In this document: positions 1 through 64,000 of the stretch, piece after piece
Layout: every line of letters starts with the position of its first letter
How positions within the stretch are numbered: position 1 is the first letter of the stretch
DNA from: Stigmatella erecta
Lineage (GTDB): Bacteria > Myxococcota > Myxococcia > Myxococcales > Myxococcaceae
Length of the DNA stretch: 64,000 nt
NCBI RefSeq assembly: GCF_900111745.1
Contig: NZ_FOIJ01000010.1
Coordinates: forward strand, 62,001-126,000
Direction of reading: 5' to 3'
Notes under the pieces: generated by a model
Databases searched by the model: none
The model's input: only the letters and a program-made list of their open reading frames with translations
Told to the model about the DNA's origin: nothing
Program-made: the position numbers and the translations under genes

Positions 1-1
1 C

Positions 2-40
2 GCCGCCGAGAAGATCAGCTTCACCGTCACCGTGAAGTAG
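2..40 (+). CDS. 3' end of an unidentified gene (partial)
   Basis: The first 13 codons of the window form an open frame that ends in TAG at 38-40; the visible residues are AAEKISFTVTVK. The alternating pattern looks like the last beta-strand of a domain, but it is too short to name. Coding is inferred only from codon-like composition and the clean stop. The rest of the gene lies before the window. Confidence 0.4.
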   Translation, partial: AAEKISFTVTVK

Positions 41-267
41 GAAGGCATAAGCATAAGAAGGAGGGGAGGCCTGAGCCTGCCCCGGTTTGGTGGCTCTCCC
101 GCACTTCGTGTGGTCGAAGCTGACTGCCCTTCTTCAGCTCCTCTTCCCTCACTGCCAAAGGGGGTGAGCTCATTCCTTGCTCCCCACAGAGGGAGCGGAG
201 GAGGCGAGAGAGGCGCCCCAGGCAGCTGCGAGGCAGGAAACGAGGAAGGCTCGGCGCGCGAGCCCCC

Positions 268-858
<591 letters not shown>

Positions 859-868
<10 letters not shown>

Positions 869-939
869 CCAAGAGAAGCCTGCTGACGGATGGACGAGGT
901 ACGCCGCTGGGCGTGGTGGTGGCCGGAGCCAACGTCAAC
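859..939 (+). mobile_element. IS5-type transposase fragment
   Basis: Twenty-seven codons translate to a block containing KRSLLTDGRGTPLGVVVAGAN, characteristic of the DDE transposase of IS5/IS4-type elements just after the first catalytic Asp. Neither the N-terminal helix-turn-helix part, the second and third acidic residues, nor terminal inverted repeats are visible, so only a scrap remains. It abuts the 5' end of the broken double-CXXCG gene on the other strand, which suggests insertion followed by deletion. Confidence 0.6.
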
Positions 940-1100
940 TTCGACTGGCCGTGGTGCGCCGGTGGTGCGGAACTGGGTGCGGCCAGTGGCTCCATGGCTG
1001 CTCACTGGGAGGAACCGAAGAAGGGGCGTCAGCTTCGGTTGGATGGGGCCGGGTCGCTGCGTCGCACCTTCGCGGTGGACGTCTTCGCGTGCTGCCCCCG

Positions 1101-1513
1101 TTACGCCGGTTTGACGGCGGCGAGCAGCAGGTAGCCCAGCTTGTCCGTGAAGATGGCGGCGATCTTCGGCCAGAGATCCAGCGTCATCGCGTGGAACTGC
1201 GCCCCGTAGGCCTCGCCGATCTGAGCCTGCTGCTGGACGATGAGCGTGTCGGTGCCCACCATCGACTTGCGGGTGTTGGGGGTGATGCCGAGCGACTCCT
1301 GGACGATGAACCCCACGGACTTGACCAGCGGCGCGTCCGCAGCAGCGAGGCGATCATGAGCCCGCTGTACACCAGCATCCGCTGTTCGAGCGCGCTGTAG
1401 GCGGGCGAGACCGACAGGAAGCCGATGTCGGCCGGTGCCAGTCCGAGTGCGCCGAACTGGGCGGTGAGCTTCTTCGGTACCTCGATGTGCAACGGCGATC
1501 CCTTCGGGCGCAT
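1101..1513 (-). pseudogene. Frameshifted gene of unknown family
   Basis: Two overlapping frames read like pieces of one protein. The upstream piece has PLHIEVPKKLTAQFGALGL and SPAYSALEQRMLVYSGLM. After a frameshift near 1340 the second piece continues with APLVKSVGFIVQESLGI and ends with AIFTDKLGYLLLAAVKPA before its stop at 1101. Both have normal protein composition, unlike the Arg/Ala-rich shadow frames around them. Further upstream the frame is blocked by a TGA (about 1560), so no intact start exists. I do not recognise the family. Confidence 0.5.
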
Positions 1514-1710
1514 GCCGCCCGGGATGTCCGCGATGCCCTCGGGGACGCCGGTATCCCAAATTCAGCGATCCATCGTCCGCCAGCGAGCCGGCGTCGGAGA
1601 ATTCAGGGCCCGCTACGCGGTGGATACACAGCACTGGCGCATCCTCGCGATCCAAAGGTAGGTTCGAGATGCCGGAAATGCCGGTAAATCTCAATTTACC
1701 CGAGGTGAAG

Positions 1711-3084
1711 ATGACTGGTTTCAAAGGTGCGGTGGCAGGGGTGGTCTCCTGCATGGCGATGCTGTCCTCGCTGGAGGCATCGGCGCTGCCGCTGACGGGC
1801 GTGTACCGGGGCGAGGTCTACTCGCAGCCCAACCTCATCAACGCCTACTCCGAGTGGCTCGGCCACAACGTCACGATGGGCCAGGGCCACCAGGCCAAGG
1901 ACAGCTGGGCCAACATCGAGAACCCCACCTGGCAGCTCCAGTCCTGGGGCAACTGGGTCCGCGCCCAGCCCGGCCGCCGGCTCAACTACTCCGTCTCCAT
2001 GTTCCCCTCCGGGCAGGGCTCGCTGGCCGACTGCGCCGCGGGCATCTATGACTTCCGCTTCCGGGCGCTCGCCAACAACATGGTGGCCCACGGCCTGCAG
2101 AACAGCATCATCCGCCTGGGCTGGGAGTTCAGCGGCAGCTGGATGCCCTGGTACTCGGGCAATGGAAAGCAGGCGAGCTTCGCGGGCTGCTTCCGCCGCA
2201 TCGTGACGGCCATGCGCGGCGCGCAGCCCTCCGCGGGCTTCAAGTTCGACTGGAACCCCAACTACGACATCGCCACCGCGGACCTGGCGGCGACTTATCC
2301 CGGGGATGCTTACGTCGACTACATCGGCTTCGACCTGTACGACCAGGGGTGGAATGGCCGCTACCCGGTGCCCTCCGGCTGCACGGGCAGCTGCCAGCTG
2401 GAGCGCTGGCAGAACAACTGGAACGTGCAGTTCGCCCCGGCGCTGTCCAAGTTCCGCACCTTCGCGCAGTCCCACAACAAGCCGCTGTCGGTGCCCGAGT
2501 GGGGCGTGAACGACGCGAGCACCACGGGCGGCGGGGACAACACCTTCTTCGTGAAGCAGATGCTGGCCTTCATCTTCGATCCGGCCAACAACGTGGGCTA
2601 CCACTCCTACTTCGACTGCCAGGCAGGGGACGGCCACCACCAGCTGTCGGACGGGGACAACAACGGGGGCCACTCCTTCCAGACCGAGTTCCCCAACGCC
2701 GCCGCGGTCTTCAAGACCCAGCACGCCGCGCTGACCCATCCGCCCCCCTCCACGGGCACGCCCACGGCGGCCACGGCCACGGTGAGCGCCGCCCCGGTGA
2801 CGCGCGGCGCGGCCTTCCAGGTGGCCTCGTCCGTGACGGCCCCGTCGGCCACCACGGTGGTGGTGAAGTACGAAATCCGCTCCGCGACGACGCGGGAGCT
2901 GGTCTCCGAGAAGGCCTACACCTCCCAGGCGTTCACGGCCGGCCAGACGCGCGCCTACTCCACGTCCTTCGTCATCCCCACCTCGTGGCCCGCGGGCACC
3001 TACCGCGTGGACACGCTGGTGTTCTCCGCCGACTGGTCGAAGACCCTGCACTACCGCAACGACACCCTCTTCACCGCGAACTGA
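1711..3084 (+). CDS. Secreted GH26-like glycoside hydrolase
   Basis: Probably an exported polysaccharide-degrading enzyme. From ATG 1711 the product is 457 residues and opens with a signal peptide (MTGFKGAVAGVVSCMAML, cleavage near ASA-LPL). The catalytic domain has RLGWEFSGSWMPW (acid/base Glu about 139) and VPEWGV (nucleophile Glu about 263), the layout of a retaining TIM-barrel enzyme of GH26 type; aromatic residues and a FDLYDQGW strand fit the barrel. A Thr/Pro-rich linker (about 340-355) leads to a C-terminal beta-sandwich domain ending at residue 457. An in-frame ATG at 1669 would add 14 residues before the signal; 1711 is preferred because it begins the signal peptide and has GAGGTGAAG upstream. 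Substrate (mannan or another beta-glycan) is not evident. Confidence 0.75.
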   Translation: MTGFKGAVAGVVSCMAMLSSLEASALPLTGVYRGEVYSQPNLINAYSEWLGHNVTMGQGHQAKDSWANIENPTWQLQSWGNWVRAQPGRRLNYSVSMFPSGQGSLADCAAGIYDFRFRALANNMVAHGLQNSIIRLGWEFSGSWMPWYSGNGKQASFAGCFRRIVTAMRGAQPSAGFKFDWNPNYDIATADLAATYPGDAYVDYIGFDLYDQGWNGRYPVPSGCTGSCQLERWQNNWNVQFAPALSKFRTFAQSHNKPLSVPEWGVNDASTTGGGDNTFFVKQMLAFIFDPANNVGYHSYFDCQAGDGHHQLSDGDNNGGHSFQTEFPNAAAVFKTQHAALTHPPPSTGTPTAATATVSAAPVTRGAAFQVASSVTAPSATTVVVKYEIRSATTRELVSEKAYTSQAFTAGQTRAYSTSFVIPTSWPAGTYRVDTLVFSADWSKTLHYRNDTLFTAN

Positions 3085-3207
3085 ACACTCCTGCAAAGCC
3101 AGGAAAAGTAGTGAAAAGCGACAGGCCCCCAACACGGGAGGGTCATATCGCCGGCCGGGGTTCGGGCGGATAGTGCAGCCGCCTAAGGGCAGACAGGAGA
3201 GAAGCAC

Positions 3208-3459
3208 ATGACGACGAACACGAAGAAGGCCGGTAGGGCGGGGCTGCGGCAGGCGGTGGTGGTCCTGGTGTTCCTGGGAGCCAGCTCGGTCATGGCCAAC
3301 ACCCCGGACCTCCCGGCACGGGCCTTCGCGGAGGCCGTGCCCGTGGAGGAGATCGTCCTCGTCTCCAAGTCAGAGCCCCGTTCCCCGGAGCCGGGCGAGA
3401 ACTGCCTGGGAGACCTGCTGGGCGGGATTCTGGGCAACCTGCTGCTCGGCGGCCTCTGA
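3208..3459 (+). CDS. Small secreted protein, unknown function
   Basis: An 83-residue product with a strong ribosome binding site (ACAGGAGAG) before ATG 3208. It has a basic N-terminus, a hydrophobic segment (about 15-29) and a likely signal peptidase site after VMA. The mature part is acidic and Pro-rich, with one Cys and a C-terminal stretch rich in Gly and Leu (GDLLGGILGNLLLGGL) that could insert in or lie on a membrane. It stands 120 nt after the GH26-like gene and converges with the kinase gene. I do not recognise a family. Confidence 0.6.
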   Translation: MTTNTKKAGRAGLRQAVVVLVFLGASSVMANTPDLPARAFAEAVPVEEIVLVSKSEPRSPEPGENCLGDLLGGILGNLLLGGL

Positions 3460-3533
3460 GCCGCCTCCGGGCCGGGGGATCCGCGGCCCCGCATGCGCGC
3501 TGATGGGGGGGAGCGCGCGCGGGGTCCGCCGGA

Positions 3534-4784
3534 TCAACCGGCGAGGAGCGTCCACATGAGGTGGCCCAGCGAGGCGGCCACCAGCCCTGTCGCCGCCGCG
3601 CCCGCGGCGAAGATGCGCATGGGGTAGCGGTCCACGCGCCGCAGCGTCTCGTGGAGGCCGCGCTTGAGCAGCGTCCGCTCGCAGCGCACCTGGATGTGGC
3701 CGTCCATGAGGCTCTGCAGCTCGGCCATCATCTCATCGGCGGACGCGTAGCGCTGCGAAGGGTCCTTCGAGAAGCCCTTGCGCAGGAACCACACGTACTC
3801 CGAGGGCACCACGGGCTGGTGCTCGTTGCGGGAGGTCACCATGCGCGGGGTGACGGTCTCCACGCCCTGGAGCACGTCGGCCAGCGACTCGCGCCCTTGC
3901 AGGTAGTGGCCCAGGAACAGGAACTCGTCGAAGAGCACCGACAGGCTGTAGGTGTCGCTGCGGGCATCCACGGACTCGTGCTGGCCCCGGGCCTGCTCGG
4001 GGGACATGTAGAGCGGGGTGCCCACCAGCGTGCCCGCCTGCGTCTTCATGAAGAAGGACTTGCGCACATCGCGGGGGGACTCCGGCTCGGCCACGTGCGC
4101 CACGGTGTCCTGGCCGTGGACACGCCGCGCCAGGCCCCAGTCCATCACCGTCACCTCGCCGTAGGCGCCCACCATGATGTTGGCGGGCTTGAGGTCCCGG
4201 TGGATGAAGCCCTTGCGGTGCGCGTACGCCATGGCGTTGAGCACCCCGAGGAAGACCTGCACCCGGACGGGCACCGGGAAGCGCGCGTGCGCGGCGGGGT
4301 CTCCCTGCCGGAGCCGGGCGATGATGGACTCGAGCGTCTCGCCCTGCAGGTGCTTCATCACGAAGTAGTACCGGCCCTGGGCATCCACCCCCACGTCGTG
4401 CACGGGCACGATGTTCGGGTGGTCGAGCTGCCCCACCGTGCGGATCTCCTCCACGAAGCGCAGCACGTGGTCGGCGCCGGGGGACTCCGACAGGCGCTTG
4501 AGGGCCACCTGCCGCTCGATGTCGTGGTCCTGCAGCAGGACGACCTCGCCCATGCCGCCATGCCCCAGCGCCCGCAGCTCCTCGAAACGTTCGCGCTCGA
4601 TGGGCACCATGCGGGGGCGCTCGCCCTTCCATTCGACGCGGGGGAGCACCGTGGCGCGATGTGTGGTGGCCAGGGACTGGGACAGCGGCGCGGGCTCTAC
4701 CCCCACGGCTTCGTTCCGGGAGGCGGGGGAGCGCAGGGTGACATCCAGGGGCGCGGAGGGGACGTGAGGGAGCGTGTCCGGCAT
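3534..4784 (-). CDS. Ser/Thr protein kinase with C-terminal membrane anchor
   Basis: A eukaryotic-like (PknB-type) protein kinase. The domain begins after a 60-residue Pro/Ser-rich N-terminus. The glycine loop is GHGGMGEV, the invariant Lys is in VALKRL (about 96), the catalytic loop is HRDLKPANIM (Asp about 197), the metal-binding motif is DWG rather than DFG, and the activation segment ends in GTPLYMSPEQARG. A C-terminal hydrophobic stretch (RIFAAGAAATGLVAASLGHL) should anchor it in the membrane with the kinase in the cytoplasm; no extracellular sensor follows. An upstream ATG at 4817 would add 11 residues; 4784 (MPDTLP) is preferred but the binding site is weak either way. Many such kinases act in myxobacterial development; no specific target is suggested here. 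Confidence 0.85.
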   Translation of the reverse strand: MPDTLPHVPSAPLDVTLRSPASRNEAVGVEPAPLSQSLATTHRATVLPRVEWKGERPRMVPIERERFEELRALGHGGMGEVVLLQDHDIERQVALKRLSESPGADHVLRFVEEIRTVGQLDHPNIVPVHDVGVDAQGRYYFVMKHLQGETLESIIARLRQGDPAAHARFPVPVRVQVFLGVLNAMAYAHRKGFIHRDLKPANIMVGAYGEVTVMDWGLARRVHGQDTVAHVAEPESPRDVRKSFFMKTQAGTLVGTPLYMSPEQARGQHESVDARSDTYSLSVLFDEFLFLGHYLQGRESLADVLQGVETVTPRMVTSRNEHQPVVPSEYVWFLRKGFSKDPSQRYASADEMMAELQSLMDGHIQVRCERTLLKRGLHETLRRVDRYPMRIFAAGAAATGLVAASLGHLMWTLLAG

Positions 4785-4929
4785 GATTTCCGTTGATAAC
4801 AGTGTCCGGTGGCCCACGCTGCTCTGTCTGCTCCCCGGGCAGCGCTCCGCCTGACTGCCCGGCTACAGGGGATTTTCCGGGTTGTCTGGGGCGTGGGGAC
4901 GGCCAGGGGAGCTGCTACCGTCCGCCGCC

Positions 4930-5682
4930 ATGCCGCCGAGGCCCCTTCGCGAGGTTCGCCCCTTGAATCGCCCCTGCTGGAAGCCCGCCCTTGCGGGACT
5001 GTTGCTGTGTCCCCTGCTCGTCCAGGCCGCGGAGCCGACGTCCTCCACGTCCGCCGACCTGGACGGGGATGGCAAGCCCGAGTCCATCTCCCTCCGGTGG
5101 GAGGAGGGCGAGGGCACCTTCACCCTGAAGGTGGCGGGAAAAGCCGTCCAGGGGAAGGCGGAGGACACCGAGGTCCACGGGGTGACCGTGGTGGACCTGG
5201 ACCGGGGGGACAAGTGGAAGGAGGTCGCCGTGAACATGGGGCTCACGGACGGCGATGCCCACTGCGTGCTCTACGGCTTCGATGGAAAGAGCCTGAAGGA
5301 GCTGGGCGGGGTCCACGCGCTGACCGAGACGTCCGGCAACGGCATCATCCTGTCCGACTCCTGGATGGGGTTCTGGAACCGCCGCGAGAAGTACGTCCTG
5401 GACCGCAAGGCCTGGAAGCTCAGCCACGTGCCCCAGGAGCTGTACGCCGTGGGCGCCGAGGGCACGGTGAAGCAGTCCTTCGCCCTGGTGCGCAGCCGCA
5501 CGGACGGCGCGGTGGTGGCCAACGTGGCCCCGGGCTCGAAGATTTCGGTGCTCGCCGCCGGGGCGCCGGGCCCCCAGGGCGCGCCCCGCTGGTACCTGGT
5601 GAAGTCCGCCACGGGGCTGCTCGGCTGGACCCAGGAGCAGAACCTGCTGGACAAGACCGAGGGCCTGCCCTGGGCGGGCTAG
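4930..5682 (+). CDS. Secreted protein with C-terminal SH3-like domain
   Basis: About 250 residues. A signal peptide (PALAGLLLCPLLVQA) is followed by a DLDGDGKPESISL motif resembling the calcium-binding D-x-D-G-D-G loops of FG-GAP/EF-type repeats, then a central beta-rich region. The C-terminal 60 residues (SVLAAGAPGPQ to QNLLDK, with a conserved-looking GWTQEQNL) look like a bacterial SH3 domain, which usually binds cell-wall peptides. The start is uncertain: ATG 4930 has a poor binding site, whereas TTG 4963 has GAGG eight bases upstream and begins immediately before the signal peptide. The hydrolase gene at 5694 follows after 11 nt, so the two are probably co-transcribed. Confidence 0.65.
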   Translation: MPPRPLREVRPLNRPCWKPALAGLLLCPLLVQAAEPTSSTSADLDGDGKPESISLRWEEGEGTFTLKVAGKAVQGKAEDTEVHGVTVVDLDRGDKWKEVAVNMGLTDGDAHCVLYGFDGKSLKELGGVHALTETSGNGIILSDSWMGFWNRREKYVLDRKAWKLSHVPQELYAVGAEGTVKQSFALVRSRTDGAVVANVAPGSKISVLAAGAPGPQGAPRWYLVKSATGLLGWTQEQNLLDKTEGLPWAG

Positions 5683-5693
5683 GAAGGCGAGGG

Positions 5694-6482
5694 ATGAGAC
5701 GGATGCTGGTGGCCGTGTTGACCGGGGTGGCCGTGCTGTACGCGGTGCTCTGCCTGCTGGTGTTCTCCCTGCAGCGGTACCTCGTGTTCCCCGCGCCGCC
5801 CGGTGCGCGGGAGCCCGCAGTGCCCGGGGCCACCCTGCTGCGGCTCCCCGGGCCCGTCTTCGCGCTGCACGTGCCCGCCCCGGAGGGGGCCCCCACGGTG
5901 GTGCACTTCCATGGCAACGGGGAGCAGCTCGCGGACGCGGGCTGGCTGGCGCAGGCGTTCCAGGGGGCGGGGCTGGGCTTCTTCGCGGTGGAGTACCCCG
6001 GCTATGGGCTCGCGGGGACGCAGGGCCCTTCGGAGACGGGGCTCTATGCCGCCGCCGAGGCGGCGCTGACGCACCTGCACCGGGAGCTGGGCGTGCCCCG
6101 GGAGCGCCTGGTGCTCCAGGGGCAGTCGCTCGGCTCGGGCGTGGCGGTGGAGATGGCCCGGCGGGGGCATGGCACGCGGCTGGTGCTCATCACCCCCTAC
6201 ACCTCGCTCGCGGACGTGGGGGCGCGGCTCTTTCCGTGGCTGCCCGCGCGGCTGCTCGTGAGGGATGTGTTCGACAGCGCCGCGAAGGCCCCCGGGGTGA
6301 CGGTGCCGGTGCTCATCCTCCATGGCACCCGGGACGAGGTGATTCCCGTGGACATGGGCCAGCGCCTGGGGACGCTGTTTCCGGACGCCACCGTGCGGCT
6401 GCTCGAAGGAAAGCACCACAACAACGTGCTCTCCGAGCCGGAGGTCCTCGAGGGGCTGCTGCGCTTCGCCGCGGGGCGCTAG
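5694..6482 (+). CDS. Membrane-anchored alpha/beta hydrolase
   Basis: A 262-residue serine hydrolase. A hydrophobic N-terminus (LVAVLTGVAVLYAVLCLLVF) anchors it in the membrane. The fold shows HFHGNGEQ (oxyanion strand), the nucleophile elbow GQSLGSG, an Asp in LHGTRDEVIP and the catalytic His in GKHHNN; this matches Bem46/YfhR-type hydrolases of unknown physiological substrate. ATG 5694 follows GAAGGCGAGGG. It sits directly behind the SH3-like gene and converges on serB. Confidence 0.8.
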   Translation: MRRMLVAVLTGVAVLYAVLCLLVFSLQRYLVFPAPPGAREPAVPGATLLRLPGPVFALHVPAPEGAPTVVHFHGNGEQLADAGWLAQAFQGAGLGFFAVEYPGYGLAGTQGPSETGLYAAAEAALTHLHRELGVPRERLVLQGQSLGSGVAVEMARRGHGTRLVLITPYTSLADVGARLFPWLPARLLVRDVFDSAAKAPGVTVPVLILHGTRDEVIPVDMGQRLGTLFPDATVRLLEGKHHNNVLSEPEVLEGLLRFAAGR

Positions 6483-7717
6483 CCGCTGGAGCGGCGGTCC
6501 TGCGTGCCCGTGGCGGGAGGGCGGGCCTCCAATAGCTCCCGGCCGGTGAGCCCCAGCAGGTAGAGGATGGTGTCCAGGCCGCCGGAGGAGATGGAGGTGT
6601 CGGCCGCCTGGCGCAGCTTGCGCTTGGCCCGGAATGCGATGCCCAGCCCCGCCTTCTCCAGCATCAGCAAGTCATTGGCCCCATCGCCCACGGCGATGAC
6701 CTGGTCGAGGAGAATCCCTTCCGTCTGGGCGATGCTCTCCAGCAGCTCCGCCTTGCGCTTGGCGTTGACGATGGGCCCCAGCGTGCGGCCGGTGAGCTTG
6801 CCGTCCGCCTCCTCCAGCATGTTGGAGTGGGCGTAGTCGATGCCCAGCCGGTTCTTGAGCGCCTCGGCCGCCACGGAGAAGCCCCCGCTGATGATGGCCG
6901 TGCGGTAGCCGAGCCGCTTGAGCACGGGGATGAGCGTCTCGGCCCCCTCCGTGAGCGGCAGGTTGGAGGCCAAGTCCCGGAGCACCCGCGAGTCCAGCCC
7001 CTTGAGCAGCGCCACGCGCTGGCGCAGGGACTCGTCGTAGTCCATCTCCCCCTGCATGGCGCGCTCGGTGATGCGGGAGACCTGCTCGCCCACGCCGTGC
7101 ACGCGCGCCAGCTCGTCGATGACCTCGATGCGGATGAGCGTGGAGTCCATGTCCATCACCACCAGCCGCTTGCTGCGCCGGTAGAGGCTCTCGCGCTGGA
7201 GCGCCACGTCGAACGTGTTGGAGGCCATGGACAGCTCCAGCAGCGCGCGCTTGAGCTCCTCCGGGTCCCTGCCCGTGGGCAGGGAGATGTGGAACTCCAC
7301 GGAGCCCAGCTCCGTCTCCGTCAGGCGCTGGATGCGCTCGATGTTGGCCAGGTGCCCGGCCAGACACTCGGTGACGGCGTGCACCTCGCGGGCGCCGAGC
7401 TTGCGGCCCACCACGGTGACGACGTGGCGGTTGGACGAGGGCACGGGCTTGCTGCCGGGCACCGGCACCGTCTGGAACTCCAGCACCACGCCCAGCTCAT
7501 GGGCGGCGAAGAGCAGCTCCTTGAGCACATCCCCCTTCTCGGGCAGGCGCACCAGGAGGCACAGGGTGAGGCGGTCCTGCACCACCACCTGCTCGATGTC
7601 GAGCAGCTCGGCCCCGGCCTCGGCGAGCTGGCCGGTGAGCCGGGAGGCGATGCCGGGGTGGTCCCGTCCGATGACGGTGAGGAGAACGGGCTCTGGAGGG
7701 GTGAGGTGAGAAGGCAT
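6479..7717 (-). CDS. serB: Phosphoserine phosphatase with N-terminal ACT domains
   Basis: Catalyses the last step of L-serine synthesis, O-phosphoserine to serine. The N-terminal 180 residues hold two ACT-like modules (LLTVIGRDHPGIASRLTGQ and VVTVVGRKLGAREVHAVTE), as in the long mycobacterial-type SerB, probably for allosteric control by amino acid. The HAD phosphatase domain follows: nucleophile motif I MDMDSTLIRIEVIDELA, motif II IISGGFS, Lys in the VNAKRK segment and motif IV VGDGANDLLML. Its 412 residues are normal for ACT-containing SerB. Monocistronic in appearance; it ends 3 nt inside the convergent hydrolase gene. Confidence 0.92.
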   Translation of the reverse strand: MPSHLTPPEPVLLTVIGRDHPGIASRLTGQLAEAGAELLDIEQVVVQDRLTLCLLVRLPEKGDVLKELLFAAHELGVVLEFQTVPVPGSKPVPSSNRHVVTVVGRKLGAREVHAVTECLAGHLANIERIQRLTETELGSVEFHISLPTGRDPEELKRALLELSMASNTFDVALQRESLYRRSKRLVVMDMDSTLIRIEVIDELARVHGVGEQVSRITERAMQGEMDYDESLRQRVALLKGLDSRVLRDLASNLPLTEGAETLIPVLKRLGYRTAIISGGFSVAAEALKNRLGIDYAHSNMLEEADGKLTGRTLGPIVNAKRKAELLESIAQTEGILLDQVIAVGDGANDLLMLEKAGLGIAFRAKRKLRQAADTSISSGGLDTILYLLGLTGRELLEARPPATGTQDRRSSG

Positions 7718-7785
7718 GGTGACGGACTTTACGGCCAGCGGGCTTCCGGGGATTCGCCAAAAGGCAGGCGTGTTAGACGTTGGGT

Positions 7786-8952
7786 ATGTCCATGGTCTCG
7801 CGACGCCTGTCCGCCGTGTATGTTGTCCTGATGATGCTCCAGGGGTGCAAGAGCCCCAAGGAGCCGCCCGCTGTCGCGGACAAGACAGCGCCCGTGTCTG
7901 CGCCGGCCGCGGCGGAGAAGCCCCGGATCGGCCTCGTGCTGGGGCTGGGGGGGCGAGGAGACCAGGCGTTCAATGACTCGGCGCTGCGGGGGCTGGAGCT
8001 GTGGGCGGGGGGGCTGAAATACGTGGGCACCTCCTACCAGGAGGCCTCGGCGGCGGAGCGCCAGGAGTCGCTGGGGCCCGAGCTGGCCCAGCGCCAGCCG
8101 CCCCTCGCGCCGCTGGGCATCACCCCCGTGTTGCTTCAGAGCCAGGTGGCGGAGGACTACGAGCCCAACCTGCGGCTGCTGGTGGAGCAGGACGTGCCGC
8201 TGGCGATGGCAGTGGGGTTCATGCTGGAGGGGGCGGTGGAGGTGGTGGCCGCGAAGAGCCCCGGCACGCACTTTCTGCTCGTGGACAGTCCGCTGATCAA
8301 CGCGAAGGGCGAGGCGTACACGCTGCCCAACGTGCGCACGGTGGTGTACCGCAGCGAGGAGGGGTGCTTCCTGGCGGGGGCGCTGGCGGGGCTCGTGGCG
8401 AAGGAGGGGAAGGTGGGCTTCGTGGGCGGCATGGAGATTCCGCTCGTGAAGCAGTTCGAGGCGGGGTTCCGGGCGGGCGTGGCGGCGGTGAACCCGAAGG
8501 CCACGGTGGTGTCGAGCTACACGGGGAGCTTCACGAACTTCGCCCTGGGCAAGCAGGTGGGGCAGGACCTGGTGGCGAAGGGGATGGAGGTCATCTTCGC
8601 GGCGGCGGGGGTGGACGGGCTGGGGGCGATCCAGGCGGTGAAGGAGGCCCGGGACGCGGGCAAGCCGGTGTACGTGATGGGCGTGGACTCGGATCAGTTC
8701 CACCTGGCGCCCAAGGCGATGCTGACCACGGTGCTGAAGCGGGTGGACCTGGCGGTGTACGAGGCGGTGAGGGATCAGCTCCAGGGCCGCTTCCAGGGCG
8801 GCAGCCAGACGCTGGGGCTGAAGGAGGGCGGGGTGGGGCTGGCGCCCGTGCGGCTCGACTTCCCGGGCAAGGAGGAGGCGCTGCGGAAGGTGGATGAGTT
8901 GAAGGCGAAGATCATCGCCGGGGAGATCCAGGTCCCTGCGATGGGGAATTGA
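7786..8952 (+). CDS. BMP/Med-family substrate-binding lipoprotein
   Basis: Signal peptide with lipobox LQGC at about residues 18-21, so the protein is a lipoprotein. The rest (about 365 residues) is a periplasmic-binding fold of the basic membrane protein (PnrA/Med) family: RIGLVLGLGGRGDQAFNDSALRGL, a VDSPL strand, EGCFLAGALAGL, VGFVGGMEIPLVKQFEAGFRAG and VYVMGVDSDQ. Family members bind nucleosides for an ABC importer, but no ATPase or permease gene is adjacent, so partner and ligand are open. TTG 7780, ATG 7786 and ATG 7792 are all possible starts in the same frame; none changes the mature protein. Confidence 0.85.
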   Translation: MSMVSRRLSAVYVVLMMLQGCKSPKEPPAVADKTAPVSAPAAAEKPRIGLVLGLGGRGDQAFNDSALRGLELWAGGLKYVGTSYQEASAAERQESLGPELAQRQPPLAPLGITPVLLQSQVAEDYEPNLRLLVEQDVPLAMAVGFMLEGAVEVVAAKSPGTHFLLVDSPLINAKGEAYTLPNVRTVVYRSEEGCFLAGALAGLVAKEGKVGFVGGMEIPLVKQFEAGFRAGVAAVNPKATVVSSYTGSFTNFALGKQVGQDLVAKGMEVIFAAAGVDGLGAIQAVKEARDAGKPVYVMGVDSDQFHLAPKAMLTTVLKRVDLAVYEAVRDQLQGRFQGGSQTLGLKEGGVGLAPVRLDFPGKEEALRKVDELKAKIIAGEIQVPAMGN

Positions 8953-8982
8953 GCCTGAACGTGGGCATTCCTGGGGTCTTGA

Positions 8983-9066
8983 GTGCCTCTCACCAATGTT
9001 TCCACATCACGCGGCGGACCTTGGACGCCGAAGTTCGAGATTGTGACCCAGGGCGCGCAGCCCTAG
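8983..9066 (+). pseudogene. Possible 3' remnant of a secreted toxin gene
   Basis: A 27-codon open frame (VPLTNVSTSRGGPWTPKFEIVTQGAQP) ends in TAG nine bases before the imm11 immunity gene. It has no start and is preceded in frame by TGA at 8980. The RGGPWTPKFEIV ending resembles, from memory, the C-termini of myxobacterial toxins encoded just before immunity genes of this kind. If so, the toxin body has been deleted and only its tail and the immunity gene survive. Confidence 0.35.
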
Positions 9067-9075
9067 AGGTCTGTC

Positions 9076-9642
9076 ATGTCCAAGCGCTTCTTCAGGTTGA
9101 AGGAAGATGTCCATGCACCGGGCCGCTGGCATTTGGGAGACCCCGTGAACAGGCATGGATACGAGATTGATGATCCGAGGGATTTCAATGAGGGGCGTCC
9201 AGTCCAACTCAAAGAACGCCTGTCGGTCCCCATCGAGTATGCCGGTCGGCCACTGGATTTTACCCTGACGGCTTTGAGCGTTCCCATCGTCCACATCAAG
9301 GTGGCGGCTCTACTGGCAGAGCGGGCTCCCTACGACATTCAGTTGATGCCTGTGGATGTCCCTGGGCATCCGGATCAGTACCTCATCTGGGTCGCAACGA
9401 AGCTCATCCGCTGCATCGACGAAAAGGCGTCCAAAGTGCAGCTTTGGATGCCGGAGGAAGGGCTGCCCGAAAAGGTGGGACAGTATTATGCCGTCGATCA
9501 CCTGCGGATCGACCGTATGAAGGTGGGGGAGGTTCAGGTGTTCCGCACCGAAGGCTGGCCCCTGGCCCTCATTGTCTCTGAGAACATCCGGGAAGGTTTG
9601 GACCAGATGGACGCAACGGGCATGAAGTTCGAAGAGGTTTGA
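9076..9642 (+). CDS. imm11-family immunity protein (DUF1629 type)
   Basis: A 188-residue cytoplasmic protein with no signal or membrane segment. The organisation (FFRLKEDVHAPGRWHLG at the start, LDFTLTALSVPIV in the middle, DQYLIWVATKLIRCIDE, then a C-terminal AEGWPLALIVSENIRE-like block, here TEGWPLALIVSENIRE) fits the imm11 family, common in myxobacteria as the protective partner of polymorphic or SitA-like toxins. No intact toxin gene precedes it, only the possible remnant at 8983-9066, so it looks like an orphan. GC is below that of the flanking housekeeping genes. An attC-like site follows 19 nt after the stop. Confidence 0.75.
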   Translation: MSKRFFRLKEDVHAPGRWHLGDPVNRHGYEIDDPRDFNEGRPVQLKERLSVPIEYAGRPLDFTLTALSVPIVHIKVAALLAERAPYDIQLMPVDVPGHPDQYLIWVATKLIRCIDEKASKVQLWMPEEGLPEKVGQYYAVDHLRIDRMKVGEVQVFRTEGWPLALIVSENIREGLDQMDATGMKFEEV

Positions 9643-9661
9643 GGAGGCGGATCTTTAGAGA

Positions 9662-9728
9662 TCCTAATAAAAAAGGACTGGAGCCTTCGCCCAGATGAGA
9701 GAGTCCCGCTGAAGCGATTTTGTTAGGA
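9662..9728 (+). repeat. attC-like recombination site, left of the cassette
   Basis: An imperfect inverted repeat: TCCTAATAAAA (9662-9672) pairs with TTTTGTTAGGA (9718-9728), 10 of 11 positions. Inner arms GGACT and AGTCC nest inside. Ends resemble R'' and R' core boxes of integron attC sites (consensus RYYYAAC and GTTRRRY), although the outermost base of each box deviates, in a compensating T/A pair. The 67-bp length is within the attC range. Confidence 0.5.
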
Positions 9729-9748
9729 GCGTTTGACGAGAGGAGAGC

Positions 9749-10918
9749 ATGAGCAAGCAAGGCACCAAGCGGTCTTCCGTACAAGAGAAACAGCAGCACC
9801 CATCTGCGCCTATATTCAATGCGCCGCAGAGCATCGTGTCGAGCACCACAAGTCCTTCGACCACAATCATTGTCTCTGGCGACAATGTTAGACGAGAAAT
9901 TGTTATCACTCAGGAAACCATTGTAGGAGTTCGGCGTGCGTTCCTTTCTCTCTCTGTGTCGGCTGTATGTTTGTACTTTGCAATGCGTGCCAATGACTGG
10001 GGTTCTTCAACAACAGTAGCGCTTGTTCTTTTTGTGGGGACTTCCGGCGCGCTCCTGCTGGGATTCGGATTTGCCTCTCTGCTTGAAATGTATCTTTCTG
10101 GGAAATTCGCGGCGTCTCCAGCAAGCATTGCGTATAATAACAAAAAACAAAATCTTGGCATGCCCGAGGATGTCGCTGACTCTGAGAAATTCAGGCTTCG
10201 CAACGCGGCACAGGAATTAGGAAGTCTCAGTAGCCAGCAGCCGTCTGCATTGAATGTTGACGTGGACAGCATGGCTGATGCTGTCGCCAAAGCTATTTCC
10301 GAGCGCATTGGCCCTCGTGCGTTGGCTGGGGAAGAACCGGATTCGCGGGCCCCAGCAGTGCGCCACTACAGCGTCGCACAGGAGCACATAAAGTTCGCAC
10401 GCATACGGCTTCAGAAGGAGATCGATACCATTCAGCGACGAGGAAATTCAAACCTCATCCTTGGAATACTTACCACTATGGTAGCAGTGGCACTGCTGCT
10501 TTGGATTGCAGTCTCCCTAATTGTGCCCACAGAAGGCGACACCAATGCCTACGCCTATTGGGCGATTCTGCTGTACACATTGCTCCCTAAATTCTTTATC
10601 GCGCTTTTTATCGAAATTTTCTCGTTCTTCTTTTTGCGCCTCTACCGTTCGAGCGTTCAGGAGACGAAGTATTTTCAGAATGAGCTCACCAATCTTGATT
10701 CAAGGGCTATCGCCGTTGAGATGGCGTTACTTAGCAGTGATAAAGAGGCCGTGATCGCGTTAGCCTCGGAGTTGTCTCGAACCGAGAGAAATTTTGTACT
10801 AAAGAAGGAAGAGTCAACGGTGGAACTTGAAGTTGCTAAGGCCGAAGTCCGTGGGCTTCGGGAAGTGATGGTAGCAATGAGCAATTTGCTGCGTCCAGAG
10901 CGCCCTAAGAGCACCTAA
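9749..10918 (+). CDS. Membrane protein with coiled coil, unknown; probable cassette gene
   Basis: A 389-residue protein with a strong binding site (GAGAGGAGAGC) before ATG 9749. It has a Ser/Thr-rich N-terminal 55 residues, two hydrophobic helices (about 65-80 and 90-110), a soluble stretch, two more (about 235-255 and 268-295), and a charged C-terminal region (about 300-385) with heptad-like spacing suggesting a coiled coil. Topology would place the long soluble parts in the cytoplasm. No enzymatic motif is visible and I do not recognise the family. Base composition is far more AT-rich than the chromosome, with AT-ending codons throughout, a sign of recent transfer. Flanking attC-like sites suggest it moved as a gene cassette. 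A membrane effector or sensor is only a guess. Confidence 0.8.
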   Translation: MSKQGTKRSSVQEKQQHPSAPIFNAPQSIVSSTTSPSTTIIVSGDNVRREIVITQETIVGVRRAFLSLSVSAVCLYFAMRANDWGSSTTVALVLFVGTSGALLLGFGFASLLEMYLSGKFAASPASIAYNNKKQNLGMPEDVADSEKFRLRNAAQELGSLSSQQPSALNVDVDSMADAVAKAISERIGPRALAGEEPDSRAPAVRHYSVAQEHIKFARIRLQKEIDTIQRRGNSNLILGILTTMVAVALLLWIAVSLIVPTEGDTNAYAYWAILLYTLLPKFFIALFIEIFSFFFLRLYRSSVQETKYFQNELTNLDSRAIAVEMALLSSDKEAVIALASELSRTERNFVLKKEESTVELEVAKAEVRGLREVMVAMSNLLRPERPKST

Positions 10919-10983
10919 CGAAAGTAAGAGCTGAGCCGGTCCGCCCACAGGGCAAGGCCCTTCAAAAGTGCCTTTTGTTAGGC
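10913..10983 (+). repeat. attC-like recombination site, right of the cassette
   Basis: ACCTAAC at 10913-10919 (matching RYYYAAC) and GTTAGGC at 10977-10983 (matching GTTRRRY) bound a 71-bp imperfect inverted repeat. Extended arms GCACCTAACGAAAG and CTTTTGTTAGGCGC pair at 12 of 14 positions. The R'' box overlaps the stop region of the preceding gene, as is usual for cassette genes. The right half repeats the right half of the site at 9662-9728 (TTTTGTTAGG, then GC). Confidence 0.6.
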
Positions 10984-11099
10984 GCTTTAATTCGAACCGG
11001 CTGGAGCATCCCCACAGTAGAAAACTGTCCCACTCGGGTTTGCTCCATATCAGACCCACTCGGTGTGCTGCGGAAGAGGGAAGACGGGCAATGACGGTA

Positions 11100-11858
11100 T
11101 CAAGGATGGTTTCTTCCACCGATCTCCGGAAATCGCTCGTAAGTGCAGTGCAGCGCATTGAGGTGGGCGGGTCTGTCCAAGTCGAGTGGTTCATCCGTGA
11201 GCTGGACCACCCATCCGCCCGAGGCCGTGCGCCGTGATCGAGTGAGTAACTCCGAGTCGCGAGAAATATTTGGAAACCTGAGGAACTGTGCGGTCGCGGC
11301 CGACCAGTAGTTCAGCCAGCCCAGGCGGTGCGGAATCTCAGGCGAGCGGATGTCCTCCGGGAATTTGAGCGCTGGCAATCCCCGAGGGGGAACTCGCGGT
11401 TTCCGCACGGGGTGACTCGTTTGCCGTGCGATCTCCACCGCTGTGCCGTGCGGCGTTGCATGTCCCCAGAAGGCGCGAGCGCTTTCTGCCACGCCTTCCA
11501 GGACATCGGCCGCCGCTGCGATGATGGCTGCATCCAGTGGCAGTTTCGCAGGGATGTCGCAGAGCGGCTTTCCCTCTGGGCCGAGTCCAGCAGGTATCTC
11601 CGAGCCTGAAACCGTGACGAGGTAGTTCTCGTCGCCGTTGCAGAGCATGGGGAACCGTCCCTGGGCCGCTGCCTTGGCAAGCCATGCGTCACGCTGTGGC
11701 AGTGGGAGGAGGAGGCCCTCGTCCGAAATCGTCCATTCCAGGCGCATGCCGGGGAGTGCTTGTTCGATGGCACGCGCTACAGCGAGTGGGCGGTGGTCGT
11801 CTTCCTCCAGCGCGGCCGTGTAGGCGATCAGGAGAAGGTAGTCCTGTGGGATTGTCAT
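11100..11858 (-). CDS. DUF5953-type probable immunity protein
   Basis: A 252-residue soluble protein starting at MTIPQDYLLLIAYTAALEEDDHRPLAVARAIE. It has no signal or membrane segment. Its C-terminal part contains PHRLGWLNYWSAATAQFLRFP, which I associate with the DUF5953 family, usually encoded right after a DUF6310 lipoprotein in myxobacteria. The ATG begins one base after the stop of that gene (TGA-A-ATG), so the two are translationally linked. By context it should neutralise the upstream protein. Function is inferred; the family itself is uncharacterised. Confidence 0.65.
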   Translation of the reverse strand: MTIPQDYLLLIAYTAALEEDDHRPLAVARAIEQALPGMRLEWTISDEGLLLPLPQRDAWLAKAAAQGRFPMLCNGDENYLVTVSGSEIPAGLGPEGKPLCDIPAKLPLDAAIIAAAADVLEGVAESARAFWGHATPHGTAVEIARQTSHPVRKPRVPPRGLPALKFPEDIRSPEIPHRLGWLNYWSAATAQFLRFPNISRDSELLTRSRRTASGGWVVQLTDEPLDLDRPAHLNALHCTYERFPEIGGRNHP

Positions 11859-11859
11859 T

Positions 11860-12495
11860 TCAGCACCAGTCCATGACGACAACGTCGAGCGTCGGCTCCA
11901 GTTCTTCGAGGGCAGCCATATGCGCTGCGCTGCGCACGCCCACCCTGAAATTGAATCCGCAAGCTCTCGCCAGTTCGCGCTCGCGCCGCAGTTCGGGTAC
12001 CTGCTTTCCCAGCACAATGTCTCGAAGGGCGCGGGAGTAGGTGTCGAAGTTGTCGGTTTTGATCTCCCAGAGCATGCCTGCCCGGATTTGGATAGCATCG
12101 AAGTGCTTTCCGTTGATGAGCGCATCAAAGCCAGGGAAGCCGTTGTTCGGGACCTTGTCGGCACACGTGTTGTGCAAGGCGTCTCCGCCCAGGTGTGGCA
12201 CGATCCGGGGGATGCACTCAGGACGTGGCTCCGAAGTCATTGGAGCAGGTGGAGACCGATGGGAGCCAGACTTCCCGGGCTGTGTCGCCGGAGCCTGTTG
12301 TTTCGTCGGGTCTGGCTCCACCATGACGGGCATGGGGGGCGTCAGGCCAACAGGCGCTGGAAGTACAACGGGCTTTGGGCCAGCCAGAGGTGCCACCCAC
12401 GGAACGGCCACTTGGTTTCGGGGGCGCGGCTCTGGCCCCGCGCACGCGGAGAGCAGGAACAAGAGCGGACTGTAGAGGTGCAAGCGCAAGGGCAC
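11860..12495 (-). CDS. Lipoprotein with C-terminal nuclease-like domain (SitA-like toxin, DUF6310)
   Basis: 211 residues from a GTG start. The signal peptide ends in a lipobox LSAC (about 15-18). A Pro-rich linker (about 20-90) separates it from a C-terminal domain (about 95-211) with FDALINGKHFDAIQ and LWEIKTDNFDTYSRAL. The D...E-x-K pattern is that of PD-(D/E)XK nucleases. This domain corresponds to DUF6310. A lipoprotein leader fused to a small toxic domain, followed at once by a putative immunity gene, is the layout of the SitA/SitI swarm-inhibition toxins passed between Myxococcus cells by TraAB outer-membrane exchange. Toxicity and transfer are inference. Confidence 0.65.
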   Translation of the reverse strand: MPLRLHLYSPLLFLLSACAGPEPRPRNQVAVPWVAPLAGPKPVVLPAPVGLTPPMPVMVEPDPTKQQAPATQPGKSGSHRSPPAPMTSEPRPECIPRIVPHLGGDALHNTCADKVPNNGFPGFDALINGKHFDAIQIRAGMLWEIKTDNFDTYSRALRDIVLGKQVPELRRERELARACGFNFRVGVRSAAHMAALEELEPTLDVVVMDWC

Positions 12496-12576
12496 GGTCA
12501 GACGAACTCTACCCTGCGAGGTGCGCCTCGCATGCGACCTTTCCAGTTGGCGCGGGCCATCTTAGGGTCGCGGCCC

Positions 12577-14253
12577 ATGATTTCGTGGAATGCTTCAAAG
12601 CTGCTTCCCCTGGCCGCCGCCGTCCTGCTGGGCGCGGGCGTGGGGCACGCGCAGGACTCGGGTCCCATCGACCCGGCGCGGCTGTCGCAGATCGTCAAGG
12701 TGCTCGCTTCCGATGAGTTCGCGGGCCGTGCGCCGGGCGGACCGGGCGAGAAGAAGACCCTCGATTACCTCATCAGCCAGTTCAAGGCCGTGGGCCTGGA
12801 GCCCGGGGGCGAGAACGGAGGCTGGACGCAGAAGGTGCCCCTCGTCCGCTTCCAGGTGAAGGACTCCGTGGTCCTGAAGGTGGCCGCGGGCGGCCAGATC
12901 ATCTCCTGGCGCCAGGGCCAGGAGGTGATGGTCAACACCCAGCGCCCCCTGAAGCGCGTGAAGATCGACCAGGCCCCGTTGGTGTTCGTCGGCTACGGCA
13001 TCTCGGCGGCCGAGCGCGGATGGGATGACTTCAAGGGCGTGGACCTGAAGGGGAAGATCGCCGTCTTCCTCATCAATGATCCCGACTTCGAGGCCCAGCC
13101 GGGCGAAGAGGTCCGGGGGAAGTTCGGCGGCCTGGCCGCCACCTACTATGCCCGGTGGACCTACAAGTTCGAGGAGGCCGCCCGGCGCGGGGCCCTCGGT
13201 GCGTTGATCATCCACGAGACGCCTGGGGCCGGGTACGGCTGGTCCACCGTCATCGCGGGCAACGGCCAGACCTTTGACATCGTCCGGGCCCAGCCCGACA
13301 AGGAGAAGGTCCTGATGCAGGGCTGGATTCAGCGCGAGGCCGCCGCCGCGCTGTTCGCCCGCTCCGGCGTGTCCCTCGCGAAGCTCAAGGCCGATGCGCG
13401 CAAGGCCACCTTCGAGCCGGTGCTCCTCAAGGGCGTCAGCCTCTCCACCGACTACCGCATCACCCACACGCGTGCCGACAGCCAGAACGTCATCGGCCGC
13501 CTGCCCGGCGCGCAGCGCCCCAGCGAATCCATCATGTACGGCGCCCACTGGGACGCCTATGGGCTGGGGCCCGCGGATGCCTCGGGGGACAAGATCCGCC
13601 GGGGCGCCGTGGATGACGCCATCGGTCTGGCTGGGATGATCGAGATTGCCCGCGCCTTCCAGCAGGGGCCGAAGCCCGCGCGCTCCATCGTCTTCGCCGC
13701 CTGGACCGCCGAGGAGGCGGGCCTGCTCGGCTCGGAGTACTACGGCGCCCATCCCCTCCAGCCCCTGGAGACCATGGTGGCCAACATGACCATGGACATC
13801 CTTCAGACCGCGGGGCCCTCGCGCGACGTGGTGCTCGTGGGCAACGGGCAGAATGAACTCGAGGATGCACTGGCCGAGGCGGCCGCGCGGCAGAATCGCA
13901 CCCTCACGCCCGATGCGAAGCCCGAGCGCGGCCTGTTCTACCGCGCCGACCACTTCTCCCTGGCCAAGCGCGGCGTGCCGGTGCTGCTGCTCATGGGGCT
14001 GGGCGGCGGGCATGATCTCGTGAACGGCGGACGCGAGGCCGGGGACCGCTGGGTCGCCGATTACACCGCGCGTTGCTACCACCAGCCCTGCGATGCGTGG
14101 CGCGCCGATTGGGACCTGCGGGGCGCCGCCCAGGATGTGCAGCTGCTCTACGAGATGGGCCGCTCGCTGGCTTCCTCGGACCGCTGGCCCCAGTGGAAGC
14201 CGGGCTCGGAGTTCAAGGCCGTCCGGGACCGGTCGTCGGCCGCCCGCAAGTGA
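12577..14253 (+). CDS. Secreted M28-family zinc peptidase with PA domain
   Basis: A 558-residue exported aminopeptidase or carboxypeptidase-type enzyme. Signal peptide LLPLAAAVLLGAGVGHAQ. The N-terminal part has a protease-associated insert (VFVGYGISAAERGWDDFKGVDLKGK). The catalytic domain shows the dizinc ligands expected of M28: His about 324 in YGAHWDAYG, Asp in AVDDAIGLAGM, the catalytic and ligand Glu pair in WTAEEAGLLGS, Asp in NMTMDI and His in RADHFSLAKRG. ATG 12577 begins the signal peptide; an in-frame ATG at 12532 would add an unnatural extension. It diverges from the toxin/immunity pair. Confidence 0.88.
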   Translation: MISWNASKLLPLAAAVLLGAGVGHAQDSGPIDPARLSQIVKVLASDEFAGRAPGGPGEKKTLDYLISQFKAVGLEPGGENGGWTQKVPLVRFQVKDSVVLKVAAGGQIISWRQGQEVMVNTQRPLKRVKIDQAPLVFVGYGISAAERGWDDFKGVDLKGKIAVFLINDPDFEAQPGEEVRGKFGGLAATYYARWTYKFEEAARRGALGALIIHETPGAGYGWSTVIAGNGQTFDIVRAQPDKEKVLMQGWIQREAAAALFARSGVSLAKLKADARKATFEPVLLKGVSLSTDYRITHTRADSQNVIGRLPGAQRPSESIMYGAHWDAYGLGPADASGDKIRRGAVDDAIGLAGMIEIARAFQQGPKPARSIVFAAWTAEEAGLLGSEYYGAHPLQPLETMVANMTMDILQTAGPSRDVVLVGNGQNELEDALAEAAARQNRTLTPDAKPERGLFYRADHFSLAKRGVPVLLLMGLGGGHDLVNGGREAGDRWVADYTARCYHQPCDAWRADWDLRGAAQDVQLLYEMGRSLASSDRWPQWKPGSEFKAVRDRSSAARK

Positions 14254-14358
14254 GCCGGGCCGTTTCGCCGCAGGAACTGCGAGGCGCCACGGGCCTCCTC
14301 GGGTAGGATGCGCCCGTTTTGGCGTCCCGGACGCCGTGCCTCGCAAGGAGTCCTCATC

Positions 14359-15288
14359 TTGGCTGGTTCCAGTCTGCTCGCGCTGCTCGACGACATCGCC
14401 ACCATCCTCGACGACGTGTCGGTGATGACCAAGCTGGCCGCGAAGAAGACCGCGGGCGTGCTGGGCGACGACCTGGCGCTCAACGCCCAGCAAGTCACGG
14501 GCGTCAAGGCTGACCGCGAGCTGCCCGTGGTCTGGGCCGTGGCCAAGGGCTCACTGGTCAACAAGGCCATCCTGGTTCCCGCCGCGCTGGCCATCAGCGC
14601 CGTCGTGCCCTGGTTGGTGACGCCGCTGTTGATGGTCGGCGGCCTGTTCCTGTGCTTCGAGGGCGTCGAGAAGCTCGCGCACAAGTTCATGCACAGCCCG
14701 GAGGAGGACGAGGCCCATCGCGCGAAGCTCTCCCAGGCGCTGGCCGATCCGCAGGTGGACCTCGTCGCGATGGAGAAGGAGAAGATCAAGGGCGCGGTGA
14801 CGACCGACTTCATCCTCTCGGCGGAGATCATCGCGATCACGTTGGGCGTCGTGGCCAGCGAGCCCTTCACGACGCGGGTGCTGGTGCTGGTGGGCGTGGC
14901 GCTGCTGATGACCGTGGGCGTCTACGGGCTGGTGGCTGGCATCGTGAAGCTCGATGACGCGGGGCTGTACCTGAGCCGGCGGCCGGGGAGCTTCCAGCAG
15001 AGCCTGGGCCGGGGCATCCTGATGGGGGCCCCGTGGCTCATGAAGGGCCTGTCGGTGGCGGGCACCGCGGCGATGTTCCTGGTGGGCGGCGGCATCCTCA
15101 CCCACGGCATCGCGGTGTTGCACCACGGTATCGAAGGGATGGCCGAGCGCGCCGGGGGCGTGTCCGGCATCGGGTGGCTGCTGCATGCGCTCACGCCGCC
15201 CGTGGCCAATGCCGTGGTGGGCATCGTGGCGGGCGCGGTGACGCTGGCCGTGGTGCTCGGCGTCAAGCGCGTGCTGCGCAAGGGCTAG
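14359..15288 (+). CDS. DUF808-family inner-membrane protein (YedI-like)
   Basis: A 309-residue membrane protein. The start is TTG 14359, nine bases after AAGGAG, giving [46 protein letters not shown], the conserved opening of DUF808 proteins. Several hydrophobic helices follow (about 75-110, 155-195, 230-270, 280-305). The function of the family is unknown; it is widespread in Proteobacteria. No RNA or regulatory element is obvious in the 105-bp gap before it. Confidence 0.85.
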
Positions 15289-15307
15289 CCGCCCGCGGGC
15301 GCCGGGC

Positions 15308-16471
15308 TCAGGTGGCATCTTCCTTCTTCGCCGTGGCGAGGATCGCCACGCACAGCCCCATGGCCGCGATCAGCGTGAAGGACAGCCGCAGGCTGGAGAC
15401 ACTCGCCAGCAGCCCAATCACTGGCGGGCCCACCAGGAAGCCCAGGAAGCCGATGGTGGACACCGCCGCCAGCGCCACCCCCGCGGGCATCGTCTTCGAT
15501 CGGCCCGCCGCCCCGTATACCAGCGGCACCACCGACGAGACGCCGAAGCCCACCAGCAGGAAGCCCAGCAGCGCCGTGGGCAGGTGGGGCAGCCCCACCG
15601 CCAGCATCAGCCCCAGGCAGATGAGCCCGCCGCTCACCTGGAACACCCGCCGCAGCCCCAGCTTGCGCGTGAGCCAGTCCGCGATGAACCGCCCCGTCGC
15701 CATCGAGGCCATGAACGTGGCGTAGCCCGTGCCCACCCACGCCGGGTCCGCCTTCACCACCTGCTGGAAGTACACCCCGCTCCAGTCGAACATCGCCCCT
15801 TCACACATCATGCAGCAGAAGGCGATGACCCCCAGCACCAGCAGCGGCCGGTCCGGCACGGCGAACACCCGGCCCTCCGCCTTCGCGCCCGCGTCCTCCT
15901 TCAGCGTGAACCGGGCGCTCACCGCCGTCACCGCCCACACGCCCACCATCACCGCCACGAAGTGCAGCGCGGGCACCACCCCCGCCCCCATCAGCACCGT
16001 GCCCACCGCCGCCGCCGTGAAGCCCGCCAGGCTCCACATGCCGTGGAAGGACGCCATGATGGAGCGCTGGTAGAGCCCCTCCACCCCCACGCCCTGGGTG
16101 TTCACCGCGATGTTCACCAGGTTGCCCGCGAACCCGAACGCGAACAGCCCCCCGCTCAGCTGTGCCAGCGAGCGCGCCTGGCCCAGGCTCGCGAGCACCA
16201 GGCCGTACAGGAACAGCGCGCCCACCACCACCCGCGCGCTGCCCACCCGCGCCACCAGCCACCCCGAGAGCGGCAGCGACACCATCAGCCCCGCGGGCAG
16301 CGCCAGCAGCGCGAAGCCCAGGTCCGCCTCCGACAGGCTCAGCTGCTGCTGGATGCTCGGGATTCGGGACGCCCACGTGGCGAAGCACAGCCCCTGCAAG
16401 AAGAAGAGGCCTCCCACCACCCCCCGGTAGGTGCTCCGGGGCAGCGGGTTCCTCGGCGCGGCATGGTCCAT
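15308..16471 (-). CDS. MFS transporter
   Basis: 387 residues with about twelve hydrophobic helices, beginning GVVGGLFFLQGLCFATWASRIPSIQQQLSLSEADLGFALLALP. The G-W-L-V-A-R-V-G-S-A-R loop between helices 2 and 3 is the MFS signature motif. The pattern resembles the YbjJ branch of putative sugar or drug exporters. No neighbouring enzyme indicates the substrate. It converges with the DUF808 gene. Confidence 0.8.
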   Translation of the reverse strand: MDHAAPRNPLPRSTYRGVVGGLFFLQGLCFATWASRIPSIQQQLSLSEADLGFALLALPAGLMVSLPLSGWLVARVGSARVVVGALFLYGLVLASLGQARSLAQLSGGLFAFGFAGNLVNIAVNTQGVGVEGLYQRSIMASFHGMWSLAGFTAAAVGTVLMGAGVVPALHFVAVMVGVWAVTAVSARFTLKEDAGAKAEGRVFAVPDRPLLVLGVIAFCCMMCEGAMFDWSGVYFQQVVKADPAWVGTGYATFMASMATGRFIADWLTRKLGLRRVFQVSGGLICLGLMLAVGLPHLPTALLGFLLVGFGVSSVVPLVYGAAGRSKTMPAGVALAAVSTIGFLGFLVGPPVIGLLASVSSLRLSFTLIAAMGLCVAILATAKKEDAT

Positions 16472-16517
16472 TTTGGCCCTTGCCGTAACACGGACGCCCC
16501 AGCCCCGCAGGCCGGAA

Positions 16518-17090
16518 TCACGTCACGCTGGGGTGACGCCGCGCCTCGGCCAGCTTCCGGCTCAGCGCCGAGGCCGCCAGGAAGCCGTGGCTGAATCCCT
16601 TGCGGAAGACGTTCTTATAGAACCACCCCGCCACGGGCACCGCGGCGAGCATGTCCCCGAAGCTCCACATCTCCTCGTGCGCGTGGATGCGCGGGTGGGC
16701 CGTGCCGTCCTTGCCCGGCGGCCCCAGCGTGAAGTCGTACACGAGGATGGTCCGCAAGGGGTACGTGTACAGCCAGCGGAACTGCTTCAGGTTCATGATG
16801 CCGTCCACGATGGCGCGGCCCTTCTGCCCGCCCTCCTCCAGCTGGACGTTGAGCTGGAACACGTCGAAGTCGAACGAGAACATCAGGTGGAAGCCCACCG
16901 CGCCCAGGCGGTAGTCCTCGATGCCCGCGCCGCGCTGCCACGGGTCCGTGAAGACGACGTCCTCGGCCAGGTAGGGCAGCACCTCCGCGTCCAGCACGCG
17001 CGCCGGCTGGCGCGTGTCGTAGAGCGCCTGGGTGATGCGGCGGAAGCGCTCCTCCAGCTGTGGAATCAAGGCCTGGTGCTTCGGGCTCAT
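16518..17090 (-). CDS. NTF2/SnoaL-like protein
   Basis: A 190-residue soluble protein from ATG 17090 (GGGGGATGG upstream); a start at 17126 is possible but lacks a binding site. The pattern of one helix pair followed by LPYLAEDVVFTDPWQRGAGIEDYRLGAVGFHLMFSFDFDVFQLNV and paired strands (RTILVYDFTLG, HAHEEMWSFGDM) fits a cone-shaped NTF2/SnoaL fold. Such proteins range from isomerases to binding proteins; no catalytic pair is certain. It follows the repeat-containing gene by 32 nt and may be co-transcribed. Confidence 0.65.
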   Translation of the reverse strand: MSPKHQALIPQLEERFRRITQALYDTRQPARVLDAEVLPYLAEDVVFTDPWQRGAGIEDYRLGAVGFHLMFSFDFDVFQLNVQLEEGGQKGRAIVDGIMNLKQFRWLYTYPLRTILVYDFTLGPPGKDGTAHPRIHAHEEMWSFGDMLAAVPVAGWFYKNVFRKGFSHGFLAASALSRKLAEARRHPSVT

Positions 17091-17122
17091 TGGGCCATCC
17101 CCCGGGGACGGCGGGTGTGCCG

Positions 17123-18076
17123 TCAACGGCCCAACTTGTTCACGGGGCCCGCCGGGGGCAAGCCTGCGGCCGGCGCGGCGGTGCGCCGCAGCGACAGGTT
17201 CGGGAAGGAGATGGAGACCACCACCGGCAGGCCCTGGACCCTCTCCGGCACCGCCAGCAGCGAGTCGTAGGTGAAGCCCCGCCCGGCGGCCACCACGAGC
17301 ACCGTCTGGCCCGCCTGGTTCTCGCCCGTGCCGATGTGCTCGATGCCCTTCACGTGCGCCAGCAGCGCCTGGGCCTCCTTCACGGCGGCCTGGAGCGCGG
17401 AGGCGCCCGCGGTGGCGGCGGGCGGGTGCTGCCGCAGGTACGTCCCCACGGGCTTGCCGGTGTTCAGCAGGTGCCGGGCGTCCATCTTCGGGGGGAGTGC
17501 CGGGCGCGAGCCCGTGGGGGACAGCTCCGGGCGGGCGCCCGGGGGGGACACCGGCGCGGTCAGCGCCAGGCGCGAGCCCGTGAGTGGGGCCGAGGACGGG
17601 AGCGCGGGCCGGGAGCCCGTGCCGGAGGCGCCTCCGGCGGCAGGGGGCGGCTCGCCCGGGCGCTTGTCCGCGGGGCCGCCAAAGAGGGCGCGGCGGGAGC
17701 CCGTCTGCGCCGCCTGCGGGGTGGCCAGGTGGGTGCCCGTGGAGTGGGTGCTGGGCAGTGCCACCGGCGGGGGCGGGGGGCCCTTGTCCCCCTCCTGGGA
17801 GCGCTTCTGGAACTCCTGGCGGTCCCGGTGGCGGGACTCCTCCAGCATGCGCAGCGTCTCCTCGCTCGCGTCCTTGTGCCGGTCGCCGTGGTGCCCCAGG
17901 GACGAGCCTGGGTCCTTCATCATGTCCGGCTCGTCCTCCTCGGGGTGCCCCTGGACGTTCTGGGCGCCCTTGTTGGCCTGGGCGCGGTTCGTGCGGACCC
18001 GCTGCACCTGCGGCTTGGGCTGCCCCCGCGAGGCCGTGGACGGACGGGGCTGGGAGGACGGAGGGGTCTTGAGCAC
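17123..18076 (-). CDS. Low-complexity protein with TGSRxAL repeats
   Basis: 317 residues. The first 200 are disordered (Pro, Gly, Ser, Arg, many His/Glu) and contain a short motif recurring at irregular spacing: TGSRRAL, TGSRPAL (twice), TGSRLAL and the diverged GARPEL. The C-terminal 100 residues look folded, with alternating helices and strands (ALQAAVKEAQALLAHVKGIEHIGTG and QTVLVVAAGRGFTYDSLLAV). No signal peptide, so probably cytoplasmic. No family is recognised; the repeats may be short linear docking sites. Confidence 0.6.
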   Translation of the reverse strand: MLKTPPSSQPRPSTASRGQPKPQVQRVRTNRAQANKGAQNVQGHPEEDEPDMMKDPGSSLGHHGDRHKDASEETLRMLEESRHRDRQEFQKRSQEGDKGPPPPPVALPSTHSTGTHLATPQAAQTGSRRALFGGPADKRPGEPPPAAGGASGTGSRPALPSSAPLTGSRLALTAPVSPPGARPELSPTGSRPALPPKMDARHLLNTGKPVGTYLRQHPPAATAGASALQAAVKEAQALLAHVKGIEHIGTGENQAGQTVLVVAAGRGFTYDSLLAVPERVQGLPVVVSISFPNLSLRRTAAPAAGLPPAGPVNKLGR

Positions 18077-18129
18077 GGTACCCCCATTCTAGCGGTTTTC
18101 CAGGTCCCGTTGGACCCCCGCCCGGGGAA

Positions 18130-18744
18130 TCACCCCACCTGGAGGGCGGGCGCGGTGTGCTGCTCCAGCGCGGCCAGGAGCCCCTCGAAGAGCCGCTCCT
18201 CCACGGGCTTGAGCGCCGAGAAGTCCGGCACGCCCGCCTCGGCCAGGCGCCGCAGGCACGTCTCCTCGATGTCGAGCCGGTGGGACTGCTCCTCGGTGAC
18301 GACCTTGCCCAGCTCGGCGCGCACCGCCGGGTGGCGCGTGGCGGCCTTGTACAGCGGGTAGAGGAGCATGGCCCGCTGCTCCACCAGCGTGGTGGTGAGC
18401 AGGTAGTTCAGGTGCACGTCCTCGCGGTGCAGCGTCCGCTGCGTCCACGCGGCCAGCTCGCGGTCCAGCGTCTGGAACCAGGTGGCCGCCTCCTGCGCGC
18501 AGAGGTAGTCCGTGGGCTCGGTGCCGCCGGCCACCTCCGTGGCCAGGCGCTTGAAGGCCAGCGCATGGCGCGTCTCGTCCGCCAGGTGCCCCAGCACCTC
18601 CAGCGAGGGGTGCCGGTCCGCCACGGTGCGGCTGATCTTCCGCACGCCGATGAACTCCAGCAGGGACAGGGTGTTGAGCCAGCGGGCCTCGAGCGTGGGC
18701 TCGGAGGCGATCCGCTTGAGGACGGTCTGGATTCGCTCGCGCAT
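18130..18744 (-). CDS. Ferritin-like (diiron-type) four-helix protein
   Basis: A 204-residue all-helical protein. Acidic and histidine residues occur where a ferritin-like diiron site would need them: E in LLEFIGV, DETRHALAF, E in the VEQRAML helix, and TEEQSHRLDIEET. This suggests two metal-binding helix pairs. The family includes many uncharacterised oxidoreductase-like proteins and ferritin relatives. It lies 13 nt after the long helical-repeat gene and is probably its operon partner. Confidence 0.65.
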   Translation of the reverse strand: MRERIQTVLKRIASEPTLEARWLNTLSLLEFIGVRKISRTVADRHPSLEVLGHLADETRHALAFKRLATEVAGGTEPTDYLCAQEAATWFQTLDRELAAWTQRTLHREDVHLNYLLTTTLVEQRAMLLYPLYKAATRHPAVRAELGKVVTEEQSHRLDIEETCLRRLAEAGVPDFSALKPVEERLFEGLLAALEQHTAPALQVG

Positions 18745-18757
18745 GCGGAGCGGCTCT

Positions 18758-21502
18758 CTAGCCGGGAGTGGCTCCCAAGGAAAGGCCGGGGTGGGCCGCG
18801 CGCAGTTGCACCAGCGACGCCAGGCAGCTCTGCCACTCGCCCTTGGCCAGCGAGCCGGTGAACTCCCCCAGCACGGGCGCCACGAGCTGGGCGAACGCCG
18901 CGTCCTCCAGCCCCAAATCTCTCATCAGTTCGATGACGCGGCGCTTGGCGGTGCTCGCGGACAGCCGGCGCGCCACGAGCCCCTCGCGGCCCTCCTTGGA
19001 GCGCCCCGGGGGCAGGCCAAAGAGCATGCGGCGCAGGAACTGGCGCAGGGCCTCCACGTGGGGGAAGCGCTCGGGCGCGGCGGCCCCGGGCGAGGCGGCG
19101 GCCCCCGCGGGCTTCCACCCCTCGGGCAGGTGCGAGGGGCGGTGCTTCTCCCAGAGCAGCCGCGCGGCGAACAGCCCTACCTCGCGGTCCGCGCTCTCCA
19201 TGAGCCACGCCAGGCGCTCGGCCCCGCCCAGGCGCGCGTAGTGCCGGCGGATGAGCTCCATGGCCACCTCGCGCGTGCTCTGCCGGGTGCTCTCGGTGAG
19301 GGTGAACACCTTCACCGCGTCCAGCTCCTCGGGCTTGAGCGTGACGCGCTCGTCGGCGCCGGCCTCGCCCGCGTGGAGCAGCGCCTCGTAGGCCAGCGTG
19401 CGGACCTCCTTGGCCTCCGCCTCGGCCAGCTCGTACACCCGGGACAGGACACCCCACGCGCGCAGCTCCACCCGCGCCACCGCCAGGGCGAAGCGGCGCA
19501 CATCGTCGCGCGAGTCCATCAGGGCGGGCCACAGCCGCGCGGCGGTGTACGCCTTGCGCGGGGCGCGGGGCTTGAGCCCGTAGGAGGCGGACTCCGGCTG
19601 CTCGGGGCCGAGCACGGGGTGGTGGCAGCGCAGGTACGTCTGGGCGAACTGGCGCACGGGCGCGGGCTGCTTGGCCCCCAGGGCCAGCTCGAAGAGGCGC
19701 TCCAGCCCGGCCGCCGTGTCCCCGGCCTCGCTGAAGTCGGCGGGCGCCAGGGACTCCAGCAGGTAGCGGTGGGCGAAGGCGTGCAGCGACGGGTCCGCGC
19801 GCCGCGCGAGCGCCAGCAGCCAGGGCACGGTGAGCTGCCGGGGGCTGAACAGGTGGCGGTTGCCCAGCAGGGCCAGCGCCAGCTCGCGGGACTTGCCGTG
19901 GAACACCATGCCCTTCACCTGTTCCACGTCCAGCCCGGGCAGGGCCTCGGCGAGGGTGAGCCACCGCGTCACCGCGGGGCCGATGCGCGGGTGCAGCGCG
20001 TGCTCCAGCATCCAGGCCGGGCCAATGGCCTCGGGCTTGTAGGTGCCCAGCGCCTTGAGGGCGAACTGCTCCACCGGGTTGCGGAACCCGTGGCGCAGGT
20101 GCTCCAGCCGGGGGTCGGTGAGCAGGTCCCTATATAAGGATGCGGGCAGCTCCTGCGGGGTGTACCGGGTGCTCACATAGCCCTTCACCCACTTGAAGGA
20201 CTCGGGGCTCCCCAGGAACAGGTCGATGAGGAAGCCGGGGGACAGCTCGGCCCGGTCGAAGGCCTGCTCCAGCGTGCGGGCGGCGAAGGTGTGCGTGGCG
20301 CCGTAGCCGAGCAGCCTTCCGAGCAGGCCAAGGCCCAGCTCGCGCGGGGCGCGCTTCTCCAGCACCGCCACGGCGAAGGCCACGGTGTCCGGCGGCCCGC
20401 GGGCCACGAGCCCCTCCAGCCGCTCGGCGGTCAGGTCCGGCGCGTGGGCCCGGGCGTACTCGATGGCGTAGGTGCGGGCCTTGGCGCTGGGGGACTCCAG
20501 CAGTGCGAGCACCGCCTCGTGCAGCCCCAGCGCGCGCAGCTTGCCCTGGTGGTACTCGGGGGAGGCCTGGAGCGTCTCCACGAGGAACTCGTGGGCGCTG
20601 CCCAGGGGCCTGCGCGCGAGCCGCTCCAGCCACGTGGGCGTCACCTGGCCGCGCAGCACCTCGGGGAAGTCCTGGCGCAGGCCCTGGATGGCGAAGCGCG
20701 CGGCCGGGTCCGACAGGCACGTGTCCAGCAGGCGCATGAGCGCATCCGGGGAGCGCTTCCACGCGTCCGGGAAGGCGCGATGCTTCACCATGTCTGACGG
20801 CGGGCCGATGGAGAAGCCCTCGCCGTTGTACTTGCCGGTGCCGTGGGCCCACAGGTGCATGGCCACCCACGTGCCCTGCCAGTGGGTCTCCGGGGTGTAG
20901 TGGCGCAGCACCTCGGCGGCGAACTGGGGGAAGAGCTCCGGCACGGCGGCGCCCAGCTGCCGCAGGTAGCGCCAGGCGCGGCGGCGCAGGTAGGTGAGGG
21001 TGCCCAGGGAGACTTCGCGCGAGCGCGACGGGTGGCGCTCCACGTCGAAGCGCCAGGCCAGCACGCCGAACAGCTCCGCGTCGTGGCGGTGCTCGGCGAG
21101 CTTGTAGATGCGCTTGAGGCCGCCCCACAGGCCGAAGCGCAGGTCCGCCGTGCGCGCCAGCTCCAGGAGCACCGCGCGGCTGGCGTCCGAGTTGCGCGTG
21201 TAGAGCCCCACGAGCAGATCCGCCAGGGCGAAGCGCGCGGGCAGGGGCACATCCTGCTGGGCGAGGAAGCGCTGCCAGGCCTCGCGCGCGCCGGTGCTCC
21301 GGGCCTCGGCGCTGGGGCGGGCCTGGGCCTGGGCCAGCAGGTGCTTCAGGCCCTGGAAGTCGAGCGCGCCCTGGGGCAGGGGCGTGGAGGGCACGGGCTC
21401 GGGCTGGGCCAGGAAGGCGAGGACGGAGGCGGCCAGGTCCGGCGCTTCCGCGCGGGCCAGGCGTTGGAGATCGGCTTCGCTCAGGGCGTCGCTGGAGGCC
21501 AT
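18758..21502 (-). CDS. 914-residue helical-repeat protein (HEAT/ARM-like), unknown function
   Basis: A very long soluble protein made of amphipathic helices rich in Leu, Ala, Glu and Arg, repeating roughly every 35-45 residues, with motifs such as LALALLGNRHLFS, LERLARRPLGSAHEFLVETL and AWLMESADREVGLFAARLLWEKHRPSHLPEGW. This is the texture of HEAT/ARM scaffolds, which bind other macromolecules. No catalytic motif, signal or membrane helix is visible. It is followed closely by the ferritin-like gene. A TATA-like string at 20130 is part of the coding frame and not a promoter. Confidence 0.75.
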   Translation of the reverse strand: MASSDALSEADLQRLARAEAPDLAASVLAFLAQPEPVPSTPLPQGALDFQGLKHLLAQAQARPSAEARSTGAREAWQRFLAQQDVPLPARFALADLLVGLYTRNSDASRAVLLELARTADLRFGLWGGLKRIYKLAEHRHDAELFGVLAWRFDVERHPSRSREVSLGTLTYLRRRAWRYLRQLGAAVPELFPQFAAEVLRHYTPETHWQGTWVAMHLWAHGTGKYNGEGFSIGPPSDMVKHRAFPDAWKRSPDALMRLLDTCLSDPAARFAIQGLRQDFPEVLRGQVTPTWLERLARRPLGSAHEFLVETLQASPEYHQGKLRALGLHEAVLALLESPSAKARTYAIEYARAHAPDLTAERLEGLVARGPPDTVAFAVAVLEKRAPRELGLGLLGRLLGYGATHTFAARTLEQAFDRAELSPGFLIDLFLGSPESFKWVKGYVSTRYTPQELPASLYRDLLTDPRLEHLRHGFRNPVEQFALKALGTYKPEAIGPAWMLEHALHPRIGPAVTRWLTLAEALPGLDVEQVKGMVFHGKSRELALALLGNRHLFSPRQLTVPWLLALARRADPSLHAFAHRYLLESLAPADFSEAGDTAAGLERLFELALGAKQPAPVRQFAQTYLRCHHPVLGPEQPESASYGLKPRAPRKAYTAARLWPALMDSRDDVRRFALAVARVELRAWGVLSRVYELAEAEAKEVRTLAYEALLHAGEAGADERVTLKPEELDAVKVFTLTESTRQSTREVAMELIRRHYARLGGAERLAWLMESADREVGLFAARLLWEKHRPSHLPEGWKPAGAAASPGAAAPERFPHVEALRQFLRRMLFGLPPGRSKEGREGLVARRLSASTAKRRVIELMRDLGLEDAAFAQLVAPVLGEFTGSLAKGEWQSCLASLVQLRAAHPGLSLGATPG

Positions 21503-21554
21503 GGGAGGGATTTAGCACGCCCCTTCCGGCAGGAGCGCAGCGCGTTTGGTCACC

Positions 21555-21573
21555 TCTTGGCGCGAGAATTGTC
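21555..21573 (+). promoter_or_regulatory. Sigma-54-like promoter
   Basis: TCTTGGCGCGAGAATTGTC matches the consensus YTGGCACG-N4-TTGCW with GG at 21559-21560 and GT (instead of GC) exactly ten bases later. Transcription would begin near 21584 and run into the hairpin-rich stretch. Confidence 0.4.
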
Positions 21574-21583
21574 AGTGCCCGTC

Positions 21584-21784
21584 CCGGGCAGCCGCCTAAC
21601 CCGATGATTCCGGGCGCTTCCCGGCCTTCCCGGGAGGATGGCACGGCGGGTGCTAATTGCCTCACCCGAAGTCCAGTGCAGAGACGGGGGCTCGTCCGCG
21701 GCGAGGCGGTGAGTGCCCTCTGGGCAGAGAAAACGCGCGGGCCAGGAGCGGGGACAGGTGCCCCCTCCTGGCCCGTTCGTGTTT
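21584..21784 (+). ncRNA. Candidate structured RNA ending in a strong hairpin
   Basis: About 200 nt between a sigma-54-like promoter and an intrinsic-terminator-like hairpin. Successive short perfect stems are visible: CGGGTG...CACCCG, GACG...CGTC, GCCC...GGGC, and finally GGGCCAGGAG (21739-21748) with CTCCTGGCCC (21765-21774), followed by a moderately T-rich GTTCGTGTTT. No ORF with a binding site fits. Known myxobacterial small RNAs such as Pxr have serial stem-loops and a terminal hairpin, but I cannot claim homology. It could also be a leader of the downstream operon. Confidence 0.35.
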
Positions 21785-21805
21785 CGCAGGAGAGTATCCG
21801 TCACT

Positions 21806-21834
21806 TTGGACTGAATTGGTTCAAAGATTATTAC
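21806..21834 (+). promoter_or_regulatory. Sigma-70-like promoter of the sugar operon
   Basis: TTGGAC (21806-21811) and TATTAC (21829-21834) are separated by 17 bases. The -35 box and the following sequence also form a dyad, TTGGAC...GTTCAA (21806-21824). Confidence 0.5.
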
Positions 21835-21848
21835 TTCCGGTCGGAAGT
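21833..21848. promoter_or_regulatory. Palindromic operator, ACTTCCGGTCGGAAGT
   Basis: Seven-base arms ACTTCCG and CGGAAGT around a two-base centre, overlapping the -10 box and expected start site and 40 bp before the ROK regulator. The position suits repression by that regulator, a common autoregulatory arrangement for NagC/XylR-type ROK proteins. Confidence 0.5.
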
Positions 21849-21887
21849 CTACCCAGGTAGTTTTGACTTCAAGCTTCCCTGGGTGCC

Positions 21888-23114
21888 GTGGAGACGACGG
21901 CGGAGACGACCGTGAGCCGCTGGAAGGGCCTCTCCTCGGGAGAGTTCGCGCTGCTGGACACGGTGTTCTGGTCGACGGGGCTGTCGCGGGATGTGCTCGC
22001 CCAGCGCTCGGCCTTCTCCAAGACGCGCGCGAACGCGGCCGTGGCGGGACTGCTGGAGCGGGAGCTGCTGGAGGAGGCGGGCCTCCAGGCCTCGTCGGGC
22101 GGCCGGCGGGCCGGGACGCTGCGGCTGCACCGGGGGCTGGGGGTGCTGCTGGGGGCGGACCTGGGCGCCACGGGCCTGCGCGTGGGCGTGCTGACGCCGG
22201 ACCTCCAGGTGCTGGCGCGGCACGTGGAGTCCGCGGACGTGCGCAAGGGGCCCGAGTCCGTCCTGTCGCGCGTGCGCGCCCTGATGCGCCAGCTGCTCAC
22301 GGAGGCGGGCCTCACGCCCGGGGATGTCATCGGCATTGGCCTGGGCGTGCCGGGCCCGGTGAACTTCGAGAGCGGGCAGCTCGTCAACCCGCCGCTGATG
22401 CCCGAGTGGGACAGCTACTCCATCCGCGAGGACATGAAGGCGGACTTCGAGGCGCCCGTGTTCGTGGACAACGACGTCAACATCATGGCGCTCGGCGAGC
22501 TGTGGCGGATGCAGCGCACGCTGCAGAACTTCCTGGTCATCAAGGTCGGCACGGGCATCGGCTGCGGCATCGTCTGCCAGGGGCAGGTGTACCGGGGCGC
22601 CACGGGCTCGGCGGGGGACGTGGGCCACATCTGCGTGGACCCGGCGGGGCCGCGCTGCCACTGCGGCAACCTGGGCTGCGTGGAGGCGATGGCCGCGGGC
22701 CCCGCGATTGCCCGCATGGCCCGCGAGGCGGTGGAGGCGGGCCAGAGCGTGCTGCTCGCGGAGACGCTGGCCGCCACGGGCACCATCCTGCCCGAGGACG
22801 TGGCGCGGGCGGTGCGCGCGGGCGACACGGCGGCCAACGCCATCGTGCAGCGCGCGGGCAGCCTGATTGGGCAGATGCTGGCCTCGGCGGTGAACTTCTT
22901 CAACCCGTCGCACGTGTTCTTCGGCGGCTCGATGATGCGCATCGGCCCGCTGTTCCTCGCCTCGCTGCGGCAGAGCATCTACCAGCGCTCGCTGGCGCTC
23001 TCCACGCGGCAGCTGGAGATCCAGGTGACGCCGCTCGGGGAGCAGGCCGGGCTCATCGGCGCCTCGGTGCTGGCCATGCAGGAGACCCTGCGCATGAACG
23101 GAGCGGCACGATGA
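21888..23114 (+). CDS. ROK-family transcriptional regulator
   Basis: 408 residues from GTG 21888 (GTG 21912 is an equally plausible start). The N-terminal 70 residues form a winged helix-turn-helix (GEFALLDTVFWSTGLSRDVLAQRSAFSKTRANAAVAGLLERELL). The ROK domain has the ATP/sugar-binding pattern GADLGATGLRVGV, the sugar contact VDNDVNIMALGE, GTGIGCGIV, and the zinc motif GHICVDPAGPRCHCGNLGCVE. This is a NagC/XylR-type repressor rather than a kinase. Its stop overlaps the ATPase start (ATGA), so it is the first gene of the operon and presumably controls it in response to the transported sugar. Confidence 0.9.
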   Translation: METTAETTVSRWKGLSSGEFALLDTVFWSTGLSRDVLAQRSAFSKTRANAAVAGLLERELLEEAGLQASSGGRRAGTLRLHRGLGVLLGADLGATGLRVGVLTPDLQVLARHVESADVRKGPESVLSRVRALMRQLLTEAGLTPGDVIGIGLGVPGPVNFESGQLVNPPLMPEWDSYSIREDMKADFEAPVFVDNDVNIMALGELWRMQRTLQNFLVIKVGTGIGCGIVCQGQVYRGATGSAGDVGHICVDPAGPRCHCGNLGCVEAMAAGPAIARMAREAVEAGQSVLLAETLAATGTILPEDVARAVRAGDTAANAIVQRAGSLIGQMLASAVNFFNPSHVFFGGSMMRIGPLFLASLRQSIYQRSLALSTRQLEIQVTPLGEQAGLIGASVLAMQETLRMNGAAR

Positions 23115-24598
23115 GCGTGGCCATCGAGTTCCGGGACGTGGTGAAGGCGTTCGGCCCGGTGCGGGTGCTGCACGGGGTGAGCTTCGCACTGCCCCCCGGC
23201 CAGGTGACGGGGCTGCTGGGCGAGAACGGCGCGGGCAAGTCCACGCTGATGAAGATCCTCTCCGGCTACGAGCAGGCCACGGGCGGAGAGGTGCTCGTCA
23301 ACGGCCGCGCGGTGCGCTTCAAGGGCTCGCGCGAGGCGGAGCGGGAGGGCATCGTCCTCATCCACCAGGAGTTCAACCTGGCCGAGGACCTGACGATCGC
23401 CCAGAACATCTTCCTGGGGCACGAGAAGAAGCGGGGATGGCTGCTGGACGACGCGGCGATGAACGCGGAGGCGGCCCAGGTGCTCCAGCAGGTGGGGCTG
23501 CGGGCGGGCCCGGAGACGCCGGTGCGCCAGCTCATCGTGGCCGAGAAGCAGCTCGTGGAGATCGCCAAGGCGCTGGCGCGCAAGGCGCGGCTGCTCATCA
23601 TGGACGAGCCCACGGCCACGCTGACGCCGGGAGAGACCGAGCGCCTGTTCGCGCTCATCGCCCAGCTCAAGGCCGATGGCGTCACGCTGCTCTACATCTC
23701 GCACAAGCTCGACGAGGTGGAGCGCATCACCGACGAGGTGGTGGTGATGCGCGATGGCCGCTTCGTCACCCGCTCGGAGACGCGCGCGGTGACGCGCCAC
23801 CAGATGGCCAACCTCATGGTGGGCCGGGAGACCGCGGACCTGTATCCGCCCAAGACGCCCGTGCCGGCCGCCACGCCGCCGCTGCTTCGGGTGCAGGGGC
23901 TCACCGTGCCGGGCTGGGCGCAGGGGGTGAGCTTCGAGGTGCGCCCCGGCGAAATCCTGGGGTTCGCGGGGCTGGTGGGCGCGGGGCGCACCGAGCTGTT
24001 CGAGGGGCTGCTGGGCCTGCGGCCGCGCACGGTGGAGCGCGTGGAGCTGGAGGGGCGCCCGGTGCGCTGGCGCAACCCGCGCGACGCGGCGGACCAGGGG
24101 CTCACGTACCTGAGCGAGGACCGCAAGGGCAAAGGGCTGCACGTGAACTTCGGCCTGCGCGAGAACCTGACGCTGATGGCGCTGTCGCGCTACGCGAAGC
24201 CCTGGCTGAAGCCCGAGGCGGAGCAGCGGGCGCTGGAGGAGGCGGTGAAGCGCTTCGGCATCCGCACCGGCTCGCTGGACACGCCGGCGTCGGCCCTGTC
24301 CGGCGGCAACCAGCAGAAGCTCGCGCTCGCCCGGGTGCTGCACCCGGACCCGCGGGTGGTGGTGCTGGACGAGCCCACGCGCGGCGTGGACGTGGGCGCC
24401 AAGCGGGACATCTACTTTCTCATCGAGGCGCTGGCCCGCGAGGGGCGCGCCGTCATCGTGATTTCCTCCGAGCTGATGGAGCTGATTGGCCTGTGCCACC
24501 GCGTGGCGGTGATGCGCGGGGGGCACCTGCAGGCCACGCTCGAGGCGGACCAACTGACCGAAGGGGAGCTCATCGCCCATGCCACCGGAACCCATTGA
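23111..24598 (+). CDS. Sugar ABC transporter ATPase (RbsA type)
   Basis: 495 residues with two fused ATP-binding cassettes. The first has Walker [10 protein letters not shown] and Walker [12 protein letters not shown]; the second has a degenerate Walker A (GLVGAGRTE), signature LSGGNQQK and Walker [15 protein letters not shown]. This split competence is normal for RbsA/MglA/XylG proteins of CUT2 importers. Translation is coupled to the regulator (ATGA) and the next gene starts 20 nt before its end. Acts on the cytoplasmic face of the inner membrane. Confidence 0.93.
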
Positions 24599-25634
24599 CG
24601 CCCTGAAGCAGGGCCCGGGCGCACCGGCCCCCGGAGGCGCCGCCGTGCGCCCGGAGACCAGCACCCGCGCCAGCCACCGCGCACGCTCGCTGCTGCACAG
24701 CTTCGGGCCCATCCTCGGGCTCGTCCTGCTGTGCATCATCGGCACGGCGCTCAACAGCGAATTCGCCGCGATCGACAACGTGATGAACGTGCTCACGCGC
24801 ACGGCCTTCATCGGCATCATCGCGGTGGGCATGTGCTTCGTCATCATCTCGGGGGGAATCGATCTCTCCGTGGGCTCGATGGCCGCGCTCATCGCCGGCA
24901 CCATGATTCTCGTGATGAACCGCCTGGGGCCCGGGCTGGGCTCGCCCGTGACGGTGATTGCCGTGGGCATCGGCTTCGCGCTGCTGCTCGGCGCGCTGTT
25001 CGGCCTGGCGCACGGGCTGCTCATCGCCAAGGGCGGCATCGAGCCGTTCATCGTGACGCTCGGCACGCTGGGCATCTTCCGCGCGTACCTCACCTACTTC
25101 GCGGACGGTGGGGCGCTCACGCTGGACTCGGACCTGTCCGACGCCTACAGCCCCGTCTACTACGCCAGCCTCCTGGGCATCCCGATTCCCGTCTGGGTGT
25201 TCCTCGCGGTGGCGCTCGTGGGCGGGCTGGTGCTCAACCGCACCGCCTATGGCCGCTACGTGCAGGCGCTGGGCTCCAACGAGCAGGTGGCGCGCTACGC
25301 GGCGGTGAACGTGGACCGCATCAAGGTGCTCACGTACATGCTGCTGGGCCTGTGCGTGGGCATCGCCACGGTGCTGTACGTGCCGCGCCTGGGCTCGGCC
25401 TCGCCCACCACGGGCATTCTCTGGGAGCTGGAGGCCATCGCGGCGGTCATCGTCGGCGGCACGGCGCTCAAGGGCGGCTCGGGCACCATCACCGGCACGG
25501 TGGTGGGCGCGGTGCTGCTGTCGGTCATCAGCAACATCCTCAACCTCACCAGCATCATCAGTGTGTACCTGAACGCGGCGGTGCAGGGCTTCGTCATCAT
25601 CGGCGTGGCGTTCCTGCAGCGCCGCCGCAAGTAG
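24579..25634 (+). CDS. Sugar ABC transporter permease (RbsC type)
   Basis: A 351-residue inner-membrane channel subunit of a CUT2 importer. After 40 hydrophilic residues about ten hydrophobic segments follow. The family signature [13 protein letters not shown] (about 88-100) and the [21 protein letters not shown] loop (about 290-310) are clear. It overlaps the ATPase gene and precedes the binding-protein gene by 36 nt. Confidence 0.92.
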
Positions 25635-25670
25635 CACGCCTCTTTCCCTCACCCGCAGGAGACAGCACGC

Positions 25671-26639
25671 ATGAAATCCGTCTTCCGTAAAATCGCAGTG
25701 GGTGCATCCGCCGTGGCCGCGCTGCTCATGTCCTCCGGCGCCGCCGCGCAGGACAAGAAGGTTCACGTGGGCGTGGCCATCCCGGCCGCCACGCACGGCT
25801 TCACCGGCGGCATCGTGTGGTGGGCCAACCAGGCCAAGAAGGAGCTGGAGAAGGCCAACCCGGGCCTGAAGGTCACCGTGCGCACGGCGGCCAACGCGCC
25901 CGAGCAGGCCAACCAGCTCCAGGACCTGCTGACCGTCAACAAGATCGACACGCTGGTCATCTTCCCGTTCGAGTCGGCGGCGCTCACCAAGCCCGTCGCG
26001 CAGGTGAAGGGCAAGGGCGTGTACGTCACCGTGGTGGACCGCGGCCTGACGGACACCAGCGCGCAGGATGCCTACGTGGCCGGCGACAACACCGCCTTCG
26101 GCAAGCTGCCGGCGGAGTACCTGGCCAAGCGCCTCAACGGCAAGGGCAACATCGTGGTGCTGCGCGGCATCCCCACCACCATCGACAACGAGCGCATGGA
26201 CGCGTTCAACGCGGTGCTGAAGAACCACCCGGACATCAAGGTGCTGGATGCGAAGTACGGCAACTGGAACCGGGACGATGCCTTCAAGGTGATGCAGGAC
26301 TACCTGACGCGCTTCAAGCAGATCGACGCCGTGTGGGCCGCGGATGACGACATGGCGGTGGGCGTGCTCAAGGCCATCTCCCAGGCCAAGCGCACGGACA
26401 TCAAGGAAGTGTTCGGCGGCGCGGGCGCCAAGGGCATGGTGAAGACCATCATCGACGGCAGCAACCCGCTCATCCAGGCGGACGTCTCCTACTCGCCCAA
26501 GTTCATCTACGACGCCATCAAGATGACCGCCGAGGCGCGCCTCAAGGGCGGGAAGCTGCCGGCCACCACCATCGTGCCCTCGGTGCTCATCACCAAGGAG
26601 AACGCGAAGGACTTCTACTTCCCGGACTCGCCCTTCTAA
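25671..26639 (+). CDS. Periplasmic sugar-binding protein of the CUT2 importer
   Basis: 322 residues with a signal peptide ([20 protein letters not shown]) and the Peripla_BP_4 (RbsB-like) fold: [44 protein letters not shown], the hinge [18 protein letters not shown] and [17 protein letters not shown] clean AGGAGAC binding site precedes ATG 25671. Ligand unknown; the next two genes suggest an inositol-like or unusual hexose substrate. Confidence 0.9.
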
Positions 26640-26670
26640 GCCGCCCCAGTCGCCCCTTCAGGACACCCCC

Positions 26671-27693
26671 ATGACGAGACCTGTCACGCTGTTCACCGGC
26701 CAATGGGCCGACCTGCCCCTCTCCGAACTCGCACCGCTGGCCCGGCGCATGGGCTACGACGGCCTGGAGCTGGCCTGCTGGGGCGACCATTTCAACGTCC
26801 AGGAGGCGCTCGCCTCCAAGACGTACGCGAAGGACAAGCACGCCCTGCTGGAGTCCCATGGCCTGAAGTGCTTCGCCATCGGCAACCACCTGGTGGGGCA
26901 GGCCGTTTGCGACCTCATCGACGAGCGGCACCAGTCCATCGTCCCCGCGCACGTGTGGGGAGATGGAGACCCGGAGGGCGTGCGCCAGCGCGCGGCCCAG
27001 GAGATGAAGGACACGGCCCGGGCCGCCGCCGCCTTCGGGGTGAAGACCGTCACCGGCTTCACCGGCTCGTCGGTGTGGCACGCCACCTATGCCTTCCCGC
27101 CCACCTCGCAGGCGTTCTGGGACAAGGGCTTCGCCGACTTCGGCCGCCGCTGGACGCCGATTCTGGACACGTTCGAGGCGCAGGGCGTGCGCTTTGCGCT
27201 GGAGGTCCACCCGACGGAGATCGCCTTCGACATCGCCTCGGCCCAGCGCGCCATCGAGGCGGTGAAGGGGCACCGCTGCTTCGGCTTCAACTTCGACCCG
27301 AGCCACCTCGGCTACCAGGGCGTGGACTACGTGAAGTTCATCCGCACGTTCGCGGACCGCGTGTTCAACGTCCACATGAAGGACGTGTGGTGGGGCCGGG
27401 GCGATGGCACGGTGGGCGTGTTCGGCGGCCACACGAGCTTTGGAGATCCGCGCCGCAACTGGGACTTCCGCAGCCTGGGCCGGGGGATGATCGACTTCGA
27501 GTCCGTCATCGTCGCGCTCAATGACATCCAGTACGCGGGGCCCCTGAGCGTGGAGTGGGAGGACAGCCGGATGGACCGGGTGCACGGGGCCACCGAGAGC
27601 GCGGCCTTCTGCAAGCGGCTCGACTTCCCCGCCGCGGCGGGCGCGTTCGACGCCGTGTTCGACAAGGACAAGCAAGCGCGGGCGGGCGGATGA
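26671..27693 (+). CDS. Sugar phosphate isomerase/epimerase-like TIM barrel
   Basis: 340 residues of the AP-endonuclease-2/xylose-isomerase-like superfamily. Likely metal ligands appear in the expected order: Glu in [10 protein letters not shown], Asp and His in [10 protein letters not shown], His in NVHMKDVW, and Glu in SVEWED. Relatives include IolE, IolI and hexulose epimerases. It is 31 nt behind the binding protein and its stop overlaps the start of the dehydrogenase gene (ATGA), so it should act on the imported sugar or its oxidised product. Confidence 0.85.
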
Positions 27694-28856
27694 GCACCCA
27701 GCCCGAACGCAAGCTGCGGTACGCGATGGTGGGCGGTGGGCGCGACGCGTTCATCGGCTCGGTGCACCGCCGGGCCATGGCCCTGGATGGGCAGATGGAG
27801 CTGGTGGCGGGCGCGCTCTCGTCCAACCCGGACAAGGCGCGGGCCTCGGGCAGGGACTTGGGCCTGTCCCCGGAGCGCAACCACGGCCGGTGGGAGGACC
27901 TGCTGGCCGACGAGCTGACGCGCCCGGTGGAGGAGCGCATCGACTTCGTCTCCATCGTCACGCCCAACCACGTGCACTTCCCGGTGGCGAAGGCCTTCGC
28001 CGCGGCGGGGATTCACGTGGTGTGTGACAAGCCGCTCGTGCACACGCGCGCGCAGGCGGACGAGCTGGTGCGCACGGTGGAGCAGACCGGCGTGGTGTTC
28101 GGCGTCACCTACAACTACACCGGCTATCCGATGGTGCGCGAGGCGCGCGAGCTGGTGCGGCGCGGCGTGCTCGGCGAGTTGCGCAAGGTGGTCGTCGAGT
28201 ACAACCAGGGCTGGCTCGCCACGCACGTGGAGGGCCAGGGCAACAAGCAGGCCGGCTGGCGCACGGATCCGGAGCGGAGCGGGGCGGCCGGGGCCATCGG
28301 CGACATCGGCTCGCACGCGGAGAATCTGGCCGCCACCGTCACGGGCCTGGAGCTGGAGGCGATCTGCGCGGACCTGGGGGCCCTGGTGCCGGGGCGCCGG
28401 CTCGATGACGACGCCAGCCTGCTGCTGCGCTGGCGCGGCGGGGTGCGCGGGGTGCTGACGGCCTCGCAGATCGCCGCCGGGGTGGAGAACGACTTGCGGC
28501 TGCGCGTGTTCGGCTCGGCGGGCTCGCTCGACTGGCGGCAGGAGAACCCGAACGAGCTGGTGCACGCGCCGCTCGATGGGCCCAAGCGCATCCTCACGCG
28601 GGGCTCGCCCTGGCTGAGCGAGTCCTCGCGCCGGGCGTGCCGGGTGCCGTCGGGCCACCCCGAGGCGTTCATCGAGGCGTTCGCCAACGTGTACCTGGGC
28701 GTCGCGGCGGACATCCGGGCCCGGCTCGCCGGGGTGGCGGCGGATCCGCTCGCCGCCGACTACCCCCGGCTCGCGGACGGCGTGCGCGGGGTGCGCTTCA
28801 TCGAGAAGACGGTGGAGTCGGCGGCCAGCAAGCTCAAGTGGACGCCGATGGCGTGA
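27690..28856 (+). CDS. Gfo/Idh/MocA-family sugar dehydrogenase
   Basis: 388 residues. The N-terminal Rossmann fold has [21 protein letters not shown] and the substrate/cofactor motif CDKPLVHT (EKP-like, with D in place of E). The C-terminal half includes [19 protein letters not shown], carrying the conserved His of the family active site. NAD(P)-dependent oxidation of an inositol-like or sugar substrate is expected. ATG 27690 overlaps the previous stop. Its 3' end overlaps that of the convergent terpene synthase gene by 23 nt. Confidence 0.88.
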
Positions 28857-29889
28857 CGGCCGCGCGGGAAGGCCTCGCTTCGCCGAAGCGATGGCCGTCC
28901 TGGCGCACGAGGGCATGGTGGAAGTCGTGGTGGGCGTAGAAGCCACAGGCGAAGGCCACGGCATTCACGATGGTTTGCGTGGCCCGGCAGCCCGCGGTGG
29001 CCTCCTCGCCGCCGAGCTGGCTGCACCGCTCCATCGCCCCCAGGAGGTGGGCCCTCACCTCCGCGCGGCCCCGCTCCAGGGCGGCGGTGGGGGCCGTGCC
29101 GTGCTGGGCCATTCCCTCGCGCTGAAGGAGGATGAGGGAGTTGAGCTTGCCCTCGGCCAGCTCCTTCTCGTAGCTGCGCAGATCATTGGCCAGGCGGATG
29201 CTGACGGCCGCCTCGTGCCCCAGCCCCATGAAGTGGGGCAGGCGCGGCACGATGGCCGCATCGCGGGTGGCCATCAACACGCTCAGGTAGATGGGCAGCG
29301 TGCCGGTGGTGAAGCAGGCCGCCTTCTCCAGATACTCCTGGAGCGAAGGGGCGGGGCCCGGCGGTGACTGGCGGTGGAGGCGGCTCCACTCCGTCTCGAG
29401 CTGCATCCCCCGCAGGAAGTCCCGCAGCGATTGCGCCAGGGGCGCGCGCAGGGCGGAGAAGAGGGGAAGCGGGGCCAGCCCGTCCCGGATGTCCCGTATG
29501 GCCTGGAGCAGGGGCTCCCCGTGGGGAGCGGCGTCCTCGGGGGCTTCGAGCCAGGACACCGCCTGCTCGAACCGGGCCCAGAGCGAGAGGGGAGCGCCGT
29601 CCTCTGGACCGGGGGACCGCTCGTCGCAGAGATCATCCACGGCGAAGAGCCACAGGAAGAGACACCCGGTGGGCAGCAGCTCACGCGGGCTCAGGAAGGG
29701 GGCCGAGGCGGCCAGGGTCAAGCTGATCTGCGGCACGCGGGCGGGCCGGAGGAGGGCCGGGTACTTCGCGCACCAGGCGGCCAGAGACGCGGACAGCTCC
29801 TGGGTGAGGGCGAAGATGTGCTCGCACTCGGGGCCAGGGAGACTGTCGAGAAACGTGCTGCGCAGGAGGTTCTCAGGGCGGGAGGACAT
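28834..29889 (-). CDS. Class I terpene synthase
   Basis: 351 residues from ATG 29889. It has both metal-binding motifs of bacterial terpene cyclases: the aspartate-rich DDLCDE (about 85-90) and the NSE triad NDLRSYEKE (N about 235, S 239, E 243), followed by a helix with RxxY-like [15 protein letters not shown]. It should cyclise a linear prenyl diphosphate using magnesium. Length is right for a single-domain sesquiterpene-type enzyme. No P450 or methyltransferase is adjacent. A frame-open extension to 29931 exists; the binding site is weak for both starts. Confidence 0.78.
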
Positions 29890-29981
29890 GGGGACGGCCT
29901 GAATCCGGAAGGGGTGAGGACAGCGGCGCAAGGCTCAGATGTCGTGAGCCGGGGCGGCGTGGCTCTCTCCCCTGGGATGTC

Positions 29982-31052
29982 TCAGATTGACACCACGCTG
30001 ACGAGCCCAAGCCCGTCGAGCACACACTCGAAGTGTTCGCCGCCATCCTGTGTCAGCCAGACGGAGCCGTCCGTCAATCCAACGCAAAACGTTTCCGGAT
30101 CCCGCGGATCGCCACACGCCGTCCAGCTGCCCCCGGGGATGAAGGGAGTGTTGCCCACGCGGCGCCAGCTCAAGCCCTGGTCATCGCTGCGGAAGAGGGC
30201 GCCGTCCGCCCCGCCGCCCCGCTGGAACCAGGAGGGGGGGGCGTTCCGGGTCCCGAAGACATAGAGCGTCCGGGGGCGGGCCGGATGCAGGACGAGGGGC
30301 GACAGATAGCTCCGGTCGAGCCCTGCGTTCGAGGCGGAGAAGTGCGCGCCCCCATCCTCACTTCGGAAGAAGCCGTAGCCGCTCGTCGAGAGCAAGACGT
30401 GGGGTTGGCCCGGCGCGAAGAGGACAGCGTGCGAGTCGAACGCTGGACCCTCGGTGAGGTTCGTCCAGCTCTTCCCCCCATCCCAGCTGAGCACGAGCCA
30501 GCCCTCCTCGATGGCGGCGGCGAGGGCCTGGGGCCGCTCGGGATCCAATCCAATGCCTCGCACGCGGGGCTCATACGGCGGATTGGGGGAGGTCCACTCG
30601 CCGTACCGGGGCAAGGACGACAGGGGCGCGCAGGGCTCCCAGGCGGTGGCGTCTGGGCGCTTGCGGTAAATGGCTGCGGGCTCGGTGCCCGCGTACAGCA
30701 CGCCGGTGATGGGGTGCTGGACCAGGGACCAGATCCGCGAGGAGCCGAGCCCCTGGCTGTCGGGAACCCACGTGGTGCCGCCGTCCTCGCTGCGGAAGAC
30801 ACCCGCGGCCTCGGTGCCCACGTAGAGCCAGCCTGGGCGCTGGGAGTCCACGATGAGGCCCCCCTTGGGCATGTCCGCGGTGACACCCACGGAGCTGCCC
30901 CGGAACATGGACTGCAGGGCGGAAGTGGTGTGCCGGGCCGAGGCCTCTACCGGAAGGCGGCCCAGGGGCGTGGGGACATAGCGGCCACTCACGTGCCGGG
31001 CCACGAAGAGGCCGCGGGTCGCACCCACGTAGATGTCAGGAAAGGGGCTCAT
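29982..31052 (-). CDS. BNR/sortilin-type beta-propeller protein
   Basis: 356 residues with no signal peptide. Repeating Asp-box motifs are visible (SEDGGTTWVP, SWDGGKSWTN, SEDGGAHFS, SDDQGLSWRR, TQDGGEHFE), each roughly 50-60 residues apart, with intervening LYVGT/LYAGT strands. This gives a five- to seven-bladed propeller like the Vps10/sialidase-related exo-alpha-sialidase proteins. There is no clear catalytic set, so it is probably a binding protein. Transcribed away from the deaminase module. Confidence 0.75.
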   Translation of the reverse strand: MSPFPDIYVGATRGLFVARHVSGRYVPTPLGRLPVEASARHTTSALQSMFRGSSVGVTADMPKGGLIVDSQRPGWLYVGTEAAGVFRSEDGGTTWVPDSQGLGSSRIWSLVQHPITGVLYAGTEPAAIYRKRPDATAWEPCAPLSSLPRYGEWTSPNPPYEPRVRGIGLDPERPQALAAAIEEGWLVLSWDGGKSWTNLTEGPAFDSHAVLFAPGQPHVLLSTSGYGFFRSEDGGAHFSASNAGLDRSYLSPLVLHPARPRTLYVFGTRNAPPSWFQRGGGADGALFRSDDQGLSWRRVGNTPFIPGGSWTACGDPRDPETFCVGLTDGSVWLTQDGGEHFECVLDGLGLVSVVSI

Positions 31053-31168
31053 GGCGCCTCACTGAGACGGCGTTCGTCACAAAACGCCATGTCCTGGTTT
31101 CAACCTTCGGGCATCACACCGAGTGAGAGTCACAAGGGCGGGCAAGAAGGCAAGCCCACTGCTTGTTG

Positions 31169-31351
31169 CTACTTCTCGTCCTCCGATGGGCGAGGCGAAG
31201 CGCCTTCGAAGGCCGTCTCACGGACGAGCTGTTCTCCGACGGAGCCATAGCGCATCCATTCGGGCCAATTCTCCAGCTTCCTGCGGTTTCGCTCCAAGGA
31301 TTCTCGGAACTGAGCCTTCGCGTCCGAGTCACGGTCTTTGCTCGTGGTCAC
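31169..31351 (-). CDS. Small charged protein coupled to the dCTP deaminase
   Basis: 60 residues from a GTG start whose first base pairs overlap the stop of the deaminase gene (GTGA at 31348-31351). Highly charged and probably helical (KAQFRESLERNRRKLENWPEWMRYGSVGEQLVRETAF), with no signal or membrane segment. The overlap argues for co-translation and a shared function, for example as a regulatory or antitoxin-like partner. No family is recognised. Confidence 0.6.
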   Translation of the reverse strand: MTTSKDRDSDAKAQFRESLERNRRKLENWPEWMRYGSVGEQLVRETAFEGASPRPSEDEK

Positions 31352-32850
31352 GCTGGGTCTCCTAGTAGCTGGTGGGTCTTCAGTAGCTCAAGAAGCTCTG
31401 CGGAGGCGAGGACTTCCTTCTGCAGGTAAGAGTAGGGTTGAAGCGGGATTCGGGGAGTCGTCTTCGCGGTAGGCCATGCGACAGAGTCGCCTTCAGCTGT
31501 CTTCCGGGAGATGGGCTGCCCAGAGCTTAACTTCATGGAGAACAAATCGAAGAACCGCCGGGGTCCTACTCCCACAAACGGTATGAAGACCACCTTGTCC
31601 TCGACCTGGTCTCCATCGGAGAGGAGGAGCGAATCACCGTGGAGCTTGGCCGCATGGCTCTTCGGGTAGGGCTCCACGAAGTAGACCGTCTTGACACCCG
31701 CCGCGACGATATGCTTGGCGCAGTTGTGGCAGGGGAATGTGGTCGTGTAGAGGAGCGTCCCCACGGTGCTGACCCCGATGCGCGCACAGGCCATGAAGGC
31801 CGCCATCTCCGCGTGGACATCGCGGCTGTACTCCGTGATGTCCATCACGCCTGTGTCCTTCAGGAGTGCCCGGCCCTCCGTGTAAAGGTCATCATCCGAC
31901 TTGCCCTCGCAGCCGGGCCTCATCTTCCGCATCAGGGCGATGACGAGTTTGCGCTTCATCAGATCATTGGCATCGCTGCCCATGGCGATGTCCCGGAAGT
32001 CGTTCTGGCTTGGCCAGTACTGGCCACCGCCGAACCCGGGTGCATCATTGGCTCCAATCGCGAGGACATCGCCGAGGTGATTGGTGATCACGGCCCCCAC
32101 CTGCCGGGCGAGGCTGCCTGAACGCAGCGCTGCGCTGAAGGCGAGGAACATTCCATGCTCTTCCTGCGTCGGCGTGATGTGAGGTGCTCCAAAGACAAGT
32201 TCCACGAAGCGATGCAACTGGTCTCGCGTCCGCTCCTCGTTGCCCGTCATGGGGATGAACACGTCACTCATCTCGAAGACGTCGCGGGTGGGTTGGCCGT
32301 GCTCCTCCTTCTCGTACTCGTCCCGGGCGACAAGGTCGATGGCCTCTTTTTCCGGCATCAGTCTCCGGTCGATGAGATTCCGTAAGCGAACGGGCTCAGG
32401 AGAGAAAATGCCGATGAGAAAGAAGCCTGGGCCGTAGATGCGGCGGAGCGTGCGCACTTCCTCTGGGTGCTTCAGCGAATGGATGATGTGGGCCCTGTGA
32501 GGCAAAGGGCGGTCTCGATTTTCGATGCTGGCCGTCCGGCTTGTCAGGATGTGATCAGCCGCATACAGGGCGAAGATGTCATTTCGTTTCGTCCGCTCGC
32601 GGAGTTCATTGCCTGCATCGATCGACGTGCGGATGCGGTCGGCTTCCGGAGCGGTTTTCACCAGGATCTCAAGCTCGACCTTGCTCAAGAAGTCGCTGAG
32701 CTTCACCGCCACGGGTTCATACTGAAAGCGTTGAAGTCCTTCGCGCATGAAGGTCTCGATGCGGCGGAGGTCTGTTCCCAAGGGGCCTACGAGGCCAAAG
32801 ACCAGCTCAGACCGTTTCCGATCGATGGATTCCAGCGTTTCCTGCTCCAT
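31348..32850 (-). CDS. Anti-phage dCTP deaminase (AvcD/DCD type)
   Basis: 500 residues in two parts. The N-terminal half looks like a P-loop-derived NTPase (FGLVGPLGTDL at 18-28, a family-typical loop without GK[ST]). The C-terminal half is a zinc cytidine/deoxycytidylate deaminase: HAE at 346-348 (zinc His and catalytic Glu) and PCHNC at 373-377 (zinc Cys 374 and 377). Proteins with this fusion defend against phage by depleting dCTP during infection. Composition is less GC-rich than flanking genes. A perfect -35 box lies upstream. A coupled 60-residue ORF follows. Assignment to the defence family is strong on architecture; activity is inferred. Confidence 0.82.
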   Translation of the reverse strand: MEQETLESIDRKRSELVFGLVGPLGTDLRRIETFMREGLQRFQYEPVAVKLSDFLSKVELEILVKTAPEADRIRTSIDAGNELRERTKRNDIFALYAADHILTSRTASIENRDRPLPHRAHIIHSLKHPEEVRTLRRIYGPGFFLIGIFSPEPVRLRNLIDRRLMPEKEAIDLVARDEYEKEEHGQPTRDVFEMSDVFIPMTGNEERTRDQLHRFVELVFGAPHITPTQEEHGMFLAFSAALRSGSLARQVGAVITNHLGDVLAIGANDAPGFGGGQYWPSQNDFRDIAMGSDANDLMKRKLVIALMRKMRPGCEGKSDDDLYTEGRALLKDTGVMDITEYSRDVHAEMAAFMACARIGVSTVGTLLYTTTFPCHNCAKHIVAAGVKTVYFVEPYPKSHAAKLHGDSLLLSDGDQVEDKVVFIPFVGVGPRRFFDLFSMKLSSGQPISRKTAEGDSVAWPTAKTTPRIPLQPYSYLQKEVLASAELLELLKTHQLLGDPA

Positions 32851-32913
32851 GGCTGAGCCTCCCCACTGGGTTCCGGCGGTGGGCTCGAATCATGAGGCCA
32901 CAAACGCCGCATC

Positions 32914-32943
32914 CGACTCCACGGGTAGGATGGCTTGGACGCA
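32914..32943 (-). promoter_or_regulatory. Promoter of the dCTP deaminase gene
   Basis: On the minus strand TTGAC(A) is followed about 18 bases later by CATCCT, roughly 70 bases before the ATG at 32850. The -35 box is perfect, the -10 box only fair. In Vibrio relatives an inhibitory RNA (AvcI) is encoded next to the gene; the 130 bp here show no obvious structured RNA. Confidence 0.35.
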
Positions 32944-32982
32944 GGAAGGCTGTCAAATGAGAAGGAAAAGTTCTTCGCTTCG

Positions 32983-34134
32983 CTAGTGCGAGGGTGCCTG
33001 GACGAGGACGAGCTCGGGCGTGCGCGTGGGCGGGTGCCGCTGCTCCTGGTCCGGCGTGGGCCGCCGGGTCCGCATGAGCGGCTCCAACTGCACGGGCCGG
33101 CGCGACACGGCGGACTCGTACAGGGCGGAAATGATGCGCACGTCCGCCAGCCCCTCCCAGCCGTCCGGCTCGGGCTCCCGGCCCTCCAGGATGCAGTCGC
33201 TGAAGGTGATGAGCTCCGGGGCGAGCTGGTCGCGGGACGGCGCCTTGCCCCGGCGCGTCTTCCCCTGGCGCTTCAGCGTCCAGTGGATGGGGCCTTTGAC
33301 TTCATAGGCGTTCTCCAGGTGCAGCTCCCCCTCGGTGCCCACGAGCCGGTAGGTGGCTACCGCCTCCGCGCCGAAGCTCACGTTGAACGCCGCCAGCTTC
33401 CCTTCCGGGAAGCGCATCACCACCGAGGCCGCCTCCTCCGTCTCCAGGAAGCGGGGGTCCCCGCTCCAATCGCAGAAGGCGAAGACTTCAATGGGCTCGG
33501 CCCGGAACAGGTAGCGCGCCGCGTTCACGCAGTACACGCCGATGTCCCAGAGCACCCCGCCCCCTTTGTCCGCCTCGGCGCGGATGTTGGGCGTGCGCAG
33601 CTGGAAGCTGAACGTGGAGGTGAAGAGCTTCACCTCACCCAGCTTCCCCTCGCGCACCGCCTTCACCGCCTGGAGGTTCGCCTGTTCGAAGTGCAGCCGG
33701 TAGGCCGTCATCAGCCGCACGTCGTTCTCCGCGCACGCGCGGATCATCTCCCGGCACTCGTCCTCCGTGGTGGCCAGGGGCTTCTCGCACAGCACGTGCG
33801 CCCCGGCCCGCGCCGCGCGCACCGCGTACTCGGCGTGCATCGAGTTGGGCAGGGCGATGTAGACCGCGTCCACCTCGGGCAGGGCCAGGCACTCCTCGAA
33901 CTGCTCATAGCCAAAGACAGGCACCTTGTACTTCGTCCCCAGCGCGCGTGCCTTGCGCGGATCGCCACTCACCAGGGCCACCAGCCGCGAGTTGCCGCGC
34001 GCGTGCGTGAAGGCGGGGAGGATCGACTCCTGCGCGAAGTGCCCCAGGCCCACCACCGCGTAGCCCACCTGCCGCGAGGCCTTGGAGGAAGTCCGCCGCT
34101 GCGTGCTCCGAGTCCCGCTCCGCCGACGTGCCAT
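32983..34134 (-). CDS. Gfo/Idh/MocA-family oxidoreductase (glucose-fructose oxidoreductase-like)
   Basis: 383 residues from ATG 34134, which has GGAGG at the right distance. After a basic 20-residue leader (MARRRSGTRSTQRR) the Rossmann motif GYAVVGLGHFAQESILPAF appears, then CEKPLATT and GGGVLWDIGVYCVNAARYLF with the conserved Asp/Tyr region. The leader has two Arg runs but no hydrophobic core, so Tat export as in Zymomonas GFOR is unlikely. NADP-linked sugar or pseudo-sugar oxidation is expected. A second member of the same family is at 27690-28856. Confidence 0.85.
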   Translation of the reverse strand: MARRRSGTRSTQRRTSSKASRQVGYAVVGLGHFAQESILPAFTHARGNSRLVALVSGDPRKARALGTKYKVPVFGYEQFEECLALPEVDAVYIALPNSMHAEYAVRAARAGAHVLCEKPLATTEDECREMIRACAENDVRLMTAYRLHFEQANLQAVKAVREGKLGEVKLFTSTFSFQLRTPNIRAEADKGGGVLWDIGVYCVNAARYLFRAEPIEVFAFCDWSGDPRFLETEEAASVVMRFPEGKLAAFNVSFGAEAVATYRLVGTEGELHLENAYEVKGPIHWTLKRQGKTRRGKAPSRDQLAPELITFSDCILEGREPEPDGWEGLADVRIISALYESAVSRRPVQLEPLMRTRRPTPDQEQRHPPTRTPELVLVQAPSH

Positions 34135-34244
34135 GCCGTGCCTCCGAAGGCCCCAGGCCCTGCTGCCGGAGGGAAACTCCACATGCCGCCCGGCGGGAGC
34201 AACCCACGGCAAGACGCCTGGCTGCCTGCTCGCGGGCAGGAGGG

Positions 34245-34291
34245 AAAAAAGAGCAAGGGCCCGAGGCAGCGGTTTTCCGTGCCTCAGGCCC
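34245..34291 (-). terminator. Intrinsic terminator of the lipoprotein gene
   Basis: Read on the minus strand, GGGCCTGAGGCA pairs with TGCCTCGGGCCC around an 11-base loop (34257-34291), followed by TTGCTCTTTTTT. It lies 30 bp after the stop at 34321. One of the clearest rho-independent terminators in the window. Confidence 0.8.
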
Positions 34292-34320
34292 TGAATGTCC
34301 CTCACGAGGAGGGAGGCTCA

Positions 34321-34818
34321 CTACTTGGTGGTGTCGGAGTGCTCCATGGAGGAGCCCGGGTGGCTGGTGTTGGCCGGGTCGTCCATCGTGCCGGCGCCGC
34401 CCGTGCCGCTCATGTCATCGGCGGTGTTCGCGGGCGGGGCGTTGTTCAGGTCACCCTTGCTGTCCGTGCCCCCGAACGAGTCGGTGCTGTCCATGCTGCC
34501 GGAGCCGCCGGTGCCGTTCACGTTCGAGCCGGTGTCCGGCTCCACGGGCGTCACCGTGCCCGCGCCCCCGGTTCCGCCGGTGTTGAGGTCCGCCCCGTCA
34601 TCGATGTCCTTGCTCTGGGTGGTGTCCTCCAGGTTCGTGCTGCCGCTCGTGCTGCCCGTGCTGTAGTCGCTCGCCCCCGAGCCGCCCGTGGCAGGCGGCA
34701 GCGTGGTGTCCGCCGGCACGGCCGTACGGTCCATCGCCGCATCGTCATTGCGGTTTTGGCAACCCGTGAACGCCAGAGCGGAGGCCATCGCACCGAGAAC
34801 CATCATTCGCTTGAACAT
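34321..34818 (-). CDS. Gly/Ser/Thr-rich low-complexity lipoprotein
   Basis: 165 residues with a signal peptide and lipobox FTGC (about 17-20). The mature protein is disordered and acidic, dominated by Gly, Ser, Thr, Asp and Asn, with the motif GTGGAGT/GTGGSGS recurring four times. Good GGAGGG binding site. No folded domain is visible. Similar low-complexity lipoproteins are common in myxobacteria; function unknown. It has its own terminator. Confidence 0.7.
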   Translation of the reverse strand: MFKRMMVLGAMASALAFTGCQNRNDDAAMDRTAVPADTTLPPATGGSGASDYSTGSTSGSTNLEDTTQSKDIDDGADLNTGGTGGAGTVTPVEPDTGSNVNGTGGSGSMDSTDSFGGTDSKGDLNNAPPANTADDMSGTGGAGTMDDPANTSHPGSSMEHSDTTK

Positions 34819-34984
34819 GTGTTTACCCTCCCAAGGGGATGTCAGTTCGTTGCCCCCTAAGGCTTGGGTTGATGGGGCCAGATGGCATCCGCCGGGGCCA
34901 GGGGCCCTGTCCGCAGGGCTCCGATGCAGGCGGGCAGGCGAGGGCCGATGGGACTGAAGGCCGGCAAGGGCTTGCCAGGCCCGC

Positions 34985-35875
34985 TCAGCGCCGGCGCCGC
35001 AGCACCATCAGCGCGTACTGGAGCCCTCCATCGAGCATGGCCTGCTGAAGCCGCAGGTGTTCGCGCTGCGAGACGGGCCGCGTGCTGCGCACCGGGCCCG
35101 TGGCAGACACCTCCTCCTGCTCGCGCGCCATCAGGTCCATGGTCAGCGTCCAGAAGTTCACCGTGCGGTAGGCCAGGTCCTGGTACAGCTCCAGCTCCAG
35201 CCCGGCCTGGCTCGCGGCCCGGAGGTACTCGTCCGTGGTGCCGATGCGCGTGCGCCAGTACCGGTCGAAGGGGCCCGCCAGCTCCGGGCGCCCGAGAAAG
35301 CAGTCCATGATGACCACGGTTCCCCCGGGCCGCAGCAGCCGGTGCAGCTGCTGGAACCAGGCCGGGCGGGGCAGGTAGCACGAGCTCTCCACCGCCACCA
35401 CGCGGTCGAAGTAGTCACAGCCCGGCACCTCCAGCGCGTCGCACAGGAGCACCCGCACCCGGTCCGCCACCCCTGCCTGCGCCGCGAAGCGCTGCACCAG
35501 CGGCACGTGCGAGGGCGCGATGGTGACGGCCGTCACGTGGGCCCGGTGCTCGGTGGCCCAGTACAGCGAGCCGCCCCCCAGCCCGCACCCCACATCCATC
35601 ACCCGCTTGCCCGCCCAGGACTCGCTCACCGCGTAGGACATCTCGCGCAGCAGCGCCTCCTGGGCATCGTGGATGCGCACCCGCAGCGCCTGCGCGGTGA
35701 GCCCCGGCGGCGGCATGTCGTCCACCAGGCCCGAGTGGTAGTGCACCCGCGGCCCGGGCCCGTAGCGGCGCAGGATGCCCTCCGTCTTGGCGTCGTAGTA
35801 CGCGGCGATCTCCGTCTGCGCTTCGTTCCTGCCCAGGGCTGGGCTGATGCGCGTGAGCGCGGCTTTGACCGTCAT
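34985..35875 (-). CDS. SAM-dependent methyltransferase (GPP/tocopherol methyltransferase-like)
   Basis: 296 residues. Class I methyltransferase fold with motif I VMDVGCGLGGGSLYWA (about 92-107), an acidic strand end after VTAVTIAPSHV, motif II LCDALEVPG, VVAVESSCYLP and motif III LLRPGGTVVIMDCFL. The substrate-side helices resemble the branch that includes geranyl-diphosphate C-methyltransferase and gamma-tocopherol methyltransferase. It is the last gene of a four-gene operon; its ATG overlaps the stop of the isoprenoid synthase gene, which supports an isoprenoid substrate. Confidence 0.75.
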   Translation of the reverse strand: MTVKAALTRISPALGRNEAQTEIAAYYDAKTEGILRRYGPGPRVHYHSGLVDDMPPPGLTAQALRVRIHDAQEALLREMSYAVSESWAGKRVMDVGCGLGGGSLYWATEHRAHVTAVTIAPSHVPLVQRFAAQAGVADRVRVLLCDALEVPGCDYFDRVVAVESSCYLPRPAWFQQLHRLLRPGGTVVIMDCFLGRPELAGPFDRYWRTRIGTTDEYLRAASQAGLELELYQDLAYRTVNFWTLTMDLMAREQEEVSATGPVRSTRPVSQREHLRLQQAMLDGGLQYALMVLRRRR

Positions 35876-36600
35876 GGCATGACCTCCTGAAGAATGGGTT
35901 CGATGCGGCGCAACGCCGCGTCCAGGCACCGCAGCTGCTGGCCGCGCACGCGCTCCACCGCCGCCTGCGCCCAGCGCATCACCTCGCGCTGGTCCGGCCC
36001 CGGCATGCTGAAGAAGCGCAGGTCGCGGCTGCGGATGTCCTCGGCCACGTGGGCGGCGATGCCCAGCCCGTGGCCCACCGGGGCCTTGGCCTCCAGCCGC
36101 GTGCCCGCCCACAACAGGCGCAGGTACGCGGCCCACTGCTGGCCGGCGAGCCCCTCGGCCACCTCCTGGAAGAGGGGCGCCGTCCACTGGCGCGTGCGCA
36201 CCTCCAGCGCCTGGGGGCCCGCGGCCAGCGCCAGGCCCGTGGCCGCGTCCGCCAGCACCCGCCCGGGCAGCTCCGTGCGCGCCAGGGTGGCCCAGGCCAG
36301 GTTCTGCAGGAGGAACTGCACGTAGGGGCCCACCCGCGCGGGCTCCTCGAAGTAGCCGCACTCCCCATCGCACAGGTCATCGGCGAGGTTGCCCGCGGCG
36401 AAGCCCAGGAAGATGCCCACCGCGCGCGGCAGCAGCAGCTCGCGCCTCAGCCCCGCCTCCATGCCCGCCTCGTACAGCAGCACCAGCGGCCCCGGCTGCG
36501 CGGCCTCCAGCGCCGCCACCACGTCCCGCTCGGCCGCGGCCGGCAGGTGCTGGCGCCGCAGCATGCGCAGCGTCTCCTGGTAGATGGCGCCCGCGCTCAT
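35872..36600 (-). CDS. Class I isoprenoid synthase-like protein
   Basis: 242 residues, all helical. An aspartate-rich motif DDLCDGE sits in a helix (AAGNLADDLCDGECGYFEE, about 75-93), the same DDLCD core seen in the terpene synthase at 28834-29889. A second acidic cluster EDIRSRDLRFF (about 190-200) may replace the NSE or second DDxxD motif. It is shorter than usual prenyltransferases or cyclases, so activity is uncertain. ATGA overlaps join it to the kinase-like gene before it and the methyltransferase gene after it, implying one pathway. Confidence 0.68.
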   Translation of the reverse strand: MSAGAIYQETLRMLRRQHLPAAAERDVVAALEAAQPGPLVLLYEAGMEAGLRRELLLPRAVGIFLGFAAGNLADDLCDGECGYFEEPARVGPYVQFLLQNLAWATLARTELPGRVLADAATGLALAAGPQALEVRTRQWTAPLFQEVAEGLAGQQWAAYLRLLWAGTRLEAKAPVGHGLGIAAHVAEDIRSRDLRFFSMPGPDQREVMRWAQAAVERVRGQQLRCLDAALRRIEPILQEVMP

Positions 36601-37964
36601 GGCCGGAACTCCTGGGGCAGGAGCACGCGCAGCACCGCGCCGCCCGTGCGCGCGTTCTGCCGCTCCAGCACGCCCCCGCTGGATCGGATGAGGCACTCGC
36701 TCGCGTACAGCCCCGGGCCCCCGGGGCGCGGGCCCTCGCCGGCGGGCGCTGCGAGGGGCTCCGGGGCCCGCTCCGGGGCCCGCTCCGGGGCGAGCCTGGG
36801 CCCCTCGTCGGAGATGATCATCTCGAGCCTCCCGCTGTAGGCCTCGGTCCGTGCGGTGATGTGCACCCGCCGGGCGGCGCGCGAGCCGTCGCCCTCACAC
36901 GCCTGGGTGACGAGGCTCTCCACCACCCGGCGCATGGTGGTGGTGCCGCCGCGCACCAGGGGCCGCAGGGGCTCGGTGCGGTTCACCTCCACCTGGATGT
37001 CCACGGCGGGGTAGCGCACGCCCAGGCTCTGGCGGACCGAGTCCAGCACGGACATCAGGTCCACGCCCTCCGGGTCGCTCCCGATGAGCCGGCGGCTGCG
37101 CTGGCGCATGTCCTCCACGCGCTCGCGCAGCGCGGTGAGCTGGTCCTGGAGCTGGCGCACGAGCGACTCGAACCCGGCGCGGCCGGTGGGCAGCCTGGGC
37201 CCGCCCACCACCCGGAGCATGTCCGCGGCGGAGCCCGCCGTGAGCAGCCCCTCGTGCAACTCCTGCGTCTGCTGGAGCACCTCGGTGAGCGCCTGGGAGA
37301 GCCTGCCCACGTCGCGCTCCTGGTACTCCAGCATCTGCGCCTGGACGGCGCCGTGCAGCCGCTGCGCCTCGGCGCGAATCTGGTCATGGCGCACGCTGAA
37401 GGTGCCCAGGTACAGCTCGGCCAGCAGGGCCGAGGGGCCCATGACGGCGAACAGGGCCAGGTGCTCGCGGGTGCTGGCGAAGGTGGCCGCCAGCCCCAGC
37501 GCCAGCGCCGTGCCCACCGCGAGGAAGGGGGTGCGCGGGGTGACGCGGAACAGCTGGCCGTGGAAGGCGGCGGTGAAGAGCAGCAGCCCGCCGAAGGCGG
37601 TGGCCCCCCCCAGCGCCGAGAGCGCCATGAGGCTGGCCAGGAAGAACTGGAGCCCCGTGGTGCCCACGAGCGCCAGCACCCAGCCCCACGTCTGGATGGA
37701 GGCGCGGCGGCGGTGCAGCAGCGCGAAGCCCAGGTCCGGCAGCGCGGGCACGAAGCTCAGGAGCGCCTTGCCCAGGGGCAGCGCGAAGAGCGCCTCCGCG
37801 CCGGGCGCCCAGTGGATGGCCGCCAGCATCACCCCCACGAGCACGAGCAGCACCCCCCAGGAGCTCACGCTGCTGGCCTCCAGCACCTGAGCGGGCTGCT
37901 GGGCCCGCACCCACTGCTGGAAGGCCGCCTGGATGGCGGCACGCAAGGTGGTACAGGGGCTCAT
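36597..37964 (-). CDS. Membrane histidine-kinase-like protein with degenerate ATPase domain
   Basis: 455 residues. The N-terminal 190 carry about six hydrophobic helices (for example SWGVLLVLVGVMLAAIHW, LQFFLASLMALSALGGATAFGGLLLF). A long coiled region follows (about 195-330). The C-terminal domain resembles a HATPase_c fold but key features are altered: the N-box helix is VVESLVTQACEGDGS without the expected Asn, and the G1 box reads DEGP rather than DxGxG; a GGPGLYASECLIRSSGGVLE segment corresponds to the G2 region. No typical H-box is seen. It may bind rather than hydrolyse nucleotide. Coupled by ATGA to both neighbours. Confidence 0.7.
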   Translation of the reverse strand: MSPCTTLRAAIQAAFQQWVRAQQPAQVLEASSVSSWGVLLVLVGVMLAAIHWAPGAEALFALPLGKALLSFVPALPDLGFALLHRRRASIQTWGWVLALVGTTGLQFFLASLMALSALGGATAFGGLLLFTAAFHGQLFRVTPRTPFLAVGTALALGLAATFASTREHLALFAVMGPSALLAELYLGTFSVRHDQIRAEAQRLHGAVQAQMLEYQERDVGRLSQALTEVLQQTQELHEGLLTAGSAADMLRVVGGPRLPTGRAGFESLVRQLQDQLTALRERVEDMRQRSRRLIGSDPEGVDLMSVLDSVRQSLGVRYPAVDIQVEVNRTEPLRPLVRGGTTTMRRVVESLVTQACEGDGSRAARRVHITARTEAYSGRLEMIISDEGPRLAPERAPERAPEPLAAPAGEGPRPGGPGLYASECLIRSSGGVLERQNARTGGAVLRVLLPQEFRP

Positions 37965-38260
37965 ACGGCGGTGACCGCCATGTCGAGGGGCAGGGTCTTG
38001 GCTTCGGCGAGCACCTGTCCGGTGAGCGCGCGCAGCTCCTCGACGATGCCCGCCTGGCCCGCGCTCAGGATGCGCACCTCCACCTCGCCGCCGGCCAGCA
38101 CGTGGTGCAGGGCCTCCAGCACCGGCTGCACATGCGGGCTGAACGCCAGCGTCTCCCCACTGCCCTCGATGGCGCCCAGCGCCCGCACGCGCTGGAGGTA
38201 CGCCTCCACCGCGGGGGTGAACGGCGCTGCAACGGGGACGTTCTTGGAGCCGGTACTCAT
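37961..38260 (-). CDS. Small protein heading the isoprenoid operon
   Basis: 99 residues from ATG 38260 with a strong binding site (GGAAGGGAA). Soluble, alpha/beta composition (FTPAVEAYLQRVRALGAIEGSGETLAFSPHVQPVLEALHHVLAGGEVEVRILS), no Cys, no known motif. Its stop overlaps the start of the kinase-like gene (ATGA), so it is the first of four coupled genes. A regulatory or adaptor role is a guess. Confidence 0.6.
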   Translation of the reverse strand: MSTGSKNVPVAAPFTPAVEAYLQRVRALGAIEGSGETLAFSPHVQPVLEALHHVLAGGEVEVRILSAGQAGIVEELRALTGQVLAEAKTLPLDMAVTAV

Positions 38261-38467
38261 GACAATTCCCTTCCGGCCTCGCGGCATGCGCGGGGCCTGG
38301 CCGGCGGGCGAAAACCCACGCGGGACATGGAATGAATGAGAGGGTTTGAAGCGGAGGTGCCGCGGCGAAGCGGTGGCGCGTGGGGACTGGTGGCGCGGCT
38401 CACCCAGGGCCGTGGACCGTGCACGGCGGCGGACGCCGGACGGAGCGCTCCGGGTGCGCAGGATCGG

Positions 38468-38483
38468 GCCCATGGACATGGGC
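38468..38483. promoter_or_regulatory. Perfect inverted repeat GCCCATGGACATGGGC
   Basis: Seven-base arms with a two-base spacer, 208 bp before the first operon gene. The size and symmetry suit a dimeric regulator, but no regulator is known. Confidence 0.35.
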
Positions 38484-38522
38484 ACACATCAATGGAGACA
38501 TCATGTGGATTTCCCCCCTGCT

Positions 38523-38553
38523 GGACCTGTCAGGCCAAAGCCATCTCAGGTCC
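38523..38553 (-). terminator. Hairpin after the methyltransferase gene
   Basis: GGACCTG and CAGGTCC pair, with an inner GGC/GCC stem, 10 bp after the stop at 38563 on the minus strand. There is no T-run, so it may be a weak or rho-assisted terminator. Confidence 0.4.
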
Positions 38554-38562
38554 TTTGACACA

Positions 38563-39243
38563 TCAAAACCGATGACTGGGAGACAAGTCAAATTCCGGTG
38601 TCAAATGCAACGCCCGCGCCTTCTTGGCGCGCTTGCGGCTCAGCTCCACGCCCACCGCGTCCAGCCCCAGGGCATTGGCCACCGCGAGCACCGTGCCGTG
38701 GCCGCAGAACGGGTCCACCACCGTGCGCGTGGCGGTGTGCGCCTGGATGAAACGGCACGCGGCGAGGCACGCCTGCACGCCCATTCCCCGGGTCCATGTC
38801 ACCTCCCCCGCCTCGGGCAGCACGTCCGCCGTGGCCTGGCTCAGGTCCAGCCGCACGCCCCGCGAGAAACCCAGCAGGTGCGAGTACGCGGGCCGGCCGA
38901 ACGTCACCGTGCCGGGGGGGCGCCGGCACACCACCTTGTGAAAGAGCAGCTCGCACCCGGCCTCCTCCGCAGCCCGGCTCACCAGGTAGCCCTTGTCCAC
39001 CCACGTGCCCTCGTGTTTCACATCCGTTTGATAGAAGACGGAGACACCCTCGGGGGGCACCTTCGCCATCACCAGCGCCGCGGCCTGGATGAACCACTGC
39101 TTCCACCCGGCGAGCGTCAGCGCGGGGAACTCGGACACGTCCGGCAGGGAGGTGACGGCCGAGCAGCCCGCCAGCACCCCCTGGGCCGTCAGCCACGCCA
39201 CCGCCTCCGCGCACTCCACCGTCCGCTTCCCTGGCTCCTCCAC
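38563..39243 (-). CDS. DNA/RNA methyltransferase-like protein
   Basis: 226 residues from GTG 39243, which has GGGAGGG seven bases upstream. The C-terminal part carries a SAM-binding motif typical of site-specific nucleic-acid methylases: VVDPFCGHGTVLAVANALGLDAVGVELSRKR. A catalytic D/N/SPPY motif is not obvious, so it may be an RNA methyltransferase of the TRM11/UPF0020 kind or a divergent member. The N-terminal half (LAGWKQWFIQAAALVMAKVPPEGVSVFYQTDVKH) suggests substrate recognition. It diverges from the TPR gene. Confidence 0.65.
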   Translation of the reverse strand: MEEPGKRTVECAEAVAWLTAQGVLAGCSAVTSLPDVSEFPALTLAGWKQWFIQAAALVMAKVPPEGVSVFYQTDVKHEGTWVDKGYLVSRAAEEAGCELLFHKVVCRRPPGTVTFGRPAYSHLLGFSRGVRLDLSQATADVLPEAGEVTWTRGMGVQACLAACRFIQAHTATRTVVDPFCGHGTVLAVANALGLDAVGVELSRKRAKKARALHLTPEFDLSPSHRF

Positions 39244-39364
39244 AGGTGTCCCTCCCTCTCGCCCGGGGCGAGGGCGGGCAGGATGCGGCGGCGGCCCCGG
39301 GGCGTCAAACCGGCAACAACGAGGGGCGCCCGGGCGGCCCCGCGCGGGGTAGACTGGCGCCACC

Positions 39365-40039
39365 ATGAAGCCATCCGCCAAACGCCTCTTCGCGCAGTCT
39401 CGGGCCCACCTCGAGAAGGGCGAAGTGGGCAAGGCCGTGCATGTCCTCAAGCAGGCCATCGCGGAGGAACCGGACGACGTGTCGCTCTGGGCGGAGATGT
39501 ACCGCCAGTGCATGCTGGCCAAGTCCCCGCAGAGCGCGCTGTCGGCCGCCCGGGAGCTGCGGCGCATCGCCCCCACGGAGCCCAACTACATCTACATGCA
39601 CGGCATCGCCGCGCTCACCTCCGGGCAGGCCCAGGAGGCCGCCACCCTGCTGGAGGAGGCGCTCCAGCGCCTGCCCCAGGCCACGCACGTGCGGCGCACG
39701 CTCGTGCAGGTGCTGGAGGCGCTCAAGAAGCCCGAGCGCGCGCGGGAGATTCTCCAGGAGGCCGTGGACCGGGCCCCCACCGACCCGGTCGCGGTGAACG
39801 ACTTGGCGGTGCTCCTCCTGAAGCAGGGCGAGCAGGGCAAGCGCGACGCGGAGCCGCTGCTGCGCCGGGTGCTCTCGGCCCACCCGGATGATCTCGCCAC
39901 CCACCTGAACCTCGCGCTCTCCCTGGCCGACCGCGACGCCGAGGCCGCGCTGGAGCACGCCGACCGCGCCAAGGAGTCCCCGGAGCTGGCCATCCGCGAA
40001 CAGGCCCAGCGCCTGTACCAGCTGCTCGTCCGCCACTGA
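39365..40039 (+). CDS. TPR-repeat protein
   Basis: 224 residues of tandem tetratricopeptide helices (for example AHLEKGEVGKAVHVLKQAIAEEPDDVSLW, GQAQEAATLLEEALQRLPQATHVRR, ALKKPERAREILQEAVDRAPTDPVAVNDLA). Cytoplasmic, no signal. An adaptor role is expected; partner unknown. Confidence 0.8.
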   Translation: MKPSAKRLFAQSRAHLEKGEVGKAVHVLKQAIAEEPDDVSLWAEMYRQCMLAKSPQSALSAARELRRIAPTEPNYIYMHGIAALTSGQAQEAATLLEEALQRLPQATHVRRTLVQVLEALKKPERAREILQEAVDRAPTDPVAVNDLAVLLLKQGEQGKRDAEPLLRRVLSAHPDDLATHLNLALSLADRDAEAALEHADRAKESPELAIREQAQRLYQLLVRH

Positions 40040-40265
40040 ACGCTGCGCGGCGCCCTGCCGCCCAACCGTCTTCCGGAGAGCAGATTCCTGCCCTGAAGTT
40101 CCTGGGGTCCGGGGGGTGACATTGCCAAGGGGCCTCGACTCGTTAAACAATGAAGTCGAGAAGCGCTTTGGATTCCGGTTTTACGGCTTTCTGGGGCGCA
40201 AGCCGGTCTCCCGGGGACGCAGGGTGCGTCAGGCGGGGCGGCCGGAGGGTGCGAGGAGCCACGCC

Positions 40266-40715
40266 ATGTCCTGGACCATGTCCTTCGAGTACCAGGCGCA
40301 GCACGACATCGTGCACGCCAGCTTCCACCGGTGCCTGCTGGTGAGCCCCGAGGATGTCTGCCGGTGGAAGGCGGAGGTGGAGGAGCAGCTGGCGGCGTTC
40401 GGCCGACGGGTGGACCTGGTGATGGACCTGGATGGGCTGGAGGTGACGTTCACCGCGGGGCGGCCCTTCGGCCAGGCGCGGCGCGAGGTGCTGGAGCGCT
40501 TCACCCAGCGCGCCCAGTGCTACGGCGGGGAGGAGACGACGCGCCGGTTCCTGGCCACCCACGGGGGGCTTCACGGCAGGCCCCTGGCGCACCTGGAGAC
40601 CTTCGACGCCGCGCTGGAGGCGATGCGGGCCGAGCGCGAGGCCTCCCGGCAGCGGAGCTTCGCCCCCTTCTCCGGCGGAGGCCGGTTCGACGGGGCCCGC
40701 GCCACGGGCTCCTAG
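40266..40715 (+). CDS. Small STAS-like/SpoIIAA-like protein
   Basis: 149 residues from ATG 40266 (GAGGAG upstream). The mixed strand-helix order (SFEYQAQHDIVHASFH, SPEDVCRWKAEVEEQLAAFGRRVDLVMDLDGLEVTFTAGRPFGQARREVLERFTQ, then a strand and helix) resembles a STAS/SpoIIAA-type fold. The C-terminal 25 residues are Gly/Arg-rich. A protein of similar layout is at 57519-57929 beside a chemoreceptor. Fold assignment is tentative. Confidence 0.55.
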   Translation: MSWTMSFEYQAQHDIVHASFHRCLLVSPEDVCRWKAEVEEQLAAFGRRVDLVMDLDGLEVTFTAGRPFGQARREVLERFTQRAQCYGGEETTRRFLATHGGLHGRPLAHLETFDAALEAMRAEREASRQRSFAPFSGGGRFDGARATGS

Positions 40716-40796
40716 CGCGCCCCGGGCGGGCCCTTTTTCCTGACCCTCGCGGGGGGGGCCGCCAGGGAGCCGGGTATGAGGAGGGTTTGAGAGGTA

Positions 40797-41531
40797 ATGA
40801 AGGAACTCATCGAGCTGATCTGCCAGTACGACCCTTCATATCCTCAGAAGATCTGGGGGCTCTCCAGCGAGGAACTCTCCGAGCTGGAGCAGCTCGTGGG
40901 GCGCCCGCTGCCCGGGCAGCTCAAGGCCTTCCTGCGCAGCATGGGAAAGGAGCCGGGGGATGTGCTGGCGGCGGGGCTGTGGCCCCAGGCCGGGCGCATC
41001 CAGCAGTTCTACCTGAGTGCGCGGCGCTACCGGCTCTCGCCCCGGTACATCTTCATCGCCACCTGCGAGCAGCCGCCGGGCCGTGAGTATTTCTATGACT
41101 GTGGATTGCTGGCGGAGGCCGAGGACTGTCCCATCGTCCAGGCCCGCCAGGGCCTGGGCGGCGCTCTGGGAGAGCCTTTCGCGCCAGCCTTTCCCTCGCT
41201 GAAGGACATGGTGTTCTGGATGGCGTTTCAAACCAAGCGGATGGAGGCTTTGCCCTTCCGGGCCTTTCTGCGGCCCACGGACTGCGGCTACGGGGCCACC
41301 GAGACGGCCGCGATGATTCTGGAGGACCTGGAGGAGCTGATGCCCCGGCTGGGCTTCCGCCGCCTGCCCTACACCAGTGGCCAGAACCCGCTGTTCGAGC
41401 GGGGCGACGTGGCCCTGGCCGCGCACGGCTCCTCGGCGCCGCAGGACCTGAGCGTGGTGCTCGCGGCCTCCCAGGAGCGGGAGCGTGCCCGGCTCTGGGA
41501 GACGCTCGCCAACACCACCTTGCTCCTCTGA
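40797..41531 (+). CDS. SMI1/KNR4 (SUKH)-like protein
   Basis: 244 residues. The N-terminal part has a SUKH-like pattern: GLSSEELSELEQLVGRPLPGQLKAFLRSMG, then strands with FYLSARRYRLSPRYIFIATCEQPPGREYFYDC. SUKH proteins are common as immunity proteins for polymorphic toxins, but also occur as stand-alone regulators. No toxin gene is adjacent. ATG 40797 has GAGAGG nearby. Confidence 0.6.
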   Translation: MKELIELICQYDPSYPQKIWGLSSEELSELEQLVGRPLPGQLKAFLRSMGKEPGDVLAAGLWPQAGRIQQFYLSARRYRLSPRYIFIATCEQPPGREYFYDCGLLAEAEDCPIVQARQGLGGALGEPFAPAFPSLKDMVFWMAFQTKRMEALPFRAFLRPTDCGYGATETAAMILEDLEELMPRLGFRRLPYTSGQNPLFERGDVALAAHGSSAPQDLSVVLAASQERERARLWETLANTTLLL

Positions 41532-41666
41532 GGCCCCGCTCCGTCTGTTTCTTTACATGGAAAACGGGGAATCGTTGGATCCTCGGCGAGCGCCCCCGGA
41601 GGGGGGTTGGACGTGCTCTGCCTTATGAGAGGATGTGCGGGCCGTACCTCCGGGGGGAGAAGCCGC

Positions 41667-42200
41667 ATGATGAAGGAAGAGCGATCGGTCCTGGTGACGC
41701 AGCAGCCTCATGCCTTCTTGCGGTTGGTTCCGCGCTCACGGCCTGGGCCCCTCGCGGGGGCCGAGGTCTCGCCCGTGCTCGAGCTGCCTGGCCTGCGCCT
41801 GACGCGGCTGGCGCTGGAGGCGGGGGGCCAGGCGCATGCGATGAAGGACATCCGCGGGTTCCGCACCCGGCGCCAGGCTCCGCCGCTGTGCGTGCCGCTG
41901 CTGCTGGCGAGCATCTGCGTGGCGCTGGTGGTGCCGGTGATGTTGTCGGCGCCGGGCGTGGTGCCCGTGTACGCGGCGCTCTTGCTCGTGGCGGGGATGG
42001 TGGCCGGCGCGCTGCTGTACACGGTGACGGTGCGGGACACGTATGGGCTGATTCTGCGCACGGCCCAGGGCGACCAGGAGGTGTTCCGCTCGCGGGATGC
42101 CGAGGCGTTCACCCGGCTGGTGGAGGCGCTGGACCGGACGCTGGTGTGGTGCGCGCCCGAGGCCTTGCCGCAGCCGCCCGCGCGCACCCTGTCCCGCTGA
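41667..42200 (+). CDS. DUF6232-type membrane protein
   Basis: 177 residues from ATG 41667 (GGGGGGAG upstream). An N-terminal strand-rich region (EVSPVLELPGLRLTRLALEAGG, AHAMKDIRGFRTRRQ) precedes two hydrophobic helices (about 71-90 and 96-118) and a C-terminal helix. The MKDI-x-G-F-x-x-R motif followed by two transmembrane helices is that of DUF6232, whose role is unknown. Confidence 0.65.
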   Translation: MMKEERSVLVTQQPHAFLRLVPRSRPGPLAGAEVSPVLELPGLRLTRLALEAGGQAHAMKDIRGFRTRRQAPPLCVPLLLASICVALVVPVMLSAPGVVPVYAALLLVAGMVAGALLYTVTVRDTYGLILRTAQGDQEVFRSRDAEAFTRLVEALDRTLVWCAPEALPQPPARTLSR

Positions 42201-42222
42201 CGCGGGCCGCGCCCTTCGCGCC

Positions 42223-43500
42223 TTAGCGGGGCCGCGACAGGAGCACCGTCTCCAGCGCGTGCGTCCACAGCTCCGTGGCGAGCTTCGTGGCGGACAGCCC
42301 CCGGCGGAGCTGGCCCGTGGTGGAGGCCACCGTGAACACGTTCTCCTCCAGGGCGAACTCGGCGGGGCGCTCGGGCGCGGGGGAGGGCTCGCCGGACACC
42401 TGGAGCGAGAGCGCGGGCAGCGTGCGCTGCCAGGGCTGGGGCTCGCGCGGACAGTGGGCCCGGAGGGTGGCCTCGAAGGTGCCCTGCGGGGACTGGCCGC
42501 AGAGCACCGCCAGGGGCAGGGGCGCCGTCCGGGCCGCCTCCCAGCTTGACGGGGTGAGCCCATCCACGCCGATGAGCGAGAGGCTGAGGTCGGCGATGGC
42601 CCCCGAGTGCTTGCCGGTGAGCTGGAGCGCCACCGCCTCCAGCGCGTCGAGCAGGCCCTCCACGCCCCGCCTCCAGGCGGGGAACTCGTGGGGCGCTCCG
42701 GGCGTGGAGGGGGCGGCGCCGGGGGCCGGCTCCCCGTCGAATTGCTGGGCGATGTACTCGTAGCGCGCCAGGCCGTGCTCCACGCTCTCCACGAAGAGGG
42801 TGGCCAGGGCGGTGATGTCCCCCTGGTGCGCCTGCTTGAGCGCGGTGTGGTACCGGGCCCGGTCCTTCACGCGCAGCACCGTGAGCGGGTAGCCGTGCCG
42901 GAAGAGCACCAGGTGGGTGAGGAGCCGGCCCATGCGGCCGCTGCCCACGGCGAACGGGTGGATGGCATCGAACGCGGCGTGCGCCCGGCACGCCTGGAGG
43001 ATGGGGGGCTCGGAGGCCTCCTGGGAGAACCAGGCGCAGAACGCCTGCACCTGCGCGGGGACGAGCCCGGCCTCGGGCGGCGTGTGGCCCGGGCCGCGCG
43101 GGGGCACCGGGGCGCCGCGGTAGGTGCCCCCCTCGGCGGCGTCTCCCGCGCCCAGCACCACGGCGTGGAGGATGCGCAAGTCCCGCTCGGTCAGCGGCAG
43201 GCGGGAGCTGGCCAGGGACTCGATGAAGTCCAGCGCCTGGGAGAGATGGGTGGCCTCCGCCTGCACCTTGGGGGGCTTGCCGCCGAAGGTGGGGCCCTCC
43301 TCGAGGATGGTGCGCGTCTCCGGCAGGGTGAGGCGGCTGCCCGAGATGGCGTTCGAGTGGTACACGTGGTGCACGCGCAGCCAGTGGCCCACGCCCTCGT
43401 CGGCCAGCGCGGGCAGCCGGAGCTGCCGCAGGCGGCGGATCCGCTCGCCGGTGTGCTCCAGCCGTGCCTCCAACCTCGTCTCCCAGCGATAGCGGTACAT
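42223..43500 (-). CDS. Fic-family protein with altered motif
   Basis: 425 residues from ATG 43500 with a perfect AGGAGG. The Fic motif is HPFAVGSGRMGR (181-192), where the usual HPFxxGNGRxGR has Ser in place of Asn; the catalytic His is kept. The N-terminal segment HHVYHSNAISGSRLTLPETRTILEEG matches the class of Fic proteins with an N-terminal inhibitory helix, but the usual IEGN reads ISGS, so the inhibitory Glu is missing or displaced. AMP or other nucleotide transfer onto a protein is expected if active. A C-terminal 130-residue region after the Fic core is unassigned. Confidence 0.8.
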   Translation of the reverse strand: MYRYRWETRLEARLEHTGERIRRLRQLRLPALADEGVGHWLRVHHVYHSNAISGSRLTLPETRTILEEGPTFGGKPPKVQAEATHLSQALDFIESLASSRLPLTERDLRILHAVVLGAGDAAEGGTYRGAPVPPRGPGHTPPEAGLVPAQVQAFCAWFSQEASEPPILQACRAHAAFDAIHPFAVGSGRMGRLLTHLVLFRHGYPLTVLRVKDRARYHTALKQAHQGDITALATLFVESVEHGLARYEYIAQQFDGEPAPGAAPSTPGAPHEFPAWRRGVEGLLDALEAVALQLTGKHSGAIADLSLSLIGVDGLTPSSWEAARTAPLPLAVLCGQSPQGTFEATLRAHCPREPQPWQRTLPALSLQVSGEPSPAPERPAEFALEENVFTVASTTGQLRRGLSATKLATELWTHALETVLLSRPR

Positions 43501-43799
43501 CCGGCGGCCTCCTGAGAGGCAGTGTACCCGGGCGGGAGGGCAGGAGGGGCGCCGGCTCCTGGACGGTGGGCGCGGGGACTGGCTCTGGCGTCGAGCGAAG
43601 GGCCCGGACACCCGCCGGTCCGCAAATGACGGACACCGGAAAACAAGGTCCGGGCAGACATTGGCGGGAGCGCGGTGAATGCCTACGTCTGGAGGACCCA
43701 GGAATGCGAGAGAGGTTCTGCCCGCGGGTTCTGGCCGCGCGCACCGTGCCCCGAAGAGCGGGGGCGCGCCGCGCGGAAGTGAATGGGGGGAGTGACAAC

Positions 43800-44321
43800 A
43801 TGCGCTTCACGGACTTCTTGAGCGAAGAGAGGATTCGTCCCTTCATGCGGGCCAACGACCGGACCGGCGTGGTGCATGAGCTGGCGGAGCTGCTCTCGGC
43901 ACGGACGATGGTGGCGCCCTCGCGCCTGGAGCGGCTGCTCCTGGAGCGGGAGCGGATGGCCGGCACGGTGCTCGCCGGCGGGGTGGCCATTCCCCACTGC
44001 CGGCTGGAGGGGCTTCCCCGCATCACCGCATGTGTGGGCATCCTTCACGAGGGGTGTTTTTTCGGAGAGCCCGAGGATGGCCGGGTGCGCATCTTCGTGG
44101 GGCTCGTCTCCCCGATGAACACCTCGGGCCAGCACCTCAACCTGCTGGCGCGGATCGCCGGCATGTTGAGGGACGTGTCCCTGCGCGACGAGCTGCTGGC
44201 GGCGGTCAGCGCCTCGGAGATCCACCAGATCCTCCTCCGGGCCGAGGAGGCGCACGTGGCCCGGATGGCGCGCCGGGGGGGGCTGACGTTCGTCGAGGGG
44301 GCCGGCTCCGGACACGCTTGA
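43800..44321 (+). CDS. PTS EIIA (nitrogen/fructose type) domain protein
   Basis: 173 residues from ATG 43800. Single EIIA domain: MRFTDFLSEERIRPFM, TVLAGGVAIPHCRLEGL with the phospho-acceptor His (about 63), and IFVGLVSPMNTSGQHLNLLARIAGMLRD. This is the PtsN-like fold, which in proteobacteria regulates potassium transport and kdp expression. Its position directly before kdpFABC makes a regulatory role plausible but unproven. Confidence 0.82.
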   Translation: MRFTDFLSEERIRPFMRANDRTGVVHELAELLSARTMVAPSRLERLLLERERMAGTVLAGGVAIPHCRLEGLPRITACVGILHEGCFFGEPEDGRVRIFVGLVSPMNTSGQHLNLLARIAGMLRDVSLRDELLAAVSASEIHQILLRAEEAHVARMARRGGLTFVEGAGSGHA

Positions 44322-44353
44322 GCGCCGGGAGGGGTTTCACCTCGCACGGCCCT

Positions 44354-44394
44354 GAGGGCGCCCTCGTGCAAGGTGCAACCCAGGGGGACCCTGG
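44354..44394. promoter_or_regulatory. Two palindromes between ptsN-like gene and kdpF
   Basis: GAGGGCGCCCTC (44354-44365) is a perfect palindrome and CCAGGG-GGA-CCCTGG (44380-44394) a short hairpin. They may end the upstream gene or bind the kdp regulator. No -24/-12 element for the sigma-54 activator was found here. Confidence 0.35.
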
Positions 44395-44484
44395 AGTCGC
44401 GTAACCCCCTGGAATGACGGGGGCGGTGGCGCTGGGGAACGGGTACGGCGGGTGCTTAGGGAAGGGGGGACAGGAGTCCTTCCG

Positions 44485-44574
44485 ATGACCTTCGACTACG
44501 CCGCGGGCGCCGTGCTGTCGGTGCTGCTCACCGTTTACCTCGTCTACGCCCTGCTCCGGCCAGAGCGGTTCTAG
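44485..44574 (+). CDS. kdpF: Potassium-transporting ATPase small subunit KdpF
   Basis: 29 residues ([29 protein letters not shown]), a single transmembrane helix with the basic C-terminal LLRPERF typical of KdpF, which stabilises the KdpABC complex. CAGGAG precedes the ATG. kdpA starts 11 nt after the stop. Confidence 0.85.
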
Positions 44575-44584
44575 GGGCCTCGCC

Positions 44585-46300
44585 ATGACCTTCGTGGGAT
44601 GGCTGCAGATTCTCGTGTTCTTCGGGCTCGTCCTCGCGGTGACGAAGCCGCTGGGCGGCTACCTCTTCCGCGTCTTCGAGGGCCGCCCCCCGCTGCCCCG
44701 GGTGCTGGGGCCGGTGGAGCGCGCGGTGTACCGCCTGGGCGGCGTGGATCCGCAGCGGGAGCACACCTGGGGGCAGTACACGGGGGCGCTCCTCGCCTTC
44801 AGCCTCTTCAGCCTCTTCCTCCTTTATATGCTCCAGCGGCTCCAGCACGTGTTGCCGCTGAACCCCCAGCGGCTGCCGGCGGTGGAGCCGGCGCTGGCCT
44901 TCAACACCGCGGCGAGCTTCACCGCCAACACCAACTGGCAGGCTTACGCGGGCGAATCGACGATGAGCCACTTCAGCCAGATGGTGGGGCTGACGTGGCA
45001 GAACTTCGTGTCCGCGGCGGCGGGGCTCGGTGTGGCGCTGGCGCTGGCGCGAGGTTTCACGCGGCGGCCGGGCCCGGAGGGGCAGAAGACGCTGGGCAAC
45101 TTCTGGGTCGATCTCGTGCGCGGGGTGCTCTACGTGCTGCTGCCCCTGTGCGGGGTGTACGCCCTGTTCCTCGTGTCCCAGGGTGTGCTGCAGAACCTCT
45201 CGGCCGCGCGGGAGCTGACGACGCTGGAGGGGGTGAAGCAGACGCTCGCCATGGGGCCGGTGGCCTCGCAGGAGGCCATCAAGATGCTGGGCACCAACGG
45301 CGGTGGCTTCTTCAACGCCAACAGCGCCCACCCGTTCGAGAACCCCACGCCGCTCACCAACCTGGTGCAGATGCTGTCCATCTTCGCCCTCCCCGCGGCG
45401 CTGACCTCCACGTACGGCCGGATGGCGGGAGACCGCCGGCAGGGCTGGGCCCTGTTCGTGGCGATGAGCGTCCTGTTCTTCGTGGGCGTGACGGCCGCCT
45501 ACGCCGCCGAGGCCCAGGGCAACACCGCCCTCGGGCCTGCGCAGGTGGCGCAGGCGGGGAACCTGGAGGGCAAGGAGGTGCGCTTCGGCATCGCCGCCTC
45601 CACCCTGTTCGCCACCGTCACCACGGATGCCTCGTGCGGCGCGGTCAACGCCATGCACGACAGCTTCACCCCGCTCGGGGGGCTGGTGCCCCTGGTGAAC
45701 ATGCAGCTGGGCGAGGTCATCTTCGGCGGGGTGGGCGCGGGGCTCTACGGCATCCTCGTCATGGTGGTGCTCGCCGTCTTCATCGCCGGGCTGATGGTGG
45801 GCCGTACGCCGGAGTACCTCGGCAAGAAGATCGAAGCCCGGGAGATGAAGCTCGCCATGCTGTACGTGCTCCTCTTCCCGGGGGTCATCCTCGGGCTGAG
45901 CGCGGTGGCGGTGGTGATTCCCCAGGGCACCTCCTCGCTGAACAACGCGGGGCCCCATGGCCTGTCGGAGATCCTCTACGCGGTCACCAGCGGCACGGCC
46001 AACAACGGCAGCGCCTTCGCGGGGCTCAACGCCAACACGCCCTTCTGGAACCTCTCCCTGGGGCTGGCGATGCTCGCGGGCCGCTTCCTGATGATCGTCC
46101 CCGTGCTGGCCATCGCCGGCTCCATGGTGGGCAAGAAGGCGGTGCCCGTGGGGCCCGGCACGTTCCCCACGCACGGTGCGCTCTTCACGGGGCTCCTGGT
46201 GAGCGTCGTGCTCATCGTCGGCGCGCTGACCTTCGTCCCCGCCCTCTCGCTCAGCCCCATCGTCGAGCACTTCCTCGCCGGGGCCGGAAAGGTGTTCTGA
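44585..46300 (+). CDS. kdpA: Potassium-transporting ATPase subunit A
   Basis: 571 residues. The potassium-selective channel-like subunit of the high-affinity P-type uptake pump. Four pore-loop repeats are visible, including [51 protein letters not shown] and [17 protein letters not shown], each carrying selectivity-filter glycines. About ten transmembrane helices. Slightly longer than the E. coli protein (557). One base separates it from kdpB. Confidence 0.95.
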
Positions 46301-46301
46301 C

Positions 46302-48362
<2,061 letters not shown>

Positions 48363-48385
48363 GCGGCACCTGGAGGCGTTCTTCC

Positions 48386-49030
48386 ATGAAATCCGAACTC
48401 TTCATCGCGCTGCGTGTCTCCCTGGTGACCCTGGTGCTGACGGGCGTGCTCTACCCGCTGGCGGTGACGGGAGGGGCGCGGCTGCTCTTCCCGCACGAGG
48501 CGGACGGCTCGCTCGTCACGGACGAGCGGGGCCAGGTGGTGGGCAGCGCCCTCATTGGCCAGGGCTTCACGCTGCCCTCGTACTTCCAGCCCCGCCCCTC
48601 GGCGGCGGGCAGTGGCTATGACGCGTCCGCCTCGTCGGGCAGCAACCTGGGGCCCACCTCCCAGAAGCTGAGGGACCGGGCCGTGGCGGAGGCCGGGCGC
48701 CTGCGCGGCGAGAACCCGGAGGCGCCCGGGCCTGTGCCCGCGGAGCTCGTCACCGCGTCCGGCTCCGGCCTGGATCCGCACCTGTCACCCGAGGCGGCGC
48801 GCTGGCAGGTGGCGCGGGTGGCGAAGGCGCGCGGCGTGGCCCCCGAGCGGGTGCTCGCGGTGGTGGACGCGCACGTGGAGGGCCGTACCTTTGGCGTGCT
48901 GGGCGAGCCCCGGGTGAACGTGCTGGCCCTGAACCTCGCGCTGGACCGGCGGCTGGGACGTCCTGGGGCGGGGGGAACACGGCCGCCTCCGGGCATGGAT
49001 TCCCCTGGCGTGGGGGCCTCCGCGCGTTAG
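48386..49030 (+). CDS. kdpC: Potassium-transporting ATPase subunit C
   Basis: 214 residues with one N-terminal membrane helix ([26 protein letters not shown]). The motifs [34 protein letters not shown] and [27 protein letters not shown] are diagnostic of KdpC, which aids ATP binding by KdpB. Slightly longer than E. coli KdpC (190), with a Pro/Gly-rich tail. Confidence 0.95.
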
Positions 49031-49065
49031 ACGCTGCCGGACGGAAGGAAAGCGAGGGCACGGGC

Positions 49066-50232
49066 GTGGGGACACGGCGCACACGCGCGGAGGACTTCCT
49101 GGAGCTGGTGGAGCGGGGCCGCCGGGGCCGGCTCAAGCTCTACGTTGGCTTCGCGGCCGGGGTGGGCAAGACGTACCGCATGCTGGAGGAGGCCCATGCG
49201 CTGAAGAAGCGCGGGGTGGACGTGGTGCTCGGCTTCGTGGAGACGCACGGCCGGGCGGAGACCGAGGCCCTGGTGGCGGGGCTGGAGGCCGTGCCCCGGA
49301 AGGCCTTCACCTACCGGGAGGTGACGGTGGAGGAGATGGACCTGGACGCGGTGCTCGCGCGCAGGCCCCAGGTGGCGGTGGTGGACGAGCTGGCGCACAC
49401 GAACGTGCCCCTGTGCCGCCACACCAAGCGCTACCAGGACGTGCAGGCGCTGCTGGCGGCGGGGATCAACGTCATCGGCGCCTTCAACGTGCAGCACTTG
49501 GAGAGCCTGAACGACTTGGTGGAGCGGGCCACGGGCGTCACCGTCCGCGAGACGCTCCCCGACAGCTTCCTGAAGAGCGCGGATCAGGTGGTGAACCTGG
49601 ACCTGGCGGTGGAGGACCTGCACGAGCGGCTCAAGGCGGGAAAAATCTACGCCCTGGACAAGGTGCCGCGGGCCCTGGAGCGCTTCTTCACACAGGAGAA
49701 CCTCTCCACGCTGCGCGAGCTGGCCCTGCGGGAGGTGGCCGAGAGCCTGGACCGCGCGACCGCCGGGCAGCAGGCCCGCACGGGGGAAGAGCCCGCGGGA
49801 AAGGGCGGCGGCTGGGGCCGGGTGATGGTGGCGCTCTCCAGCCATCCGCCGAGGGCGGCGGCGCTGCTGCGGCGGGGCTCGCGCATGGCGGGACGGCTCA
49901 ACACGGACTGGTTCGTGGTGTACGTGGAGACGCCGCGCGAGGCCCCGCACCTCATCGACGCGGAGGCACAGCGCCACCTGCTGGCCAACATCGAGAAGGC
50001 CCAGGAGCTGGGCGCGGAGGTGGTGCGCCTGCGCGGGAAGGATCCGGTGGAAGCCATGCTGGACTTCGCGCGCTCGCACGGCGTGGGCCACATCATCCTG
50101 GGGCGCTCGCACCAGCCCTGGTGGAAGCAGCTGCTGGGCCGCTCGGTGGACATCCGCCTGTTACGGGAAGGCACGGGATTCGACTTGCACGTCATCTCGT
50201 TCGACTCGCCGCACGAGGAGCGCAGGCCATGA
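49066..50232 (+). CDS. kdpD: Truncated KdpD: N-terminal sensor plus UspA domain only
   Basis: 388 residues from GTG 49066. The KdpD domain has the Walker-type GFAAGVGKTYRMLEEAH, VVLGFVETHGR, RPQVAVVDELAHTNVP and GAFNVQHLESLND. A UspA-like domain follows (RVMVALSSHPPRAAALLRRG to HIILGRSHQPWWKQLLGRSVD). E. coli KdpD (894 residues) continues with four membrane helices, a GAF and a kinase; here the protein stops after the Usp domain and the kinase is encoded separately by the next gene, overlapping by ATGA. It probably acts as a cytoplasmic sensor for that kinase or for KdpABC. Confidence 0.92.
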   Translation: MGTRRTRAEDFLELVERGRRGRLKLYVGFAAGVGKTYRMLEEAHALKKRGVDVVLGFVETHGRAETEALVAGLEAVPRKAFTYREVTVEEMDLDAVLARRPQVAVVDELAHTNVPLCRHTKRYQDVQALLAAGINVIGAFNVQHLESLNDLVERATGVTVRETLPDSFLKSADQVVNLDLAVEDLHERLKAGKIYALDKVPRALERFFTQENLSTLRELALREVAESLDRATAGQQARTGEEPAGKGGGWGRVMVALSSHPPRAAALLRRGSRMAGRLNTDWFVVYVETPREAPHLIDAEAQRHLLANIEKAQELGAEVVRLRGKDPVEAMLDFARSHGVGHIILGRSHQPWWKQLLGRSVDIRLLREGTGFDLHVISFDSPHEERRP

Positions 50233-52049
50233 CGCTGCGAGGCCGCCTCCTGCTGGCGCAGGCCCCGCTGGCGCTCGCGCTGGTGCTGGTGGGAGTGACC
50301 GCCGTGGCCACGCTGGCGAGGCTGGGACACGCGGGCCAGGACATCCTCCAGGACAACTATCGCAGCGTGTTGGCGATGCAGCGGGTGATGGGGCTGCTGG
50401 GGGACATGGACAGCGCTGCGCTCTTTCTCCTCGCGGGAGAGCGGCAGCGCGGCCTGGAGCAACAGGCCCGGCAGCAGCCGGTGCTGGAGGCGGAGCTGCG
50501 CGTCCAGGAGACCAACATCACCGAGCCGGGCGAGGCCGAGTCCACCCGCCGGTTGAGCCAGGCCTGGGCGCGCTATCAAAAGGAGTACGCCACCTTCCTG
50601 GCGCTGGAGGACGGGGAGGCAGGGCGGGCACGGTACTTCTCGGTCCTGTTGCCCGCCTTCTGGGAGACGAAGGACGCGGCGGCCACCGTGCTGAACCTGA
50701 ACCAGGACGCGATGGTGCGCAAGAGCGAGTCCCTGCGGGCGCAGAGCCAGCGCGTCAACACGCTGATGGTGACGGCGGTGCTGGCGGCGTTCCTGGTGGG
50801 GCTGTTCGCCTCTACCTCGTTGATCCATCGGGCGCTGCGGCCCGTCTCGGTGCTCTCACAGGCGGTGCGGCGGCTGGGGCAGGGCGACCTGGAGGCGCGG
50901 GCGGTGGTGGCGGGATCGGATGAGATCGCCCAGCTCGGCCGGGACTTCAACGCCATGGCGGAACACCTCCAGCAGTACCGGCAGAGCAGCCTGGGCGAGC
51001 TGCTCCAGGCACAGGCCGCCTCCCAGGCGGCGATCGACAGCCTGCCGGATCCGGTGATGGTGTTCGGCGCGGGTGGGGCGCTGCTCAACGTGAACCGGGC
51101 GGCGGAGGACGTGCTGCGGCTCTCGCTGGAGACGGGCGGGGGCGCGCTGGGACGCGTTGCGCCGGAAGTGCGCGAGGTGCTCGAGCGGGTGCGAACGCAC
51201 GTGCAGGGCGGCAAGGGCGCCTACCAGCCCCGGGGCTACGAGGAGGCGGTGCGGGTAACGGCGCCCGACGGGGACCGGTGGCTGCTGCCGCGCGGCAGCC
51301 CGGTGTACGGCGAGAGCGGCGAGGTGGTGGGCGCGACGGCCATCCTCCAGGACGTGACGCGGTTGCGGCGGTTCGACGAGCTGAAGAACGACCTGGTCGC
51401 CACGGTGGCACACGAGTTCCGCACGCCGCTGACCTCCCTGCGCATGGCCATCCACTTGTGCGCCGAGGAGGTGGTGGGGCCGGTCACGGAGAAGCAGGCG
51501 GATCTGCTGATGGCGGCAAGGGAGGACTGCAACCGGTTGCAGGGCATCGTGGATGACCTGCTGGACCTGTCCCGCATTCAGTCCGGCCGACTGGTGCTGA
51601 ACCTACGGAAGCTCCCCTCGGAGGACTTGGTGGAGGGCGCGCTCGGAGTGCACCGGACGGCGGCGGAGGAGCGAGGGGTGCGGCTCTCGCATGAGGTGGT
51701 GCCCGGCGCGGAAGAGGTCGAGGTGGACGCGGAGCGCATGCAGCTCGTGCTCTCGAACCTCGTGGGCAATGGCATCCGTCACACGCCCGAAGGGGGAGAA
51801 GTCTCCGTGCGCGTCTCCCGTGAAGGCGCCACGGTGCGCTTCGAGGTGAAGGACACGGGCGAGGGGATTCCCCCCGAGGAGCAGGCGCGCATCTTCGAGA
51901 AGTTCTACCAGGCTCCAGGCGCCCCGGCGGGAGGCGCGGGGCTGGGCCTGTCCATCGCCCAGGAGGTGGTGCAGGCCCACGGCGGAGAGCTCGGAGTCCA
52001 AAGCACTCCTGGGCAGGGCAGTACCTTCTGGTTCACCGTACCTGGGTAG
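50229..52049 (+). CDS. Membrane sensor histidine kinase (kdp-linked)
   Basis: 606 residues. Two membrane helices (about 8-30 and 178-198) enclose a helical periplasmic sensor; a HAMP domain (LIHRALRPVSVLSQAVRRLGQGDLEARA) and a PAS-like domain (AIDSLPDPVMVFGAGGALLNVNRAAEDVL) follow. The kinase core is complete: H-box VAHEFRTPLTSLRM, N-box LSNLVGNGIRHTPEGG, G1 DTGEGI, F-box and G2 GAGLGLSIAQ. It is coupled to the short KdpD, so it likely supplies the missing kinase function; its sensor is not KdpD-like. Confidence 0.9.
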   Translation: MTLRGRLLLAQAPLALALVLVGVTAVATLARLGHAGQDILQDNYRSVLAMQRVMGLLGDMDSAALFLLAGERQRGLEQQARQQPVLEAELRVQETNITEPGEAESTRRLSQAWARYQKEYATFLALEDGEAGRARYFSVLLPAFWETKDAAATVLNLNQDAMVRKSESLRAQSQRVNTLMVTAVLAAFLVGLFASTSLIHRALRPVSVLSQAVRRLGQGDLEARAVVAGSDEIAQLGRDFNAMAEHLQQYRQSSLGELLQAQAASQAAIDSLPDPVMVFGAGGALLNVNRAAEDVLRLSLETGGGALGRVAPEVREVLERVRTHVQGGKGAYQPRGYEEAVRVTAPDGDRWLLPRGSPVYGESGEVVGATAILQDVTRLRRFDELKNDLVATVAHEFRTPLTSLRMAIHLCAEEVVGPVTEKQADLLMAAREDCNRLQGIVDDLLDLSRIQSGRLVLNLRKLPSEDLVEGALGVHRTAAEERGVRLSHEVVPGAEEVEVDAERMQLVLSNLVGNGIRHTPEGGEVSVRVSREGATVRFEVKDTGEGIPPEEQARIFEKFYQAPGAPAGGAGLGLSIAQEVVQAHGGELGVQSTPGQGSTFWFTVPG

Positions 52050-52288
52050 TCCTCGCGCAGCGCGCCGTTCAGTGGCGTGGTGCTTTCAGGTGATTTCGGA
52101 AAGAGGGCTCTCCCGCAGGAGCCTCGGGAACGAAGGCGCTCCCCCGTTTTCCCAGTAAGCACGTTGATGACGACGCATGCCGAGCGTACCGCACGGTTCA
52201 GGCGGGTGGCGCCTTGCCCGCAGGACTTTTCATTCCGCAAAAACGGCTTTGTAGCTAGGCTGCCTGCCGACCAACCGGACAGGCCGGT
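52050..52288. other. Intergenic region at the left edge of an accessory insertion
   Basis: No gene is seen. It contains a hairpin GAGGGCTC...GAGCCTC (52103-52125) that may terminate the kinase transcript, then sequence of lower GC leading into the accessory pair. No inverted terminal repeats or duplicated target sites were found. Confidence 0.4.
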
Positions 52289-52804
52289 ATGCCGACGATT
52301 AGAGACGTGCTTGAAGCCAAGAAGACAGTGCTGTGGCCAGCGCGCTCGAAGGTGAAGTCGCCAGGGACGCAGCGCGACGTGGATCTCGAACTCGACTGCC
52401 CGCTCTCTGGGATGAAAGGTCGACTGGTCCTTTATGTGCGCGTGAACACCTTACTGTCGGATCTCTTTTCGATGGGACTGAGGCTTGAGATGCCGCGAGC
52501 GGCACCATCGCTCCTTGTTCGACTGAACGGCGGCCACGGACCCCACCGCAATCCTGATGGGTCCATGATCGAGATGGGGCAGCCCCATCTCCACGTCCCT
52601 ACTGCCGCCGAGATGGCGGCGGATTATACATCGAAGGTGAAGTTGGCTCAGGCCGATAAGGTGGGATGCGCCCAACCGACTGAGGCGTGGCCTTGGTTTG
52701 AGGCATGGGCGAACATCGCTCATGACGCGAGAATGACCGGTCTGGTTGCTGCGATGAGTGATGCAGCTTCCCAGATGGAGTTTGAGGAGGCCCTCTATGG
52801 ATGA
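52289..52804 (+). CDS. DUF6978-like protein of an accessory two-gene module
   Basis: 171 residues. Alpha/beta protein with VDLELDCPLSGMKGRLVLYVRVNTLLSDLFSMGLR, LVRLNGGHGPHRNPDGS and the histidine-rich MIEMGQPHLHVPT. The pattern resembles DUF6978 proteins, which are encoded immediately before DUF1828 proteins; this assignment is from memory and tentative. Composition is less GC-rich than kdp. The following gene starts inside it, eight bases before its stop. Confidence 0.6.
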   Translation: MPTIRDVLEAKKTVLWPARSKVKSPGTQRDVDLELDCPLSGMKGRLVLYVRVNTLLSDLFSMGLRLEMPRAAPSLLVRLNGGHGPHRNPDGSMIEMGQPHLHVPTAAEMAADYTSKVKLAQADKVGCAQPTEAWPWFEAWANIAHDARMTGLVAAMSDAASQMEFEEALYG

Positions 52805-53582
52805 TAAGGACCTCACGGAACAGCTTCGTGCGGGCTTCGGCTCGGCTGCGCGCGTTGTTACCCGCCGCCCCGGCATCATCTACCAAGTAGAATTGCCCAC
52901 CTTTCTTGCCGATGGCGACGCCGCTACCGTCTTCGTTCGGCCTGAACCTGATGGGCACGTGATAGTCACTGATCTCGGTCAGACCTGCATGCGGCTGAGC
53001 TACTCAAGGACCATCACAGCCACGGTGACGGAGCAGATTCAAAATATTGCTGGCCAGCATGGATTCAAATTTGAGGACGGTCAGATATTTGCCCGCAGCT
53101 CCCCCAAGGATCTGTTCGCCCTTGCCGTAGCCCTCACGCAAACAGAGGCGGAAGTAGAGGCGGCCATTCGCGCACGTGCTCCGAGGGAACTCGGGGCTGA
53201 GCGGTTCAAGACGGTAGTCCGGCAGGTTCTCCGCGAGGCTTTCGGTAACCATGCCTACTTCGACTATCGGAGCCCTAAGGACCGGGAAGGCCTCTACACG
53301 CTCGATGCATTCGTCAAACAGGATGACGCACAGGTGGGGATAGCCTTGGTTCCTTCTGAGGCGGATGCTGAGCGCGCGGTAGCGACGAAACTGATGCTCG
53401 CCCCACTTCTTTCGGATGAGGCGCCTCAGATGCGCTGGCTAGCTCTGCCGAGGAATCTTGAGCAACTGCCGAAGAAGACGCAGGCGCGCGTTGAGAACGC
53501 CTTCGAGGTTCCTCTGAAGACCATTCAGCGGCCTGGGCCAGCACTATCGAACCTCTTACGGCACCAGTACTTGGCACACTGA
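52797..53582 (+). CDS. DUF1828-like protein of an accessory two-gene module
   Basis: 261 residues from ATG 52797. The N-terminal half has GIIYQVELPTFLADGDAATVFVRPEPDGHVIVTDLGQTCMRLSY, matching the beta-rich DUF1828 core with its D-G-H-x-x-x-T-D-L-G motif. The C-terminal half (QVLREAFGNHAYFDYRSPKDREGLYTLDAFVKQDDAQVGIALVPS) could be a nuclease-like or sensor domain, but no certain catalytic set is visible. Overlap with the preceding gene suggests a two-component module; defence or toxin-antitoxin function is a guess. Confidence 0.65.
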   Translation: MDDKDLTEQLRAGFGSAARVVTRRPGIIYQVELPTFLADGDAATVFVRPEPDGHVIVTDLGQTCMRLSYSRTITATVTEQIQNIAGQHGFKFEDGQIFARSSPKDLFALAVALTQTEAEVEAAIRARAPRELGAERFKTVVRQVLREAFGNHAYFDYRSPKDREGLYTLDAFVKQDDAQVGIALVPSEADAERAVATKLMLAPLLSDEAPQMRWLALPRNLEQLPKKTQARVENAFEVPLKTIQRPGPALSNLLRHQYLAH

Positions 53583-53643
53583 CCACAGAAAGCTTGCCTG
53601 GGCGTTTCGGAGTGCGCTCGGGACCGCGAAAAGTGGTGCGGGA

Positions 53644-55038
<1,395 letters not shown>

Positions 55039-55147
55039 GGACGTATCCTAAACGTCCACGAGCCCCGCGCCGTGTTCACCAGTATGTCCCGTGCACCGGC
55101 CAACGGGGCTCTGGGGCAGAACCCTTCCCTCTCCGGAAGGAGAAGGC

Positions 55148-55525
55148 ATGTTCAAGAATATGGCGATAACGGACGGCGCGGACTCATCCGGCGGTGGGCT
55201 CTTCTCGCGGGAACTGGAGCAGGCGCCCCCGGGCGCGGGCCGCCGGCGCGGGCTGGTGGTGGGCGCCATCCTGCTGGTGCTGCTGGGGCTGTGGCTGTGG
55301 ATGCGCGGCTCGGAGGGCGGCGCGCTCCGGGCCATGTCCCCCGCCCAGCGCCAGGCGCTCTACCAGGAGACCTGGAGGGATCAACGCGCCCGGTGCCTGG
55401 GGCCCGAGCGCAGCGACTCGCCCGGCCAGTGCCAGCACCGGGCCGAGTTCCTCCTGCGCTTTCCCCAATGTGACGTGGCGTGCCGCACGGAGCTGGCCCC
55501 CTCCTTTCCCTCCCCGGCCCCCTGA
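55148..55525 (+). CDS. Small single-pass membrane protein, unknown
   Basis: 125 residues from ATG 55148 (GGAGAAGG upstream). One transmembrane helix (LVVGAILLVLLGLWLWM, about 36-52), a short basic cytoplasmic side, and an outer part with four Cys (RCLGPERSDSPGQCQHRAEFLLRFPQCDVACRTE), suggesting disulfides. No family is recognised. Confidence 0.6.
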   Translation: MFKNMAITDGADSSGGGLFSRELEQAPPGAGRRRGLVVGAILLVLLGLWLWMRGSEGGALRAMSPAQRQALYQETWRDQRARCLGPERSDSPGQCQHRAEFLLRFPQCDVACRTELAPSFPSPAP

Positions 55526-55529
55526 GGGG

Positions 55530-55565
55530 GAGCAGGCAGGCAAGGAATCGCCCGGCCGCCTGCTC
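55530..55565 (+). terminator. Terminator after the small membrane protein
   Basis: GAGCAGGC (55530-55537) and GCCTGCTC (55558-55565) form a perfect eight-base stem just after the stop at 55525, followed by TTCCTGAT. The T-run is weak. Confidence 0.5.
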
Positions 55566-55876
55566 TTCCTGATAGGAAGGGCGGGGGCAAGGGCTCCTCC
55601 TGGAAATTCCGGAAACCTGTAGGGCAATGTGCCTCTGGGGGTTGGCAGGCAGGCGTGAGCGTCGGCGAGTCCTTGAGTCATGGGGTGAGCAGTTGGCTAT
55701 CGTGCTGTAGGATTCCTGCGCTGCTGGAGCATCGCTCCCAGCAGTCCTGCTGGGTGAAGGAAGAGAGACATGTTCTGGCGCACCCGGTCCCATGGTGGGC
55801 CGTGCAGCACTCCTTCGGCAGCCATGGCCGGTGGCGGCGTCCGTGCGACGCGAGGCTCCGCGCCGGGTGAGGGACG
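55566..55876. other. Leader region of the chemoreceptor gene
   Basis: Non-coding stretch before the methyl-accepting protein. It contains a strong hairpin, CTGCTGGAGC (55721-55730) with GCTCCCAGCAG (55734-55744), and a weak sigma-54-like element TTGGC...CTGTA near 55693. No gene is seen. Confidence 0.4.
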
Positions 55877-57472
55877 ATGAGGCTGACGTTCAAGCACAAG
55901 ATGTTGCTGCTGCCGGGGGTGACGGCGGCGCTCCTGCTGATTCTTCTTATCGTGTCCCTGACCCTGTGGCTCTGGACGCGGCAGGTGCACGCGCGGATCG
56001 ACCAGGGGCACGCGCCGGCGCTGGCCAACAGCCACGTGTTGATGGCGGAGCTGGAGAGCTTCCACCGGGGGGTGCTGGACGCGGTGCTGCGCAAGGACGC
56101 GGGGCGGCTCGAGCCGCTGCGCACGCTGGGGCGGAAGATCTCCACGGATCTGAATGACACGGCGCAGAACCCGGTGGCGGCCGGCCAGTACCTGGAGGTG
56201 CTCCAGAAGGACTTCGCCCAGTACCAGCAGGAGACGTGGCGCGCGGTGGAGCTGGCGCTGAAGGACGATGCGCAGGCGGAGGCGGCGCTCACCCGGGAGA
56301 CGACGCGCTTCGAGTCCCTGCAGAAGGCGCTCCAGCTCTTCCAGAGCGAGCAGGAGCAGGGCCAGGAGCGGGCGCTGCTCCAGGCGCGCTCGCTGAACTC
56401 GCGCGGGCAGGCGATCCAGGCGGTGCTGGCGGTGCTGTGCCTGGCGTGGCTGGGGGCGGGCTCGTGGTGGGTGCTGCGGCAGGTGGTGGAGCCGCTGGGC
56501 AAGCTGTCGGACACGGCCGCGCGCATCGCCGAGAGCGGGGATTTGACGCTGGCCATCGACGCGCACTCGCGCGACGAGGTGGGGCAGCTGGGGCGGAGCC
56601 TGGAGGCGCTGGTGAACCGGCTGCGCTCGGTGCCCGTGGGGCTGCAGGCGGTGGTGGGCGAGCTGTCCACCGCGGCCGAGCGGCTGACGAAGGTGAGCCA
56701 GGAGCAGCTCAACTTCCTCACCGAGCAGGCGCGGAGCCTGTCGGAGGCGGGCTCCACCATGGCGGAGATCGCCCAGACGTCCACCATGGCCTCCAGCCGC
56801 GCGGAGATGGTGCTGAAGGTGGCCGAGCAGGCCGACTCCTTCACGGTGGAGAGCCAGAAGTCCATCGAGCAGAGCGCGCAGGGGCTGGAGCAGATCCGCC
56901 AGCGGGTGAGCGCGCTGGTGGGCAACATCGGCCAGCTGTCGGAGCAGGCGGTGCACGCGCGGGAAATCATCGGCAGCGTGAAAGACTTGGCGGACCAGAG
57001 CAACGTGCTGGCGCTCAACGCGGCGATTGAAGCGGCGCGCGCGGGCGAGGGCGGGCGCGGGTTCGCGGTGGTGGCGCGCGAGATGCGGGCGCTGAGCGGC
57101 CAGTCGCTGCAGAGCACCGAGCGCATCGGGAAGATTCTGCTCGACATCAACCAGGCCATCCGCACGACGGTGTCCTCGGCGGAGGGCGACAGCCAGCAGA
57201 TGGAGGAGGGCATCGAGCAGGTGCTGTCCTCGGCGGACAAGCTGAAGGAAATCACCACCGTCATGCAGGAGAGCAGCAAGGCGGCGCGGCAGATCGTGGC
57301 CTCGGTGACGCAGCAGAACGCGGGCATCCACCAGATGATGGAGGCCATGCAGCAGCTGTCGGGGATGATGGGCGACGTGGTGCTGGCGACCTCGACGGCG
57401 GAGGAGACGGTGGGGCAGATCAACTCCACGGTGTCCCAGCTCCAGAAGATCGTCTCCGAGTTCCGCGTCTAG
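55877..57472 (+). CDS. Methyl-accepting chemotaxis protein
   Basis: 531 residues. Membrane helices at about 12-33 and 178-198 flank a helical-bundle periplasmic sensor of about 145 residues. A HAMP domain ([43 protein letters not shown]) leads to the signalling hairpin, whose tip is [35 protein letters not shown], the region that contacts CheA/CheW. No che genes are adjacent. The next gene (57519) starts 46 nt later and may be co-transcribed. Confidence 0.92.
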
Positions 57473-57518
57473 CCATGGGCCCGGCAGGCGGGAGGAACCG
57501 CCGGCCAGGAGGTGAGTC

Positions 57519-57929
57519 TTGGAAACGCAGGCGCGCTTCGGTCCCCACACGATGTCCTTCGAGGAGCCGGACATCGTGCGGCTCACCCCCCAGGGGCATA
57601 TCCAGCTGAGAGAAGTCTGGGAGATGATCCGCTGGGTGCGGGAGTTCCAGCGGGGCCGTGAGGCGCTCTACCTGCTGGTGGACGCCTGCCAGGGCACGGG
57701 CTTCTCGGCCGAGTCGCGCCGGGCCCTCAACGAGGACCGGAGCCTGGTGCCCTACAACGGGGTGGCCTTCTTCGGGACGAGCTTCACCCTGAGGACCATC
57801 GCCAACATGATGGCCCGGGCCAACGCGCTGATGGGCAATCCCTCCCCGCCGACGGTCTTCACCGCGACGGAGGAAGAGGCCCGCGCGTGGATCGGCGCCC
57901 AGCGGGCGGCCCGGACCCGGGCGCCCTAG
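57519..57929 (+). CDS. Small STAS-like protein next to the chemoreceptor
   Basis: 136 residues from TTG 57519, which has a near-perfect CAGGAGGTGAG. A strand-helix order with IVRLTPQGHIQLREVWEMIRWVREFQ, ALYLLVDACQGTGFSAESRRALNE and a strand-helix ending (GVAFFGTSFTLRTIANMMARANALMG) resembles STAS/SpoIIAA-like proteins. Comparable in size and layout to the product of 40266-40715. Could transmit or modulate receptor output; no data. Confidence 0.6.
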   Translation: METQARFGPHTMSFEEPDIVRLTPQGHIQLREVWEMIRWVREFQRGREALYLLVDACQGTGFSAESRRALNEDRSLVPYNGVAFFGTSFTLRTIANMMARANALMGNPSPPTVFTATEEEARAWIGAQRAARTRAP

Positions 57930-57936
57930 GCGCGCT

Positions 57937-59202
57937 TCAGGGCGGCGGCGCCGCGCGGAGGAGCTTCCAGGTGCCCACGTACCGGTCATGGTTGCGCGGA
58001 TTCTCGTAGAACGCGCGCCCCACGAGCCCCTCCGCCGTGAGCACCGCCTCGTGCTCCACGCGGCCCCGGCCCTGGCTCAGCACGGGCGTGGTGAAGCGCA
58101 GCCGGGTGGGCTCCACCACGAGCCCTTCGAGCGCATGCGGGCCCTCGCGCTTGCCGTGGACGAAGCGGATCCGCGCGGTGCCGCTCACGCCCGTGCCCTG
58201 GGGCTTGAGCGCGAGCTGGAGCGTGGCCGGTGACTGGCCCGCCTCCTCCGAGTAGAAGCGCAGCTCGCCCTCCCAGGTGCCCACCAGCGCGGCGGGCTCC
58301 AGCGGCAGGCCTTCCGGAAGCGAGGGCAGCGGCTCGGCGGGAAGCGGCCCCACCGTCAGGTAGCCGCCGCGCTCCCGCAGCTCCGAGTAGGTGCTCCACG
58401 CCACGCGCTGCAGGTGTCCGGCCTCCTCCGGGGAGAGGGCGGCCAGCGCCACCGTCCGGGATGGATCCAACACCCCCTCGGGGCTCGGGTGCCCACTCAC
58501 GGTGGCGGCCAGCCCCTCGGGGGACTGGCCCGTGAGGGCCGCGTAGAGGCAGGCCGCCGTGAGGTAGCTGCCGGCGGGGGACGGGTGGCTGCCGTCCGCG
58601 TGGTACAGCTCCAGCGCCGGAAGCTCCTGCCGGCTGCGCTCCCAGGCCAGCCCCGCGGGGACGATGGGCGCCCCGGTCTCCTGGGCCACGGACATATAGG
58701 CCTGGGTGAGCAGGGCCTGGGAGCCCGGGGTGCTCCGCCGGGCCCACGTGAGCAGGAAGAGGGGCTGCGCGCCCACCTTGCGCGCCTCCTCGGCGAAGCG
58801 CCGCGCGTAGGGGTGGAAGGCCAGCTCCGGGTCGTTCACCGCGTGCCGGCCGTCGATGAGCCGCAAGCCCAGGGTGCTCTGCTCCTGGAGCACCACGTAG
58901 TCCCAGGGGCCCTGCCGGAGCGCGGCGAGCGCCTCCCCCCGGTCCCAGTGCTGCTGCAGCCGGACGCCGGCGCGGGCGATGGTGCGCGTCTGGAGGCGCA
59001 GCGGGGGCGTGGCGGAGCGGGCCAGGCCCTCCAGCTGGGCCGGGAGGTTGTGGTTGTACGTGTAGCTGTTGCCGATGAAGAGCACGCGCAGGGGCCGGGC
59101 CGCGGAGGGCTCCGCGGCGGCCACCGGGGGCGCGAGGAGGAGCCCGCTCATCGCGAGCACCATCCGGAGCAGGGCAAGGGACGCAGGGGCGGAGCGCATC
59201 AC
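57937..59202 (-). CDS. Secreted SGNH/GDSL-type hydrolase
   Basis: 421 residues with a signal peptide (ALLRMVLAMSGLLLAPPVAAAE). The SGNH nucleophile is in VLFIGNSYTYNHNLP and the catalytic Asp/His pair in YHADGSHPSPAGSYL; VVLQEQSTLG supplies block III. Block architecture resembles DUF4886-type SGNH proteins. The C-terminal 130 residues form a separate beta-rich domain (VGTWEGELRFYSEEAG ... VGTWKLLRA), perhaps carbohydrate-binding. Acts outside the cell as an esterase or deacetylase. GTG 59202 or ATG 59199 start. Confidence 0.8.
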   Translation of the reverse strand: MMRSAPASLALLRMVLAMSGLLLAPPVAAAEPSAARPLRVLFIGNSYTYNHNLPAQLEGLARSATPPLRLQTRTIARAGVRLQQHWDRGEALAALRQGPWDYVVLQEQSTLGLRLIDGRHAVNDPELAFHPYARRFAEEARKVGAQPLFLLTWARRSTPGSQALLTQAYMSVAQETGAPIVPAGLAWERSRQELPALELYHADGSHPSPAGSYLTAACLYAALTGQSPEGLAATVSGHPSPEGVLDPSRTVALAALSPEEAGHLQRVAWSTYSELRERGGYLTVGPLPAEPLPSLPEGLPLEPAALVGTWEGELRFYSEEAGQSPATLQLALKPQGTGVSGTARIRFVHGKREGPHALEGLVVEPTRLRFTTPVLSQGRGRVEHEAVLTAEGLVGRAFYENPRNHDRYVGTWKLLRAAPPP

Positions 59203-59295
59203 GGGGAAGAGCCCCCGGAGTCTGCCGCATTTCGCTCACCCCGCCCAGGGGAGCGCCCCCCTCCCCATGGGGCGGAAGGGGGCGTCAGGCCAGGC

Positions 59296-60327
59296 TCACT
59301 GCTCGGGGGACAGCGCGGACTGGGCGCCCTGCAGGACGGTGCTGGCCAGCTTGGCCGGGGCGTTGCTGGCCTGGTCCACGAGGCTCGTCACGGCCTCGGC
59401 CACCTGGGCCACGGTGGAGACGGCATTGGCCACCGTGTTGAGCAGGTCGCTCAGCCCGGACTGGCCGCTGGCGCCCGCGGCGGGGCCGCCGAAGCCGCCC
59501 GCGGTGGGGGCCAGGGACTCAGCCGCGTACGGGTCCATCATGGGCGCACCGGAAAGCTCCGGGGGCAGGCCCGCGCCGTACGGGTCCATCATGGGCGCAC
59601 CGGCCAGCTCCGGGGGCAGGCCACCGGCCGCGTACGGGTCCATCATGGGCGCACCGGCCAGCTCCGGGGGCAGACCCCCGGCGGCGTACGGGTCCATGGC
59701 GTACGGATCCATCATGGGCGCGCCCTGGCCCAGGCCCGCGGCCGCGTAGGGGTCCATCGCGGGCGCCATCAGCTGCGGCGCCATCATGCCGAGCATGGAG
59801 GCGGCATCGAGCCCGGCCCCGGCCAGCCCGGCGGCACCTTCGGCGATCCCGCCGAAGACATCGCCCACGCCGCCCAGCCCGTTGCCCAGCCCGTTGCCCA
59901 GCCCGTGGGGCTTGTTCAGCCCACCCGGCTTGAGGCTGTCCAGGTTGAAGTTCGGCTTGTTCAGCCCGCCCGGCTTGAGGCTGTCCAGGTTGAAGTCCGG
60001 CTTGTTGAGCTGGGGCTTGCCGTTGATGTCCGGGCGCGGGGTGAAGGTGGGCTTCGTGTCCGGAGTGTTGGGCTTGAAGTCCGGCTTGTTGGACTGGGGC
60101 TTGCCGTTGATGTCCGGGCGCGGGGTGAAGGTGGGCTTCGTGTCCGGGGTGTTGGGCTTGAAGTCCGGCTTGTTGGACTGGGGCTTGCCGTTGATGTCCG
60201 GGCGCGGGGTGAAGGTGGGCTTCGCGTCCGGCTTGGGGGCCTGGGGCTTGGGAGCGCTGGGCTTGAAGTCCGGAATCTTGCCGCCACCCTTGAAGAGTTT
60301 GCCAACACCACCGAGTTTGATGCCCAT
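59296..60327 (-). CDS. Tandem-repeat Pro/Gly-rich protein with sigma-54 promoter
   Basis: 343 residues, nearly all repeats. Residues about 22-110 hold three copies of a 28-residue unit with the core KPTFTPRPDINGKPQ plus NKPDFKPNTPDT. Next come two copies of NLDSLKPGGLNKPNF-type units, Gly/Leu repeats, and four or five copies of an 18-residue unit with GAPMMDPYAAGGLPPEL. The C-terminal 60 residues are helical (LSDLLNTVANAVSTVAQVAEAVTSLV). No signal peptide. It resembles structural or adhesive proteins; function unknown. CCGGAG precedes the ATG. Confidence 0.75.
   Translation of the reverse strand: MGIKLGGVGKLFKGGGKIPDFKPSAPKPQAPKPDAKPTFTPRPDINGKPQSNKPDFKPNTPDTKPTFTPRPDINGKPQSNKPDFKPNTPDTKPTFTPRPDINGKPQLNKPDFNLDSLKPGGLNKPNFNLDSLKPGGLNKPHGLGNGLGNGLGGVGDVFGGIAEGAAGLAGAGLDAASMLGMMAPQLMAPAMDPYAAAGLGQGAPMMDPYAMDPYAAGGLPPELAGAPMMDPYAAGGLPPELAGAPMMDPYGAGLPPELSGAPMMDPYAAESLAPTAGGFGGPAAGASGQSGLSDLLNTVANAVSTVAQVAEAVTSLVDQASNAPAKLASTVLQGAQSALSPEQ
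59520..59740. repeat. Short in-gene DNA repeats (54-bp unit)
   Basis: Four to five nearly identical tandem copies of a unit encoding GAPMMDPYAAGGLPPEL lie inside the repeat-protein gene. A second array with an 84-bp unit covers about 60040-60290. Both are prone to copy-number change. Confidence 0.75.
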
Positions 60328-60364
60328 GACGTGCTCCGGAAGAAAGAGAAGAGGTTGGGAAGAG

Positions 60365-60386
60365 GAAGCCTTGACGGGAAGGCTTC
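60365..60386. promoter_or_regulatory. Inverted repeat in the 5' leader of the repeat-protein gene
   Basis: GAAGCCTT (60365-60372) and AAGGCTTC (60379-60386) are perfect arms close to the expected transcription start. A second palindrome CAGGCC-CTGA-GGCCTG lies at 60403-60418, overlapping the promoter. Confidence 0.4.
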
Positions 60387-60388
60387 AT

Positions 60389-60405
60389 TGCAGCGTGCGT
60401 GCCAG
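60389..60405 (-). promoter_or_regulatory. Sigma-54 promoter of the repeat-protein gene
   Basis: On the minus strand CTGGCACGCACGCTGCA matches the consensus YTGGCACG-N4-TTGCW at all but one position, with GG and GC exactly ten bases apart. The start would be near 60378, about 50 bases before the ATG. Implies an NtrC-type activator. Confidence 0.7.
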
Positions 60406-60475
60406 GCCCTGAGGCCTGCCCAAACCCAGTCTTCTCAAGGAGTTACGTCATGAGGGTGTGCTTCCGGCGGCGAGG

Positions 60476-60521
60476 GTGGTGACGGGGCTCACCTGGGAGC
60501 AGGGGAGAGCCGAGTCACCAC
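60476..60521 (-). terminator. Hairpin after the OB-fold lipoprotein gene
   Basis: GTGGTGAC (60476-60483) and GTCACCAC (60514-60521) pair, with an inner GGCTC/GAGCC stem, 31 bp past the stop at 60552. No T-run. Confidence 0.45.
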
Positions 60522-60551
60522 TGATGAGCGCTGTCACCAGGGGGCCTGGGC

Positions 60552-61268
60552 TCAGTTGAGCGTCAGGTCCGAGGGCTGCCGGGGGATGACCTCGTACTGG
60601 GACTCGTACTGCGCGGCGAAGCCCACCACGGTGATGCGCTGGCCGGCGGTGAGCGCCTCCAGCGTGGCCCGGTCGAAGCCCGTGGTGAGGTACACGTAGA
60701 TCTGCACCTCGCCCGAGCCATCGTTGATGTAGAGCTCGTAGCCGTAGGGCGAGTCGTCCTGGAAGGTGCGGGTGACATTGCCGGTCACCTGCACGAGCCG
60801 GCCTTCCACGGGCTCGGAGACCTCGCCGGTGAGCACCGTGCGGGGCGTGACCGTCTGGGTGCCCTGGACCTGTTCGATCTCCGAGGGCTGGCTCTTCAGG
60901 ATGCGCAGCTTGTTCTGCTCATCCATCGTGCCCTGAACGCGCACATGCGTGCCCAGGCCGAAGTTCAGCTTCTGATCGAGCTGCACATAGATGCCGCCAG
61001 TGGAGTCCTGGATGGCGAAGCCATTCTCGCCCGTGCCCGAGTTGAAGGCGCCGGGGGGAACCGTGACGTAGCCCTGGAGCGTCACCTCGTCGCCATTGGC
61101 GCGGCCCCGGGCGTCGGCGATGGCGATGGGCTTGGGCAGCTGCCCGTCCTCATCATCCCCGCAGGCGGCCAGGCAGGCGGCGAGCGTGAGGCCGAGCAGC
61201 AGGAAGGGAAGCCGGGGCGTGGACGCGAGGCGAGGCGAGGGGACACGGGACAGGGCGGGAGAGGTCAT
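60552..61268 (-). CDS. Lipoprotein with OB-fold domains
   Basis: 238 residues from ATG 61268. Signal peptide and lipobox LAAC (about 33-36, followed by GDDEDG, whose acidic residues may direct sorting). The mature part has two similar beta-barrel stretches, GDEVTLQGYVTVPPGAFNSGTGENGFAIQDSTGGIYVQL and GRLVQVTGNVTRTFQDDSPYGYELYINDGSGEVQIYV, each an OB-fold (nucleic-acid or ligand-binding type). Its partner and ligand are unknown. Confidence 0.68.
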   Translation of the reverse strand: MTSPALSRVPSPRLASTPRLPFLLLGLTLAACLAACGDDEDGQLPKPIAIADARGRANGDEVTLQGYVTVPPGAFNSGTGENGFAIQDSTGGIYVQLDQKLNFGLGTHVRVQGTMDEQNKLRILKSQPSEIEQVQGTQTVTPRTVLTGEVSEPVEGRLVQVTGNVTRTFQDDSPYGYELYINDGSGEVQIYVYLTTGFDRATLEALTAGQRITVVGFAAQYESQYEVIPRQPSDLTLN

Positions 61269-61311
61269 GTCCCTGGTTATCTGCCGGGGCCCTGTTCCGG
61301 GCAACCCGAAA

Positions 61312-61740
61312 TCAGGCCGCCTCGGGCTCGGGCGGAGGGAAGAAGCGGCGCAGCTTCTTCTCCAGGATGGCGGGGTGCTGGGCCTCGCATTCCCAGATGA
61401 CGAGCACGCGAAAGCCGAGCTGGACGAGTTTGCGGCGGTTGCGCCGGTCCCGGAGGACATTCCGTTCGAGCTTGGCTTGCCAGTAGGACAGGTTCGTCTT
61501 CGGGACGTGGCCGTCCACACAGCGCCGGTGCTGGTGCCAGAAACAGCCGTGGATCAACACCACGGCCTGGTGCCGGCGCAGGACCAGGTCTGGCTTGCCC
61601 GGCAACTCGCTCGCGTGAAGCCGGAAGCGCAGGCCCATGCGGTGCAGGGCCCGGCGGACGGCCAGCTCGGGCACGGTGTCCTTGGCGCGGATGCGCCGCA
61701 TGTTCTCGCTGCGAGCGGCCCGGGAGAGCGTGTCCGCCAT
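61312..61740 (-). CDS. vsr: Very short patch repair endonuclease
   Basis: 142 residues. Vsr nicks DNA 5' of T in T:G mismatches produced by deamination of 5-methylcytosine. The family motifs are present: MRRIRAKDTVPELAVRRALHRMGLRFRLH, the catalytic Asp in LPGKPDLVLRRHQAVVLIHGCFWHQH, and the Cys/His zinc region HRRCVDGHVPKTNLSYW. Encoded 7 nt after the C5-methyltransferase gene in the same direction, the standard dcm-vsr pairing. Confidence 0.92.
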   Translation of the reverse strand: MADTLSRAARSENMRRIRAKDTVPELAVRRALHRMGLRFRLHASELPGKPDLVLRRHQAVVLIHGCFWHQHRRCVDGHVPKTNLSYWQAKLERNVLRDRRNRRKLVQLGFRVLVIWECEAQHPAILEKKLRRFFPPPEPEAA

Positions 61741-61747
61741 GGCGTGG

Positions 61748-62749
61748 CTACGCGAGCTGCAGCTGCGCGGGCACCTCGGCCAGGGACTTCAGCAGTGCCT
61801 TGCGGATGGACACCCCAACCGCGTACGCCACGGGGGGCGGAAACGCATTGCCCACCTGACGGTAGGCGGCGGTCTTGCCCCCGGACAGCAGCCATGCATC
61901 CGGAAACCCCTGGATCCGCGCGACCATGGGCACCGTCAGCTTGGGCTTCTGGCTCACGGGGAACGCGGCATCCGGCGGCGCGTTGGCGATGCCCAGCCCA
62001 TCGACGCCCAGCCGGGCCCACTCGAGCCGCGCCCGGGTGGGTCCGAGATCCGGCCCCCCATGCTTCTTCGAGCCGCCCACGATGGTGGGGGCCAGGGCCT
62101 GCGCGCCCGCCACCCAGGTGGGGGCCCCCGGCCAGCCCGCGGCGGCCATGAGGTCTCCAATGGCATTGCCCACGGTGGGCACCTCGCGGTGGGGCTTGGG
62201 CCAGGCGAAGTGCTCCGCGGCGGACGGCCGGAGCGCGACGAGGATGAAGCGGGGGCGAAGCTGGGGGACACCGTAGTCCGAGGCGTTCAGCACCCGCCAC
62301 GCGGCCACGTAGCCGAGCCGCTCCAGCCGGCCGAGGACCGACGCGCGGTAGTCCGCGAAGCGCTCCGCCGCGAGCCCCCGGACATTCTCCAGCATCACCG
62401 CCGCGGGGCGGATCTCCTCCACGAGGCGAAGGGCCTCGGGGAACAGGTCGCGCTCATCGTCGGCCCCGAGCTGCTTGCCGGCGATGGAGAAGGGCGGACA
62501 GGGCACGCCGCCGGCGAGCAGGTCCACGCCCCGGAACGGTGTCCCGGAGAAGCTCCGCAGGTCCTCCTCCAGCACGCGCCACTCGGGCCGGTTCAGCCGC
62601 AAGGTGGCGCAGGCGTGCGAGTCGATCTCCACGGCGGCCACGTGCTCGAAGCCGGCCAGGTCCAGGCCAATGGCCTGTCCTCCCGCGCCGGCGCAAAGCT
62701 CGATCGCCGTGAGCGGGGATCTCCGGGAGCGAAGACGGGCGGGCTTCAC
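61748..62749 (-). CDS. DNA cytosine-5 methyltransferase
   Basis: 333 residues from GTG 62749 (GGAGG upstream). Conserved C5 motifs: I ELCAGAGGQAIGLDLAGF, IV with catalytic Cys in GGVPCPPFS, VI ENVRGL, VIII QLRPRFILVAL, a variable recognition region (about 185-275), and X QVGNAFPPPVA. A modification methylase; no restriction endonuclease gene is recognisable beside it, only vsr. Confidence 0.92.
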   Translation of the reverse strand: MKPARLRSRRSPLTAIELCAGAGGQAIGLDLAGFEHVAAVEIDSHACATLRLNRPEWRVLEEDLRSFSGTPFRGVDLLAGGVPCPPFSIAGKQLGADDERDLFPEALRLVEEIRPAAVMLENVRGLAAERFADYRASVLGRLERLGYVAAWRVLNASDYGVPQLRPRFILVALRPSAAEHFAWPKPHREVPTVGNAIGDLMAAAGWPGAPTWVAGAQALAPTIVGGSKKHGGPDLGPTRARLEWARLGVDGLGIANAPPDAAFPVSQKPKLTVPMVARIQGFPDAWLLSGGKTAAYRQVGNAFPPPVAYAVGVSIRKALLKSLAEVPAQLQLA

Positions 62750-62918
62750 GGGCGGCCTCCTGCGGCGGGCTGGGGGAGCAAGGCGGGCATGGGCGCGTCC
62801 GGTTCATTCTCGCCAGGAACTGGGCTGCCTCCAGAAAAAAGGAGCGCCTCCGTCCTGTAGCCGGGGAAGAACGTGAATGCCCGTATGCTTCACGGGAACA
62901 CGCTCCGGGACTTCACAC

Positions 62919-64000
62919 ATGCGCTTTCGTCCGTGGTGGTTGCTCGCGATGGGTCTGGGGTGTGTCTCGGCCCACTCCCACTCCGAGCCGTCTCCCGTCA
63001 CCGCCCCGGCGCGGGCGGGGCTGCCGGGCCAGGTGCTGGACGCGCAAGGGGCCCCCCTTCCAGGGACGCGGATCACCGTGATTCCCCGGGTGCCGTCCTG
63101 GGATGTGCGATCGGATGCCCCCGTGGCGCGCGTCACCGCGGGGGCGGGGGGCCGCCTCGAGGTGCCGTCGCTCCCGCCGGGAGAGTACGGCCTCGCCGGC
63201 ATCACCCCCGGGGGGGTCTTCGCCGTGGGCGAGACGCTGAAGGTCGAGGCGGGCCAGCCCGTGAAGCCCATCGCGCTCCGGGCGGAGAGGGACTCGCCCG
63301 GGCTGCTGGAGGGCACCGTGGTGGACGAGGCCGGAGCGCCCCTGCCCGGGGTGGCCCTGCGCATCGTCCGCGCGGGGATGCCCTTCGATGACGTCGCGCT
63401 GCTGGAGGCCTCACCGGAGGGCCGTTTCCAGGTGAGGAGCGCCGAGGGCGCCCACAGCGTCATCGCCTCCGCGCCCGGCTTCTCGACGGTGATGCAGCGG
63501 GTGCCCGGGCGGGGCGAGCCCGTCACGGTGCGTCTGGAGCGGGCCGCGGATGCGTCCATGTCCCGGGCCGCATTGGCGTGGATGAAACAGACGGGCGTGC
63601 CGCTGAAGTCGGTGGAGGCGGGGCAGGGGCTGGAGGACCTGGCGCCGCTGAAGCCGGTGCTGAAGGACACGCGCGTGGTGGCGCTGGGGGAGGCCACGCA
63701 CGGCACGCGGGAGTTCTTCCAGCTCAAGCACCGCATGCTGGAGTTCCTGGTGACGGAGCTGGGCTTCACCGTCTTCGCGCTGGAGGAGAACTTCGCCGAA
63801 GGGCTCGCCTTCAATGACTACGTGCTCGACGGCCGGGGAGACCCCGCGCGCCTCCTGAGCGGTTCCGCCTGGAACACGGAGGAGGTCCTGGCGCTCCTCC
63901 ACTGGATGCGCCGCTACAATGAAGACCCCGCCCACCCGAGGAAGCTGAAGTTCTACGGCGTGGACATGCAGTTCTCGCCGGACGCCGTGGCGCGCGTGAA
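62919..64000 (+). CDS. Erythromycin-esterase-family lipoprotein (partial)
   Basis: Open from ATG 62919 to the window end (360 codons seen). The N-terminus RPWWLLAMGLGCVSA is a signal peptide with a possible lipobox (LGLGC). Residues about 35-205 form two carboxypeptidase-regulatory-like beta-sandwich repeats (GQVLDAQGAPLPGTRITVI and GTVVDEAGAPLPGVALRIV). The esterase domain starts near 225: VALGEATHGTREFFQLKHRMLEFLV contains the signature Glu and His of the EreA/EreB superfamily, then FALEENFAEGLAFNDYV and LKFYGVDMQF. The end is missing. Outside characterised Ere enzymes, natural substrates of this superfamily are mostly unknown. Confidence 0.82.
   Translation, partial: MRFRPWWLLAMGLGCVSAHSHSEPSPVTAPARAGLPGQVLDAQGAPLPGTRITVIPRVPSWDVRSDAPVARVTAGAGGRLEVPSLPPGEYGLAGITPGGVFAVGETLKVEAGQPVKPIALRAERDSPGLLEGTVVDEAGAPLPGVALRIVRAGMPFDDVALLEASPEGRFQVRSAEGAHSVIASAPGFSTVMQRVPGRGEPVTVRLERAADASMSRAALAWMKQTGVPLKSVEAGQGLEDLAPLKPVLKDTRVVALGEATHGTREFFQLKHRMLEFLVTELGFTVFALEENFAEGLAFNDYVLDGRGDPARLLSGSAWNTEEVLALLHWMRRYNEDPAHPRKLKFYGVDMQFSPDAVARV

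What the first reader, a model, noticed from the sequence alone, without database searches (positions are those of the whole stretch)
34985..38260. Four-gene ATGA-coupled operon: small protein, kinase-like membrane protein, isoprenoid synthase, methyltransferase
All three junctions are four-base ATGA overlaps, so the products are probably made in fixed ratio. The membrane protein has a kinase-like tail whose N-box and G1 box are degenerate and no clear H-box, so it may sense or bind rather than phosphorylate. Coupling it to an isoprenoid-synthase-like protein and a methyltransferase of the GPP/tocopherol type suggests a membrane sensor tied to synthesis of a methylated isoprenoid. I know of no described system with this composition.
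Basis: partly seen in the sequence, partly recalled or inferred. Interest (0 to 1): 0.7.

Follow-up and report, generated by a model that had tools for sequence, protein, structure and literature searches.

The report
Sensor-coupled isoprenoid methylation operon
A tightly overlapped set of four genes in soil myxobacteria pairs a predicted isoprenoid-methylating enzyme and a new kind of isoprenoid-handling protein with a membrane sensor, which points to an undescribed isoprenoid-linked control or signalling unit whose product is not known.

Summary
The operon is real: four minus-strand genes, A (99 aa), B (455), C (242), D (296), joined by three ATGA overlaps. Where both genes could be placed, the overlap is conserved in 39 of 44 (A/B), 43 of 46 (B/C) and 37 of 39 (C/D) genomes; the other two C/D cases are in-frame fusions.

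D is by sequence a prenyl-diphosphate C-methyltransferase of the BezA / C6-FPP-methyltransferase type, catalytic Glu kept. C has no Pfam or NCBIfam match but a confident predicted trans-isoprenyl-diphosphate-synthase fold. It keeps the first Asp-rich motif, has an altered second one and lacks the GGKR IPP site, so cyclisation or prenyl transfer is likelier than chain elongation.

B descends from a polytopic histidine kinase. Loss of the N and G1 boxes is peculiar to this species and one close relative; the phosphoacceptor His is kept in 34 of 51 homologues, and one distant locus carries a receiver-like protein after C. A strongly matches only genomes that also have C.

Best reading: a regulated unit that methylates and processes a C10 or C15 prenyl diphosphate, with A and B as control arm. 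ComQXPA-like logic is possible, but A lacks the C-terminal Trp. My paper searches found no description.

The parts
37961..38260 (-). Gene A: small protein, 99 aa, no known family; conserved core around LGAxEG...LHHVLAGGEVEV; predicted fold of low confidence
   Evidence: no family; alignments; mean pLDDT 49.9; distribution
36597..37964 (-). Gene B: polytopic membrane protein (6 hydropathy peaks in residues 32-187), coiled region, C-terminal HATPase_c-like domain; degenerate H, N, G1 and G2 boxes in this species
35872..36600 (-). Gene C: all-helical protein, predicted trans-isoprenyl-diphosphate-synthase fold; first Asp-rich motif DDLCD at residue 74, altered second motif EDIRSRD at residue 187; no GGKR IPP site
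34985..35875 (-). Gene D: SAM-dependent methyltransferase of the BezA / C6-FPP-methyltransferase type; Glu163 aligns with BezA Glu170, Phe203 with BezA Trp210
37961..37964 (-). ATGA overlap of A stop and B start
36597..36600 (-). ATGA overlap of B stop and C start
35872..35875 (-). ATGA overlap of C stop and D start

Best explanation
The four genes form one translationally coupled unit that makes and controls a methylated isoprenoid. Inferred from homology: D takes SAM and a linear prenyl diphosphate (GPP or FPP) and methylates the C6 double bond. Inferred from fold and motifs: C binds the diphosphate through Mg at its DDxxD motif and ionises it, either cyclising it to a small terpenoid or passing the prenyl group to an acceptor other than IPP. 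Inferred from anatomy: B sits in the membrane as the sensing or anchoring arm, descended from a working histidine kinase; in this species catalysis has probably been lost and B works as a ligand-binding or scaffold protein. A is probably a dedicated partner of B and/or C. Shown: the operon, its conservation, C-D fusion in two lineages, fold of C, sequence class of D, kinase ancestry of B. Not shown: any activity, any product, any signal.
For: Order and overlaps conserved. C and D are one open frame in two genomes of different families, G018 and G036. D: BezA E 2.2e-55, C6-FPP methyltransferase E 7.1e-52; the residue aligned with BezA Glu170 is Glu in 44 of 45 D sequences. C: mean pLDDT 90.3; best VIA Z 22.5 over 232 residues, and the 50 rows shown are trans-prenyltransferases; Foldseek best E 7.8e-05; DDxxD in 47 of 49. 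Correlated decay: where A and B are not found (Citreicoccus-type genus g17, 2 of 2) C has lost DDxxD and D is eroded; where C is not found (genus g43, 16 of 16 genomes) the SAM motif of D is altered in 5 of 5 loci examined. In pairwise comparisons dN/dS of the genes was 0.08 to 0.53, i.e. they are kept by selection.
Against: No product or activity is known. D is missing in g8 (6 of 6) and g4 (1 of 1), where A-B-C persists, so methylation is not essential to the core. One Arg of C (R89, 43 of 49) could correspond to the second Arg of the RRG motif of chain-elongating synthases, so loss of the IPP site is not complete by sequence. The hhalign link of C to those synthases is weak (probability 63%, E 6.8e-5). 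Phe at the BezA Trp210 position does not settle GPP versus FPP.
Confidence: 0.5

Rival explanations
1. Isoprenoid two-component signalling module: C (with D where present) makes a diffusible terpenoid signal, and B is its membrane receptor, relaying by phosphotransfer in lineages that keep His and by other means in those that lost it.
For: B and C are the most widely paired genes, also adjacent in distant G164 and in G055, where a 124-aa receiver-like protein follows C. Kinase boxes are canonical in those distant members.
Against: The receiver match is below its Pfam cut-off (21.9 of 30.2 bits) and was seen in one genome. No receiver was recognised next to the window operon or in the neighbour map, which used a crude gene caller. 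The His column is lost in 7 of 7 genomes of the window's genus.
Confidence: 0.25
2. ComQXPA-like peptide pheromone system: C prenylates A, and B senses the modified peptide.
For: Same cast: small protein, isoprenoid-synthase-fold protein with the first Asp-rich motif and an altered second one, polytopic kinase, in one genome a receiver. ComQ likewise has FARM and lacks SARM (PMC10853753, passages).
Against: ComX carries a Trp 5-10 residues from its C-terminus (PMC4008528, passages); none of 30 near-full A sequences does. C has no PF00348 match. A is conserved in its core, unlike variable ComX. The 2014 census found none outside Firmicutes (abstract).
Confidence: 0.08
3. C is a non-catalytic prenyl-diphosphate sensor that reports isoprenoid supply to B, and D tunes or marks the bound ligand.
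For: Second Asp-rich motif altered in 49 of 49 and no GGKR site; tight B-C coupling.
Against: DDxxD kept in 47 of 49, lost only in g17 where B is not found, which fits catalysis at least as well.
Confidence: 0.12
4. Ordinary clustering: an MIB- or sodorifen-type methyltransferase plus synthase pair that happens to share an operon with an unrelated, decaying membrane kinase.
For: Methyltransferase-synthase pairs are a known kind (PMC10881772, passages); B is degenerate here; D and B drop out separately in some genera.
Against: A-B-C persists without D in g8 and g4, and B-C with A in G164 and G055, so the kinase is tied to the synthase more widely than the methyltransferase is. B's membrane half stays constrained in the window's genus (dN/dS 0.25-0.30).
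Confidence: 0.05

Closest known systems
BezA, GPP C6-methyltransferase of benzastatin biosynthesis (PDB 7fbh), and a C6-FPP methyltransferase (PDB 9tb4)
   Same: Sequence over most of D (E 2.2e-55 and 7.1e-52); catalytic Glu aligned and kept
   Different: Phe instead of Trp210 at the pocket position (Ile aligns there in 9tb4); partner gene is C, a synthase-fold protein, with a membrane kinase in the same operon
trans-isoprenyl diphosphate synthases (FPP/GGPP synthases, PF00348)
   Same: Predicted fold (Z 22.5), first DDxxD motif
   Different: No Pfam match; second motif [E/I/Q]D..[S/T/A].[D/A] instead of DDxxD; GGKR motif missing; RRG not conserved as a pair
ComQXPA quorum sensing of Firmicutes
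   Same: Cast of small protein, synthase-fold protein with FARM only, polytopic kinase, in one genome a receiver-like protein
   Different: No C-terminal Trp in A, no PF00348 in C, no PF07730 in B, different gene order, a methyltransferase added, B often lacks the His
2-MIB / 2-methylenebornane and sodorifen operons (prenyl-PP methyltransferase plus terpene synthase)
   Same: Pairing of a prenyl-PP C-methyltransferase with a synthase-fold enzyme
   Different: Methyltransferase is C6-type; C matches no Pfam or NCBIfam family; membrane kinase and protein A present
XrtA/PEP-CTERM histidine kinase PrsK (TIGR02916)
   Same: Weak similarity of the C-terminal kinase region of B (21.7 bits)
   Different: Far below the family cut-off of 300; different gene context

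Membership tests
BezA-type prenyl-diphosphate C6-methyltransferase (gene D) | Sequence similarity across the enzyme and SAM motif DxGCGxGG | tested here: met
BezA-type prenyl-diphosphate C6-methyltransferase (gene D) | Catalytic Glu170 (role from PMC12471008, passages) | tested here: met
   Glu163 of D aligns; Glu in 44 of 45 D sequences
BezA-type prenyl-diphosphate C6-methyltransferase (gene D) | Substrate choice, Trp210 for GPP (W210A gives FPP) | tested here: inconclusive
   Phe in 38 of 38 D sequences outside g43 and g17, Ile in 9tb4
BezA-type prenyl-diphosphate C6-methyltransferase (gene D) | Methylation of C6 in vitro | not testable with these tools
   needs assay
Chain-elongating trans-isoprenyl diphosphate synthase (gene C) | Fold | tested here: met
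   (predicted model)
Chain-elongating trans-isoprenyl diphosphate synthase (gene C) | First Asp-rich motif DDxxD | tested here: met
   47 of 49
Chain-elongating trans-isoprenyl diphosphate synthase (gene C) | Second DDxxD motif | tested here: not met
   EDIRSRD in the window; 0 of 49 have DD...D at the aligned positions
Chain-elongating trans-isoprenyl diphosphate synthase (gene C) | IPP-site GGKR and RRG residues (motif names recalled) | tested here: not met
   GGKR falls in a gap; of RRG one Arg (R89) may correspond. Template alignment of 6 sequences only
Histidine kinase (gene B, window) | Phosphoacceptor His, N, G1, G2 boxes | tested here: not met
   Q234, SLVTQA, DEGPR, GGPGL; HATPase_c below cut-off
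Histidine kinase (gene B, distant homologues) | Same boxes and HATPase_c above cut-off | tested here: met
   5 of 5 homologues scanned score 56-81 bits; HisKA above its cut-off only in G164
ComQXPA | Trp 5-10 residues from the C-terminus of the pre-peptide | tested here: not met
   0 of 30 near-full A sequences (45 held; 15 were cut short by the fetched stretch)
ComQXPA | ComQ matches PF00348 | tested here: not met
ComQXPA | ComP with PF07730 and PF02518 | tested here: not met
   PF02518 in homologues, PF07730 in none of the 6 B proteins scanned
ComQXPA | Adjacent response regulator | tested here: inconclusive
   absent beside the window operon; a receiver-like protein below cut-off in G055

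The most novel reading that the evidence does not exclude
A Gram-negative isoprenoid communication system: an A-B-C core of small partner protein, membrane kinase receptor and a new family of one-motif isoprenoid-synthase-fold enzyme that makes the signal, ancestrally paired with a receiver, later given a C6-methyltransferase that changes the signal's structure, and in the window's genus run by a pseudokinase receptor. It would be the terpenoid counterpart of ComQXPA without a peptide.
Probability: 0.22. Interest if true: 0.88.

Novelty: new variant of a known kind. Interest (0 to 1): 0.6.

Why it matters
Myxobacteria are rich in unassigned kinases and unexplained metabolites. A conserved operon that ties a membrane kinase to an isoprenoid-processing protein without family annotation and a C6-type prenyl methyltransferase gives a concrete, testable candidate for isoprenoid-based sensing or signalling outside Firmicutes, and probably a new non-canonical terpenoid. 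Because it occurs in all 27 genomes of the Myxococcus genus group searched here (the group includes a named M. xanthus strain), it can be tested in a standard laboratory species. The stepwise loss of kinase, synthase and methyltransferase motifs in different genera is also a natural experiment on how such a module comes apart.

Tried and rejected
ComX reading of A: rejected for lack of a C-terminal Trp. Structure of A: folded from 9 sequences, mean pLDDT 49.9, so no fold search was made with it. PDB sequence search with the C profile: only chance-level matches, best E 0.81. Defence-system reading: PADLOC gave only a generic methyltransferase overlap for D (mad2, 67.9 bits, residues 88-193) and nothing for A, B, C. 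Plasmid-borne spread of C: no match in the plasmid collection. The weak C-profile hits in G034, G027, G012 and G157 and the second hits in G002 and G055, and the weak A hits in G113, G171, G184 and second hits in G105 and G013, were not examined; the former are probably ordinary prenyl synthases. Chain-elongation reading of C: disfavoured by the missing GGKR motif and altered second motif, not excluded. Correlation of pairwise identities between the genes (r 0.84-0.96) was not used as evidence, because shared species history gives the same. dN/dS values rest on single genome pairs: the kinase half of B is 0.32-0.47 in the window's genus, 0.26 in one Myxococcus pair and 0.09 in one g8 pair, while the membrane half of the g8 pair is 0.69, which does not fit a simple story. 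Other phyla could not be searched with the tools left. Paper searches held no description of this operon; subscription papers are mostly not in that library.
Full report
OBSERVATION. Four genes lie head to tail on the minus strand: A 38260-37961 (99 aa), B 37964-36597 (455 aa), C 36600-35872 (242 aa), D 35875-34985 (296 aa). All three junctions are ATGA overlaps. The flanking genes on the same strand, a DNA-methylase-like frame at 38563-39585 and a small repeat-rich lipoprotein-like frame at 34321-34818, are separated by gaps.

WHERE IT OCCURS. The window's assembly is a myxobacterium; its genus group g1 contains the genome whose 269,266-base contig is Hyalangium versicolor. The C profile matches 49 of 195 genomes of the phylum at E up to 0.001; a deeper profile adds G055, giving 50 strong matches among 147 genomes of the class (four further genomes match only weakly). 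They include 7 of 7 genomes of g1 and 27 of the Myxococcus group g23. Protein A matches 46 of 195 genomes at E below 1e-10, and each of those 46 also has C. D matches 56 of 195 at E up to 1e-20: 39 with C beside it, 16 of genus g43 without C, and one other.

ORDER AND COUPLING. Of 49 genomes with C whose stretch I examined, A-B could be placed in 44, B-C in 46, C-D in 39. The ATGA overlap is present in 39 of 44, 43 of 46 and 37 of 39. The two other C-D cases, G018 and G036, from different families, are single open frames joining C and D. Arrangements: A-B-C-D in g1 (7), g15 (1), g23 (26, plus one in which A was not found), and with C-D fused in g27 (1) and, with A-B downstream of the fusion, in g13 (1); A-B-C without D in g8 (6), g4 (1), g34 (1 of 2, the other cut by a contig end); C-D alone in g17 (2); B-C with a divergent A in G164. 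In 5 of the 16 g43 genomes, which I fetched, B is directly followed by D and C is not found.

GENE D. D gives the Pfam methyltransferase folds, the best NCBIfam match is GPP 2-C-methyltransferase far below its cut-off (49.8 of 400 bits), but among solved structures BezA (E 2.2e-55) and a C6-FPP methyltransferase (E 7.1e-52) stand far above the C2 enzyme 4f84 (1.5e-11). In the printed alignment BezA Glu170 and Trp210, counted along the line, align with Glu163 and Phe203 of D; their roles come from passages of two reviews. Glu is kept in 44 of 45 D sequences. Phe is kept in 38 of 38 outside g43 and g17. The substrate, GPP or FPP, stays open.

GENE C. No Pfam, NCBIfam or PDB-sequence relative at useful E. 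The AlphaFold model from 10 sequences has mean pLDDT 90.3. Foldseek's best hits are prenyl diphosphate synthases (E 7.8e-05; MoeN5 and Ord1 prenyltransferases also appear), VIA Z 22.5. DDxxD is present in 47 of 49. The second motif is [EIQ]D..[STA].[DA], with DDxxD in 0 of 49. hhalign against 6 prenyl synthases (6 of 20 loci passed my motif filter) aligns both motif regions, probability 63%, E 6.8e-5, with the GGKR stretch opposite a gap; Arg89 may match one Arg of RRG. A cyclase, or a transferase to another acceptor as in ComQ, which also has only the first motif (PMC10853753, passages), fits best.

GENE B. Hydropathy gives 4 to 6 peaks in the N-terminal 200 residues of the seven B proteins tested. 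In the window H, N, G1 and G2 are all degraded, and so in its near relative G003; the other five g1 genomes keep G1, four of the five keep both N-box Asn, and three of the five keep GLGL. The His column is His in 34 of 51: 0 of 7 in g1, 0 of 1 in g15, 22 of 27 in g23, 1 of 5 in g43, 11 of 11 in the rest. Five homologues score 56 to 81 bits for HATPase_c against 23.1 here and a cut-off of 26.4. In G055 B has HELRN, and C is followed by a 124-aa protein with a receiver match of 21.9 bits, E 2.1e-4, below the cut-off of 30.2. B therefore descends from a working kinase that has lost catalysis stepwise.

GENE A. 99 aa, conserved core, no family, model unreliable. No Trp within 5-10 residues of the C-terminus in 30 of 30 near-full sequences.

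READING. D methylates, C processes, B and A control. Supporting the unit: C-D fusion, conserved coupling, and decay that runs together. In g17 (2 of 2) A and B are not found, C has lost DDxxD and D has lost its pocket segment; in g43 C is not found and the SAM motif of D is altered in 5 of 5 loci. Against a strict unit: D is absent in g8 and g4. A DyP-type peroxidase (Dyp_perox_C 79.4 bits) lies near the locus in 10 genomes, of g8 (6), g4, g13 and g17 (2), so other lineages may use another partner. Many stretches searched for it were too short to show its absence.

NOVELTY. The parts are of known kinds, except that C and A have no family. The combination is not described in what I could search: listings (library of open papers only). 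The nearest logic is ComQXPA, whose census found none outside Firmicutes (PMC4008528, abstract and passages); membership fails on Trp, PF00348 and PF07730. I rate it a new variant of a known kind, with a bolder reading, a terpenoid two-component signalling system, not excluded.

Noticed in passing
L024 (record BNCN01000009.1): A record titled Comamonas sp. KCTC 72670 carries the full A-B-C-D operon, about as close to the window as Myxococcus copies are; probably a mislabelled or contaminated assembly.
   Followed up: no
L034:6650-7531, L084:4018-4917, L036 (reverse strand): A DyP-type peroxidase gene lies just upstream of A (g8, g13) or of C (g17); found near the locus in 10 genomes, possibly a fifth, lineage-specific part.
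   Followed up: partly
window 34321-34818: Small lipoprotein-like frame rich in Gly/Thr/Ser repeats directly downstream of D; similar frames follow D in 7 other loci of the neighbour map (L043, L041, L026, L025, L079, L088, L036).
   Followed up: no
window 38563-39585: DNA/RNA-methylase-like frame upstream of A; a similar frame lies upstream in many relatives including those of g8 (cluster c3), useful as a synteny anchor.
   Followed up: no
L139, L140, L141, L143, L144: In genus g43 D sits directly behind B with C gone, and its SAM motif is altered; these D proteins may be non-catalytic.
   Followed up: partly
L177:3549-3920: Stand-alone receiver-like protein right after C in G055, the only such partner seen.
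   Followed up: partly
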